A DNA stretch of 64,000 bases from Caenorhabditis elegans (lineage: Eukaryota > Nematoda > Chromadorea > Rhabditida > Rhabditidae): NCBI RefSeq assembly GCF_000002985.6, contig NC_003284.9, positions 1,612,001 through 1,676,000 of the forward strand, written 5' to 3'. The position numbers were made by a program, and so were the translations under genes. Below the pieces are notes generated by a model. That model was not told where the DNA came from. It saw nothing but the letters and a program-made list of their open reading frames with translations, and did not search any database. Shown here piece after piece: positions 1-64,000 of this stretch (position 1 is the stretch's first letter; the number at the start of each line of letters is the position of its first letter).

Positions 1-1169
1 TACATAATATCTTAAATTTCACAGCTAACAAACCTAATCTCATGCTTGAAATTCTCAAAAATCTGTCTAGAAGTTTTCCGTTTTGTTAGCAAGGTTCAGT
101 TGTTCGACTTGTCTTCTCACTTTCTTAGAATAGAGTTTCAATGTGAAATTCATGTATTAGTATATTGATTGTAGAATAATAATAATAAATGCAAAAAATG
201 CTCAATTCTCTAGAAGAATTACAATTCTGTAGTTTTCTCCATAATTGAAAATTGTATCTTAGAACTAAATGTTTTGCAGCCGACATGTTGCGAGTCTGAG
301 GCTTGTGAAGTGTCGGGTGCTAGATTATGAATTAATGTAACTTTCCAATTTATCTCTTATATTCTATGTATAGGAAAATAATTCATGATTCGCAAAACCC
401 TTCCTAATCTGTGTTGTGATTGTGCTCTCTTTCTCTCTCTCTCTCTCACTCTCTTTCACTCTCTATTAATTCCTCTTGTAAGGTATCGAACTCCCAAATC
501 TTCAGGTCGCTACCTAGTCTGACTGCTTCAGCTCCCGGAAATACCCTGAAAGAGCCGTTGAGGTACTAATATATAGCCAGAGTCCTTGTCCCAAGGTTTT
601 CGAGCTGAAAACTCTGCCTTTGTGAAATTCGATATTACTTCTACTTGTAGTGTTGATATATCATGGTTTTTTATTTTTATTTTTTTTGTCCCTTACTTGT
701 GGTTATGATATCAACACCGCAATAATCTATCCTTTCATCGTGATCGTGTGCTCCTTTAAACTCTATACCTTGGTTTTTCATTTGATTTTTACTTATTAAG
801 CTTCTTGAAAGGCTTTTGCTTCTCTCGATATCAAAATTTCAGCACGATAATACCTGATTTCTTTTTTTCTTTTAAGTTTCATTTTTTATTCTCTTAGAAA
901 TCAACAAAAAAAACTAACTTTATCACCAAATCGGCTCAAAATATTCAAATTTTCAGCGCAGTTTTTTTTTTGTCTCATTTGCATTTCTGTGACTCCAGTA
1001 GAGAATCTACTGCAATTTCAAACTTTAGCGCCTTATGTGGTACGCATGTTTTGAGCCGGGCCCCCGTTCGACACCCTTTCTCATCTATTTTCACTTTCCC
1101 CACCCCCACCAGTGTAGATGATCGGAGCACACACACACCACTGCGGCTCCAAATCTTCTCGGCTTTTCA
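1..1169. other. Upstream region without a supported gene
   Basis: No coding exon is supported here. The stretch contains a CT-rich microsatellite at about 426-470, long T runs, and a short fragment near 281-300 resembling the dispersed CGGCCGACAT-type repeat seen elsewhere in the window. It probably holds the promoter and outron of the repeat-protein gene starting at 1184. Short open frames here lack codon bias and splice context. Confidence 0.6.
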
Positions 1170-1170
1170 G
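1162..1170 (+). promoter_or_regulatory. Probable trans-splice acceptor before the 1184 start codon
   Basis: The sequence GCTTTTCAG ends 13 bases before the ATG at 1184, with no suitable upstream donor or coding exon. In Caenorhabditis this is the usual arrangement for SL1 trans-splicing of an outron. It supports the choice of 1184 as the start. The leader type is inferred. Confidence 0.6.
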
Positions 1171-1183
1171 AAGTGTGCTCAAT

Positions 1184-4100
1184 ATGCGGGGACGTAAAGC
1201 AACTACCGGTAACAAGCTGAACGCGAGTCATGATAGTCGGACGAGTTGCCCACCAACTACTCGGAAGAGGAAGGGTTAGTTTTTGTAGTTTTTAGAAGTT
1301 GAGGTGAAGCGGCCGACATTTTCTGAGCTGCAAAATGACGCCGCAAAGATTATAAAATCCGCCTTCGACTGGATAGACTATTGTGGTTAGAGCTTTATAC
1401 GGGATTTTAAATCTAAAATTTATGTTTCTGCTTGTTGAAAGATATGTAAAATCCCTAATAAATAGTTCTAGTCCTCAATAGTTCATTCAATAGTCCTAGG
1501 TGCCAGGTGTCCAGTAATTGTACCACTTTCCAGATTCCAACGGCCGACTTCCACCTATCAACCCACATAAAAATCGGGTACCCACAAAACCACCAGCACC
1601 GGTCTCTCTTCAACAAATCACAACTCGACTTCCACCGGCGGCTAAAAAGTCAGAAAAACCTTAGAGAAATTCATCAAACATTTTATTTTCAGACCAGCAC
1701 CCTCCCGTGGACGTCCATCGAACAAACGCCAAACAACTACGACTACTACGACTACAATCACATCGGTGTCAAAATCGCCGCAGATATCAGATACAAATAC
1801 ACTTCCAACACTGCCTTCGGTGACAGGTACGAAGAGGGGTCTTGACGTAAACAAGAATTTGCTATACTTGAAAACAAACTATCTTTTTTGGGATCTTGAA
1901 AGAAGTTGTCTTTCCAGGTCGTGGAATCTTCACCGGTGCAGCGGCCGCCGCTACCGCCGCAGCCATCGGAACTGCAGCGATCAATATGGATACTTTGATT
2001 GACAAGGAGCCAGAGCCATCTCCACCCCGCACCCCTGTCCTGGAGACCCAGAAAACCTTCGATCGGACTTCTCCAACCGATGGTGTCCAAGTCCCTGATG
2101 AAGTACCACCTGAGATCCTTGACAAGCTGGCCGACGAGTCTGAGGATGTGGAGGAGAAGCTCGCGGAGCAAGAGGAACAAGAGTTCATTCCGCGCCAAAT
2201 TGTGCTGGATAATGCAGATCCTTCTCACGGAGATTATGAAGATAGTGATTCGGAGCCAGAGTATGCTGAAGAGGATCGAGAGCCTCTTGCAGTTCAAGTC
2301 CAGTTAGAGCATCAAGTTGATGTCTCTCCACCAACCTCAAATGTTACTCAAGATAGTCCAAAAGAAATGAGCTACCAACATAGTGAGCCATCACCAGCAC
2401 TTCCAAGCCCAGATGCTTCGGTTCCCTCCGAGCACGAAAGATTCGCGAGATCACCACCGACACTGGTCTTTACTGAACAATCTACAGAGGATGCACCAGA
2501 GAGCCCAAACGAAGTTGTGCATCACGTGCAGACTGAAGCTCAGCAAAGCCCGGTTATCGATGTTCATAGTACTCATGTTGTTGAGCACTTTGACACACAC
2601 GACGAATCTCCACAAAGTCCTGTTCTATCAGTTCACGGAGGAGAGGAAGGCTACGAAGATCATCACGATGAAGCTCCGGTACTCTCGGTTCATACCGATC
2701 ACAAAGCCCATTCCGAAGATGTTCCACAGAGCCCAGTCCAATCAGTTCACAGCTCACATGCTTCTGAGCATATCGATGAAGCTCCACAGAGCCCAGTGCC
2801 ATCTGTTCATAGCTCACATGCTTCTGAACACATTGAGCAAGAGGCTTTGCCTAGCCCAGTAGCATCGGAGAGAGACGTACCTTCGGCAGAATCACCACTA
2901 GTTCAGAGCGAGAATTTCGAGCATCATGCGGAAGTTCACAGCTTTCATGCTTCTGAGCATATTGATGAAGCTCTACCAAGCCCAGTTCAATCAGTTCATA
3001 GCTCACATGATCACCATGACCGATCAAGCCCTGTAGCTTCTGAGCCTGCTGCAAGATCTCCTTCAGTACAAAGCTCTCGCACATCAGAGCATTTCGAGCA
3101 TCGCGGAGAAGTTCCACAGAGCCCCAGTTCCAATCAGTTCCATAGCTCTGAGCACATAGAAGAAGCTCGGCAAAGCCCTGTAACAAACCAAGAATCAGTT
3201 CATAGCCCACATGCGTCGGAGCACTTCGAGCATCGCGAAGTAGTTCCACACAGTCCGGCTGCTAGCCAGGAAGAATTTGGCCGTTCTCCATCAGTGCACA
3301 GTCCACATGTTTCTGAACACTTTGAGCATCACGAAGAAGCTCAACATAGCCCAGTAGCTAGCCAAGAAGAAGCTGCACGATCCCCATCAGTTCACAGCTC
3401 ACACGCGTCGGAGCACTTCGAGCATCACGAAGAAGCTCAAGATAGTCCAGTAGCTAGCCAAGAAAAAGCTGCACGATCTCCTTCAGTTCACAGTTCACAT
3501 GCGTCTGAAGACTCTGAGCATCGCCAGGAAATCCAACATAGTCCAGCAGCTAGCCAGAACGAGGCTGCACGATCTCCTTCAGTTCACAGTTCACATGCGT
3601 CGGAGCACATCGAGAATCACGGAGAATCTTTGCAAAGCCCTGTGGCTTCTATGGCCGGATCGGAGCATCACAATATGGCAGAAAGTTCCGAATACACAAC
3701 TTCCGAAAAAGAAATTTCACCATCGATCTTTAGCTCTCACACATCGGAACAGTTTGAGCAACAGTCGCAAAACAGTCCGGTAGCTTCAGAGAGAGATAAT
3801 CGCTCGCCAACGTTTGAATCTTCCGTGACCATGCAAGCTGCGGCTCCACTCAGTCCAGCAGCTTCCGATCACGCCGAGCAGGCCCGTGAGAGCCCATCAT
3901 TTGAGCGTGCTCCATCCCTTCACTCTCAACTGTCGGGGAACTTGGAGCATGATGATGAAAACTCAGCTGTAGTCGAGGCAGGTCAGGAACCAGCTACCCA
4001 AAGCCCAATCCCTCTTGAGCAGGAAGGAAGGTTTGAGAGAGCGGCATCGGTGAACAGCTATCAAGCTTCCGAGAGTTTTGAGAATCAGGAAGCTACAGTC

Positions 4101-6575
4101 GTCGAGCATCATGCTGGAGCTTTGCAAAGCCCGGTGGCTTCTGAAAAAGAAGTTTCTGAAGCTATTTCTCAGCCAGCCGCAGAGCCAGCCGCCCCGAGTC
4201 CAATTAGTTCCGAGGTTGAAGCTCACTCCGAGCACCATCACACACAAGAAGAAATTCCAATTGTCCAAACTTCTGAGCACATTGATTTAACAGATGTCCC
4301 AAGAAGCCCAGCTTTTTCAATGAATGACTCCCACCACGAAGATCAGCTGAGCCATGAAGCCGCCCCACACAGCCCAGTTGCATTTACTGAACCTCGCGTA
4401 CCATCAGTTCATACAAGTGACACAGAAGAAGAAAGCTTTGAAGTTCAACACCATGCAGGTCTGACTCAAGAATATGCAGCACGGAAAAGTCCAACAGAGA
4501 TGGATCTGTACAACCCATCACGTGACAACCAAGAAAGCCCGGTCATGTCTGAAACCGAGGCGATTCCTATTGTAGATCGTATTGATCTTGAAGCGTATCA
4601 CAACTCTCCAACAAAGGAATCCACAAGCCCAGTCACAGTTAACCCAGTTGAAGTGCGAGTTTCTGCAGATGAAGTTGCGGAGCATCTTGCATCTCCTCAT
4701 CAGAATTTTGAAGATGAGCCATCGCATCTGGTTGATGAATCCGAAGTGCCCAACAACTTTGAAACAGTCCCAGAGCAAGAGGCATATGCTCCAAGCCAAG
4801 ACGCTATGATGACCTCAATCTACCAACCGGGCTCAGATACGGAGACCAGGGAGTGGGATGAGGGAGAGCATCACGTGAAGGAATCGACAACTCACTCCGA
4901 GCACACCGATGGTAATACTCACACGTCGGTCCAAGAAACCATCACTACTATCACTGACAATGGCCATGACGCTGACAATATCTCCACTGACTCATTGGTC
5001 ATTCATGAACCCGCCGCTGACAATCAAATGACTCAATCCATCTATCAACCACATAGTGACAATGATGATGATGATGACAAGGTTACGGAGAAGGAGTGGG
5101 ATGAGGGCAACAAGCATGTTCACGAAATCACCGAAGAGCACACTGATGAGTCGGGAAAACACTTTACGGAGACTGTAAGTTATCTTAGTTAGTTTTATCA
5201 AATTACCCGTTCAATTGATTTTTTCTAGGTCACCACCACTACCACTACGGTTATCAAATCAGGAGATGATATGAAGAACAACAATGACGAGGAAGATGGA
5301 AGTGATGAGGAGCGGGATAAAATAATTGAAGAAGAGGGAGAGTAAGTTGTTAGAACTATTTTGATTTACGTGGGCTTACAAGTCAATTAAGAGGTTGATA
5401 AATTGATAACACGTTTTGCTCTTTTCTGAAATTTTACTTTTCTCAATTTTTTAGTTTTAGGATGCATAACATGAGAAAAACATTATTGAATGAATTGCGA
5501 TTAAATGTATCAAACGTGATCAATTTTATTGCAGTATGAATGTTTGGCCTAGGCTTGAAAGCGACCTAGGTCTAGTATTCACATGAGCTTATATTTAAGG
5601 GCTGAGTTAATTTGGTTTAAATAAGTAGGCTTATTATTTCAGGCTTGTACCCTTTCTGGGAAAGATACGTTATTTAATATTGAACCACAATTTCGAAAAT
5701 GTTAGTTCAGGTCAAAAAGTTGCAGGTCGCATTTCGTCCTAAATTTGAAAGCGATTTAGGTGTAGTATTAAAAGGAGCTTAGACTTTAGGGCCGACGTAA
5801 CTTGGTTTAGATTAGTAGGCTTAGGATTTCTGGCTTAGACCTCTTCAAAAAAAAACAGACGCTACTCAGTAGTTGACCAACATTTTGAACATGGTTTTTC
5901 TGGTCGAAAGGTCGCAGGTCGCATTTCGTCCTAAATTTGAATGCGACCTAGGTCTAGTATAGGTCCAAAAGTTGCAAGTCGCATTTTGTACTAAATTTTA
6001 GTTTTAAAGCAACCTTGGCTTGGTAGGAGCTTAGGCTTGAGGACTGAGTTAACCTGGTTTATATTGCTAGGCTTAGGATTTCAGTCTTAGACGTTTTCAG
6101 AAAAACAGATGCTACCTAGTACATATTAGACCAACATTTTGAGCATCGACTTTCAGGTTGCTTGTTTGAAAGCGACCTAGGTTTAACAATAATATGAAAA
6201 TCAACCCGAAAGGTCAAGATTTCAAGCGGAGCTCTCCAAGTTTAAATCAATAGGCTTAGGATTTTAGGCCTGGGCCACTTCATATTTCACCTGGCCTACA
6301 CAAGAAATAAACTTGCCTTTGGGCTATGTCTTTTTTTGAGAAACCTCATAGTGTGAATTTAAAGTGAGCAAAAAGTGTTGTCTAATTAGGCGATCTAAAA
6401 CAAATTATGCTTTGTGGCCACAAAATATTAAGCCAAAATTTTCAGACACGGCTCGAACGGCAACCTGGTCCGTGAAACCATCACCACCACAACCCACACC
6501 GTAACCTCCGGAGGTCTTCCAGAGGGCGGAATCCTTGTGGACGATGGGGATGAGACGAACATCTCCTCCCTCTAA
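1184..6575 (+). CDS. Large acidic Ser-Pro / His-Glu repeat protein with AT-hook-like N-terminus
   Basis: Family not recognised. Predicted exons are 1184-1274, 1534-1648, 1693-1826, 1918-5174, 5229-5341 and 6446-6575; phases join cleanly and the total of 3,840 nt gives 1,279 residues. The N-terminus is basic and Thr-rich with an AT-hook-like core (SRGRPSNKR, about residue 70) and an Ala-rich stretch near 120. From about residue 320 to 860 there are many degenerate copies of a unit of roughly 20-25 residues built on SPVxS, VHSSHASEH and EHHEE. The C-terminal part is acidic with repeated blocks such as YQPxSDxxxxxxEWDEG and Thr-rich ETxTTTTT segments. No membrane segment or signal peptide is visible, so it is probably a disordered, perhaps nuclear or cytoskeletal, protein. 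Exon 2 uses a weak GTCAGA donor, the least certain junction. The last exon ends in NISSL. An AATAAA lies at 7131. Confidence 0.82.
5530..6300 (+). repeat. Degenerate intronic repeat block in the last intron
   Basis: At least three diverged copies of a unit of about 170-190 bp lie in intron 5 of the repeat-protein gene. Shared phrases are GAAAGCGACCTAGGT, GGAGCTTAGGCTT and TAGGCTTAGGATTTC. They look like a locally amplified, decayed sequence; several pieces resemble degenerate TTAGGC runs. Confidence 0.6.
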
Positions 6576-7160
6576 TTTTGTTTCATATGTATTGATTTTT
6601 TATTTCATGTTTCCTTTTGTCTCTTTTCCCCAGATCTCTAGTTATAAGCTTTTTTATTTTTTGTAGCAATTTTTTTGTCTTCTTCTAATCATTTCAAATT
6701 TCTCTATTTTTACTCGTTCCTTCGTCGGGGAGTGCTGAAATTTCTAAATTCTTGCAGAATTAAAGCATTTCCCTCTCGTTGACAAATTATTAGAATTAAT
6801 TGCACCTAGTTTTCACACTCCTCCCTTACGTCTTCTGAGGTTTCAAATCTGGAGTTGCGCATCAGCAAAATCTTGTGATTTTCTTGTACCCCTGTCTTCC
6901 TTTTCCGCTGGTTTTGCTTCCTATGCTTAGCTTTAACCACCTTCTTTTTCAATTTATTTGCTCCGAGAATTTTAATTTTTGGTTATTACTCTTATTATTT
7001 AGTATTTAAAGTTTTTGACAGCAAAAATTAACCGTTTCTATTGTAACTTCTTCCTTGTCTGTCTCTTGATGCTTTCTGTGGTGTGGTGGTCTGAATATAG
7101 TCAATTGTTTTTTTTCTTAAATTTCTGGTAAATAAAGTAGTCGTGTCAAAACAATTTTAT
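6576..7160 (+). other. 3' UTR with AATAAA at 7131-7136
   Basis: This AT- and T-rich stretch follows the TAA at 6573-6575, and the first canonical AATAAA is at 7131-7136. The UTR would be about 570 nt, long for a worm gene but consistent with a large transcript. Nearer non-canonical signals cannot be excluded. Confidence 0.5.
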
Positions 7161-8274
7161 TGAAATTCAAATGCAAACCTTATATGTATGTACTTGAAAA
7201 TCAAAAAATCGCTTTGAAAAAACTTGAAAGAAAATTTACAAAAATCATATAATCTTCATCAAAAAGTAAGAAAAATGACCAAGTTTCAAGCTATTTTTTC
7301 AAAAAAATCGAAAAATGAAAATTTCCAATTTTTTGAATTTTCTTTTTTCCAGAAAACCTTGCTTAAACGAAACAACCCGTTTTTGGAATTTTCTGAAAGT
7401 CTCAGGTTCAAATTTTCGAATTTTCAACTTCGATGTTACCCATTCACCCCAAGACGTTCCAAAATTCTGAAAACAAAAATTTGAGTTTTTAAAGAATATT
7501 TTTCAGATCTCCAGCTGTTCAAAAATGAAAATTGAGCGTTCAGTTACTCTGAAAAATTGAGAATCTAATTAAAAAAATTCTGCCATTGTAAGTAACACTG
7601 CACTATTTAAACAAAACATTTAAAAAATCTGAAAATTGCTTTTTGAAATTTTTGTTGCCCAAAATTGATTTCTACTTAATTCTCGAAAAAAAGTATTGTT
7701 TTCCAAAATTTGTAAATATGAACTATTATCTTATCACAAGATTCAGAAAAATTTAACAAAAACCGGTTTTTTTTGATGATTATCAGAATGATCATTACTT
7801 CTTTTTTTCGTACCCCACGTATCTTGAGCAATGACCATTTAGATTTTCAGATTATAATTGCTTTTGGTGACCAAAAAGCTTTAAAAAAGCTTGTCAATTC
7901 AAAAAAAAATTGATATTTTTATTTTTGCTTTTTTACTTCATTTTCTTTATTAGTCTTGAGTTTTGAAACTATTCTTTTTTTTGTAGAAGAACTATGACGT
8001 CATTGGATAAAAAAAGCAAAAAATTAACTTTTTTCCGAATGTACAAATGTACAAATCGGCGTCCGGTCTTACGATTCTGACACCACCGGACGCACATCTG
8101 TCCGGTTTGGGGTAGGTTTCCACGGCGGCATTTGAAATGATTAGAAATCCACGTGGATTTTTAAATTTCATTTTCAAAAAATGAAATTTTAATTAAAATG
8201 AAATGATTGAAATTTTTACGTGGCTTGTTTTATTTAATTTTATTTAATTTGCAAACCTTTTATGATATTTTGAC
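7161..8274. other. AT-rich intergenic sequence
   Basis: No gene is supported. The stretch is rich in AAAATTTT-type runs. Near 8062-8105 there is a short inverted pair around GTCCGGT / ACCGGAC, with a palindromic CCACGTGG at 8149-8156. Confidence 0.5.
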
Positions 8275-8354
8275 GGAGGCATGGCTCAATGGCAACGAGT
8301 TCGACTATCAATACGAGATGCTTCTATGATTTGGGTTCAATCCCCACTGCCTCC
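8275..8354 (+). repeat. tRNA-derived SINE-like sequence, family 2, copy 1
   Basis: A 7-bp acceptor-like stem GGAGGCA / TGCCTCC brackets 80 nt containing an A-box-like TGGCTCAATGG and a B-box-like GGGTTCAATCC. The anticodon arm does not fold properly. The 3' flank (TTTCTACTCGTC...) and 5' flank (TTTGCAAACCTTTT) recur around a second copy at 31850-31921. I therefore call this a dispersed tRNA-derived element rather than a functional tRNA. Confidence 0.6.
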
Positions 8355-9085
8355 GCCAATTTCTACTCGTCAACTCGGACCTTCTACTAGCAATTGCAAT
8401 ATCATTAAATTACAATCAAAATACCAGATAATTCGGGAAATAACGTATTTTGCGAATAGAACTGATGTTAATTAAGAAATAAACACATTTTTGTTTTGAA
8501 TTTTGATGTTTGAGTAACCAAGAAGCTAGTGCACATATTTTTTTTTGGAAAAAAACCGTATCCATAAAAGAATGCTGCGTAGAAAGAGAAACATTTTAGA
8601 AGGGTTTATTGCATCTAAATGATATTTGTAACTATTTTTTGTTGCATTTTATTCTTAGATTTGAACTTTCAATGTTAGTTTTTACTAGAAAGCAAAAACA
8701 AGCGAAACAATTTCCACAGGAATCAGATGAAACTTTAGAAATGTGAGAAAAACGATGAAATTTCAAAGAAGATATTTCTCCTGCAGACCTTGTTTTATTT
8801 GCCTGTTTGAACTTTCTGCCTCCACTTGATCAATCTCTCGGCTTTTATCTGACACCTGTTGTCATTTTGTTGTTGTTACACTTCTTAATCTTTGTGTTCT
8901 GTTTTTGTTATACGTGCAACTTTCAAATTTTTGGATTCAAATTGTTCTTGTTCAAAAAAAAATTGTTTCCTTCCGAAAAGTCTATAGTTTTGATTTTTTA
9001 GATGATTTTTTTCACGATTTCTATTGCAAATTCAGATTGTGCATGCAAAAAATTATTTTCAGACTAACTTTTTTCCAAAAAAGCG
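8355..9085. other. Intergenic region upstream of the transporter gene
   Basis: No coding exon is supported. AT-rich sequence likely holds the promoter and outron of the SLC17-like gene at 9086; T- and A-rich tracts precede the ATG. An AATAAA at about 8478 may end an unidentified transcript or be chance. Confidence 0.45.
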
Positions 9086-12000
9086 ATGAACGATGAGAAA
9101 GGAACAACGACAATTCCATGCCTGCAAAATCGACAACGTTATATTGTTCTGGCAATAGGTATGATAGGGCCTCCACGAAGGCGCAAAAACGCCTGCCGCG
9201 CCTCTTGTATAGTTCGGCGCGGAACCCGAAAAATGTCGGCCGCGGCAGAAAGAACCACCTTCAGCACCGAGAGGCCGGCAGGATGGAGGCAGGCGTCGGG
9301 CCCTGAAACCGCACCTGCCTCCCGTGGAATTTTTAATTTTTTGGGTACTCTCTTGGAGACTATCCTACATTATTCAGCGTAGGAGTTGTATTTTTAAAGT
9401 AAAAAAAAGTTGGTATAATAACGAATGAATTTTCCAATATTTTCAAGAAACTGGAAAAAAATTTTGCATAACTTTTATAGATGGTCATCCAGTTTGCCGA
9501 AAAAAACAAGTTTTCAGGAACCCTATGCATTGCATCTATTGCCAGTAACATGACTGTCATCAATTTCACAATGATTTGTATGGCAAAACCTTCCGAGTTA
9601 GTACCAACTACCGACCAAGAAGGAACGATCAATTTTTCATACTCCAACGAGCAGAAGTCAGTTATAATGTGGGCAGCAGCAGTGGGGACTCTAGCCGCCG
9701 CATGGCCATTTCACTGGTAACTTTGAGCATTGTAAATCCCAAAAATCCAGGAAATGTATTTAGGTTCTACGAAAAATTCGGAGCTCGGAGGGTGTTCTTT
9801 GCAGCAGGAGCGTTTTCAACAATTTCCACAGCTCTGATGCCACTGGCAGCTCACATTCATTTCAATTTTCTAGTTGTCGCCAGGTTTTTCCAGGTATAGA
9901 AATTCTGAAGCTCTAGGGGTAAAAAGGTTTTTTGGTCCAAAACCTGCAACTCCAACTACTTTGCCTATATTTTTCAGGGCGTAAGCTTCGGAGCTGACTT
10001 TGCAGCAATTGGACTGATCGTTGTCAACTGGGCCAGCCTGAAACAACACGGACTGTTCATTTCACTTCTCTCATCATTTTCTCAAATTTCTGTAATGTTC
10101 ACAATGCCTGTAGCTGGAGAACTTTGTGAATCGAAATATGGTTGGGAGTCCGTGTACTACGGGCACGCGGCTGTCAGTGGAGCTTTGTTCGTTTTATGGG
10201 CATGGTTTTATAGGTGAGTGATGTGAATTTATAGACCTAGTTATGACAATTGCTGAAGTTGGAAAATGTGAAAATGGAGCACGTAGAAGTAGAAAAGAGG
10301 ACGTTGGAAAAGTCATATGGGGATTTTTTCAAAATTTTTTGATGATTTTCAGCGCATTCAGAACATTCTTTAATTTTTTTGGAATTTTTTTTATTTGAAA
10401 AAAATTATGCTGTTTTTTTTAAATGAATTTAAGAGTTTTTAGAGGTAGGCGAACATTCTTGAAAATTTTTGGAATTTTGTGTTTTTTGAAAAAACTGAAC
10501 TACATATTACATTCTCACCCAACGCAAAAATTGTCAGATTTTTTTTCAAAAAACATACAAAGTTTCAAAAAATTTTCAAGAATTAAGCACTCTAAAAACA
10601 AATGAAAAAAAAAATCAAAAAATGTATAATCCCCATTTGAAGCAAGTTCACATGTCTCTATAGCAGTGAAAAATTGCACTGAAGCATTTTCAGATCAACT
10701 TTTTTGTATAAATGTGCAAAGAATGTACAAAAATGTTCAAAAAAAATGCTCTTGCTATTACACATTTTTTGCACATTTTCGCACATATTTTGCTTTCAAC
10801 GTGCTCCACTCTTAAATGATCTTTATTGATAACATGAATTACCACAATTTAAAAATAAAAAGTAGACCCTTTTTTGGATCCCCAGTATTTTTTTGTAGGT
10901 TTTCACATAAATTTCGGGTTTCACAAAACATACCTTATCAAAAAAGTATTCAACTTCCAGAGACAACCCTTCCAAACACCCGCAAATGACCGAAACTGAA
11001 CTCGAAAAAATCCGCAGAGGAAAAGGAGAAGTGAAAGAGCACGAAAAAGCTCCGATCGCCAAGATTCTCACAAATCCAGTCATGCAAAGTGTGTGGCTCT
11101 CAGCATTCGGAGAGCTCATGATGTCACAGTTTATCGTAATGTATGAGCCCACGTTCCTCAAAGAAGTTCTAGGCTTCACCGTCAATCACACCGGATATTT
11201 TGTCGCAATTCCACGGGCTCTTCACTTGACCTTCAAGATAATCTCGGGAATCGCTAGTGATCGAATAAGTTTTTGGACGGAAAAGTCCAAAATGCGAATT
11301 TTCAACACAATTGCTCTTATGGGCTCGGGAACGTTTTTCTGCGTACTGGGCTACATTCCAAAAGAGCATGCACATCTCTCATTGGTTGCTCTGATAATTA
11401 TCGAATGCTCTACGGGATTTATTTGCGGCGGATTTTATAAATGTGCAACTTTGGTAGCGAGGTAAGTGAAAAAATTGTTTTCAAAAAATTGATATTTGAA
11501 AACATTTAACTACTGCAGTAGTTCTGTAGAGGTACTGTTGGAGTACTGAAGGATTACTGTAGGTTTCAAAAAATTGACTTTTTGCCTTTTGAAGATATCG
11601 GTTTGGGGTTAGTGGGGTGGATATGGTCGGGGTCTTATAGTAGTTTTGTAGAGGTACTGTAGGAGTACTGTAGGATTACTGTAGTTTTCGAAAATTTGAC
11701 TTTTTGCCTTTTGAAGATATTGGTTTGAGGTTAGTGGGGTGGATATGGTTGGGGTACTGTAGTACTACTGTAGAGGTACCGTATGGTTACTGTAGTTTTC
11801 AAAAAATAGCCCATTGGTCTTTTGAAGATATCGGCGTGGGGTTAGTGGGGGATACGGTCGGGGTACTGTAGGAGCACTGTAGGATTACTGTTGTCTTGAA
11901 CAATTGACTTTTTGTATTTTGAAGATATCGGTCTGGAGTTAGTACGAAAAATAGTGGGGTACTGTAGCGGCTCTGTAATAGTACTATACGACTACTGTAG

Positions 12001-13210
12001 TTTAGGAAAACTTAACTTTCAGTGTTTTTTTAAGTAATATTTCTTTGGAGTTAGTAAGGGGATATAGTCAGGGTACTGTAAAAGTACTGTAGGAGTACTG
12101 TAGGATTACTGTAATTTTCGAAAAAACGAATTTTTGTGTTTTGAAGAGATATCGGGTAGGGGTTAGTAGAGGGATGTGGTCGGGGTACTGTAGGAGTTAT
12201 GGTATACTGTGGTTTTCAAAAAAATTGACTTTCCGTCTTTTGAGGGGATATTGGATTGAGGTTTGTGGGAAGAAATGGTCGGGTACTGTAGAAGTACGGT
12301 AGGATTACTGTAGTTTAGGAAAACTTGACTTTTTGGCTTTTAAGTGATATTGCTTTGGGATTAGTAAAAGGATATGGTCGGGGTACTGTGGTAGTACTGT
12401 AGGGGTACTGTAGATTTACTGTAGAATTACTGTAGGATGGAAAAAATTGTTGGAAAAATTAATTTCTTCTTTTCAAAGTGTACCGAGTTGGGATGTTAAT
12501 GTCAAATTTTATGAAAAAAAAGTTTTGATTGAAAAACAAATGCACAAGAATAATTTTGGCCGGAAATTCTAATTATCTGGAAAACAATTATCTTTAAAAA
12601 ACCTGAAATTAATAATTTAAGTTGTTCAAAAAAGTATAACGAAAAACTTCTGAAAAATAGGCTGGTATTGCTGGGAAAACAGTTATTGAAAATATTGCAA
12701 AAATGTATTTTTGGAGCAAATTTGTATGCTCCTCGAGTTGTAATATAATAGACTAAAAAATTACAACTAATTTTTTGTAGGGACCCAACTAAACGGTATT
12801 CTTTCAAATTTACTTATTACACTTTTGAGTATCTATGGTTTTTTTTTCAGACAACACTCCCACTTTGTCCTATCTCAAATTCAATTTATCAAATGCCTTT
12901 CACTTTTCATTGAGCCCCTATTGGTTTTTCTGATATGCACCTCAAACACTCTCGAAGAATGGAGAATTGTTTTTCTAACCCATGGAATTCTTCTAATTGG
13001 TGAGAAATTTTAGAATTCAAGCTCAATATGGTACAATTACAGCTGGGAACATTATTTTCTGCTACTTCGCAACAGATAGGCCTGCGGATTTCACACATAC
13101 ACTTGTTGAGGAAGAACTGCCAGAATTTTTATTAGAAAGGGAAAGGTGAGCAGAGAATCCAATATCTTACAAAAACTGCTCTTTTCAGACTCACGGAACA
13201 CAAAGCTTGA
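9086..13210 (+). CDS. SLC17-like major facilitator transporter
   Basis: Predicted exons are 9086-9158, 9518-9716, 9764-9893, 9978-10213, 10961-11461, 12851-12999, 13043-13145 and 13189-13210; every junction keeps frame and the product is 470 aa, the usual length for the nematode sodium/phosphate-cotransporter-like (SLC17) family. The first segment joins RYIVLAIG to TLCIASIASN and VINFTMICM, matching TM1 and the start of the exoplasmic loop. FHWFYEKFGARRVF is the conserved cytoplasmic loop after TM2, and a long charged loop (TELEKIRRGKGEVKEHEK) separates the two six-helix halves. These proteins are plasma or vesicular membrane anion transporters; the substrate cannot be read from sequence. Intron 1 contains a dispersed repeat and intron 5 a minisatellite. 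An AATAAA is at 13268. Start choice: the only ATG before TM1. Confidence 0.88.
9170..9345. repeat. GC-rich dispersed repeat in transporter intron 1
   Basis: A GC-rich block with GGAACCCGAAAAATGTCGG and GGAGGCAGGCGTCGGGCCCT stands out from its AT-rich surroundings. The same element occurs in inverted orientation at about 18940-19165, and fragments lie at 13480-13660 and near 1308. It matches the pattern of an abundant Caenorhabditis dispersed repeat; the family name is not assigned. Confidence 0.7.
11510..12445 (+). repeat. TACTGTAG minisatellite in transporter intron 5
   Basis: About eight degenerate copies of a unit of about 110-125 bp. Each has several TACTGTAG boxes followed by a T-rich spacer, TTTTGAAGATATCGG and GGTTAGTGGGG. 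A related, reverse-oriented fragment with the same TACAGTA and CACTAACCC phrases lies at about 34052-34145. It is confined to the intron and does not touch splice sites. Confidence 0.85.
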
Positions 13211-13279
13211 AGCGGGATGTTAATTGTCTAGGCAAAGAAAACTCATTTAACTAATACACTATCAAAATAATAAAGCGTT

Positions 13280-13839
13280 TCTCTTGTCTGTTTGCCGAAG
13301 GTTGTTTCTTAAAATAATGCTAATGACTTTGGTGGTGTAAATAAATTTGGCGGGAAATTTAAATTTCCTAATAAAAATTGTTTTTTTTTTAATTCTGGAA
13401 TGATTTAGAACCATTTGAAAAGTTCGAGAAAATTCTAGAATGGTCTAGAATTTTCTGGAAATTTTTTTTTTTTTAAAGCGGCCGACATGTTCGGGGTTTT
13501 GCAGCTTGGCGTGAAACGAGTAGATTGGTGTGTGCGTGGGCAACGTAGTTCAAAAAAACTAAATATTTGGAAGCAGCCGACACGTTTGGGGTTTCGCGCC
13601 GCACTATACACGCAAATAAATGCGTGACGCCGTGAGGCGGGCCCTATTTGCACGCCATTGGTCAACTTTGACAGCTTATACCTCAGTTGGCGTTTGTTTT
13701 ATTTGAAAACGGTCAACTGACAAAACACTTGTTAGATGATTTTCTATATATTTGCAATTGAAAGTTTATTAGAATTTTTTAAACGAACCGAGATATAAAG
13801 TCATTTTAAGATGAAGTAGTTGGGTGCAATACTATAAGT
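13280..13839. other. Intergenic region with two GC-rich repeat fragments
   Basis: After the transporter 3' end there is no supported gene. Positions 13478-13520 and 13573-13650 carry fragments of the dispersed repeat (GCGGCCGACATGTTCGGGG, GTTTCGCGCCGCACTAT). The rest is AT-rich. Confidence 0.55.
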
Positions 13840-14529
13840 TCACAAACCTTTTTCACACGTTGGTCCAGTTGATTCATACTTACAATATTGTTTTCCTTCA
13901 AAATTACAACATTTTCCCATTTTTTCAGCTTCGATAGCGTCACAAAACACATCACACTTACTCCCATACCAGTTCCTTGAAAATTATTATTGAATATTCC
14001 AAAAAAAAAAAACCAAAGCATTATGAATTTTTCGGTAAAAAAATTATAATTCCAAAACTAGTTAAGGTTTTGGACGATTTGGGAAACTTCTGGAATAAGA
14101 ATTATTTTCTAACAATATGTGGCATATATTATTGATAGAATAAATTTCCCATTTCTTGTATTTTTCAAGTATTGAGTGCAGCTTAAAGGTGGTGTAGTCA
14201 AATTTTTTTATATTGCTGTATTAAATGTAAAGTTGTCATAACTTTTTTCTAAAAAGTTTTCAAGAAGTTACATTATGAAATTCGGTGTTTTCAGACAATT
14301 TTGAGTCTAAAAAAGTAATAAAAAAAATTCGACTACGCCACCTTTAATGACAAACACATTTTTTTTGTCAATTCATGATTTTGGCTCGTCTGTAAACCAA
14401 AAAAGTCAAACTTAGTACTCACGGATCACATTTGACAGCTGTTCGCATTCCATTAAACGGTAAAGGAACTGCAGGGAGAGAAATTGTAATAAAATAGTTT
14501 CCAATTACTGCGCACCCTTGGTTGAGCCC
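13840..14529 (-). CDS. DSL-domain protein, C-terminal exons (5' part not resolved)
   Basis: Two minus-strand exons, 14529-14423 and 13975-13840, join in phase with a GTGAGT donor and a TTTTCAAG acceptor. The join reads TAVKCDPNWYGSKCDVFCD, followed by KMGKCCNFEGKQYC and STGPTCEKGL, then TGA. The WYG core and cysteine spacing are those of a DSL domain (Delta/Serrate/LAG-2), the Notch-ligand module. Only the DSL domain and about 30 residues before it are visible; no EGF repeats or membrane segment follow. A truncated or secreted DSL protein, or a partial pseudogene, are all possible. A signal-peptide exon should lie above 14530 but I could not identify it with confidence. The intron contains a foldback element. 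Confidence 0.7.
14183..14346. repeat. Foldback (palindromic) element in the DSL intron
   Basis: TTAAAGGTGGTGTAGTC at the left end is mirrored by GACTACGCCACCTTTAA at the right end. It belongs with the other AAGGTGGAGTAG-type foldbacks at 16225, 39144 and 40337. It lies wholly inside the predicted intron. Confidence 0.75.
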
Positions 14530-16060
14530 CTTGTAAGTTGAAAAATTGAACAAGTGATAGTTTTTTTTAAACAATTGTAAGACAATAATATTCCAAAAAG
14601 TTTTCTATTCCTTTTCAAGTTGATCAACAAAATTCGGAAATATTCCCGTTTAATCGTTTATAATTTATATTTTGGCCGTTTAGAAGCACAGTTATAAAAT
14701 GCATGTGAAAGATAATGCCTCAATGTCAAAAACCGACCCGCCAGATGTCTGCTGCTGTGATTTCTTTCATTGCAGTGATTGTGAGAAAAGGATATATACT
14801 CGGTAGTTCCAGCAACTTTTTCTCCAGCTTTGGGCCTTGTCAGATTCTTACCGAACTTTTCCCCCTACTTCTCTTCCAGAGTTTGACCGTAAATCAAATA
14901 AATTTTAATAATTTTTGGAATAACGTTCGAGAATATTGGAATGTTTTATGCAAAAAAAATTTGAAATAATTTCCACAATTTTTATGAAAATTTACTCCAA
15001 ATTTCTTGCGAAGATTTTGAACCGGGAACACGTTGCAAAAATGGAAAAAATGGAAAAATGACAAAAATCAATAAGCCTCCAAACCCCCTGCCCTCTTCTC
15101 CCATCGCGAAGGGATACTTTCGCAAAGGGGTACTATTGCAGGTGATAAATGGGCAGGGGCATGGGGTAGAGGTTTTCTTTTTATTTGCTAATTTTAATCT
15201 GAAATTGGGGATTGAAAAATGTGCTTTGAGTAGTTTTGCGAAGGTATATTATTACATAATGGATAAAATAAATGGACAATTGGAAAATTTTATTATTTGA
15301 AAACTGTTTCAAAACTAAACTTAAAGGTGAAGTAGTGCCAGTGGGGATTTTGTCTAAACACACTTAACTTTTGGCAAATCGCCAAAAAAACAAGGTTTTG
15401 GCAAATTGCCAAAATTTTGAAAAAAAAGAGCTTTTGAGGAAATCTAAAGCAATTTAACATGTTCTGACAGGGCTGGGACCGAAAAAAAAATTTTGGACCA
15501 ACAAACAAAAAACAAAAAATTGAAGTTTTTGAAAAACCAAAAAAACTAACAAAAAAAATGAAATTTTCGAAAAACCAAAAAACCAAAAAAATTATTTATG
15601 CTTAAGTTGACTTTTAATGGGGTTATTTAAGTAATGTTGCATAATGTATCAAAATACATTTATGACGTCACAAACTGTGTTAAAATACATGTTTTAATGT
15701 GTTTCAATACAGAATAGTCTCGAGTCGAGACTAGACACGGCAAACTTTTTTTTTGGATTTTTTGGTTCTGACCCCTACAATCTTTTAATAGGAATAATTA
15801 AATGAAAACTGAAAAATAAAACAAATGTGGGAAGGTTTTTTTGGTCGACTTCCAAAATTATAAGTGGCAAAAACTTAGTAATTATCACACTTTTTTCAGA
15901 AAGTTTTGATTAATTATTAAAGTTGGAGTAGCTCTTTATTAAAGTTTGGAGTAGTGGGGAAATTGTTAAAACCACTCCTTTGATCCCAAAATGACCATTT
16001 TGCACCCAGAGAATTGTGAGTTGTGTTTTAAATTTAAATATAAACAGTTTCCAATTACAG
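14530..16060. other. Gap between DSL and F-box genes; missing 5' exons of both expected here
   Basis: No gene is supported. The 5' exons of the divergent minus-strand DSL gene and the plus-strand FBA_2 gene should lie here, but I cannot find a convincing signal-peptide or F-box exon. The sequence includes A-rich runs (15480-15590) and fragments of the AAAGGTGGAGTAG repeat at about 15323-15350 and 15918-15975. Confidence 0.5.
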
Positions 16061-17454
16061 AATTAACTTCTCCATTATCTCCAAATCGACAAAACGATAT
16101 GCTGAGGCATTGAATATCTCAGCTAGTGAAATACTCATGGTAATTAACGAGACGATTAATCTTGATGTAAAACTTGATGTCCAAAACGAGTGAGTTCATT
16201 TTCAATCAGTTAGTATTTCCATTCTTAAAGGTGGAGAAGCGCCAGTTGGGAAATTGTTAAAACGGTCCTATAATGACCAAATATCATGATAAAACCTTTC
16301 AAAAAAATCTTGAAAATTTTTATTTACTTTCAAAATGTGGCAATTATTCAGTTTTTGCCATTCATAATTTTGGAAGTCGACCAAAAAAAAATTGTTTTTC
16401 TACATTTTTTATGTTTTAATTATTTTTAAATTATTTATATTAAAACATTGTAGGGGTCAAAACATGCGACATTTCCTTAAATTTCCTCAAAAGCTCGTAT
16501 TTTTCAAAATTTTGGCAATTTTCCAAAACTATGACCGGAAATTATGAAAAATCTAACAATTTTTGGAGTGTTTTTTTTTTATTATATTCGGTTGTTTTGG
16601 ATCATTATAAGTGCATTTAGACTATATCCCCACTAGCGCTACTCCACCTTTAAATCGTAACACACGCCAAAAAATACGAAAAGCTACTTTTGGTTCGCCT
16701 TTTGTTGATAATTATTGATTAGGTCGGTCAAGTTTTTCCTTTTTGCAAAATTTCTCCTCCGGCAATTTTCATTGTTCTCGTTCATCTTGTAGTTTTTCTT
16801 TTCAGTCCTGCCCATCGGTACAAGACGGTTCGAGTGGAGTGGAGCCCTTTGTATGCTGGACTACGCACATTTATCGAACATTTCCCAGTGGTATTCCATC
16901 GAGATAATGTGCATAGGCTGTCGATTAGCAACGTCGATCATGACTGGAAGTTCATTTCCAATGAAATGAATGGCTTGGAGATTCCCGTAACATGGTTCTC
17001 CGCATCAACTGACGATATCCACCTCCAGAAGCTTATCAACAACTGTTCTAGTGGATTATTGAGTTATGAGAATATTCACACTGACAATTCTTCATGGCTT
17101 CGCCAAATTCTCTGCGTCCATCGAAACCAGTTGGAAGTGTACCAAACATGTTCCGTTTCCAACTTGCTAATAGTAAGCACCAATAGTGAGAATGTGACAT
17201 TGTGGGAGCCGAATACTGCCAAGGATCTCAATCTCTTCCTGAAACATTGGATGCAGGGATCCAATGGAAGACTCGAACGTTTGGAAGCTATTATTGGAGA
17301 AGGAAATGCTGAGCATCAATTTGCTGAATTACTCAACGGCATGGATTTTATTATCGACTCTCCAGAGGAAAGAAGGATCCAAAATTGCAATGGCAAATTT
17401 GCAATCATATACATTGAAAATGGAAACGTGTCAATGGATGTTGTGGAGGAATGA
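16061..17454 (+). CDS. F-box-associated (FBA_2) protein, 5' exon(s) missing or unresolved
   Basis: Exon 16061-16189 (after TTACAG) reads INFSIISKSTKRYAEALN, typical of the segment just after the start of a worm F-box, and joins in phase to exon 16806-17454. The second exon has the conserved VRVEWSPLYAGLRTFIEHF region and, near its C-terminus, the FBA_2 block LNLFLKHWMQGSNGRLERLE. Such proteins are substrate receptors of SCF ubiquitin ligases; the F-box binds SKP1-like adaptors and FBA_2 is the presumed substrate side. The first exon, normally encoding a start with FPLLRLP-like F-box sequence, is not visible; immediately upstream is repeat sequence. The gene may therefore be a 5'-truncated copy. 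Its only internal intron carries a foldback element. Confidence 0.72.
16225..16653. repeat. Foldback element in FBA_2 gene intron
   Basis: TTAAAGGTGGAGAAGCGCCAG at the left end is mirrored by GCGCTACTCCACCTTTAA at the right end. The inner arms share TGGGAAATTGTTAAAAC-type sequence and its complement only weakly. It is about 430 bp and non-coding, a non-autonomous DNA-transposon-like repeat. Confidence 0.75.
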
Positions 17455-17880
17455 GGTTATAATTTGAATTTTGGAACTTGAACTTTTTAAATAAATTTAG
17501 CAATTCTTAGCCATTCAGAAGGAGCACGGGCTCAGAAGGAGCACAGGGAGTTTGGTCGAAATTGAAAAATTGAGTTGGTAAAAAAAAATGTGCTTGGAGA
17601 AGTGCTTAGTTCAGATACACAATATTTTACTTTTTTAAAGTTGCCAGTTTGGTCGGTGTTTATGAAAAAAAAATGTTTTCAAAATTTAAACAGCATCAAA
17701 TTGGATTTCTGTTAAAAATCTAATTTTTTATCGTTTCAGCTTTGCAGAAAATCTTGAAATTCAAATAATCACTTCAAGCAGTCGAAAAAACAAAAAAAAT
17801 CAAGTTTAGAACAACTTTTCCATTGAAGAAATACATAGAAACCCATCTAAAATATCCGTAAAAAATCTGAAAAAAATTTT
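17455..17880. other. Short intergenic region between FBA_2 gene and tRNA
   Basis: AT-rich sequence with no gene. AATAAA at about 17490 is the likely poly(A) signal of the FBA_2 gene. A short direct repeat of GAAGGAGCAC(A)GG occurs at 17519-17550. Confidence 0.5.
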
Positions 17881-17952
17881 AGCTCGCGGGGGGACTCGAA
17901 CCCCCATTCCCGGTTCCGGAGTCCGGTGCCTTATCCATTAGGCCACGCGGGC
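17881..17952 (-). tRNA. tRNA-Arg (anticodon CCG)
   Basis: On the minus strand the sequence starts GCCCGCGTGGCCTAATGGAT, with an A box TGGCCTAATGG and a perfect B box GGTTCGAGTCC. The anticodon loop reads CTCCGGA, giving CCG, which decodes CGG arginine. The acceptor stem pairs 6 of 7 positions, with one C-A mismatch. A run of seven T follows in the transcribed direction, a good RNA polymerase III terminator. No intron is seen. The mismatch and T at the discriminator position leave a small chance that it is a decaying copy. Confidence 0.88.
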
Positions 17953-17959
17953 GTATTTA

Positions 17960-19555
17960 CCTACGTGTGTTCACAGAAATATAGTGAACAAATTGTAAAC
18001 AACTAGATGTTTATTGTCAAATTTAGAGTCATAAACTGTTAAAAATGAGTCTCCTGGCTTGCAAGGGAGCCTGCATTTTATTTTTCAACAATCGTAACAT
18101 CATTAATTCAACAATCGTAACATCATTAAAGCTTGCGGAAAAAAATTCGATATTCCTCTGTGTACCTGGGGTCTGGAGCAGAATCCTCTCCAGAATGTAA
18201 ACCTTTTTATTCCGGAAGTCACCAAGAGCAAAAAATTCTGAATCGACCGAGCTGAATTAATGTTAACTTTGCATTTATCATAAGGCCTCATATAGAAACT
18301 CGGATTAAACAAGTTGAGCTTATTTAACTTCTTCTTGACAATTTTCAGATAAAGAAATATTTCCAAAAACTTTCCAATCTGTAGTGTGATGTGAGAATGA
18401 ACAATGAGCCTTATGAGCCCTTCCTCGAATAACCTGAGCTTATGACAGCTTTTGCCTCCAAAAAATGAAAGTTAATAATAGAGCTTAATCCCACGAATAC
18501 GCGAGAAAATTCTCACGCCCTTTCGGAAATATTGAGTTTAGAAAAAGAGCGAAAAACTTTTCATATGACTGAAACTAATCTTACTTCTTAAAATTTTTGT
18601 TTCGTGCTCTGCAAATGCTCACAAATTGCCGTGTACTTTTGGTTTGATTTCTACATTGTAATTGAATATTTGGAAAGTTCAAAAAAATTGTTTTATTACT
18701 GTAAACAAAGATTTGCACCAAAAAATTCGCTTTATATGACTGAAAATAGGCCCTAATGACCGACTATATAACTATTTAAAAATTTTTTTTAATTGTTACT
18801 TTTTATTATTTTTTTTTCCAATTTTGCATAATACAAGTCAGTGACGTCATTTTTGACATGTTTGCGATTTCCAGCCCCCCCCCCCCCCCCCGTTGTGGTT
18901 CAAAGTAACAGAAAACCCCAAATGATTTTTCTTTAAAGCTTCCATGGAAGGTAGGCGCAGTTTCAGGGCCTGGCGCCTGCCTCCAACCTGCTCGCCTCAC
19001 GCCGGCCTCTCGCCTGATTCTGCACAAAAAGTCAAAAGCTTGGTATACACACGACACAGTGTGAAAAGTGGTTCTTACACCGTGGCCGACACTTTTCGGG
19101 TTTCGCGCCGCACTATATAGGAGGCGCGGCTCGCTGAACGAGGCAGGCGGAGGTCATCACAAGGCGGGCGGCACTTGCATGAAATCCCTAACATAAATAT
19201 TATCAATAATTTTTATTCCGAAAAATACATTTTAGTGAGGTCAGAAGAAACAGAAACATCCATTTGGTCCATTTGTAGTTGGTTTCTAGGTGACCCGAGG
19301 TGTTTATTTCTTTTTGCGATAATCAAAGGACAACACTCTCACATTGCACTTTCAAAAAAAAAACCACAAAACCCCGATTGCACGTAAAAAAGAGATTAAG
19401 AGAAATATACAACTCCGTTGCTCGGCGCCGCTTGCTTCATTTCGCCTTTTTAGAGGTTTTAATGGATGTCATTTTATGTTCTTCTCTTAATAATTTCAAA
19501 ACAAAATAAATTGATTTCGGTTTTGTACCTTATATTCGTAATAAAAAAATTTTCA
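17960..19555. other. Intergenic region with GC-rich dispersed repeat and poly-C run
   Basis: No protein gene is supported. A short direct repeat of ATTCAACAATCGTAACATC lies near 18085-18125. A run of about 16 C is at 18875-18890. From about 18940 to 19165 there is an inverted copy of the GC-rich repeat at 9170-9345, including GGCCGACACTTTTCGGGTTT. The region just before 19562 supplies a TTTTCAG acceptor. Confidence 0.6.
18940..19165. repeat. GC-rich dispersed repeat, inverted copy
   Basis: Reverse-complement counterpart of the repeat in transporter intron 1: GCAGTTTCAGGGCCTGGCGC, then CCGTGGCCGACACTTTTCGG and TTTCGCGCCGCACTATA. The sharp GC change at its edges marks an insertion. Confidence 0.7.
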
Positions 19556-19561
19556 GCAAAT

Positions 19562-22500
19562 ATGCATGAACTCCTGAAGATGGCTGCAGTTCCATTTGAG
19601 GCTAGGATACAAACGCCAATGTTTTACTTGACCAGTATCAAGTGGTTTATGCAAACATATGGTGAGAAAACAAATGTATATTTAAACAATTTCCAAGTCC
19701 CTGAAAATAATAAAATTCTACTCATTTTTTTTTCGAATTTTTCTTTTTTGAAAAACTGCAAAACACGAGGTGTCACAGTGTCCCATTTTGATTTGATCTA
19801 CGATGATCTACGAGAAACGCGGGAATTTAGACGCAGACTCAACTGATTTTGCATGGCTAAGAACGTGCTGACGCCACGTTTTTTTTTTTGGGATAAAGTT
19901 CCCGCATTTCGTGTAGATCAAACCGTAATGGGACAGCCGAACACCACGTGCAAAAAATAAATAAAAATTCAAAACTAAAAATCACACAAATAATACGAAA
20001 ACTTCTACTTTCAGTGCCAAATTATTCTCAAGAGCAAAGTGAACTGCTGGAACAGATTATTAAAAATGTGGACGAAGCCGTAAAAGGTAGGGAATCTGAA
20101 AAGTTATCTGGAAAAAATATAATATGATGAAAAATATTTTAGGTCTTATGAAGAAAGATGAAGAAATTGCTGGTTTGAAAGGTTGACTTCAGTTTTAAAT
20201 TTGCAATTTAATTTTTTTTTTATTTTCAGCTCAGCTTCAGGCAGCAGTTCAAGCTGAACATGTGTCAAGCTGCTCAATTAGTGATAGTCAGTCTACCATT
20301 AGTGATGATGATAGTGAAGGTATAATGATCGAATGCTGAATTGGGACTATTTCAATCGGGACTATTTCAGATTATTTCAGTGTGACAGATGAGTATGTTA
20401 GTCTTCTTCAGGAAATAGACAAAGAAATCGAGATTCTTGAAAGTGAGTGAGACTTATGATATGAGTTAAGGCGGCTTGAATATTGGTTTCCTGAAGCTCT
20501 ATCTAAAATTGTTTAAATATTTAGTTAACTCGGTAAACATATTTTGTGATAATTTTGTCAATTCCTAAATAAAACTAAAGATAACCGAGATATCGACTGC
20601 CAAAGTAGATCAAAAGAGGGTGTCTAGTATCATTGCAAATTGCTGAAAATATATAAACTTGAGTATTTTCAGAAAACAGTGCATTTGAGGAGAGCCTTCT
20701 TCAGGAAAAAGACGAAAGAATTGGGCTTCTTGAAAGTAAGTTATTCATATAAGTTGTGCCAAATAGATGTACCATAAAACACAATGTAAAAATTTCATTT
20801 AACTAGATGGAACAAAAGTTTTAAAATCCCCTCTAGCGCGGCTGAAAAAAAAACATAGGAAGCCCTTCTTTTTCAAATCATAAAATTGTTTAACATAGTC
20901 AAATATACCAGAAACTACAAATCAAAGTGTTCCAGCTCGACCGGAAGATTATTTTTAAAAATATAGAAATTAAGCAAAAGTTGTTTTTTTCAAAAATTCA
21001 AAAGTATATAAAAATCATATGAAGCTTTTCTTTTTTATTTCATAAAACTGTTCAGCATAGTCAAGTATATCAGAAAATACCAATCAAAGTGTTCTAGCTC
21101 GACCTGAACATTATTTGAAAAAATGTCGAAATTAAGCAAAACCTGTTTTTTTAAGAATTTCTAGGTTCAATAATGTACCCATAAAATTAAAAAAAAAAAT
21201 TCCTATCGAATGCCAAATCAATTTTGGGTACTTGTGTATTCCATGCTCTCATTTTAATAGTAATTTTTTAAGCCATGAAAGATAAAAACGTGAACCACAA
21301 TTCGTATTTTTAGGCTTAGGAAATAACATTTTCTAAGCCTAAAGAGGAAAAATGTATATCAAGTTTATTTTAATTGGAGAAATTAATGACAATTTAATTT
21401 AATTTGAAAATGAGGGCATGTAATACACAAGGACCCAATTTTGTTAAAAAGCCAGTATTATTTAGTGAACCCATGAAGTAAATTATTTATTAAACCCAGA
21501 GAGTGCTCTCATTTTGAAGGGAAATTTTAAAACATTAAAAAAAATGTGGAATAGTTTTGTAATTCCTATCTCCATGTTTCCAATTTGCAGCTCAACTTCA
21601 TGCTGCTGAAGCTATAAATGTGGCAAAAGCTAACCACGAGCTCTACAAGTGTCAGGAAAAAGACAGAAGAATAGACAATCTTGAAAGTAAGTGTTGAAAA
21701 TAAACTGCTAATATTTTTTAGAAAACAAATAGGTGAAAAAAGTTTTTGATTTTTTTTTTGTTTAAAAAATATTCCTATAAATTTCAATAGTTTTTTCCCA
21801 CTTCAAGACATTGAAATACGTTTTGTAGCTAATCTTCTGGCCTCTCGAGCTGAAAATATGGGCATAACATTCCGTGAGTTCAACAGTAATCGGGAAAGAG
21901 ACAGAAAAATTGAGTATCTTGAAAGTAAGTTGTTAAAATGAACTTTTATTCTTTAAAAAATTTGAATGAGAAATGGAAAAGTAAATGAGATTTCAAAAAA
22001 TTGGAGAATATTTTCCAATTCGCAGCTCAGCTCTACTCCGCTCAAGCTAAAGTTATGGCTACATCGAACCACGAGTACTGCAATAACCAGGAAAAAGACA
22101 GAAAAATTAGGAACCTTGAAGGTAAGAAATGGAAATGAATTAGTGTAGATATACATGGCGCATCGTAATTATGAAAAAATACTTTTTGCGTGGAAAATAT
22201 ACCACCACATAGTGTCAGAGTGTTCTATTTTGGTTTGATCTACGTAGATCTACGAGAATTGCGGGAATTCAGATGCAGACTTCTCAACTGATTTTTCATG
22301 ATTAAGAGCATGCTAACAGAATTCTGGTTGAAAAATTTGTGTAGATCAAATCGTAATAGGACACCCTGACAGCACGTGTACAACATTTGCTGCTACTGAT
22401 TATATATATCAATTTTGCATTGTTTGTTGAAAAAAAAATTTTTGTAAAAAAAACTTTAATAAAATTATGAAAGACACAATGTTCAGCAAAATATTTAAAT

Positions 22501-23727
22501 TTTTCCCAATTTGCAGCTCAACTCAACGACGCTGTAGCTAGAAATAAGGCCACATCAAACCGCGAGTTCTACAATAGCTGGGAAAAAGACAAAAAAATTG
22601 AGAATCTTAAAAGTAAGTCATTAAAATGAACCATTGAAATTATGCACAGTGGATCATAATTATGATGACTACTTTTTGTGTGAAATGTCAGAGTGTTCCA
22701 TTTTGGTTTGATCTACGTTGATCTACGAGAATTTCGGGAATTCAGACGCAGACTTCACATCTGATTTTGGATGATTTCGAGCTTGCTGACGTCACATATT
22801 TCTTGTTGAAAAAATTCCCCCTTTTTTGTAGATCAAACCGTAGTGGGGCATCTTACAACCACGGGTAGTACATTTGTTAATGCGAAATTTTTGTCAGTTT
22901 TGCATAGTTTGTCAGAAAACACACTTTTTTTTTTTAATTACTAGACATTCATATTTTTCCGATTTGCAGGTCAGCTCCACAACGCTCAAGCTAGAAATGC
23001 GGCCATATCGGACCGCGAGTTCTATAATAGCCAGGAAAAAGACAGAAAAATTGAGAAGCTCAAACGTAAGTGATGGAAGTTAGTTGTTGTTGACAAAAAG
23101 TTCCTGAATTTTGATTCTCCTGAATAACATACTTTTTATAAACTGAAAAAAAATTTCAATTGAAATTTTCATAAAACGTTCAGGAACTTTTCACGAATAG
23201 TTTGCCCTATTTTTTTCCAAATCTATAAATTTTGTCAAATTCTTCAGATAGCTTCTGTATTAACCATCAATTTTCAGAGCATATTGAGAAGCTGAAGTTG
23301 GAACACAAGTCGTATGTTGAATCATTAAATGATCTAAAATACATGTTTTCCGAGGCACAGTATGAATTGCTGGATAGTTTGGACGTCAAACCACGGGCAC
23401 TGTGTGATTATTATCGGGCGAGGTTTGACCTCATACATTTTTATTCAAGTAAAGAGAAAGAACGGCAGAGAAAAGAGCTGGAACAGGAGATGAGAATTAG
23501 TGAAGGTCTCAGAAAGAAACTGGATGCATCATTTGAGAAAATTGATGTGTTGAAAGGTAAGCATAGTTTTCAACAAAATTATACGTGCTCGGCTTGATTT
23601 GCCTAAAAATGACCTAAGCCAACTTTCACGAGTAGGCTTAAGTCACCTTCAAAAAAAAATCTGCAAACTGTTTCTTATTTCAGCTGAAATCGAGAATCTC
23701 AAACAACGACCAAATGTGTATTTCTGA
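19562..23727 (+). CDS. Coiled-coil protein built from tandemly duplicated exons
   Basis: Family not recognised. Thirteen exons: 19562-19661, 20015-20086, 20143-20181, 20230-20319, 20371-20442, 20673-20735, 21591-21686, 21829-21924, 22026-22121, 22517-22612, 22970-23065, 23278-23556 and 23684-23727, giving 412 aa. All internal introns are phase 1 and all internal exons are multiples of 3. Five exons are exactly 96 nt and encode a 32-residue unit with the pattern QLxxAxAxxxAxSNxE followed by QEKDRKIENLE; two shorter upstream exons end with the same EKDExIxLLE motif. The heptad-like pattern predicts a parallel coiled coil, continued in exon 12. The N-terminus (MHELLKMAAVPFEARIQ) is not a signal peptide. 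A TTTTCAG just before the ATG suggests SL trans-splicing. AATAAA at 23834. Role unknown; a scaffold or cytoskeletal protein is a guess. Confidence 0.85.
19768..19953. repeat. Foldback MITE-like element, intronic copy 1
   Basis: Arms CCCATTTTGATTTGATCTAC and GTAGATCAAACCGTAATGGG are inverted. It lies within intron 1 of the coiled-coil gene. Two related copies are in later introns. Confidence 0.72.
22195..22378. repeat. Foldback MITE-like element, intronic copy 2
   Basis: Same family as 19768-19953: TTTGGTTTGATCTACGTAG at the left and GTAGATCAAATCGTAATAGG at the right, size near 180 bp, in an intron of the coiled-coil gene. Confidence 0.7.
22683..22865. repeat. Foldback MITE-like element, intronic copy 3
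   Basis: Third copy: TTTGGTTTGATCTACGTTG ... TAGATCAAACCGTAGTGGGG. It occupies the next intron after copy 2, so these two may have been copied together with the adjacent exon. Confidence 0.7.
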
Positions 23728-24130
23728 CTTAACGGCTGTGGCAGACTGCACCCATTTTTCGGAGCACGTTGTAATATATTTAATTTAAGTGAACTTTGTT
23801 TGTATGCATCTAATTATTAATTTAAAGTTGTAAAATAAATAAAATACCAGAAAATATGAATTTAAAAAATGCCAAAACATCATGGAGAAACAATTTTTAA
23901 AAAAAGTCAATTACTACCGGAGAATCAAATTATTCAGAATATTTTGCCAGTTCTTCAAATCTTTTCTCTTATGAAATAAGGGATTTGATTTAAATATTAT
24001 TTCAAGAAAATTTGCTTTGTTCAATTCTTTAAGCGTTGGTAAAAAACTTAATGTTCTATTATATTTTATCAAATCGGATAGAATTGTTTTCAAAAAATTT
24101 AATAAACCACATAGCACATAGAGAAAGAAG

Positions 24131-26579
24131 ACGGTCTGAGTCACTATTTATGGTGAACGGTCAGAGTCACTATTTATGGTGAACGGTCAGAGTCACTATT
24201 TTTGGTGAACGGTCAGAGTCACTCTTTTTGGTGAACGGTCAGAGTCACTATTTTTGGTGAACGGTCAGAGTCACTATTTTTGGTGAACGGTCAGAGTCAC
24301 TGTTTTTGGTGAACGGTCAGAGTCACTATTTATGGTGAACGGTCAGAGTCACTATTTTTGGTGAACGGTCAGAGTCACTATTTTTGGTGAACGGTCAGAG
24401 TCACTGTTTTTGGTGAACGGTCAGAGTGACTATTTTTGGTGAACGGTCAGAGTCACTATTTTTGGTGAACGGTCAGAGTCACTCTTTATGGTGAACGGTC
24501 AGAGTCACTATTTTTGGTGAACGGTCAGAGTCACTATTTTTGGTGAACGGTCAGAGTCACTCTTTATGGTGAACGGTCAGAGTCACTATTTTTGGTGAAC
24601 GGTCAGAGTCACTATTTTTGGTGAACGGTCAGAGTCACTATTTTTGGTGAACGGACAGAGCCACTGTTTTTGGTGAACGGTCAGAGTCACTATTTTTGGT
24701 GAACGGTCAGAGTCACTCTTTTTGGTGAACGGTCAGAGTCACTATTTTTGGTGAACGGTCAGAGTCACTATTTATGGTGAACGGTCAGAGTCACTATTTT
24801 TGGTGAACGGTCAGAGTCACTATTTTTGGTGAACGGTCAGAGTCACTCTTTTTGGTGAACGGTCAGAGTCACTATTTTTGGTGAACGGTCAGAGTCACTA
24901 TTTTTGGTGAACGGTCAGAGTCACTCTTTATGGTGAACGGTCAGAGTCACTATTTTTGGTGAACGGTCAGAGTCACTATTTTTGGTGAACGGTCAGAGTC
25001 ACTATTTTTGGTGAACGGTCAGAGTCACTCTTTTTGGTGAACGGTCAGAGTCACTATTTTTGGTGAACGGTCAGAGTCACTATTTTTGGTGAACGGTCAG
25101 AGTCACTCTTTTTGGTGAACGGTCAGAGTCACTATTTTTGGTGAACGGTCAGAGTCACTGTTTTTGGTGAACGGTCAGAGTCACTATTTATGGTGAACGG
25201 TCAGAGTCACTATTTTTGGTGAACGGTCAGAGTCACTGTTTTGGGTGAACGGTCAGAGTCACTCTTTTTGGTGAACGGTCAGAGTCACTATTTTTGGTGA
25301 ACGGTCAGAGTCACTGTTTTTGGTGAACGGTCAGAGTCACTATTTATGGTGAACGGTCAGAGTCACTATTTTTGGTGAACGGTCAGAGTCACTATTTTTG
25401 GTGAACGGACAGAGTCACTCTTTTTGGTGAACGGTCAGAGTCACTCTTTTTGGTGAACGGTCAGAGTCACTCTTTTTGGTGAACGGTCAGAGTCACTCTT
25501 TTTGGTGAACGGTCAGAGTCACTATTTTTGGTGAACGGTCAGAGTCACTGTTTTTGGTGAACGGTCAGAGTCACTATTTATGGTGAACGGTCAGAGTCAC
25601 TATTTTTGGTGAACGGTCAGAGTCACTATTTTTGGTGAACGGTCAGAGTCACTGTTTTTGGTGAACGGTCAGAGTCACTATTTATGGTGAACGATCAGAG
25701 TCACTCTTTTTGGTGAACGGTCAGAGTCACTCTTTTTGGTGAACGGTCAGAGTCACTATTTTTGGTGAACGGTCAGAGTCACTGTTTTGGGTGAACGGTC
25801 AGAGTCACTCTTTTTGGTGAACGGTCAGAGTCACTATTTTTGGTGAACGGTCAGAGTCACTATTTATGGTGAACGGTCAGAGTCACTATTTTTGGTGAAC
25901 GGTCAGAGTCACTCTTTATGGTGAACGGTCAGAGTCACTATTTTTGGTGAACGGTCAGAGTCACTGTTTTTGGTGAACGGTCAGAGTCACTATTTTTGGT
26001 GAACGGTCAGAGTCACTGTTTTGGGTGAACGGTCAGAGTCACTCTTTTTGGTGAACGGTCAGAGTCACTATTTTTGGTGAACGGTCAGAGTCACTATTTT
26101 TGGTGAACGGTCAGAGTCACTGTTTTTGGTGAACGGTCAGAGTCACTATTTTTGGTGAACGGTCAGAGTCACTATTGTTGGTGAACGGTCAGAGTCACTG
26201 TTTTTGGTGAACGGTCAGAGTCACTATTTTTGGTGAACGGTCAGAGTCACTGTTTTTGGTGAACGGTCAGAGTCACTCTTTTTGGTGAACGGTCAGAGTC
26301 ACTATTTATGGTGAACGGTCAGAGTCACTCTTTTTGGTGAACGGTCAGAGTCACTGTTTTTGGTGAACGGTCAGAGTCACTCTTTTTGGTGAACGGTCAG
26401 AGTCACTATTTTTGGTGAACGGTCAGAGTCACTGTTTTTGGTGAACGGTCAGAGTCACTCTTTTTGGTGAACGGTCAGAGTCACTATTTTTGGTGAACGG
26501 TCAGAGTCACTGTTTTTGGTGAACGGTCAGAGTGACTATTTTTGGTGAACGGTCAGAGTCACTATTTTTGGTGAACGGT
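24131..26579 (+). repeat. 26-bp satellite array 1 (about 94 copies)
   Basis: Near-perfect tandem repeat with a 26-bp unit of the form GGTCAGAGTCACT-N-TTTTT-GGTGAAC. Variation is concentrated in the middle (CTATTTTT, CTGTTTTT, CTCTTTTT, CTATTTAT, CTCTTTAT) while the flanks hardly change. The array is interrupted at its right end by the LINE at 26580; 17 bases of the same array resume at 30539. Confidence 0.97.
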
Positions 26580-26810
26580 TTGATTGATTGATGTTTGATT
26601 GATTTATTTTCAACATAAGCCAAAAAAGGTAATACATTAAAAAAGGTAGTACAATTTAGGTTTAATGAGAAAATAAATTAATAAAACGAGACAAACCCAG
26701 CAAGAGTTCATCTCGAGTGTGGGAAATGTGTGAGGTAAGAATCATAAAACAAGAAGAATAGAGAATGAAGAATTATAAAGAAAAGAACATGGACTCGGGA
26801 TCACATAGTA

Positions 26811-29756
26811 TCAATACCGGGGAATGTGAAGATCGAGAAAGTGAGAGAATTGGTAAGGAGAGAGGAAAACCGGGACGTTTTTAAAAAGATTATTCCAAAT
26901 GGGAACTGATTGGGCGAAAAAGTGAGCGGTGCAACTGTCCTTTCTAACGAGAATCATAGGGTGCCTATTAGAGCTAGCAAATGAGACAAATTGATTGAGA
27001 CTAGGGAAGTGGGACGATCCAGTGAGGAATCTATAGAGTAGATTCATTTGAGCTTTAATTCTAGTGTGTCTGGTGGAGAAGAGTTTCATTATGCTAAGTC
27101 TATCTTCATAAGAGGAGAATTTAGTATTACATCGTTGCAGAACGCGCTTGGTAAAGTGTCTAAGAGGTTTCTCAAGTTTAGTCGAGAGCAATCAATTAGG
27201 GGAGGGAGAGTAAACCTCAGCGCAGTAATTTATAATTGGAGCCACGTAAGTTTTGAAAAGAAACCCGTAGAAGTTAGGTGAGTTGGAAGAGAATGCTTTT
27301 AGGAGTTGTTTAGCCCGAAGCATGGCTAGGGAACTAACTTTGGCAATGTTGGCCTCAAATTTAAGCTTGGGATCGGTGACAAGACCTAAGTCGCGAACAG
27401 TAGAAGAGGGGATTATGGGAACACCATCAACTGAGTATGAGTGGTTGGTGTTTAGGGAACCCAGAGAAAGGGAAGCAGATTTGGCAGGGGCGAGGGGCAG
27501 CTCATTCTTCTTGGACCAGCTAACAATAGTGTCGATAGATTGTTGGATAATTAAAGGGTTGTGATGGTAGATTTTAATGTCATCCGCAAAACAGGAGACA
27601 TTTATAGAATGTTCAAGATCAATCAGTAAGTCGTTTATGAATAAAATGAAGAGGAGAGGGCCCGAAACGGAACCCTGCGGGACTCCAGAAGAAATGGGGT
27701 AGGTGTTTTTAGATAAAAACTTATTGATTTTTACTGAGAACGTTCTTTGATTAAGGAATTCTTTGAACCAAGAACAAGTGAGGGGGTCTAATCCAAATGA
27801 AGCAAGTTTTTTGAGGAGGATAGAATGGGAGACTTTATCGAACGCCTTGGCAAAATCGAAAAAGATAATGTCAAGTGATTTTTCCTGTCTAATTATAGAG
27901 TGATAGAGAGTAATGGAGCGAACTAGAGAGGAAGGACAGCTTCTAAGTTGTAAGAACCCATGTTGATGGGGGGAAAGTAGATGGGAAAAATCCGTGCGGA
28001 TTCGGGAGCAGATGATGCGTTCCATTACGCGCACAAAGGGGTCCGTCAACGAGATGGGTCTGTAGTTGTGAGGGGATGAGGAATTACCCTTTTTGAGAAT
28101 AGGGATGATTATTGCCTGTTTCCATCGGGCGGGAATAGTAGATTCAGCAAATGATTGATGGAATATTAGAGAAAGAGGCAGTGCGAGCGGGGTGGCGCAT
28201 TTCTTCAGTACTAAGTAATTTGCGCAGTGGGGGGAGAACCCGCATTTGGGTGGGAGTTTAGATAGAACGCTTTCTATTATGTAGGGTTGGAAGGAATCAT
28301 TCCTAATAGAGTTGGTAGTCGAGTTGGAGTTGGTAGAATCAGAATTGCGAGGACTATTGAGAAGCGGGTCAGGAAGCTGGGTGTTTTCAGGGGGGTAGTG
28401 TGAAGCGAACATTTTAGCAAAAATTTCGCTTTTAGCAGAGTCACTAACTATGGTTTTATTGTCAGAGATAAATGCTGGAACAAGGTCTAGCGTTTTGAGG
28501 CGACTATTGATGAGACGCCTAATTTTAGCGTAGTTTGAGCTGGAGACAATTCCGTTTTCAGAACGTCGAAGGGAGTTTTTGTAATTGCGGTACAACTTGC
28601 GGTATTTGGCTTGGGCAATTATAATGGTTTCGGGAGGACAATTCCTAGAGAGAACAAGCTTACTAATCTTTTGACGTAGGCGTTTAAGTTTCCGCAAGGA
28701 ATTTGAAGAAGGAGGGATAGAAGAGGACGGGATCATTGATTTGGTTGGGCAGTATTGAGTTAGGAGGTTCTCTAGAATTGAAAGGAGGTGTTCAAATTTA
28801 TCAGAAACCGAGTTTAGGAAGCTAAATTCGAACTGCCAATTAATGCAAGCCAGGTCTCTATTGAGTGAGGGAAAATCGCATTTTTTATAATCATACAATA
28901 AAGCGTTGCGAGAATTTTGGGAGGAAGAACAACTAGGGATTACAGTAGGAGAGGGAAGTGGGATCTTAAATTCAACAGATAAGTGATCCGAGTTCAGAAG
29001 AGCAGGCTGTGGGGCCAGATCCAGAACAGAGATATCGGAGGAGCAGGCCACTAGGTCTAGAATATTACTGGAGGTGCAAGAAACTCTGGTTGGGAACCGA
29101 ACTCTTTGCGAAAGATCACTTGAGCACAGAAAGGAGGCAAATGGGTGCGACGATGCGTTGGGAGATGACCAATTGATTTGGGGGAAGTTAAAATCGCCTG
29201 TGAGGAGAGTGCGGCTGAGTGGTAAATAATCTTCAAGATGGGCTATTAGAGAGGCGTTTTCAGCTACGGAACAGCAAGGTGGTCTATAAACTAAGAAAAC
29301 CGTAAGTGGGGGAGCAGGAGAATGCGTGTTGAGGATATCAAAGACCAGAATTTCGCAGCGATGCTTGGGATAGTGGGTTTCAAAGTTAATGTTACGAATT
29401 GAAATGTTTAAAGAATTCTTGTACATAATAGCAACTCCGCCACCGGACACCTTAGAATGAAGTTCTGGATTACGGTCTACTCTTACGAAAGAAAATAGGG
29501 GGGAAGCAAAAAGACCAGAAGGTACTGTATTGTTAAGAAAAGTTTCAGTAAGAAAGAGGATATCCAGGTCAGATGAAGTGAAGAATTCTTTGAGCATAAT
29601 TATCTTAGGTAGGACAGCTACACCGCGTACATTTGCAAGAGACATATTGATTGATTTTAGAGTTATGTTATCTAGCGAAGGTATAAAGCTACCGGGGGGC
29701 GAGGAAAATTGCTGAGAGGAAGATAAACGTTCAGAGATATGAGTATCAATTGTCAA
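26811..29756 (-). pseudogene. LINE ORF2: endonuclease and reverse transcriptase, one premature stop
   Basis: The open frame runs 29756-27192 (854 codons), is stopped by TGA at 27192-27194, and continues in the same frame to 26811. An AP-type endonuclease lies at about residues 40-270 with LTETFLNN, LLTGDFNFPQINW and the SDH motif near 257. The RT domain covers about 510-760, with IIPILKKGNSSSPHNYRPIS, DFAKAFDKVSH, GVPQGSVSGPLLF and the catalytic FADD near 725. The post-stop part (EKPLRHFTKRVLQRC...) is the usual C-terminal extension after RT. The first residue given is not necessarily the true start; the stop is the only break I see. Confidence 0.92.
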
Positions 29757-29830
29757 AAAGGTGTAATCAGAAGTTTGAGGAATAGGATTGGAGGGAGGAG
29801 AGAGATAGGAAGAGGAAGAGGATGAATTAT

Positions 29831-30457
29831 CTAACGAGCAGTAGGTGGAGACACGTGAAAAACCCTCGGTTTTGGATTTGAGACGTACCCGATGTCCTTC
29901 ATGATGAAGATAGATTTTCCAGCTTCCTTATTCTGCTCGTACACAAATTTCCTAGATTCACGTAGTTTCGTAAGCTCGTCTTCCATGAGATCGCGGCGAA
30001 GTCGTGGCATAGGGTAAATGGATGTAATGCATCTCTCTTCTTTCTTGATCTTATTGAAGCCTTCATTGAACAAGTCGCGGTCGTTTTCAGATGAGAACTG
30101 GATTTCTAACGGACGGATTTTGGCCTTGCATTGATGACAGTAGCAGTTGGTTGGCATTGGTAAGTTGTATTTCTGAGCGATGTACTGGAGCATTGAGAAG
30201 TTGGAGCGGTCTTGATGAGGGTCATAAATGTTGTCTGGAAGTCTCTCCATAACTGATCTGGTAGACTTACGGATGCATTTCGATGTGAGGGAGGCAAAGT
30301 CCCTCATTTCTTGAGAGGTGGCATGTTTTGGAATAGTAGTAGTAGGGATAGTAGGAGCAGGAAGTACGGAAGCAGTAGTAGAATTGGGAACTGTCGAGCT
30401 GGGTGGGGATTTCCCGATGGAATTGGGAATATCCAATGGATGCGAATTCGCATCCAT
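29831..30457 (-). CDS. LINE ORF1 protein
   Basis: 208 aa on the minus strand, starting MDANSHPLDIPNSIG and ending PPTAR. The first 50 residues are Pro/Thr/Ser-rich. A CYCHQCKAK segment (about residue 110) could be half of a small zinc site, and the C-terminal half is basic and charged (KIKKEERC, RLRRDLMEDELTKLRES). Position upstream of the RT ORF identifies it as ORF1, the nucleic-acid-binding chaperone of the element. It lies 74 bases before ORF2. No clear match to a canonical RRM is visible by eye. Confidence 0.7.
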   Translation of the reverse strand: MDANSHPLDIPNSIGKSPPSSTVPNSTTASVLPAPTIPTTTIPKHATSQEMRDFASLTSKCIRKSTRSVMERLPDNIYDPHQDRSNFSMLQYIAQKYNLPMPTNCYCHQCKAKIRPLEIQFSSENDRDLFNEGFNKIKKEERCITSIYPMPRLRRDLMEDELTKLRESRKFVYEQNKEAGKSIFIMKDIGYVSNPKPRVFHVSPPTAR

Positions 30458-30538
30458 TGGATCGATAATAGGAGAAGGGCAAGAGAGGGGTCACCGTCTT
30501 ACTCAGGTCAAAAGGGGAAGAGTGTCAAAAGGGGGAGA

Positions 30539-31524
30539 GAACGGTCAGAGTCACTTCACCTAAAAATATGACTCTAACCATTCACCTAAAAATATGACTC
30601 TAACCATTCACCTAAAAATATGACTCTAACCATTCACCTAAAAATACGACTCTAACCATTCACCTAAAAATATGACTCTAACCATTCACCTAAAAATATG
30701 ACTCTAACCATTCACCCAAAATAATGACTCTAACCATTCACCTAAAAATATGACTCTAACCATTCACCTAAAAATATGACTCTAACCATTCACCTAAAAG
30801 TATGACTCTAACCATTCACCTAAAAATATGACTCTAACCATTCACCCAAAATAATGACTCTAACCATTCACCTAAAAATATGACTCTAACCATTCACCTA
30901 AAAATATGACTCTAACCATTCACCTAAAAATATGACTCTAACCATTCACCTAAAAATATGACTCTAACCATTCACCTAAAAATATGACTCTAACCATTCA
31001 CCTAAAAATATGACTCTAACCATTCACCTAAAAATATGACTCTAACCATTCACCCAAAATAATGACTCTAACCATTCACCTAAAAATATGACTCTAACCA
31101 TTCACCTAAAAATATGACTCTAACCATTCACCTAAAAATATGACTCTAACCATTCACCTAAAAATATGACTCTAACCATTCACCCAAAAATATGACTCTA
31201 ACCATTCACCTAAAAATATGACTCTAACCATTCACCTAAAAATATGACTCTAACCATTCACCTAAAAATATGACTCTAACCATTCACCTAAAAATGTGAC
31301 TCTAACCATTCACCTAAAAATATGACTCTAACCATTCACCTAAAAATATGACTCTAACCATTCACCTAAAAATATGACTCTAACCATTCACCTAAAAATA
31401 TGACTCTAACCATTCACCTAAAAATGTGACTCTAACCATTCACCTAAAAATATGACTCTAACCATTCACCTAAAAATATGACTCTAACCATTCACCTAAA
31501 AATATGACTCTAACAATTCACCTA
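30539..31524 (-). repeat. 26-bp satellite array 2, diverged and inverted relative to array 1
   Basis: 17 bases of array 1 (30539-30555) are followed by about 37 copies of a 26-bp unit, TCACCTAAAAATATGACTCT plus AACCAT. Read on the other strand the unit aligns with array 1 with two compensating indels and a few substitutions. A variant unit with CACCCAAAATAATGAC recurs near 30713, 30843 and 31051, at multiples of 26 bp. Confidence 0.95.
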
Positions 31525-31650
31525 GCGGATTTGGAGCGGTTTTGGAGCGGTTTTTGGAGCGGTTTTGGAGCGGTTTGGGAGCGGTTTTGGAGCGGTTTTA
31601 GAGCGGTTTTGGAGCGGTTTTGGAGCGGTTTCTGAGCGGTTTTGGAGCAG
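31525..31650 (+). repeat. GAGCGGTTTTG minisatellite, short array
   Basis: Roughly eleven copies of an 11-12-bp unit (TTTTGGAGCGG). It begins directly at the end of the 26-bp array, with no unique sequence between. The same unit forms a longer array at 32097-32415. Confidence 0.92.
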
Positions 31651-31849
31651 ATTTGCAGCATTAACGAAAATTACGTGTAAATATCATTATCACAGAAGCA
31701 AAAATTTATTAATTTTCTGTTTTAAAAATGATTGAAAATTCTACGTGGAAATTTTATTTTTTTTAGAAATGAAATTTTAATAATTCACAAATGAAATAAA
31801 TTTTTGGTTTTATTTGTGTATAATTTGCAAACCTTTTGAAATATTTCGG

Positions 31850-31921
31850 CGGAGGATGGCTCAGTGGAAAACAGCTCGACTATCAATCCAAGCACGCGGG
31901 TTCGATTCCCCGACTCTTCCG
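31850..31921 (+). repeat. tRNA-derived SINE-like sequence, family 2, copy 2
   Basis: 72 nt with near-complementary ends (CGGAGGA / TCTTCCG), a good A box TGGCTCAGTGG and a perfect B box GGTTCGATTCC. The anticodon arm does not form a 5-bp stem with a 7-nt loop. The flanks match those of the copy at 8275-8354. It sits between two GAGCGGTTTT arrays. It could be transcribed by RNA polymerase III, but I do not call it a tRNA gene. Confidence 0.62.
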
Positions 31922-32096
31922 TCCATTTCTACTCGTCCACTCGACCACTACTCGTTGGCCGGTTCTTCATAATAGTATTCGCCAGTTCTTCATAATAATA
32001 ATCGTCTTCATAAACAGAACATATAAAATCCTTGTGAACTAAATTGTATAATGAATAAAGATCAAAAAATTTTTGATTTTTTCTGTTTGAGTATCA

Positions 32097-32415
32097 AAGC
32101 GAGCGGTTTTGGAGCGGTTTTAAAGCGGATTTGGAACGGATTTGGAGCGGTTTTGGAGCAAATTTGGAGCGGTTTGGGAGCGGTTTTGGAGCGGTTTTGG
32201 AGCGGTTTTGGAGCGGTTTGGGAGCGGTTTTGGAGCGGTTTGGGAGCGGTTTTGGAGCGGTTTTGGAGCGGTTTGGGAGCGGTTTTGGAGCGGTTTTGGA
32301 GCGGTTTGGGAGCGGTTTTGGAGCGGTTTTGGAGCGGTTTTGGAGCGGTTTGGGAGCGGTTTTGGAGCGGTTTTGGAGCGGTTTTTGGAGCGGTTTGGGA
32401 GCGGTTTTGGGACGG
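32097..32415 (+). repeat. GAGCGGTTTT(G/TGG) minisatellite, long array
   Basis: About 28 copies of an 11-12-bp unit alternating GAGCGGTTTTG and GAGCGGTTTGG. All reading frames stay open because no stop can form, so the long open frames here (for example 32051-32440 + and 32094-32510 -) are artefacts of the repeat. Confidence 0.95.
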
Positions 32416-32725
32416 TTTTGCCGCAATGCCATTTTTCTAAAATCCGCCGCAATGCCATTTTTCTGAAATCCGCCGCAATGCCATTTTTCTAAAATCCGCC
32501 GCAATGCCATTTTTCTAAAATCCGCCGCAATGCCATTTTTCTAAAGTCCGCCGCAATGCCATTTTTCTAAAATCCGCCGCAATGCCATTTTTCTAAAATC
32601 CGCCGCAATGCCATTTTTCTAAAATCCGCCGCAATGCCATTTTTCTAAAATCCGCCGCAATGCCATTTTTCTGAAATCCGCCGCAATGCTACTTTCTAAT
32701 GGCATTGCGGCGGATTTTAGAAAGT
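32416..32725 (+). repeat. 26-bp CCGCCGCAATGCC satellite with terminal inverted copy
   Basis: About ten copies of a 26-bp unit containing CCGCCGCAATGCCATTTTTC, followed at 32698-32725 by one copy in inverted orientation (AATGGCATTGCGGCGGATTT). The array therefore ends in a hairpin. It abuts the GAGCGGTTTT array directly. Confidence 0.93.
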
Positions 32726-33344
32726 GGCAATTTTCAGATTAAAAACCTTGACTTCATTTTGAAAAAAAGATAAAGCGCCAAACCTTCATGCTTTAGTTGT
32801 CTGCATCTTCAATTTGTACTCAGTCTCTAATGAGAGTTTACTGAAACACGATTGTTCTTTCAAAGTTTTTTTGCACAATGTTTTTCCATTACAAGTGGGT
32901 ATTAATTTAAAAAAATTCAAAATTATTACAAAAATGGAACATTCCAGAAATTAGCCCCTCGATTGCTGTGCGAGAACTCGTACATTTCTCTTCATACCAT
33001 TCTTTTCTTGTGACTCAAAGCACTTTTAATATAACAATGATTGCCTTGCAATCTAAGTGCTTTCTTCCCCCTTGCCTCCCGTTGTAACATTCTTTTTATT
33101 TCTCCGCCCCACACTTATTCTGTATTCATACCAGCTTTTATGAGCTGTTCTTATTTTCAATAAACCGGTCACTGCAGGACCACTAACTCTCTCAAGAAGT
33201 CTTGGTTGACACAATTTTAAAAATGCAACAAACAAACCGAAAATTCAGGGAATGATAGAATATAATATTATTTTTCAGAATATGTAAAATATAATAAATA
33301 ACTTGAATAATGTGGTGAAGAGGTACCGTCAGAGGCGTTGGCAT
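32726..33344. other. Intergenic region, nothing supported
   Basis: AT-rich sequence without a gene, RNA or clear repeat, apart from ordinary A/T runs. Confidence 0.5.
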
Positions 33345-34394
33345 CTATTCGGACCTGCAAACGGAAGGGTAAGGGAAAAAAGACTAAGAAAAAAAAACTC
33401 ACCAGACACGAATTAGCCCCTCAATTTCACTCAAGAATTCAAGGTTCAATACCATTTTCTTGAGCTCCCTGTTTTCTTGACGCGTTTTATGTAGCAGACG
33501 TTCAATGAAGCACCTGCTCCATTGTATGTCGCTTCGAATTCCGTCGCGCAGTCTACGCAGGCTCTCCACCAGGGCTTGCATCGTCGAACTCATGTCGAAT
33601 TCCGTTAAGGACGGTGGAAAACATCGCAGACTGCAATATGATTATTGACTTTAAGTGAAAAAATGGGTTCTGACCAGGGCTGTCGTTTTTTTTTTGTTTT
33701 TTTTTTGTTTTTTTTTGTTTTTTGGGGCCAAAAAAATCAATTGGTCAAAAATATTTTACAACAGTCCGGTCTTGACACGGAAGCAGTGAACCATCTACAG
33801 TAGTTAGATTGACAAATTTCAATTTTTTGGTACTTTTTTTTTTGGCCCGAAGTTTTTTTTTGGTCCCAGCACTGGACCACACTTTTGCAAAATATATATT
33901 TTTTGTTTTGAAACAACATTATTAATAATTAAAAAATTAACATCAATAGTTTGAAAGCTTAGAAACAAAGAGAGTTTTATTTAAAGTTTAAATATTATTT
34001 TGGTAAATCATAAAAATTAAAAAAGAAAACAACTCAATTTTTCTAAAACTACAGTAATCCTACAGTACCTCTACAGTACTACTACAGTACCCCAATCATA
34101 TCACCCCACTAACCCTGAACCAATATCAATTCATAAGCCGAAACTTTGGATACTACAACTACTACATATTGTACTACTAACTATAGACAGACGCACAGTA
34201 TTTTTTAATATATAAGTAATGATGATTATGATAAACTAATTATTGAATTATATATTTTTTTAAATTGCTATTGGGTGGATTTGATAAAACTTACTCGGCA
34301 GGTGCTCCAAACTTTGGTTGATCTCCCCACGAGGACCCCACTCCCATCCAGGAACGTTTCGGTCCAAGAAATGGGCAAAATCGATGTACGGCAT
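33345..34394 (-). pseudogene. Small paralogous gene, copy A (possible frameshift)
   Basis: Minus-strand exons 34394-34295 (MPYIDFAHFLDRNVPGWEWG..., after an ATTTTTTCTTACAG acceptor), 33630-33403 and 33354-33345. The second exon encodes LRRLRDGIRSDIQWSRCFIE and KTRQENRELKKMVLNLEF..., and the last adds only SE and a stop. The middle and last exons match copy B at 36 kb in sequence and splice sites. Joining the first exon to the second changes frame (total 338 nt), so either the copy is frameshifted or translation starts at the ATG at 33593. The charged helical middle part suggests a coiled-coil protein. Family unknown. Confidence 0.5.
34052..34145 (-). repeat. Fragment of the TACTGTAG minisatellite
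   Basis: CTACAGTAATCCTACAGTAC and CACCCCACTAACCCTGAACC are reverse-complement matches to the unit of the 11510-12445 array. It lies in the intron of the copy-A gene. Confidence 0.7.
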
Positions 34395-35474
34395 ATCTGT
34401 AAGAAAAAATTACAACGTTTGAGTCCAGATCACTTTAATCTCTAAAAGTGAGAAAACGATAAAATTATTCGAGTAACTCAGAAACTGCGAATCGTGAACA
34501 GAAGGTTCCTTTGATACACAGTTTGGTAACAGTAACTAATGTGAACTGAACTGAAATGAATTAATAAATTTGAAGTGAACTAAAGTGAAGTGACCTTAAA
34601 ATGATAGAACTTCGGCACCAACTCGCACAAAACCTTTGAGTCCAGATGTGAACTGGTACTCCAAAAACAGGTGTTAATTCCTATTTCGATTCGGGTTAAA
34701 GAAATTTAGATTTAGGGAATGTAAAATTAAAAGAAATGAAGTTTTGAGGAAAAATAAAGCTAACACATATACCGTATTCCCTCTATCGTTTATAGGCAAA
34801 AATAGATGGATTTTCCAAACTTTGAAAATTCATAAATCTCTTCAAAGTATTTTTTTTTGAAATGTCTTTCAGAAACTTTGTAGTAAATTTTAAGCTCTTT
34901 TAGAATATACCAACAATATTTCAGTAGGTACAAGAAGCTTCACGTAGTTACAGAAATACAGTGCGTCCAACTTCTATAGCACCCCCCTCTAATTTGACGG
35001 TTTGGAGCTTTTCAAAATGTTTTTAGGAAAAGTGTTAGTGCAGTTCGATAGCAAATGTTCAAAAACCTATGCTCCCCAATTTTTATTATGATATCTCAAA
35101 AATCACGGAAATTAGGTCAAAATATCGGAAAAATGGCCGTCCAACTTCTATAGCACCCCCTCTGATTTTTGACAATTTTCGGTAAAATCGGGGGTTTCTT
35201 TGTAATTCATGAATTTATTTTGTGAATAACTTCACACCAAAATGATCAGACGGTTTCACTTTTACATTTAAAAAATAAATATACCACTTGAAAACACGTG
35301 GAATGCCTGGGATTGTCCTGGAACGTTCTTATTTGCTTCAGAGGCCATATCTCGGCTCCCAATCGGTTTTGCAACACCAAACTTTATCAAAATGTTCTTC
35401 TCCGCCTATTTATTACTATGTAATTAGTTGTAGAGAACATTCATTCATATTAACCAAATGAAAAAGGGAGGTAC
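34395..35474. other. Intergenic region with a duplicated CCAACTTCTATAGCACCCCC motif
   Basis: No gene is supported. GTCCAACTTCTATAGCACCC occurs at about 34967-34986 and again at about 35138-35157, inside a diverged pair of blocks that also share AAAT and GGAAA-rich spacers. A related piece with CGCTATAGAAGTTGCACGGT lies at 46017. Confidence 0.6.
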
Positions 35475-35891
35475 TGCAGTGATTTTTAGAAGGCTTGATT
35501 TAACTCTGGAAACGAGCGTTTGGAGGCGCAGAGCTGAAGGTTTTGACTTTGTATGGTACATAATTTTAGCTCATATGATTTAAATATCTTTGAAGCTTCG
35601 ATTTTGATTAGAAGTCGTTGAAATTTTATTTGGACAAGTTCACGAGACCGCTCAAAAAAGAGGAGAAAGGCAAAGCGAGGCCGCAAGTCTTTTTATCAAG
35701 CTAACATGCGAAAATTAGTCTGGCATTTGATTTATCCATGGATTTCCACGGATTTGATGTTCATATAATATAATTTTCAATTTTTGCTATAATTTAGTAA
35801 TTTTTTGTCGAAAATGTATTCCCAACCATTATCTCTGCGCCTCCAAACGCTCGTTTCCAGAGTTAAATCAAGCCTTCTAAAAATCACTGCA
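35475..35891. mobile_element. MITE with about 60-bp terminal inverted repeats
   Basis: The left end TGCAGTGATTTTTAGAAGGC and the right end GCCTTCTAAAAATCACTGCA are perfect inverted repeats extending about 60 bp inward (to GCGCAGAG / CTCTGCGC). Total length is about 417 bp with no transposase, so it is a non-autonomous DNA transposon. Copies elsewhere in the window were not seen. Confidence 0.88.
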
Positions 35892-36067
35892 AATGATAAA
35901 ATGATAAAGATTATATTTTCCATCCAAATTGTTTATTAAACAAATAAAACGAAAACAAAGCTTTATTTCAGAAAAATTGGAAATTGTAATTTATAACTTG
36001 AATGGCGAGGAGACCAGACATGGTGGCACTTGAATGGTGACTTGAATGGCAAGGAGACCAGAAGCAT

Positions 36068-36390
36068 TTATTCTGGCCTGTAAACGGTAGGGTAAGGTAA
36101 AAAAAGACTAAGAAAAAAAACTCACCATACTCTAATGAGTCCTTCAATCTCATCCAGGGCCTCGAGATTGAGAATTATTTTGCGTAATTCTCTGTTCTCC
36201 TGGCGCGTTTTGTTGAGGAGATCGCCGCGTGCATGTCGCAGACAATCTATGAATCTTCTGCTCCATTCTATGTCGCGACGAATTCCGTCGCGCCATCTCC
36301 TCAATCTCGCCACCAGTTCATCCACATCATTGAAATGACGAAGAACTCCGTCAAGTGGAATTGAAATCTTTGGTGCACAGAACAGAAACA
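36068..36390 (-). CDS. Small paralogous gene, copy B (5' exon lost or unresolved)
   Basis: Minus-strand exons 36390-36126 and 36077-36068, joined TG|G as Trp, followed by PE and a stop. The first reads (x)FLFCAPKISIPLDGVLRHFN, then VARLRRWRDGIRRDIEWSRR and NKTRQENRELRKIILNLEAL. It is collinear with copy A at 33.4 kb, with 7 additional residues (HARGDLL region). The equivalent of copy A's first exon is degenerate: the matching position near 36492-36515 has lost the donor. It may therefore be a fragment. Coiled-coil-like, function unknown. Confidence 0.5.
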
Positions 36391-39143
36391 CTGCAATATG
36401 ATTACTGACTTTAAGTAAAAAAATTCCACGGAAGCAGAAAACTATCTACAGAGATTGAATAGTAAGAGTGAGGAGATTTTTGTGGGAAACCTGATCAAAC
36501 TTATTGGCAAAAACAAAGAAAACGATATAGATTTGAAAAAAATCGGTGCATGAACGCGGTTCTAACTTGTTACATGAAAAGATACATGCTAGGTTGGTTT
36601 TAGAATAATGTTTGAGTAAGTGTTAATGGTTGACGTATTTGGACAATTTACATTTTTCCTCAAATTTTATATGGGTGTCATATAGTAGGCAGTTGTCGCA
36701 AAAGTTAATAATTTGACAGGAATTTATAATTTTTAGAATTAAAACAAAAAAGTCTGACAAATTGACAATCGGTATTTCCCATAATTTACGAAGGAATTTT
36801 TTATGAACTAACTGGAAAACGCGAAAATGTCAGAAAATGACGTCATCAATTTTCTCGGGAAACCATAAATAACTAGCATTTAGAAAAATACATTTCTTGG
36901 TTTTTGCACATTTGAAAAAATCATCGAAAAATTTAGAAACATTTCATAGTTCTTTTAAATGTTATATTTGGTCATTACGGCTCATGTATAATTTTTGAAA
37001 CAAATCTTCGGTAAAAAATAAAGACATAAACCAAAAATTTTTAAAAATCTGCTTAATCTCAAATTTGCTTTAAATTTTCTGAAAGTGTTCTGAAGCCGAT
37101 TGAATGAAAAAATGCAAGTTTTTCTATATTGATTTTTATATTTTCAAATTAATCAGCTTTCCGAGAAAATAACTAGTGCTTTTGTCTAAAACCTGCGTTT
37201 GAAAAAAAAATACCTTTTCAAATTTTCCAGTGGCCATTCGTTGATCCGAGTAGTCACTAACAGGAATATAATCAATAAAACAGGCGATACAATCAGAAAA
37301 ATAATAAGGTCCTGTACACAAAGGACCAAGAATACAAATGAGAACACCGTCTCTTGCCTTCTCTTTTATACCAAGTTGTGGTGGGCAGAGTCTTAAGGCG
37401 GGTGTTTAAAGGAGACGGAGACGACAATGGCGGTGTTAGTCATGAAGGCAGCTGCTGACTGGTGCGGCGGTAGTTGTAGGGAAACTTGAGGAATAGAATA
37501 AACATTGGAAAAAGAATAAAGTGCTGATATTTTCAATTTTCAAGGGTTCTTGTATATTAGCTATAGCCTAAAATATTTTCAGTTTTTTAAAATTAATTAA
37601 TTTTTATTCTATAATATTTCAGGCAAAGTCAGGAAAAATCATTTTTAGGTCAGATTTCGCCATTGAAGTTCGGTGCATTTATTTATAATTAGTAAAAGAG
37701 GTTCAAACCCGAATGTGAAATAAAATTTGTCTGAAAATCTGAAACTTGTCTGAAGGTGTTTTAAAATAGCGTCTACCTTTATGCGTACGCCTTGTAAGAT
37801 GTATTCCCCATACAAAATTGTAATTTGACACGGAACCCTTGCTTGAATCTTTTTTGAAACAGGTTTTGTCTCAACTTCTGTTTTTTTTTTTGATTATTTT
37901 TCAAATAATAAAAATTTATTATCATATGATATTTATAAACAATTATTTTTGCTTTTTCTTTTTCTTCACAACTATGGTTTTTTTTTTGAAAACCATATTA
38001 CTTTTTTGGCTTGAATATAGTCAAATTAAATTTTTTGTTTTTAAACACCTAAAGTTTACAAAACTGTACAGAATTTTGATGGAAGTAAAAATCCAGAAGT
38101 AGGTCAACATTTTGAGCTTAAATGTTTATGACTACCAAAAAAATGCATATGCGTTTTTAGTTCAGCCATTGAGCCATTGAGCCCATGAGCTGATATCCAA
38201 AAAAATTTTGGGTTTTCAGATAGCTTTTCAGAAAGAGAAAAAATAATTATTTCAATGATTCCATTTTAAAACACCTGAAAATTAATTATCGACCAAAATT
38301 GCGTTTAGACATGTTCGGAAAGCTGCCCAAGTTATAAGAATACTTTATTAAAAATAAATGTTGGAAAAATGGTTTGAATTTTAGAATAAAACTCATCGAC
38401 TTTTTTTTCTATCTTTGTTTATATAGGGGTAATTTTCAATAAATAGGGTTATACATAGAATCAGAGAAAGATAAAAGTAATAAGAAATTCGAGTATATGG
38501 AGGATATTAAAGAAGCTTCAATTTGATCGTCAATGCATCATTGAGAGATTGGTGGGGTAACTGAAAATTCGCTTTTTTTTAATTTGAATTTTTTCTTCAA
38601 GTGATAGAAAATAGGCCTGAATGACCGAATCTAACAGTAAAAAATGTTTTAAATTTTCTAATTTTTTCCATCATTTTTTCTATCATTTTTTGTTTAATTT
38701 TATAGAATAAAAACGGGCTGAATTAAGATTGAATTCCCCAGCAAATGAATAACCTAAATTTTTTTTTAGAATTTTCGCGTTTTTCTTTGGTCTTCCATTT
38801 GAAATACAAATTTTCGAACATTTTATCACAAAAATCAAATTTTCGGCCATTTTTTAAAATTCCAGAAATTTCTGTCTGGTTAACAATTTTTTTTTTACCG
38901 AAAAATTAACCAGCAGTATTTCAATCAGAATATCCAAGAATATAAGCAAGAAAACGCGAAAATGTTGAAAAACTAGGTCAGTCAATTGCGTGGGGTTGAA
39001 AAATTAATTTAGCCATTTCTTTTATTTTTGCAAAAATTGAGAAATCGTAACAAAATTTGATTAATTTTTTCACAGTTCTATTCGGTCATTATGGTTCATT
39101 TTGTATCATTTAAAGCAGAGTCCAGAAATGGCTCAATTCCAGC
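36391..39143. other. Gene-poor region
   Basis: No gene is firmly supported over 2.7 kb. A minus-strand TATAAAAG (37363-37370) precedes an open hydrophobic stretch ending at a possible GTATTT donor (37214), but no in-frame start is visible. The rest is AT-rich with long A/T tracts. Confidence 0.45.
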
Positions 39144-39393
39144 TTAAAGGGGAGTAGAGTATGTGGGTTTTTAGCATAATTAGACTAAGACTAGCTTGAA
39201 ATAACCTATTTTCATAATGAGGCTTTTCAAAATTTTTCCAACAATTTTTTATGGCGGTTCAAAATTGAAAAATGGGCCAATTTTAGCTAAAGTTTTTTTA
39301 AAAATTTTTTGAGAAGTCCCATGAGATTCAGTCATTTTGAGCCAGTTTTAATGCAGCTGAGCAAAATACTCGCAAGCTCTACTCCCCCTTTAA
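39144..39393. repeat. Foldback element near the 3' end of the 39.4-kb gene
   Basis: TTAAAGGGGAGTAGAG at the left is mirrored by CTCTACTCCCCCTTTAA at the right, about 250 bp in total. It is a short member of the AAAGGTGGAGTAG foldback group. Confidence 0.72.
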
Positions 39394-39418
39394 TTACATT
39401 TGGAACAACCCAACTAAC

Positions 39419-39994
39419 TTATATGACTCTTTTAATCAATTTTGGAGAAGACGCTTCCTTTTTCCACAGATGACGATTTATTCCATTATTCATTGGTCGT
39501 TGAGCTTTTGGCACCACCGGAGGCAAATGTTCACGTTCCCACTGTCCACCTGTCAGAATTCTACCAACAATATCATCGGCTGTAGCTTTAGAAGTATTCC
39601 ATACTGGTGACTTGTTTGCGAACTTTGAAACCTCCTGGATGGTCTTCTTCCTTGTGTTAAGGGATTCGGAACGGCGAATGATCTTGAATAAGGGAACCGG
39701 CTTCTCCTGTGGCTTCATGCAATTGTTGGGATCTTTGAATTGCGCAAAGTACTTGACTGGGTCAATGGGGTGTTGGAAAATACGAGCCTCGGGGGCGCTT
39801 CTAGGTTGGCCAGTCATCACGGTTTCACCGTTACCGTAGGTGTTTGGCTCCACGAGTTCTGGCAATTTTGGACATTTTCCACCCATTTTTGATAGCACCG
39901 GTGGTGGAATTCTCTTATTTTCTGTAGGTCGAGGTGGAATATAGTTGGGAAGGGTTGGAAGTTCGTACACAATTGATCCTTTGATAGGCATCAT
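39419..39994 (-). CDS. Single-exon Pro-rich basic protein of unknown function
   Basis: 191 aa, starting MMPIKGSIVYELPTLPNYIP and ending SPKLIKRVI. An acceptor TTTTCAG lies 8 bases before the ATG, suggesting SL trans-splicing. The sequence is Pro/Lys-rich, with segments such as PPRPTENKRIPPPVLSKMGG, GQPRSAPEARIFQHPIDPVK and TGGQWEREHLPPVVPKAQRP. It has no signal peptide, membrane segment or recognisable catalytic motif. Such conserved-looking short proline-rich proteins are sometimes cytoskeleton-associated, but I do not assign a family. The frame is uninterrupted and the composition differs from the shadow frames, so I regard it as real. Confidence 0.75.
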   Translation of the reverse strand: MMPIKGSIVYELPTLPNYIPPRPTENKRIPPPVLSKMGGKCPKLPELVEPNTYGNGETVMTGQPRSAPEARIFQHPIDPVKYFAQFKDPNNCMKPQEKPVPLFKIIRRSESLNTRKKTIQEVSKFANKSPVWNTSKATADDIVGRILTGGQWEREHLPPVVPKAQRPMNNGINRHLWKKEASSPKLIKRVI

Positions 39995-40336
39995 GGTAAG
40001 GCTGAAAATTGAAAATGATAAAGTAGAAACTGCAAACTAGTACAATAGCTAAATTTCAAAAAAAAAAGGAAAAAAAATTGTCTAATGTAGAAAAGTTAAA
40101 TATAAGAATGAAAGGTGAGCATGCGCACCTGACAGGTCCCAAAGGATTCCTTCGTTAGTCTTCGTTTGGTATGTTGCTATGGAAAATGGGGTGGAGAGAG
40201 GCGTGAAATCATGCAGTCAATTAATGACTTTAATTGAAAAAAAAAATTCAAAATGTGATATCACTGAACCTATAAAAAACTAGTTTGTGACGTCATACTT
40301 AATGCAAACGTGGAGTCGCGCAAATGAAGAATTTGC

Positions 40337-41056
40337 TTTAAAGTCGGACTACACTCTGTGGGGAAATTGCTTCAAAAAATGCCAATGGGTTCACAATGAC
40401 CGAATATCATGATTAAAAAATTCAAAAAATTCGAAAAAATTTTCTAGATTTTATATGATTTTTTTAAAATTGAAAAAAATCTCAGTATTCTCCTAATTCC
40501 TATTTTAATTGCCGCCAATTGAACTCGTTCGTTGGAGCGCGCTTGCATTATTTTTAATTATTTATTTTTGTTTATTCTTATTTTTTTGGAGTTTTTTAAT
40601 CGGAAAATTAAAGAAACAAACAAGAAAAATGCAAAAGGCTATTTAAAAAGTAACTGAAAATGCCTAAAACTTCAAAGTTTTGCGCTCCGACGACGACGAG
40701 CCTGAAATTATTATTTTTCACAGTTTTAGGCATTTTCAGTTACGCTTTAATAGGCATTTTGCATTTTTCTTGTTCATTTTTTTCATTTTCCGGTTTAAAA
40801 AACCCCAAAAAATTAAGAAAATCAGTGAAATAATGAGAAATAATTTTTAAAGTGAATGAAAATACTGCAAGCGCGCTCCATCAAATTGGCGATAATTTAA
40901 ATGGGAACTAGGGAAAAACTGAGATTTTTCCAATTTTCGAAAAATCATATAAATCTAGAAAAAATTTTAAAAATTTTTTAAATCATGATATTCGGTCATT
41001 GAGACACATCGACATGTTTTGCAGCAATTTCCACATAAAGTGTAGTGCACCTTCAA
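40337..41056. repeat. Large foldback element (about 720 bp)
   Basis: A near-symmetrical inverted repeat centred near 40700. TTTAAAGTCGGACTACACTC and CACAATGACCGAATATCATG on the left are mirrored by CATGATATTCGGTCATTGAG and AAGTGTAGTGCACCTTCAAA on the right; inner arms share GGAGCGCGCTTGCA / GCAAGCGCGCTCC. No open frame of note. Probably a non-autonomous DNA transposon able to form a long hairpin RNA if transcribed. Confidence 0.85.
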
Positions 41057-41427
41057 AATAAACCTGTAAATAAAAATTAAGCGCCCAAAAATGCCAAAAA
41101 AAATAAAATGTCAAAAAAATAGTTTTTAAAAAAATATTATGTGTTAAATTATTTTCGTAAAACTGGAAAAAATTTCAATAATTAGAACTTTTTTACTGGC
41201 ATAGGAGTTTTTACTAATTTGCCACTGGCGCTACTCCAACTTTAAACGTTTCTTCTTCCAATGATTTTGATCAATTTTTCTGGAAAACTTGGGATTTGAG
41301 ACGAAACGGAAAGTTGTTTTATCGAAACTTTCCAAGATTTAGTCTCTAACCATTTATATAATTTTAGACTTTTTGGCAAAACCATAAGTAATCAATATCC
41401 ACTGGTGCTCAACTCATGGTTTTCTGC

Positions 41428-41457
41428 CATAGTCGTAAAAGGTGCAAGGTCCTATCT
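41428..41457 (+). promoter_or_regulatory. Conserved 30-bp motif, copy 1
   Basis: A 30-bp block with the core GTAAAAGGTGCAAGGTCC is identical to blocks upstream of both T-box genes (43087-43116, reverse orientation; 62965-62994). Here it lies about 170 bp before the 47-aa gene. A shared promoter element is possible; so is a fragment of a repeat. Confidence 0.45.
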
Positions 41458-41628
41458 AATTAGAAAGGAGAACATGCACCATCAAACGGATGTGAACAAT
41501 AAAAAGAGCTGGTGGCATGACTTGGGAAGACTAAAGTTCAACGCAAGAAAGACTACATATATTAGAATATCAAAATGTTTGACAGAATTTACCCTATTCA
41601 ACAAAATAATGTATTTTTCAGAATAAAG

Positions 41629-41772
41629 ATGGCAAATTCTTTTGAACAACTATTCAACTTACCGGAAATTCACATAAACTCGGATCATAAATTTTCCCGC
41701 CACTGTAAAATTAAAGTTGCTAAAATGCAAACTTATGAAGTTTACAATGATTTTTTCAAAAGCTTAAATTAG
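41629..41772 (+). CDS. Small 47-aa protein
   Basis: The ATG follows a TATTTTTCAG acceptor by 8 bases, a good trans-splice site, and the product runs MANSFEQLFNLPEIHINSDH to FFKSLN with no intron. AATAAA follows at 41802-41807, about 30 bases after the stop, the normal distance for a worm poly(A) signal. No domain is recognised; the peptide is mildly basic and soluble. The acceptor-start-stop-poly(A) arrangement makes it likelier than a chance frame, but it could be a remnant of a larger gene. Confidence 0.5.
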   Translation: MANSFEQLFNLPEIHINSDHKFSRHCKIKVAKMQTYEVYNDFFKSLN

Positions 41773-41809
41773 ATTGTCACCATTATAATAACTGTGAAAA
41801 TAATAAAAA

Positions 41810-42436
41810 ACTTCAATTGACTTTCATGTCCCAACTGTTTTTTTTTTAATTTGATTTTCAAGTGCTCATCTCGGACAGGAGCTCTGTTAATCTGCATTCA
41901 TGTATAATTTCAAGCCAGGTATTTAGAGATGGTATTTTCAAACTTCTAATAATTTCATAAATCGGGAAATTAAATAACTATAAATTTTTGCCTAAAGTAT
42001 TGCAAACATTACAATTAACAAAATTCAAAAAATTGTTTTTTTCTTCATAAAATGGTTGTCAAAATTTTTGAAAAACTAGAATTTGAAGTCTTTTCATATC
42101 TTTACGGGCAGTTTTTTAACTGAAAGCTCGAATTAGTTACAAGAGTTTTTCAATTGATTTCCGCTACTTCAAAACGTGTTTAAAAATTGTTGTAAAAATA
42201 TATGCCCGGGCATGTCAAAATTTTTGACAGCAGCGGACTAAACAAAGTGATAAAGTTATTTTAATAACTTTTTATTGAACAGTGATGAGCAAAACAATTC
42301 CAGCTTTTTGTTAGTTGTGAACGATAATGCCTCTTTTACACAAACCTAGACACACGCGCAATTCATTGCATTCAGTTTAGAGACAGCTTCTCCCGCAATC
42401 GATTTTATATATATTCCATTAGTAACTCATACTTCC
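41810..42436. other. Intergenic region, nothing supported
   Basis: AT-rich sequence with no gene. Near 42360-42436 it matches 45305-45393 (GCAATCGATTTTATATA and CCATTAGTAACTCATAC), which forms the 5' flank of the SINE-like copies. Confidence 0.5.
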
Positions 42437-42437
42437 G

Positions 42438-42621
42438 GGGGGTGCATGGCTCAGTGCCTATGCGCGCTGCTTGCAATCACAAGGTCACAAGTTCGACCCC
42501 CACCCCCTAGGTCCTTCCAGCCTTAAATGGGAATTCAGTGTTCGTTCCACTGTCTTATAATATAATCAAAGGGTTAAACCAGGCATGACCTGTAGAAAAA
42601 AAACCAAAAAAAAAAAAAAAA
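42438..42621 (+). repeat. tRNA-Ala-derived SINE-like element, family 1, copy 1
   Basis: A 70-nt tRNA-like head (42438-42507) has a perfect 7-bp acceptor stem GGGGGTG / CACCCCC, an A box TGGCTCAGTGCC and a B-box-like AGTTCGACCCC. It resembles tRNA-Ala(TGC) in its first half. A unique body (TTCCAGCCTTAAATGGG, GTTCGTTCCACTGTCTTA) and an A-rich tail after GACCTGTAG follow. Head, body and A tail together are the structure of a SINE. Confidence 0.75.
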
Positions 42622-43086
42622 TTTTGTCACGTGGGTCCACCTGGCAATATTTAAATGGCTACATTTCGGTATGGAGACATGATACAGTCTCGAAAATTTG
42701 TGGTCAGAGGTTATCGACCACAGTCTTTCAGATTTTCTTTTTTTTAAGACCATATTCCTGAATTCCTCGTGAATAATATGATTACTGTTTTCTATTCCTT
42801 TTTTTTACCAGGTTTTGAATTATATTGGATAATGTACATACATGAGACTGCCTTGAACATTTATGTGCAAAGATTATTTACCACAGTCTTTCAGATTTTC
42901 ATAATTTTAGAGTTTTCCAGTATTTTTCATTTTTGCTGAACTTTCCGTTAAGATCTGAATCGATTTTATCATTGTTCAAGTTGTCAGTTGTCACCGTCAT
43001 ACGACCTGCTCTCCATGTTGTTCTCAAAAATTGTCATTGTCATCTGTCATTGTCATCAATTCTTAAACACCTCCACACTTCCAATC

Positions 43087-43116
43087 AGATAGGACCTTGC
43101 ACCTTTTACGACTATG
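43087..43116 (-). promoter_or_regulatory. Conserved 30-bp motif, copy 2 (upstream of T-box copy 1)
   Basis: Reverse-oriented copy of the block at 41428-41457, about 405 bp upstream of the T-box start. ATTGG and a longer GAAGTGTGGAGGTGTTTAAG tail are shared only with the copy at 62965. Confidence 0.5.
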
Positions 43117-43521
43117 AGATTGGAGCACCAACCGGATGAGCACATATCGATTGAAAAAGGAAAGAGGGGTGTGGTCAATATGGAGCATTATCAAGAAGGC
43201 GGAGTTTTGTTACAGAAGAATAGAGCATTTTTTGAGAAGAACAAAGCGATTTGCAAAGAAACACCATTCATTCTTTATAGATTTTTTTTAAATTTTCCGT
43301 TTTCTCATTATTATTGGAGTTTTGAGTATTGAGATATTGTTCTTTCTTACTGAAAAATACATGCTAAAAATGTTTTCCAACTATCATTTGTTCTTACAAG
43401 AGCAGTAGCTTGAATAGTTTTCAGTGTTACCTTATAAATTTTCGAACGGCCAGCAGAATAATAATTTTATTCTTTCCTTATCTTGCATTATCTTAACTTG
43501 TAAAACTTTCAGATCTTCAAA

Positions 43522-44936
43522 ATGACATCTCAATATTCGAACTACAGTTGTCCGCTCAACAACATCCAAGTCAATGTGATCGGAAGTTCCAGAACTTCAG
43601 ATGATCATTTCCTAGAACAAATGTTGACAAAAAGGAAGAAGACTAATATTTCTCAAGATCTTCACTACACACTTCTAGGACTCAATCCACGCGATCTTTA
43701 TCAAATTAGTATCAAATTGGCTCGGATTGATGAGAAAAAGTACAAGTTCAATGGAAATTTCAATGGAGGCGACTATTATCCACATAAAAACTCTGAAATT
43801 CCAATGGAGGACACGGAAGAAATTGTGCATTTGGATGGTTATCAAACAGGAGCTAGATGGATGAAAACTGGAGTTTATTTTCCAAAAATTGGAATTTCCA
43901 AGGAGCAGCCTGACAAAGAAAGATGTCTTCTTTTGGAGTCCCTACATGCATACGTCCCAGTTCTGAGATTCACAACATCTAGCGGGATTTCTCTGGAAGT
44001 AACCGTTTGGAGCCAGAAATTTGTTACGACTATGGTAAGTAATTCAATAAAACATAACGTTTTCCTTCCGGGGACATAACTCAAATTTAAAAAAAAAATG
44101 AGATAAATTAAAGAATTTTTCAGACCTCAAGTAACCGTTCAGTGAAGAGAAGGGAAAAGAGGAAGTTGGAAGAAACTACTGGACCGTCCGCAAAAAAGAC
44201 TCCCGAAGTCATTGAATTTACGCAAGAAGCTGTTGTTCCAGAAGTATACAATGCTCAACAGGTTTATCAAATGCAGAACGATACGATGATCAGTTCCGAC
44301 TCCAAGTTCTGCAGTCCATTGGCATTCCAACAAGATTTTACCGAAGAGTTTGGCACAATTTCTCAATTGGACGCTTATGTTAATGTCAATGTGCAAAGCT
44401 GCAGTTCAAGCAGTCTTAGTAGTCCAGCAGCATTGCAACAAGACTCTACTGTGAGTTCTGACAATGATTTTGATGATAAGAACAGTGAAGAATTCGACGC
44501 TGTTTTTGAATACATCGATCAACAGTTTTCAAACCACGATCAAAATCCAATGGATCAGCAATCAAAATCAATTGATTTAAATCAAACAACATGGACTTCC
44601 CAATCAATCAATAATCAAAGCTACCTGTCCACCGCAAGTAGTCCTGCTGCATTGAATCAGGATTCTTTTGCTTCTGAGAAATCAAGCATTGTCCGTGATA
44701 AGAAGAACGATGAAAATTGTCTGGACGAATTCGACAGAGTTTTCAATGAGCTTGATCAACAATTTACACCGACAGAAAATCAACTTCAAGATCTCTCCAA
44801 TTGCACCACATGGAATCAGGAACCAATCAATAATTCAATTCAATCAAATCAGCTTAACAATAACATTGCTCCAGCTCTTGAAGAAAACGTGGAGGATGAC
44901 AACGCTATCTTTGAGCATTTTTTCATTTGCAACTGA
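43522..44936 (+). CDS. tbx-39/tbx-40: T-box transcription factor, tbx-39/tbx-40-like, copy 1
   Basis: Two exons, 43522-44034 and 44124-44936, give 441 aa. Exon 1 is a divergent T-box DNA-binding domain (about residues 10-171): VNVIG..., LYQISIKLARIDEKKYKFNG, the hallmark TGARWMKTGVYFPKIGISKE, and LLLESLHAYVPVLRFTT. Exon 2 opens with a basic, nuclear-localisation-like SVKRREKRKLEE, then a Ser/Gln/Asp-rich disordered region with an internal duplication (SSPAALxQDSxxS twice; EFDAVFEYIDQQF and EFDRVFNELDQQF), which may be an activation domain. T-box proteins bind AGGTGTGA-type sites. It resembles the nearly identical C. elegans tbx-39 and tbx-40; which one is not resolved. The acidic ending (EENVEDDNAIFEHFFICN) looks ancestral compared with copy 2. 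Confidence 0.88.
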
Positions 44937-45394
44937 TTATTCCAATTCACAGTATTATTATTATTTATTTGATTTTGATAACTTGCCTATTTTGTTTTTA
45001 TTTCAAATATTCAGGATTTTATTCTCATTTCCCATTGTTGAAACTCACTAATTTTTGACTGTATTTCGTGTTGTATTATCTTTTCAATAAAACGTGAAAC
45101 GTCTATTTATCTTAACGAAACCAAAATAAATAGTGCCTGCTAGCCTAGCATTTGCAGATCACAACTTTATCTATGGTTCACTGTGAGTATACCTGGTAGT
45201 ATCGAAGATTTTTAATAAAATCAATTAAATAAGCCGAATCTGCTCATACGCAGCTAATAAGCAAATTCCGATTAAAACAGTTTGCTGCAAAATGTAGCGC
45301 GCACGCATATACACACACGATTCTTTTTGTGCAGTTTAGCTGCAGCTTCTCCGGCAATCGATTTTATATATTCCATTAGTAACTCATACTATCG
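44937..45394. other. Region downstream of T-box copy 1
   Basis: AT-rich 3' flank with AATAAA at about 45086. No other gene is supported. Confidence 0.5.
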
Positions 45395-45550
45395 GGGGGT
45401 GCATGGCTCAGTGCCTATGCGCGCTGCTTGCAATCACAAGGTCACAAGTTCGACCCCCACCCCCTAGGTCCTTCCAGCCTTAAATGGGAATTCAGTGTTC
45501 GTTCCACTGTCTTAGAATAATCATGAAAGAGTACTCCTAGAACAAAAAAA
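45395..45550 (+). repeat. tRNA-Ala-derived SINE-like element, family 1, copy 2
   Basis: Same head (45395-45464, acceptor GGGGGTG / CACCCCC), body and A-rich tail as copy 1, with a different end before the tail (GAGTACTCCTAGAAC). The downstream module with GGTTATCGACCACAGTCTTTC also follows. Confidence 0.75.
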
Positions 45551-45668
45551 CCTGGCAATATTTGAATGGCTATATTTCGGTATGAAGACATGATTTCAGT
45601 CTGGAAAGTTTATGGTCAGAGGTTATCGACCACAGTCTTTCAGATTTTTATATTTTTAGGCCATATTC

Positions 45669-45802
45669 ACACAAGTTCGACCCCCACCCCCTAGGTCCTT
45701 CCAGCCTTAAATGGGAGTTCAGTGTTCGTTCCACTGTCTTATCACAAGAATTAATTATTCCAGGCAAGACCTGTAGCAAAAAAAAAAACCAAAAAAAAAA
45801 AA
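45669..45802 (+). repeat. Family 1 SINE-like element, 5'-truncated copy 3
   Basis: Starts inside the head at CACAAGTTCGACCCCC, then has the same body and an A-rich tail after GACCTGTAGC. 5' truncation is expected for LINE-mobilised sequences. It is followed by another copy of the GGTTATCGAC...CTTTCAG module. Confidence 0.72.
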
Positions 45803-46551
45803 TTTTGCCACGTGGGCCCACCTGCCAATTTTTAAATTGTTACATTTTGGTATGGAGATATGATTCAGTTCTGAAAGCTTATGGGCAGAGGTTATCGACT
45901 GTAGTCTTTCAGATTTTTATGTTTCCAAATCAATTTTTGTTCTAGGTTAATTATATACTCTATTAAAAATCTCATAAAATGAGGTATTTTGTCAAAATTA
46001 TCAAAACTTCGAGGGAGCGCTATAGAAGTTGCACGGTCGTTTTTGAGACTTTTTAACCTAATTTCCATAGTTTTTGTATTTTTTTGCTATGAAAGTGTTG
46101 GAGAGTGGGCTCTTTTTGACATTTGGAACTGAAAAAAACCTCAAAAAAAACTATTGGAAATTAGTGAAACTCGAAAAAAGATGTATAATGATCCAAAACG
46201 ACAGATTATCATTATAAGACATTACAATATGTTTTTTAGCGTTTTATTATAATATTCGGTCATTTTAGCACCATTAAAATAGTTTTGAACACTTTCCCTA
46301 CTGGTACCACTACATCTTTAATCATGTACAGCCTTTTTTCCGATAAAGTCATTTTTCTAAATTTTGAAAAGACTTTGAACCTTCTATAACTGTTTAGAGC
46401 GGATCGAAAAGTTTTACAAGATTCATGTTTGTTAAAATTTGTTAAATAGGAATGCAAGACAATTACGGAAAGTGAAATAAAAATTGTATTACATAAGTAT
46501 AAAAAGGCATAAATGAAATTTGACACAAAAAAAACCACGCAGGACCTAATA
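45803..46551. other. Repeat-rich region before the membrane-protein gene 3' end
   Basis: It contains the third GGCAGAGGTTATCGAC module (about 45885-45915), a CGCTATAGAAGTTGCACGGT piece related to 34967/35138, and a CACTACATCTTTAAT end resembling foldback termini. No gene is supported. Confidence 0.5.
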
Positions 46552-46990
46552 TCACACAATGACAATGTCATCGATTGCAGGCATTCTCTTGTAGGTTTCT
46601 TCGTCGGGTTTGTACGCTCCTTTTCCGAAAATGGCTGTTGGAAGAATTTTCGGAGCTTTTGAGCATCTCAGAAAACAACACAGGACTGACAGGCACATCA
46701 TGAATAAGACGAAAGACGTGATGCCGGCAAGAAGCCTAAACATTGCGTCTTCTCTTTCATAGTTGCTCAGAGTAAAAATGAACAGACCGTCCGCTTTTGT
46801 GGTTGAGTTAAGGAACATGTCGAAGCTGAAAAAGATTTTAGGGTTTTAAGTCATAGTTCAAATCTGAATTCTAACAGAACTAGTAAGTCTAAATGAAGGT
46901 ACAAGTTAGATTGCCAGTACATTAAACCTGATTCATGTGAATTCGAAGGTCGAGTAAAATCAATTTGAATTTTTTTCAATTCAATTGACA

Positions 46991-46995
46991 GAAAA
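46991..46995. repeat. Target-site duplication, left (GAAAA)
   Basis: GAAAA directly before the left LTR; the same 5 bp directly follow the right LTR at 58408-58412. A 5-bp duplication fits BEL/Pao integration. Confidence 0.85.
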
Positions 46996-47815
46996 TGTGG
47001 AGGCCGTGTAGGATGTATGTAGTCGGTGTCGATCACGTCTCCAGTACCTCGCCCTCTCTCCCCGTGTGTCCCGGTAAACCATCTGAATTATGTGTAAGAA
47101 CGGAATAAGACGAACAAGTGATTACTCAAAAACCTATTTATTATACAACCGCGCCCGTGTGGGTCACGCAGGACTCTAAATAGGATAAAACAAGTAAAAG
47201 GAGGGAAATACATTAAAGAACAATAGAAGATGGTATTAAAGTTCCTTGGTGTTGGTGTAAAAACCCTCTCAATCAATACGAAGGTAATAGTGGGTCAATT
47301 AAGGAAGATATAATTCAAATAGGGTTTAAGATATAATTCTAACGTAGTGGGTATCGCTACACGCTGGGAAAATGAAGCATGTGGATATAGATGGTGTGAT
47401 ATGTTGTGGATGTTGGTATTGATAGAGATTAGAAGTATTTTGATAATAATTACGGCATCAACAACATATCATCAGCATCGTATTTCACCAATTCGTAGAC
47501 AAACAAGTTGTTAACTCGCGGGTGGCGGTGGAATTGGCACGGCGCCAAGTAGTTAGAGACGCAGTGGGTCTCGCCGCGAAGGCGCTACCGTAGGCTGGTG
47601 GCGCGCGATTTGAATACGAATATTTATGAGGTGATTGATATCTCAGCGAATACTGAACGGATTTGAATGGAACAAAATGTAATAAAGAGATAATAATTGT
47701 ACGACACAACAGTACGAATATTGGTTAAGAATAGTGGGCTTTTCAATGGGAAACCGATATTAGAGTACTGTAAAAGGTTGTCGGGATAGCTCCGTAAGGG
47801 GCAGAATCGACAACA
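46996..47815 (-). repeat. 3' LTR of the BEL-type element
   Basis: 820 bp, nearly identical to 57588-58407. Differences seen are near 47743 and 47752 (CTTTTCAATGGG versus CTATTCAATAGG). The purine-rich sequence adjoining it inside (AATGGGAG on the minus strand) is the likely polypurine tract. Confidence 0.93.
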
Positions 47816-48964
47816 CTCCCATTGGGGGGGTCCAGACGAATTTGGGTGATCTTTAGGAACACAAAGAGTCTCAGCTTCTTTCCTTGCACAATTATTATCT
47901 GAAAGTTCTTGAGTCAAGTGGTGACTTCTGTGTGAACAATCATTAGATAGATGGTGTACATAGTTATTTTCAGCCCTTTTTTGACTTTTGTACTCTGCGT
48001 AACAATTGTCGATTTCTGTCTGATTCTGGAACTTATTGGTATCTCTGGTTACATTGTGATTTCTAGACAAACTCTTGCTTTTAGCGTCGTTAGAATTTTT
48101 GGCTACGTGAGCCTCTTTTTTTGAGATTATTGGAGCAATTTTGCTCGGAAGTTGAAATAGAGCGAGTGTTGGTGGTAATGGGGGTGGAGAGGACTTATAG
48201 TCCAGGTCGTCTTCTTCTTCGGTGGGTGGCGTCGGTGCGGAGGTGTCCAAGTGGTTGTCCTTGTCCATGTGGTGTTCTTCGAGTGGGATGAGTAGATCAG
48301 TCCCTCTCACCTTCACCATTTCCGACCATTTTTCACTCGTGCTCTTTGGCAAAATAATTTTGGTAATTTTTCCAAGCTTGCTTACAAAGTCATTGATTTT
48401 ATCGCTTGGTTGCATTTTTGCGGAAATTTGAAATATAGTTTTAATAGTTGACATTGATTTTCGTATTGAATGGGAAGTGATGGTATTACAGTAACCGATG
48501 ATGGCAATTAGCGTTATTTTCAGAACTTTTAAACCGATTCGTTGTGCTGATCCATGATTGATAGTGGATAGATTGGAAACGGAATTAATGTGGTTTATGA
48601 ACACTTTGGTTTTGGTACTGTAATTATCACGTTGACAACTTTGATCATAATGAATAGTATTGATGACGTTGGTATTTTGGTGACTTTGAGATGTATTGAT
48701 ATTATAAGATTTAGAACAAACAATTTGGTTAATAGAACGAATTGAGACAATTTCTGCTGGCAAGACAGTGGGTGGTACGCGAATCTTAATTTTTGATCCC
48801 GTACCTGCCCTGGAAAAAGAGTTATTGGGAGGAAGTGCCTTGCATGCGAGGTTGTTGACGTCGCTGCTCACGAAAAAACTGATTGATTGGTGGTTTGTTC
48901 CACACGATGGCACTGTTTGGGCAATTCTCCACTTTTCGATAGTACTCCTTTCGGGGGCACCCAC
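47816..48964 (-). CDS. Second open frame of the LTR element, overlapping the gag end
   Basis: The frame runs 48964-47624 (446 codons), overlaps the end of gag by 143 nt in the +1 register and continues about 190 nt into the 3' LTR. It begins inside gag, so the first residues are not a true start. A CTCTTTTTCCAG at about 48800-48812 could be a splice acceptor feeding this frame. Content is polar (TPPTEEEDDLDYK, PPPLPPTLALFQLP) with no recognisable enzyme motif. It could be a remnant of a deleted pol or an accessory product; it may not be translated. Confidence 0.35.
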
Positions 48965-50891
48965 CTGAATGGTGTGCTCCAGCGCAATATGTGCATTTTC
49001 GGTTGCTTTTACATTGTTGTGTATGATGGTTTCTCACCAAACAGATTGCACATAGATTTTTGTCTCTGATGGCTTGTCTGAATTGTTTGCTGGTAAATTC
49101 GCATCTCATCGGCTTATGTGGTCCTGAACAAGCAATGCAAAGAACGCCTTTTTCAGGTTGGTTGTATGGGAACGTGTGCTGTAGGAATTGGAAATCTGGA
49201 TTTCCCGCTCCTGGCATATACCAGCCTTCCACCATTTCTCCTGTTTCAGGGATTCTGAATTTTTCCGGAAATCTGGTAGATGTAGCGATCGAATGTTTAA
49301 TCTCGAATTTTTTGTCATAACTTGAAGGATTGTAATACTCTGATTCATATTGATCATTGTTGGGGCTGTGGTGAATAGTAGTGACTGCTCTTCGATCGAG
49401 TTTTGTTCTCGCTTTGATGGTATCGATACAATCGGCTACCATGTCATGAACTTCTTTCCACGTCAATTTTTCGAGACCTTTCTTTGTGGTTTTCGAAAGT
49501 TCATTTTTGATTGATGGCGAGAGTTTGTAGAGAAATGGAACGATGGTTCTTTCATCGTCCACGTTCATGTTTTTCATTTTCAGCTGTCTGACTATAATTC
49601 TGTGCTTTGACAGGTCTTTGATCATTTCCTCCCAGTCATACTGATCGAATGGAAGTTTCAGGAGTGTTTCATGCAGATCGAATCTGTCTTCTTCTCTGCC
49701 AAAGACTATTTCCAGTTCTTTGAGAGATTGGTTAACAGCTTCAGAGAAATTTTCACTTTTCTGTATGAACTCGCTGGCTGGACTAAGAACATGCTGTTTG
49801 AGTAATAGGTATTTTGTCTGACTGCTGAAGTTTCTGTTATTGAGAACATTCTCTTTGAAATTTTCGTGGAAGAATTCGAAATTTTCGTTTTCTTCTCCAC
49901 TGAATTGAATGAGCAATTTATAGACGTTTTTGATATCTGGTTGGATAAATTCTGTTGATTGGTTGTCAGTAGCTCTAGAGTGTTGAGCTTTCTGATTTTC
50001 GCGATTATATAACTCTTTCATGAGTGCGGTATGAGTTTCGTTGTTTGTATCAATTAATGTTGACATTCCAAGAACTAGTTTTTTAATAGCTTCGAGGGTT
50101 TTCTCCTGATCGTCTCTTCCACTTTGAATAATCGATCTTTTCTCAGTTTCGGAGAGATCTTTGGAGACTTTCTCGTTGGCTTTCGATGCTTGTTCAGCTT
50201 TCTTCAAATTCTCATCTTTGAGAGCGAGCTCGGCTTTGAGCTTTTCGACCTCGGCTCTAAGATCGTTCTCGAGATTCGGGATTTCGTTGGTATTATAAAT
50301 CGAAAAAGTTGCAGAATGATAGTTGCTGCTATTTCTCAAACTTTGATCTCGATTTACCTCGAGATCATCGTCCTCAATTTCAGTCAAGACTACGTCTTCG
50401 TCAGGCGGACTGATGATGTAGTTATGAGAGGCCAGCTCCGTTTTGAACATTTCGACGTCTTTTTTGATATTCATCAAGGTCTGATCGACATCAAGACGTT
50501 CGATTTCTTTTTCAGCTTCAGCCTTCATCTCATTCATTTGAGGATGGTTGATGAACTTAGGTAAGTTGAATCGATTTTCGATGTAGCTCGGAACTTTTCC
50601 GATTTTTTGCTCGAGATTCGAGAGTTTGATGATTAGCTGATCGATGTTGATCAGATCGGTTTGTAAGAGTGGGTTGGCAGTATCATCAATTTTATTGAAG
50701 AGATCATTCGATGTTTTGAATAATTTTTCTTTGAGATTGATGATTTTGGTAATCATGGCACGGATTGGCCGGGTGGCCGAATTACGGACCGGTGGTATTG
50801 GATGCGGTGGTATTGGATGCGGTGGTGTCTCATCAGAGACGTTGTTTCGAGTTGGACTCGAAGGTCTTGATTTCGATTTTTCTTCCGACAT
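48822..50891 (-). CDS. Gag polyprotein of the BEL-type LTR element
   Basis: 689 aa from the ATG at 50891 (MSEEKSKSRPSSPTR) to 48822. The N-terminus is Pro-rich, followed by long coiled-coil-like charged segments (about residues 70-310), a capsid-like region, and a C-terminal cluster of Cys/His knuckles at about 585-650: CIACSGPHKPMRCEF, CAICLVRNHHTQQC and CTYCAGAHHSGGC. That arrangement is the signature of BEL/Pao Gag. The frame is uninterrupted, matching the young age suggested by the LTRs. Gag packages element RNA into particles in the cytoplasm. Confidence 0.85.
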   Translation of the reverse strand: MSEEKSKSRPSSPTRNNVSDETPPHPIPPHPIPPVRNSATRPIRAMITKIINLKEKLFKTSNDLFNKIDDTANPLLQTDLINIDQLIIKLSNLEQKIGKVPSYIENRFNLPKFINHPQMNEMKAEAEKEIERLDVDQTLMNIKKDVEMFKTELASHNYIISPPDEDVVLTEIEDDDLEVNRDQSLRNSSNYHSATFSIYNTNEIPNLENDLRAEVEKLKAELALKDENLKKAEQASKANEKVSKDLSETEKRSIIQSGRDDQEKTLEAIKKLVLGMSTLIDTNNETHTALMKELYNRENQKAQHSRATDNQSTEFIQPDIKNVYKLLIQFSGEENENFEFFHENFKENVLNNRNFSSQTKYLLLKQHVLSPASEFIQKSENFSEAVNQSLKELEIVFGREEDRFDLHETLLKLPFDQYDWEEMIKDLSKHRIIVRQLKMKNMNVDDERTIVPFLYKLSPSIKNELSKTTKKGLEKLTWKEVHDMVADCIDTIKARTKLDRRAVTTIHHSPNNDQYESEYYNPSSYDKKFEIKHSIATSTRFPEKFRIPETGEMVEGWYMPGAGNPDFQFLQHTFPYNQPEKGVLCIACSGPHKPMRCEFTSKQFRQAIRDKNLCAICLVRNHHTQQCKSNRKCTYCAGAHHSGGCPRKEYYRKVENCPNSAIVWNKPPINQFFREQRRQQPRMQGTSSQ

Positions 50892-51538
50892 TGTCAGAAG
50901 ATTCAATTAAGATGGTTGTTGTAGTACCCTGCAGAACATATAATTAAGAAATTTATCAATTAGGATAGAATAGGGATGGTATAATCCACGATTCATTGTT
51001 CGTTGGTATTCTAAACAAGGTAAACGAGTTGTTGGAATTGTTGAGATTGTTCTTGGTTTTGATGAGGAATTTGTCTTCTCACTGATGTATTGTCATATAA
51101 TTGCTTTGTTGATTTGGTTAAGGTTTTTACTGAAATTATCAGCGTAGTCTCACAGATGATTTGATCTTATTAATCACCTGATTATTTTTTCTTCCATGTG
51201 ATACTCTTTCGCTTATTTGTCAAGCTCCCTTGACTCGTAATATTTTTGTGTTCAGACTATGTCTCACATTCTGGGGGAATTATTCTATAATAACCAAGGG
51301 ATCGGAGGATTTGACTCGTCCAGATGTGCTCGTTTGAAGCTCGATCTGATCAGCCCGGCTGGAACCCAGCAGAAACATGAAAAAATGTCTTTCCACATTT
51401 CGATTCGTATCACTTCACCAAATATGGATGTTTGTATGTATGTAAATAGATTCGTTCTTGTTACACTGCACTTTATCTCTTGGTACTTGATGGTATTGAA
51501 CTGATCTGAGTATCTGATCACTCCAAGCCTTGAAAGGT

Positions 51539-51620
51539 GACCCAACTTGTGGTGCGCTTTTTCAGCGCAGGCTCAAATTGACTTTAAGGTGGGCTTTTTC
51601 AGCCCAGGCTCAAGCTGTCA
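51539..51620 (-). ncRNA. Structured repeat with two hairpins, copy 1 (LTR element)
   Basis: Contains GCGC-TTTTTCA-GCGC (51554-51568) and GGGC-TTTTTCA-GCCC (51591-51605), two stem-loops with the same loop but different paired stems, each followed by AGGCTCAA. The 80-bp block is repeated at 51981-52063. It lies 650-1,200 nt upstream of gag. A packaging or dimerisation signal is a possibility. Confidence 0.5.
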
Positions 51621-51980
51621 GCTTCTAGACCTTAATCAGAGATCAATTGATACCTTTTGATATCAGTGCCAGTTCTTGATCAGTAAACTGTTGTGTATTT
51701 TACACGTGCATAAACTTCACCTTCCGTGGCTTAGCTTTTTACGCACAGCTGCCACGCCAATATCTATGAACCGTTGCGAGCGGTTAATCATATATGTATT
51801 TTTGTACACATATAATCTTCGACTCAGGCTTGAATTACAGGGAGATCCTCAGGGATTTTTGTTATCCGGAGAATAAATAAACTCAGCCATAACTCATGGA
51901 GATTTCCTGATGTGAACATAGTTAAAAGGAACCCGACCTGATTAGGGATACCGATTTTGCTTATTCCCTTAGCAGAAACG

Positions 51981-52063
51981 TGACTCAATTTGTGGTGCAC
52001 TTTTTCAGCGCAGGCTCAAATTGACTTTAAGGTGGGCTTTTTCAGCCCAGGCTCAAGCTGTCA
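51981..52063 (-). ncRNA. Structured repeat with two hairpins, copy 2 (LTR element)
   Basis: Second copy of the 80-bp block. The first stem reads GCAC-TTTTTCA-GCGC, where a G-T pair replaces G-C on one strand; the second stem GGGC / GCCC is unchanged. The stem is thus largely conserved between copies. Confidence 0.5.
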
Positions 52064-52917
52064 TCGTCCCGGACATTCTCAAGTTTCGTTAAGACGTGTT
52101 CCGTGTTTCTCGTATTTACAAATATATTTGGAGACATTTCATTCCAAGATAAATATTTCCTCCAATGAGAGTATATTTCTGTATAATAGTTACTTTTCAA
52201 TTCGGTTATATAGCGAACATTGTATTTCTTACGATCATTATCTACAGAAGTGATTCATATTATATTCAGATTTTTCAGATTTAATTTTCACGTTGTCCCG
52301 CTTCGACGCAGTGGCTTTGCAAGAGTTCTCAACGAGTATTACTGTAATTTCCGTTTCAGATGGCTCCGCCCTGTTCTAACTTTGCAACGCTTCAATTTTA
52401 CTGAAATCTCTGACTTTTATATCACTAGTGTACTTTTACATTCAGTATTCAATGCTCAGCTATTTCTTTTTATATTCATATAGTAATGGTAATAATTTTC
52501 GACTTTCTTTGTAGATTAATCAATGTTTAATTCAATTCTTTCATGCTTCATCGATAATATCAACGATTCGTTTCTTTTTTCTGACGATTCTTTGAAATTA
52601 TTCAGTAGTTCACAACAGTACACGGTTTTTGATCGAATTCAAGTTTATTTTTAGAGCTTGAAGCCCGATAATTGTCCTATAGGACATACAAACTGTGTAT
52701 CAAGTGGGTGAAAAAATAATAATTTAATTCGTTGGTGATTCTCGATTTATGGCATCTATGGCTCCTCCTCTTTGTTGGTATTATTCAGATCCATCTGATC
52801 TTCCGGAGGTATCAGGACATCCTTCACATCAACTTCGTAGTGGTGTGGGTTTTCTTATGGAATCTGCTGAAATTTGATTGTTATTTCTTGCTTCATCCAT
52901 TTTTGAAAACTACTAAC

Positions 52918-53185
52918 CATTCGACTCCGTTGAATCGGGGCTATTATCTCTGGTTGATCTCGCTTTTGAGCTTCTTCGATGGTTATTTCTTGAGGTGTTT
53001 CGGCTCGTGGCTGAAATTTTGCCATTTTTTGATTGAATTTAATTGATTTTAATAGAAATTTATTTCACTTCGACTGAACTGGATGTACTTACGTTAGTTG
53101 GTATCTCCGTGAATGCTCCGTGAGCTGGCTTGGTACATCTCAATTTCGGTCGGTTTTTACTTTCGCTCGGTGGTTTTTCAGTGTT
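52918..53185 (-). other. Two candidate 93-nt phase-0 exons in the LTR element 5' region
   Basis: On the minus strand, 53185-53093 (NTEKPPSESKNRPKLRCTKP..., after TTTCAG, before GTAAGT) and 53010-52918 (PRAETPQEITIEEAQKRDQP..., after TTTCAG, before GTTAGT) are each exactly 31 codons, phase 0, and open, with an 82-nt intron between them. Neighbouring candidates (53231-53370; 52866 downwards) carry one stop each. The reading is basic and Pro-rich, unlike pol. Confidence 0.4.
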
Positions 53186-54029
53186 CTGAAATGAACAATT
53201 CAGATTTTGCAACTTATTTTATCATTTTTTACCTTTCATCTTGAATGCGAATTGCATTTCGTTGGTATTTGATTCGATTTTTTCGGAGTCGATCTCGTGG
53301 ATGATTCGGAGGTATTTAGAAGTTTGTTGCCAATGTTGTTCGAATTGTGCTCATGATTTTACATGTTTGGCTGAAAAATGAAAATATTTTCATTATTTTC
53401 GAATTTTTGGCACGTTTCAATGTTCATTATTAAGATTAGGATTTCAAGCGAAGAGAAAGCCGTTTTTGTACTTCGGAGTGACAAGTTTTTTGAAATTTTG
53501 TCCCTTTTCATTAACGATTTTCGATGATTGTAGAGTAGGGTGTCACTCTATTGATTCTATTTGAATATGTTCTGTTTGAATTGAATGTTTATACTGTTTT
53601 TACAGAATGGTTCTCATTATTAAGGAAAAAGATTATAAATTCTGCAAAAGTCATTCCAAATCGAGATTTCAATTTTTATATTTCGAATTTATGCGCATTA
53701 TTGCTCGCCGAACCAAATTCCAACTTCTCATCAAACGCCAATTCGATGATGAAGCCGAAAGCTGGATCTGTCAACTGAATTTGTATTCTGATTTTTCGCG
53801 GTCAACTGCCCTCAACTGTTAATAATTCAGAAAAATATAATGTTTTATTCAGTTTTCCAGATAAATTTTTCAGATTGGCGTCCTAATACTCGGTTTGCGA
53901 ATTATATTCACTCCTTCGAGCTAGTATTATATTCGGCTCAATTATTGAATAACTTTTTTGGAATTCATATTCCCGCGTGGACTAAACGCGTTTTATCTTA
54001 CTAACCTTGTGAATTATGCGTCAGTTCTC

Positions 54030-54095
54030 CCATTAGGGGGGGGGGGGGGGGGGGGTCATTTCTCATTTCCCGATGTACTCCCATTAGGGGGGGTC
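54030..54095. repeat. G-run with internal polypurine-tract-like copies
   Basis: CTCCCATTAGGGGGG (with a run of about 20 G) and a second CTCCCATTAGGGGGGGTCAT at 54076-54095 resemble the sequence next to the 3' LTR (CTCCCATTGGGGGGGTCC at 47816-47833). On the element's sense strand these read CCCCCC(T)AATGGGAG. They may be central polypurine tracts or traces of recombination. Confidence 0.5.
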
Positions 54096-54947
54096 ATTTC
54101 GATGGTTAAATGATTTTTATAAAGATGTGTGTGAAGCGTGATCCTAAAAATCTCATTCGGATGTTTCTAGGCGGCTTTTGGTTGGTATATCATATTAACT
54201 AACGCACGATTCACCTTCTTTGGTGTAATTGGGAAATCCCGCAATTCCTAGCTTTTGATAGGATGCTTGTTTGTAAACCTAATATTTATTAGGTGGGCCT
54301 GTGATTTTCCGACAGTTCGATTGACTGATCGGGGGCCTTTTCTGGATTACGTCAATGACGGGTTTTCCGGATTTCATTTGAATACAGCGGAATTTGAATT
54401 GATCGTTTCGGGATACACCGTTATTGACGAGGGATTTTCCCAATTCATATATCATGGCATCTTCTCCAGTTGATTAGTTCTGTCAGTTAGCTAATCAACC
54501 CGTATACAAACGATGGCTCGGACAGAATACAGAAATAGTAGAATGAAACGGCAGTAACGGGTTTCCCGCGCAATAGTGGTTCACGAATGATGGAAATCAT
54601 TTTTGATGATGGAAATCATCTTTGTACGAATGATGGAAATCATTTTTGTAGTTATATTTCTTCGCTTTGCGGGGGTATTCTTAACTATTTTGAGCCTATA
54701 CGTGGGTAAAGATACTCATTATCGCAATTATATCGAAAATTATTTCATTTGAATTTTTTATAGAATTTTGAACGGTTTCTCTCAACTCTCAACCTCATTT
54801 CAGAATAACTTCGAACACTGAATCGTGAATTAAAGACAGAGGGGTGAATGTGTTACGATAGTCGGTATGAGATATGTTACTCCATCTGATAATCAATAAT
54901 TCATTCAAAGGCTATTCGTTTGTCAATAATTATTTATTAAAATTCAA

Positions 54948-56400
54948 TCAATTGTGAGATACGTTGGTATTAATTAGCAAACGTTGGTGGTATGAAGAGT
55001 TGGTTTCGTGGAGATGTAGCTTGGGGGTGCTTAGGATTGGCGACCTCCTCAATTCGATCTGGTACTCTTCGGCATGAATCGCTCCTTTTCGGTCTGAATT
55101 CAATATTGTTTTCAATAATCTTTCGTAATATTCGATACTCACCGGAGACTCGAAGGTTTCGTGCTCTTTAGAAGCATGCTCGCGGACTTCTGTGTGATGG
55201 TTGGGCTTTTCTCTCCATGATGAGGGATTGATGAGCCAGTTGATCTCCAGAAGCGAATGAGTTCTGAATATTGATTTTTTAATTGGATTATTGATTTTTC
55301 GCTAATTATTACCTCGATATCTTCGTTGGTAATTCCTATTGCATTAGTCGGTGGGTTCGTAATTTTTCGGTCTTTCCCGTCGGTTTCCTGTTGGTCTCTC
55401 TCCTGGTAACTCGAGTTTTGCTGGAGTGCAGCTTCAATTCGTGGTACGATGGCTGAGAGTTGGTACTAATGTCGACGGGTCGTGTTGATTTGCGTTTGGA
55501 TTTTCCGACTTCTACAATAATTTTTATTGATTGATTTTTACTTATTAAGATCTCATTAATAAATATTTACCTTTATTCGTCTCTTTCATAAAGTTGGTAA
55601 TCTCGAGCAAGTTGTCCTCTAGCGGATGATCTTCTAATTTCCCGTTGGTATTCTTGGGGGTTTTGACGGCTCTTGGAGGCAATTTCTCCGAAGCTGGTGT
55701 CTTTCCTGGAGTAGTCTCGAGGTTTGAGTCCTGCTCATCGGAGTTCTCGGCAGAATGGCCGTCTGATTTGATTGGTGAAGATTGATCAACTTGGATGTCC
55801 TTGACGGAGCTCAACTGGAAGAATAATTCGATTTAGCTTGTAATATTTGAATAAGAATATTAAATTAATCGATCGAAATTTAAAAGTGTCCAACCAGTGA
55901 GAGGAAAATGGATAGAATTCAAGATATTTTTTGGTAAACATTCAATTAATGAGTATTTCAACAATTTGGGGATCGAGGATATACCTTCAGAGCTTTTAGG
56001 TAGTGTTCGGCGGGTATTTCTGGCAGTTTGGAGGTTCCTTCCAGCTGGTTGGTTCCTTTATCAATCGATAAGGTTGCCATCACGTTGTGTCGAGCAACTT
56101 CGATTTCTGCGTGTGCCGCGTCTCTCTAGCATTTCGTCGGTGAATATTTGGTCTGAAAAAATCGATAGTTATGATTATTTCTCAAATAATTTCGACCATA
56201 CCTGCTCGTGGGTATTTTTCCTCATCTAAATTCGCCTCGAGGATGGTATTATCATTGGAAAGTTCTTTCGTGGGTACTTCTGCTTGGAGCTGGTGTTTCT
56301 CATCCTCCGCTTGGTGGTAATATTGATGTCCAGCTGTTTGAGTTGGTTTGGCTCTTCATAATGATGGTATTCTGATCGGCCTTTCCTCGATTTTCTGGAA
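54948..56400 (-). other. Further exon-like segments in the LTR element 5' region
   Basis: Minus-strand segments with consensus splice edges: about 56394-56196, 56152-55988, 55814-55571 (LSSVKDIQVDQSSPIKSDGH..., fully open) and 55262-54948 (THSLLEINWLINPSSW... to ...NTNVSHN, stop). The two upstream segments show the same polar peptide style but need a frame change to stay open. They may be a spliced accessory gene, captured host exons, or decayed pol. No enzyme motif is visible. Confidence 0.35.
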
Positions 56401-57569
56401 TCAAATATTAATTATTATTGATATTGAGGGCGATTAGAAGGTTTAGTATTGTTGAAATATTAATAAAATTGACTTTTGAGGTGACTTGCAGATTTTCGAA
56501 AAGTTTCGAAATGTTTCGAAATTCGTTTTTCTCGGATTTTTCCAAATTTTTCGGAGAATTTCAAGTAATTTTGATGTTAAATTACAGGGCCACGCGTATT
56601 CTCGCTTAGAAATGTTCGAAATAATTCAAGAAATGGGAAAAATCAAAAATTATAACGAAAAATCTTAAAATTTTAGGTAAAATCGAATTTCTTGTCGATT
56701 TTTTCGAGATTTCTACGAAATTTCTGCATAAATTTTATGAATATTTCATATAAAACTCACTTTTTGACATTTGGAGTCGAAATCCGTGCTGGAATATGTA
56801 GTTCTGACGACAATAATGGCTCTTGGCCTAAAAAAGTTAAAAAATTTTTTTTCATTTGAATTGGTGGGCGGAGCGAAGTGTACGCATACACCTCACGTCA
56901 GAATGCACAGAATCGTCTACCGTAGTCACGCGAATACAACGAATTTAATCGGGGTTCAGTGGATTTTTTACGGGAATTTTACACGATATTCATGAAATTT
57001 TTGTGAGAATTGATGAGAAAAATATTTATCTTCATATTTTTCAAGCAGATAGTCGATATTTAGGCTTTTTGCCTGATCTTCATAGCGATACAGCTCGATT
57101 TGGCGAATTTTTCACGAAATCATCGATTTTTTCTGGATTTTTAGGTTCGATTGAGGGTTTTTACGAAGTCTTCGGAATATTTCCTCGTTCGGATCAGCTG
57201 AGGATACACTCGATATAGAATACTTGATTTTTTGAGAGTAATTGTTCGAATTCCGGCGATTTCCTGGCACAGCGGAGAGGGAGAGTTCGGTCCGACAGGT
57301 TCTTTTTGAATCGAGGAGAGTTTTAGGTTAAATCTTCCGTTCATTATCGATTTTTATGCGCTTTTGATATGAATTTTGAAATAGAAATTGATTTTTAATT
57401 GATTTTTTAGGTAAAAATTGGAATTTTGATAGAGTTTTTGGAAAAAATGGAAATTTGAAGAGAGATTTTGGTAGAAAAATGGGTATTTTTGTATTTTTTG
57501 AGTGAAATTTTTTGCATTTTAAATCGATAATTTGAAAGAAAGACTACCTTTTACTCGTTCCTGATTCTC

Positions 57570-57587
57570 CATGAGGTCGATGCACCA
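57570..57587 (-). promoter_or_regulatory. Primer-binding site of the LTR element
   Basis: Directly inside the 5' LTR on the minus strand: TGGTGCATCG, 10 nt complementary to the 3' end of a typical tRNA-Gly including CCA. Confidence 0.7.
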
Positions 57588-58407
57588 TGTGGAGGCCGTG
57601 TAGGATGTATGTAGTCGGTGTCGATCACGTCTCCAGTACCTCGCCCTCTCTCCCCGTGTGTCCCGGTAAACCATCTGAATTATGTGTAAGAACGGAATAA
57701 GACGAACAAGTGATTACTCAAAAACCTATTTATTATACAACCGCGCCCGTGTGGGTCACGCAGGACTCTAAATAGGATAAAACAAGTAAAAGGAGGGAAA
57801 TACATTAAAGAACAATAGAAGATGGTATTAAAGTTCCTTGGTGTTGGTGTAAAAACCCTCTCAATCAATACGAAGGTAATAGTGGGTCAATTAAGGAAGA
57901 TATAATTCAAATAGGGTTTAAGATATAATTCTAACGTAGTGGGTATCGCTACACGCTGGGAAAATGAAGCATGTGGATATAGATGGTGTGATATGTTGTG
58001 GATGTTGGTATTGATAGAGATTAGAAGTATTTTGATAATAATTACGGCATCAACAACATATCATCAGCATCGTATTTCACCAATTCGTAGACAAACAAGT
58101 TGTTAACTCGCGGGTGGCGGTGGAATTGGCACGGCGCCAAGTAGTTAGAGACGCAGTGGGTCTCGCCGCGAAGGCGCTACCGTAGGCTGGTGGCGCGCGA
58201 TTTGAATACGAATATTTATGAGGTGATTGATATCTCAGCGAATACTGAACGGATTTGAATGGAACAAAATGTAATAAAGAGATAATAATTGTACGACACA
58301 ACAGTACGAATATTGGTTAAGAATAGTGGGCTATTCAATAGGAAACCGATATTAGAGTACTGTAAAAGGTTGTCGGGATAGCTCCGTAAGGGGCAGAATC
58401 GACAACA
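57588..58407 (-). repeat. 5' LTR of the BEL-type element
   Basis: 820 bp beginning TG and ending CA, with the GAAAA target duplication following at 58408-58412. It should contain the element's promoter. Nearly identical to 46996-47815. Confidence 0.93.
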
Positions 58408-59856
58408 GAAAATGAAGGAATAGAATTTTAAATAAATTATGAAAATTTTCAAAATAGTTTCAAAAGAAAATTCCTGCGCCAACTAGTGACGTCATTTTTG
58501 ATATTTTTGTGATTCTTAGTATTGGTATCTATTGATTGTTCTTCTTTGTTTAATTTGAAAGACAGTTGGTGAAATTTTCAAATATTTTTCGCACAAAAAC
58601 AATTATATGTACATACATAAATATTAAACTGTTGATTTGTAAGTATATTTTCAAATTTCCGCAAATTTCTTCCGGGTTATCAAGTTTTCTTCAAGGAAAA
58701 AAGTTTGAGAATTAAAAAAAAACAGGTGTTTCAAATTGAGAAAAACGCGAAAATTCCAAAAATGACGGCACTCATTTGTACGGGAGTTCAAAACTTATTT
58801 GCCCTTTTTTTGTTTTTGCAGAAATTAAAAAAAAAGGAAATTTTTTGAAACTTCTAGTATAAATTTTGGGAAATTGGCAAATTTTTAAATCATTTCAGCT
58901 TCAAAGAAAATTCAGAGCAAAATTGTTTTGGTCGATTTATAAAATTATGAGCGGCAAAAACTAAGTACTTGTCACTTTTTTAGATTAAACTTTCAAAAAT
59001 TTTTGTAAAAGTTTTACTATCATATTCGGTAATTTTGGCACAAGTTGAGTAGTTTCGCTGCTCTATGTACCTTTGAATTTTTTTCAATAGTAGTAAATTT
59101 TAAATTTCAGCTATAGCTGTCAGTGAACCAACCTGTTGTTTGTGAGCCTACTGGAGCAGATCATGCTTCAATCTATTCAGCTCTCCCAGAATTTGCCTGT
59201 CAATAATCACGGTCTCTTTTTTTTTCACCACCAAGACTCCTTCAATCATGAATCCGCATTTCCTAAAGCGAATCGTGCAATCGGATGGATACTTCGATGT
59301 CAGCAGTACTTGGTTGGTACCGTTTGAAGCGATGGCTGAAAAAGTCACAATTTACAGTAAATTAACAGAATGCTGGAAACTTACCTTCCGTGATTAATGA
59401 ATTAATTGCAACTGGGTACTTATTCACGTTTTCCGGAAAATCTTTTTTGACCCAAATAATTGTAATATTTTCTTGAGTCTCAGGAATTTCAACCGCAGGA
59501 CCAGTCATTGATGTCAAAGATCCGTAGGAGCCTCTTGGAAAGTGTGCTTTGACAAACAAGCTGAAAAAATTGATTATCACACTGTTACTTTTCTTTTTGA
59601 CTCACTTATACTCAGAAAATCTGCAGAGATGATGGGAAAGATTCAGGAGATGTTCCAGGTAAGGACCGCTGAGCTGGATGGAGAAGTTGCCAACTGGTTT
59701 GTCCGTTCTGAGCAGCATTTTGGTGCAATACTTAAATTCCAGCTGCATAGGTTCGGTTGATTGGAAAGTCAGGATTGCAGTTTTCTTTTGTCTGTGAGCT
59801 GCAATATATCAACAATAAGCTTTAAACTTTTGAAATTTCAGATACAGTCACAGGAT

Positions 59857-59942
59857 GAGGCTTAAGCTTAGTCTTAGGCTTAGGCATAGGATTAGGCTCA
59901 GGCTTAGACGTAGGCATAGGCATAGGCTTAGGCTTAGGCTCC
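59857..59942 (+). repeat. Degenerate interstitial telomeric repeat (TTAGGC)
   Basis: About 14 degenerate copies of a 6-bp unit, such as CTTAGGCTTAGGCATAGG and GGCTTAGGCTTAGGCT. The exact nematode telomere repeat TTAGGC occurs several times. It lies in intron 1 of the membrane-protein gene. Confidence 0.85.
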
Positions 59943-60403
59943 CATATGCTTAAAAAATGATGCAGACAAGACTAAACTTTTTCATTCACAAAAAAAAACA
60001 TTTTAGTTTGAAACTATGATTTCAAACAACTTTTAAAAGATTTGGCCAAAATATTGTCAAAAATGAAATAAAACTTTTGTTTTCTGTTACCGTTTAAGCG
60101 TGCAATTTAAACTTTTTACAACTTCCCAATATCAAATAACTGCAATTATAAAATACATACCTTTTTTCAGTGTATTTGTGAAATTCCTGATAGATCTTTC
60201 AATTGAAAGATCACGTCCAGACTGAACAAACGGATCAATGAACAAGGAGAGATCAACGGCAGGAGCGATGTTGAAGTAGGAAAGATCAGGTGTATTGGCG
60301 ACGTCGGGAAAGACTTGAGCAGTGGTGGAATTGGAATAGGTGGTAGAAGAATCACTGGTGAAGTTGAAAATAGTCATGTTGGCAGGAGTTGAAGCGAAGG
60401 GAG

Positions 60404-60465
60404 ATACGGTGGCAGAACCAGTGGTGAAATTATGATACGGTGGCAGAACCAGTGGTGAAATTATG
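60404..60465 (-). repeat. 31-bp tandem duplication inside exon 1
   Basis: Two adjacent identical copies (60404-60434 and 60435-60465) containing GATACGGTGGCAGAACCAG. 31 is not a multiple of 3, so it shifts the membrane-protein frame. Confidence 0.95.
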
Positions 60466-60662
60466 AGAAGCTGAGAAATGGGCACCAGTGGCGGGGTCCG
60501 GAGATGTTGAGGCAGAATTGACCCCCGGCAGCAGGATAAACATGACGGCCAGGAGATGATAAGGCATTCTGGAACACAAAATATTTATAGGAAAATAACA
60601 GCAAAAAAGTTTTGAAAAATTTGAAAAATCTCAGTTTTTGTCACTTTTTTGGACGCCGTCGG

Positions 60663-62156
60663 TCAAATAAAAGGTGTTGAAAATATATATATAACAAAAA
60701 TTGCACAAAATTTGGAGGTGGCCGTGAGACAGAGAAAATCTTTTAAAAATGAACTACTAGAACCTATTGATGTTCCCCTTATTACATAACTGTGAAAAAT
60801 AAAATAAAATAGCTCGGGATTGATAAATTGATTTGATTGAATTGAATTATTGATTGGTTCCTGATTCCATGTGGTGCAATTGGAGAGATCTTGAACTTGA
60901 TCTTCTTTCGGTGTAAATTGCTGGTCAAGCTCATTGAAAACTCTGTCGAATTCGTCCAGACAATTTTCATCGCTCTTCTTATCACGGACAATGCTTGATT
61001 TCTCAGAAGCAGAAGAATCCTGATTCAATGCAGCAGGACTACTTGCGGTGGACAGGTAGCCTGGATTATTGATTGATTGAGGAGCCCATGTTGTTTGATT
61101 TAAATCAATTGATTTTGATTGCTGATCCATTGGATTTTGATCGTGGTTTGAAAACTGTTGATCGATGTATTCAAAAACAGCGTCGAATTCTTCACTGTTC
61201 TTATCATCAAAATCACTGTCAGAACTCACAGTAGAGTCATGTTTCAATGCTGCTGGACTACTGAGACTGCTTGAACTGCAGCTTTGCACACTGACATTGA
61301 AATGGGCGTCCAATTGAGCAAATGTGCCAAAATCTTCGGTGAGATCTTGTTGTAATGCCAACGGACTGCTGAACTTGGATTCGGAACTTATCACCGTATT
61401 GTTTTGCATTTGATAAAAGTATTGAGCATTGTATACTTCTGGAACAACATCTTCTGGCGTAGTTTCAATGATATCAGGAGTCTTTTTTGCAGCCGGTCCA
61501 GCAGTTTCTTCCAACTTCCTCTTTTCCCTTCTCTTCACTGAACGGTTACTTGAGGTCTGAAAAATTCATTAATTTATCTCATATTTTTCAATTTTAAATT
61601 ATGTCCCCGGAAGGAAAAAGTTATGTTTTTTTGAATTACTTACCATAGTCGTCACGAATTTTTGGCTCCAAACTGGTACTTCCAGAGAAATCCCGCTAGA
61701 TGTAGTGAATACCAGAACTGGGAAGTATGCATGTAGGGACTCCAAAAGAAGACATCTTTCTTTGTCAGGCTGCTCCTTGGAAATTCCAATTTTTGGAAAA
61801 TAAACTCCAGTTTTCATCCATCTGGCTCCTGTTTGATATCCATCGGAGTGCACAATTTCTTCCGTGTCCTCCATTGGAATTTCAGAATTTTTATGTGGAT
61901 AATAGTCGCCTTCATTGAAATTTCCATTGAACTTGTACTTTTTCTCATCAATCCGAGCCAATTTGAAGCTAATTTGATAAAGCTCGCGTGGATTGAGTCC
62001 TAGAAGCAAGTAGTGAAGATCTTGAGAAATATTAGTCTTCTTCCTTTTTGTCAACATTTGTTCTAGGAAATGATCATCTGAAGTTCTGGAACTTCCGATC
62101 ACATTGACTTGGATGTTGTTGAGCGGACAACTGTAGTTCGAATATTGAGATGTCAT
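60663..62156 (-). CDS. tbx-39/tbx-40: T-box transcription factor, tbx-39/tbx-40-like, copy 2
   Basis: Exons 62156-61644 (513 nt, same length as copy 1) and 61556-60663 give 468 aa. The T-box matches copy 1 with few changes (LYQISFKLARIDEKKY, FNEGDYYPH, LEVPVWSQKFV, YFPVLVFTT), including the TGARWMKTGVYFPK core. After QSNQF the sequence departs from copy 1 exactly at the duplication edge and continues as INPELFYFIFHSYVIRG... to STPFI, a hydrophobic tail that looks like captured non-coding sequence. A CACAG near 60795 could alternatively be a splice acceptor. The changes PVLRF to PVLVF and VTVW to VPVW touch otherwise conserved T-box positions and may weaken binding. Confidence 0.86.
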
Positions 62157-62964
62157 TTTGAAGATCTGAAAGCTTTATAACTTGAAGCTAATAAGCACAA
62201 AATTATTGATTATTGAGATAATGCAAGATAAGGATAGGAAAAAGTATTCTGCTGACATTTCAACATTGATAAGAAAAGACTGAAAATTATTTAAGCTCCT
62301 GCTCTTGTAAGGATAATTGTTAATTGGAAAATTGTCTAAAATGGTATTGACCAGAAAGAGAGAATAATATTTTAAAATTTCCCAAAACTACTACAGAACA
62401 GAAACAATATGCTGTTCAAAAATTTAAATTTCTAAAACGGAATTCAAAAAAAAAAGTCATCTAGAAAGTATTCCAACTGTGAATATTGGTTTTCTTAAAT
62501 AAACTTTTTTGGAAAATTGAACACTGATATTCCATTAACACCATTTTTAATTTGAACACAAGAATTCGAATTCAAAATTATATTTTTATTCAAAAAATGA
62601 TAGGAAAAGTTGAGCAGGATAGGATACATTACTGGATTTGTATTTCTCGAAAGTTAAATTTTATAATAAAAATTGAACTCTTTTTAAAAAAATATAATGA
62701 CTATATCTGAAAGTTAGAAATGTCTGGGATGATCAAAAAGTTTCATTTTAGTTACGGTATTGAACAAATTATAAATAAAACGGAAAATGAATAAAAATTA
62801 AAGAAAAGACTGACTGATTTTTCTTTGCAAATCGTTTTATTCTTCTCACAAAATGCTCCATTTTTGTGTAACAAATCCCCGCCTCTTGAATAATGCTCCA
62901 TGTTGACCACACCCCTCCTTCCCGAATCAATCGATATGTGCTCATCCGGTTGGTGCTCCTATCC

Positions 62965-62994
62965 CATAGTCGTAAAAGGTGCAAGGTCCTATCT
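62965..62994 (+). promoter_or_regulatory. Conserved 30-bp motif, copy 3 (upstream of T-box copy 2)
   Basis: Same block as 41428-41457 and 43087-43116 with the core GTAAAAGGTGCAAGGTCC, about 810 bp upstream of the T-box copy 2 start and opposite in orientation to the gene, as in copy 1. An AGGTG half-site inside it resembles part of a T-box binding site. Confidence 0.5.
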
Positions 62995-63228
62995 GATTGG
63001 AAGTGTGGAGGTGTTTAAGAATTGATGAGAATGACAGATAACAATGACAATTCTTGAGAGCAACATGGTGAGCAGCTGGTATAAATTAAGAAAACTACGG
63101 TACAACTGTCAACTTGAACAAACTATGAAATTGGTTCAGATCTTAACGCAAAGTACAGCGAAAATAAAAACTACTGGGAAACACTGAAATTATGAAAATC
63201 AGAAAGACTATGGCCACGTAGCCAAAAT

Positions 63229-63390
63229 TTTTTTTTTTTTTGTTCTAGGAGTACCCTTTCCTATTATTCTAAGACAGTGGAACGAACACTGAATTCCCAT
63301 TTAAGGCTGGAAGGACCTAGGGGGTGGGGGTCGAACTTGTGACCTTGTGATTGCAAGCAGCGCGCATAGGCACTGAGCCATGCACCCCCC
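63229..63390 (-). repeat. tRNA-Ala-derived SINE-like element, family 1, copy 4
   Basis: Minus-strand copy with head at 63389-63320 (acceptor GGGGGTG / CACCCCC), body and an A tail (poly-T on + at 63229-63241). It ends like copy 2 (GTACTCCTAGAACA) and forms the outer end of the right duplication arm. Confidence 0.75.
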
Positions 63391-64000
63391 GATAATGTCA
63401 GTTACTAATGGAATATATGAAATCGATCGCCGGAGAAGCTGCTCGGCAACTCGTAGTCACTTCTCAACCAACTTTAGCCACTTTTTGACTGCCATTAGAT
63501 TTCAACCACTTTCCAACAAACTTTGAGCACTTCTTAACCAACTTTGGCCAATTTTTGCCAACTCTCATCAAGTCAGGTGTTAAAAGCGTCAAAACACTGC
63601 TAAAATTGACCAACTTTAACCAACTTTTGCCACTTCTGTAAATGGCATTTAGAAAATGGCTAAAGTTAGTTGAGAAGCGGCGCCGATTTGAGGAGTGCTT
63701 CTGAAGTGTGAAACGAGTGTATATCTGTGTGAACTGATAAAATTTCATGTAAAGTTTAACTTTAATATTAGGGTGACCGAAAAAGACATGATCCGAGTTG
63801 GCCAGTTATCTTGTCTGAACATGATTTCAATTATTATAATTTTTACATCCAAACTATGTATGACTTTCCGCTTTGTTGGATAGTTAAATATTGAACATTT
63901 TTGTCGTCTTTTTTTCTGAAAAATTCATGTTTTTTGTTGAATATGGCCAATTCAGTCAAACATTTTGATATTCTTATATAGTTTTTTCTGCGTTGAACTT
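63391..64000. other. Window end, simple degenerate repeat
   Basis: Positions 63455-63690 contain many degenerate repeats of CCAACTTT(G/A)GCCA(C/A)TTTT. The remaining sequence is AT-rich with no supported gene; open frames here are probably chance. Confidence 0.5.

What the first reader, a model, noticed from the sequence alone, without database searches (positions are those of the whole stretch)
46996..58407. Young 11.4-kb BEL-type LTR element with intact gag but no detectable pol
The LTRs are nearly identical, the target duplication is intact and gag is open, yet none of the six frames shows RT, RNase H, protease or integrase motifs in more than 11 kb. This resembles the terminal-repeat-plus-gag class of non-autonomous elements described in plants. 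The large 5' region with exon-like segments is unusual for any worm Cer element I know of.
Basis: partly seen in the sequence, partly recalled or inferred. Interest (0 to 1): 0.78.

Follow-up and report, generated by a model that had tools for sequence, protein, structure and literature searches.

The report
Worm retroelement that kept only gag
On the C. elegans X chromosome sits a recently inserted retrovirus-like jumping element that has lost its copying enzymes and an extra upstream gene but kept an open capsid gene, so it was most likely moved by enzymes borrowed from a relative.

Summary
The element is real: 820-bp LTRs 46996-47815 and 57588-58407 (2 mismatches), GAAAA duplication, tRNA-Gly(GCC) primer site, open 694-codon gag on the minus strand. 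The genome matches C. elegans N2 by size.

"No detectable pol" is nearly right. No RT, RNase H or integrase core was found. A +1-frame remnant follows gag: protease without its catalytic aspartate, a short island, the integrase-side tail.

The 6.7-kb 5' region is not unique. Relatives on II and V carry there a predicted six-exon gene (478 residues in V) for a zinc-knuckle protein; their places match F15D4.5 and C38D9.2, which the literature calls nucleocapsid-like retrotransposon genes. In X this gene is dead.

X-branch omega is 0.22 for gag and 0.80 for the upstream gene. That decay far exceeds the 0.24% LTR divergence, so it preceded the last insertion. X and the V copy both lack the RT core and are closest in the tail just downstream. 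I infer a gag-retaining lineage mobilised in trans. Recombination and a late pol loss are not excluded: the island evidence is weak. Only one such body was found, so a plant-type multicopy gag-only family is not shown.

The parts
57588..58407 (-). 5' LTR (820 bp, TG..CA)
46996..47815 (-). 3' LTR (820 bp; 2 mismatches to the 5' LTR)
58408..58412 (.). target-site duplication GAAAA
46991..46995 (.). target-site duplication GAAAA
57575..57587 (-). primer-binding site TGGTGCATCGACC, complementary to the 3' end of tRNA-Gly(GCC) plus CCA
55049..56359 (-). eroded upstream gene (ORF0), positions homologous to exons A 56359-56202, B 56152-55985, C 55814-55571, D 55511-55313, E 55263-55143, F 55093-55049; GT/AG sites still present; 5-nt and 11-nt deletions in A and B; most of the knuckle and coiled-coil coding parts missing in D and E
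51532..52068 (-). two 94-nt direct copies (94% alike), each with two stem-loops sharing the loop TGAAAAA; 581 nt around them fold better than all 100 shuffles (z -4.26)
50929..51011 (-). two candidate 3' splice sites (exon starts 51010 and 50928) aligned in X, V and II upstream of the gag ATG
48822..50891 (-). gag from first ATG to stop (open frame 50906-48825); zinc knuckles near the C-terminus
47627..49033 (-). pol remnant frame, +1 relative to gag: protease remnant about 48820-48464 without the catalytic Asp, 58-nt island 48463-48406, integrase-side (DUF5641-side) and proline-rich tail 48406-47816, frame open on into the LTR

Best explanation
This is a young, non-autonomous BEL/Pao LTR retrotransposon of C. 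elegans. Its lineage lost a spliced upstream zinc-knuckle gene (ORF0) and most of pol but kept gag under selection. Its RNA would start in the 5' LTR (58407) and be primed by tRNA-Gly(GCC). Gag would be translated from RNA spliced or trans-spliced to an acceptor just upstream of gag, because the leader is 6.7 kb with 93 ATGs. Gag would package the unspliced RNA, and protease, reverse transcriptase and integrase would come from a related element. Shown: anatomy, losses, selection on gag over its branch, ORF0 decay older than the insertion. Inferred: splicing, packaging, mobilisation in trans, and a pol loss older than the insertion.
For: LTR pair with 2 mismatches of 820 and intact duplication. 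No RT/RH/INT core hit below E 0.17 in the window, while the same queries hit the other relatives' loci strongly. Omega on the X branch: gag 0.22 (300 bootstraps, 0.16-0.30; 652 codons) against ORF0 0.80 (0.50-1.30; 282 gap-free codons of about 464 in exons A-E). Post-insertion change predicts about 1 substitution in those 846 nt, whereas X-V dN in them is 0.36, so ORF0 decayed before the last insertion. X and V both lack the RT core and A17 region that II has. In the 3' tail beside the scar X and V are closest: 343 of 386 identical, against 294 of 380 for X-II and 301 of 383 for V-II; 60 X=V sites, 22 V=II, 17 X=II. X's 58-nt island aligns best, within pol, at V L012:3817-3856 and at the homologous II L010:5330-5379. 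A solo LTR of the same 820-bp type at II:7.47 Mb (96.6%) with a 5-bp duplication shows earlier movement of this LTR type.
Against: One body only. The island match is weak: 76 of 1000 (V) and 118 of 1000 (II) query shuffles score as well, and two control targets score higher than either (X's own interior 17.1, V upstream plus gag 18.4, against 15.0); with 86 nt, V beats all 50 target shuffles but II does not. X is a mosaic: dS to V is 0.25-0.43 in ORF0 exons A-C, above 1 in exons D-E and in gag, 0.43 in the protease part and 0.25 in the tail, so its parts may have different histories, and V and II, not X and V, are closest in gag. The protease remnant shows no clear relaxation (X-V omega 0.48, 0.26-0.91; V-II 0.55), so pol may have been lost later than ORF0. 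No helper was identified: II has pol in shifted frames and lacks the LTR/leader stretch that holds the PBS in X; other BEL families with long open pol frames exist but were not tested as helpers.
Confidence: 0.55

Rival explanations
1. Ordinary element that lost pol in or shortly before its last reverse-transcription cycle, or after insertion; gag is open simply because the copy is young.
For: Only one body found; gag expects only about 2.5 post-insertion substitutions; protease remnant not clearly relaxed; the pol remnant frame is still open; the island that would tie X's scar to V's is weak.
Against: ORF0 was already non-functional before insertion; X and V both lack the RT core and share the closest tail; the protease deletion is a lesion separate from the large one.
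Confidence: 0.28
2. Recombinant copy: template switching joined long-dead 5' and 3' parts to a gag from an active lineage, so the selection seen on gag does not belong to a non-autonomous lineage.
For: Synonymous divergence from V changes about five-fold along the element; V and II are closest in gag, X and V in the tail.
Against: Exons D and E of ORF0 lie in the same divergent block as gag and are largely deleted, so the block that carries selected gag also carries dead ORF0.
Confidence: 0.13
3. The gag has been taken over by the host and is kept for a host function.
For: Purifying selection on gag.
Against: LTRs nearly identical and duplication intact, so too young; omega of gag is similar on the V and II branches (0.20 and 0.33).
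Confidence: 0.02

Closest known systems
II:13.245-13.260 Mb relative (place matches F15D4.5/F15D4.6 in PMC4367959 Table 1)
   Same: LTR type, ORF0 exons, gag (54% and 63% identical in two pieces), pol frame +1 to gag
   Different: keeps protease, RVT_1, Peptidase_A17 and H2C2 matches over the curated cut-offs and rve and DUF5641 below them, in three successive frames that are not in register; lacks the LTR/leader stretch holding the PBS in X
V:17.568-17.581 Mb relative (place matches C38D9.2)
   Same: ORF0 exons, gag (59% and 66%), also without RT core, closest 3' tail
   Different: ORF0 frame and protease motif kept; 799-codon pol frame; 3' LTR broken off after about 17 nt
Cer8/Cer9-type BEL elements (sdg-1 lies in Cer9, PMC11793870 passages)
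   Same: coding frames upstream of gag, BEL gag
   Different: other upstream genes; pol present at several such places
Plant TR-GAG elements (recalled; search listing only)
   Same: LTR pair, gag, no pol, presumed help in trans
   Different: plant families are (recalled) multicopy and short; here one 11.4-kb BEL copy in an animal, with pol and ORF0 remnants
Cer1 and its CERV protein (PMC10309623 passages)
   Same: spliced accessory gene within a worm LTR element
   Different: Cer1 is Ty3/gypsy; [quoted passage not shown] homology to ORF0 not tested

Membership tests
BEL/Pao superfamily | LTRs TG..CA with 5-bp target duplication | tested here: met
BEL/Pao superfamily | Pao/BEL-type gag (DUF1759) | tested here: inconclusive
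   X gag has no DUF1759 hit at E<=1; its homologues hit below the curated cut-off (0.0021 and 0.00011) and X gag is 54-66% identical to them
BEL/Pao superfamily | pol order PR-RT-RH(A17)-INT | tested here: not met
   absent in X; seen, in frames out of register, in the II relative. X is filed as a defective derivative by descent
TR-GAG-like non-autonomous elements | LTRs, PBS, open gag, no RT or integrase | tested here: met
TR-GAG-like non-autonomous elements | several copies sharing the same pol-less structure | tested here: not met
   one body of X type found (counts are lower bounds); the V copy shares the RT-core loss but keeps more of pol
TR-GAG-like non-autonomous elements | mobilised by another element's Pol | not testable with these tools
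   inferred from order of events only

The most novel reading that the evidence does not exclude
C. elegans BEL elements live as a set of complementing partners: autonomous members, a long-lived lineage that has lost RT and later ORF0 but keeps gag under selection (V:17.57 then X:1.66), and LTR-flanked elements in which only upstream genes and no gag or pol were found (X:16.83 Mb, LTRs 99.4%; V:20.30 Mb, LTRs 100%). Gag-only mobility would then be an old, selected strategy in an animal rather than an accident.
Probability: 0.28. Interest if true: 0.72.

Novelty: new variant of a known kind. Interest (0 to 1): 0.46.

Why it matters
If right, an animal BEL lineage has lived without its own polymerase while selection kept its gag, which makes trans-mobilisation of gag-only elements testable in a model organism with many sequenced wild strains (recalled). 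It also places two nuclear-RNAi target genes, C38D9.2 and F15D4.5 (by map position), as the upstream gene of one LTR-element family, so the decay of that gene in X, whose lineage still moved, bears on whether the gene is needed in cis.

Tried and rejected
PDB sequence search of gag: nothing up to E 1. Rfam at gathering threshold on 46000-59000: no match. Retrotransposition of a spliced RNA as the cause of the pol deletion: looked at by eye at the junction, no support seen, not tested further. Host exon capture in the 5' region: rejected, because the segments are conserved element exons. Papers: search listings; passages only of PMC10309623, PMC1858694, PMC4367959, PMC11717427, PMC11236994, PMC3118150, PMC11793870, PMC11309393. 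Fischer & Ruvkun 2020 (PMC7084138) and Ganko 2001 (PMC311226) are not held, so I cannot say that this X copy is undescribed. Other strains and other Caenorhabditis species could not be searched.
Full report
Place. The window is X:1612001-1676000 (contig C6) of a 100,286,401-base, 7-contig genome; this size and the contig lengths agree with C. elegans N2 as I recall it. No call names the organism; the match of two relatives to gene places in PMC4367959 (WS190 coordinates) supports it.

Element. The two LTRs are 820 bp with 2 mismatches, within GAAAA duplications. The coding sense is minus, so 57588-58407 is the 5' LTR. The primer site TGGTGCATCGACC (57587-57575) matches the 3' end of tRNA-Gly(GCC): the composed 22-base pattern has 17 places with up to 2 mismatches, 15 of them exact, control 0, and the two places that I fetched are tRNA-Gly(gcc) by ARAGORN.

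Coding content. gag is open (50906-48825, 694 codons). A +1 frame (49033-47627) overlaps its end and holds a pol remnant: similarity to the II pol frame from 48856 to 48467, then from 48406 to the V pol tail. In II and V the protease motif is DSG; in X an in-frame deletion has removed the stretch with the aspartate. Relative to II about 3.7 kb with RVT_1, A17 and integrase core is missing. Between the two parts lies a 58-nt island. Within pol its best alignments to V (L012:3817-3856) and to II (L010:5330-5379) fall at homologous places just after V's own RT deletion, and by eye the translations resume at about the same codon. The nucleotide evidence is weak: 76 of 1000 and 118 of 1000 shuffles do as well, and two control targets outside this region score higher.

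Relatives. The gag search (34 pieces) gives two close relatives, II:13.25 Mb and V:17.577 Mb. The II copy keeps pol domain matches in three frames that are out of register. The V copy has gag, a protease motif and a 799-codon frame without RT or integrase core; its 3' LTR stops after about 17 nt, where a 1344-nt inverted-repeat arm begins. The LTR search listed 28 pieces. I examined ten further LTR loci: seven span the LTR end to end, three are partial. In six of the seven (II:7.47, IV:8.32, V:6.59, IV:16.35, V:16.46, III:8.94 Mb) I read matching 5-bp flanks; the seventh, IV:16.89 Mb, keeps about 0.8 kb of internal sequence. Smaller pieces at IV:15.31, X:12.56 and V:20.16 Mb were not examined.

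Upstream gene. In V and II six predicted exons with GT..AG introns and consistent phases lie between LTR and gag; in V they sum to 1437 nt, 478 codons plus stop. V-II gap runs inside them (15, 12, 12, 18, 3) are multiples of three. The predicted protein has a helical region (by eye) and a triple zinc-knuckle module. X keeps the splice sites but has 5-nt and 11-nt gaps in exons A and B and lacks 307 and 182 nt in D and E. The same knuckle module occurs upstream of a different BEL gag at V:19.28 Mb, in two LTR-flanked elements (X:16.83, V:20.30 Mb), and alone at X:13.60 Mb. Of the 13 other gag loci whose upstream side I listed, one (III:13.24 Mb) matches the module profile clearly (1.1e-9) and two (I:11.44 and X:17.71 Mb) weakly (0.05, 0.16); Cer8/Cer9-type loci carry other upstream frames. 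PMC4367959 lists the two ORF0 regions as hrde-1 silencing clusters, II with no LTR element and V with a 68-bp Cer8-1 fragment (passages). PMC11717427 says F15D4.5 and C38D9.2 have been proposed as nucleocapsid-like proteins of genes within retrotransposons (passage). I tie ORF0 to these genes by map position only. So this kind of gene is known; what I add is its place upstream of gag, a predicted exon structure and its loss in X.

Selection and order of events. Nei-Gojobori estimates on three sequences: gag X-branch omega 0.22 (0.16-0.30); ORF0 X-branch 0.80 (0.50-1.30); V-II 0.26 for gag and 0.45 for ORF0. Codons with a gap in any sequence, codons split by introns and exon F (15 codons) were left out of the pooled ORF0 figure. 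By single exon the X-branch values range from 0.14 (F, 15 codons) to 1.72 (A) with wide intervals; D and E are 0.44 each. In gag codons 521-694 synonymous change is saturated and only 64 and 46 of 300 resamples were usable. The protease remnant (X-V 0.48, 0.26-0.91) is intermediate and the tail (X-V 0.89, 0.59-1.38) near neutral. With three sequences the X branch is unrooted and includes time before any loss. LTR divergence predicts about 12 substitutions in the whole interior since insertion and about 1 in the ORF0 codons used, far below the divergence of ORF0. Therefore ORF0 was lost before the last insertion. For pol this is not shown so directly; it rests on the RT core missing also in V, the weak island, and the closeness of X and V in the tail.

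Mosaic. X-V synonymous divergence is low at both ends and high in the middle. Recombination has therefore acted, and I hold my confidence down for it.

Gag expression. The leader is 6696 nt with 93 ATGs, and two acceptor-like sites upstream of gag align in the three copies. I infer that gag is made from spliced or trans-spliced RNA; no transcript data were available.

Noticed in passing
G000 X:16827419-16838863 (L042/L026/L043) and V:20299713-20310135 (L045/L028/L044): Two LTR-flanked elements (99.4% over 537 bp and 100% over 529 bp) that carry upstream-type zinc-knuckle genes related to frames of Cer8/Cer9-type loci. No gag or pol match was found with this family's and V:19.27's proteins, the A17 family or Pfam on eight of their frames.
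   Followed up: partly
window 51532-51625 and 51975-52068: Duplicated 94-nt unit with paired stem-loops that share the loop TGAAAAA in the element's sense strand. No such stem-loop inside the V or II copies (one hit lies outside the V element). Possibly an RNA signal.
   Followed up: partly
window 27192-30490, minus strand: 911-codon frame with endonuclease- and reverse-transcriptase-like sequence (by eye, a non-LTR retrotransposon) next to a 219-codon frame; strong GC skew there.
   Followed up: no
L027:2385-3392 (X:13.600-13.601 Mb): Stand-alone run of frames with the same triple zinc-knuckle module; no LTR-like pair more than 3 kb apart found in the 23 kb around it.
   Followed up: partly
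L012:4767-8549 (V:17.581-17.585 Mb): A 1344-nt inverted-repeat pair, 100% complementary, begins about 17 nt into the V copy's 3' LTR.
   Followed up: no
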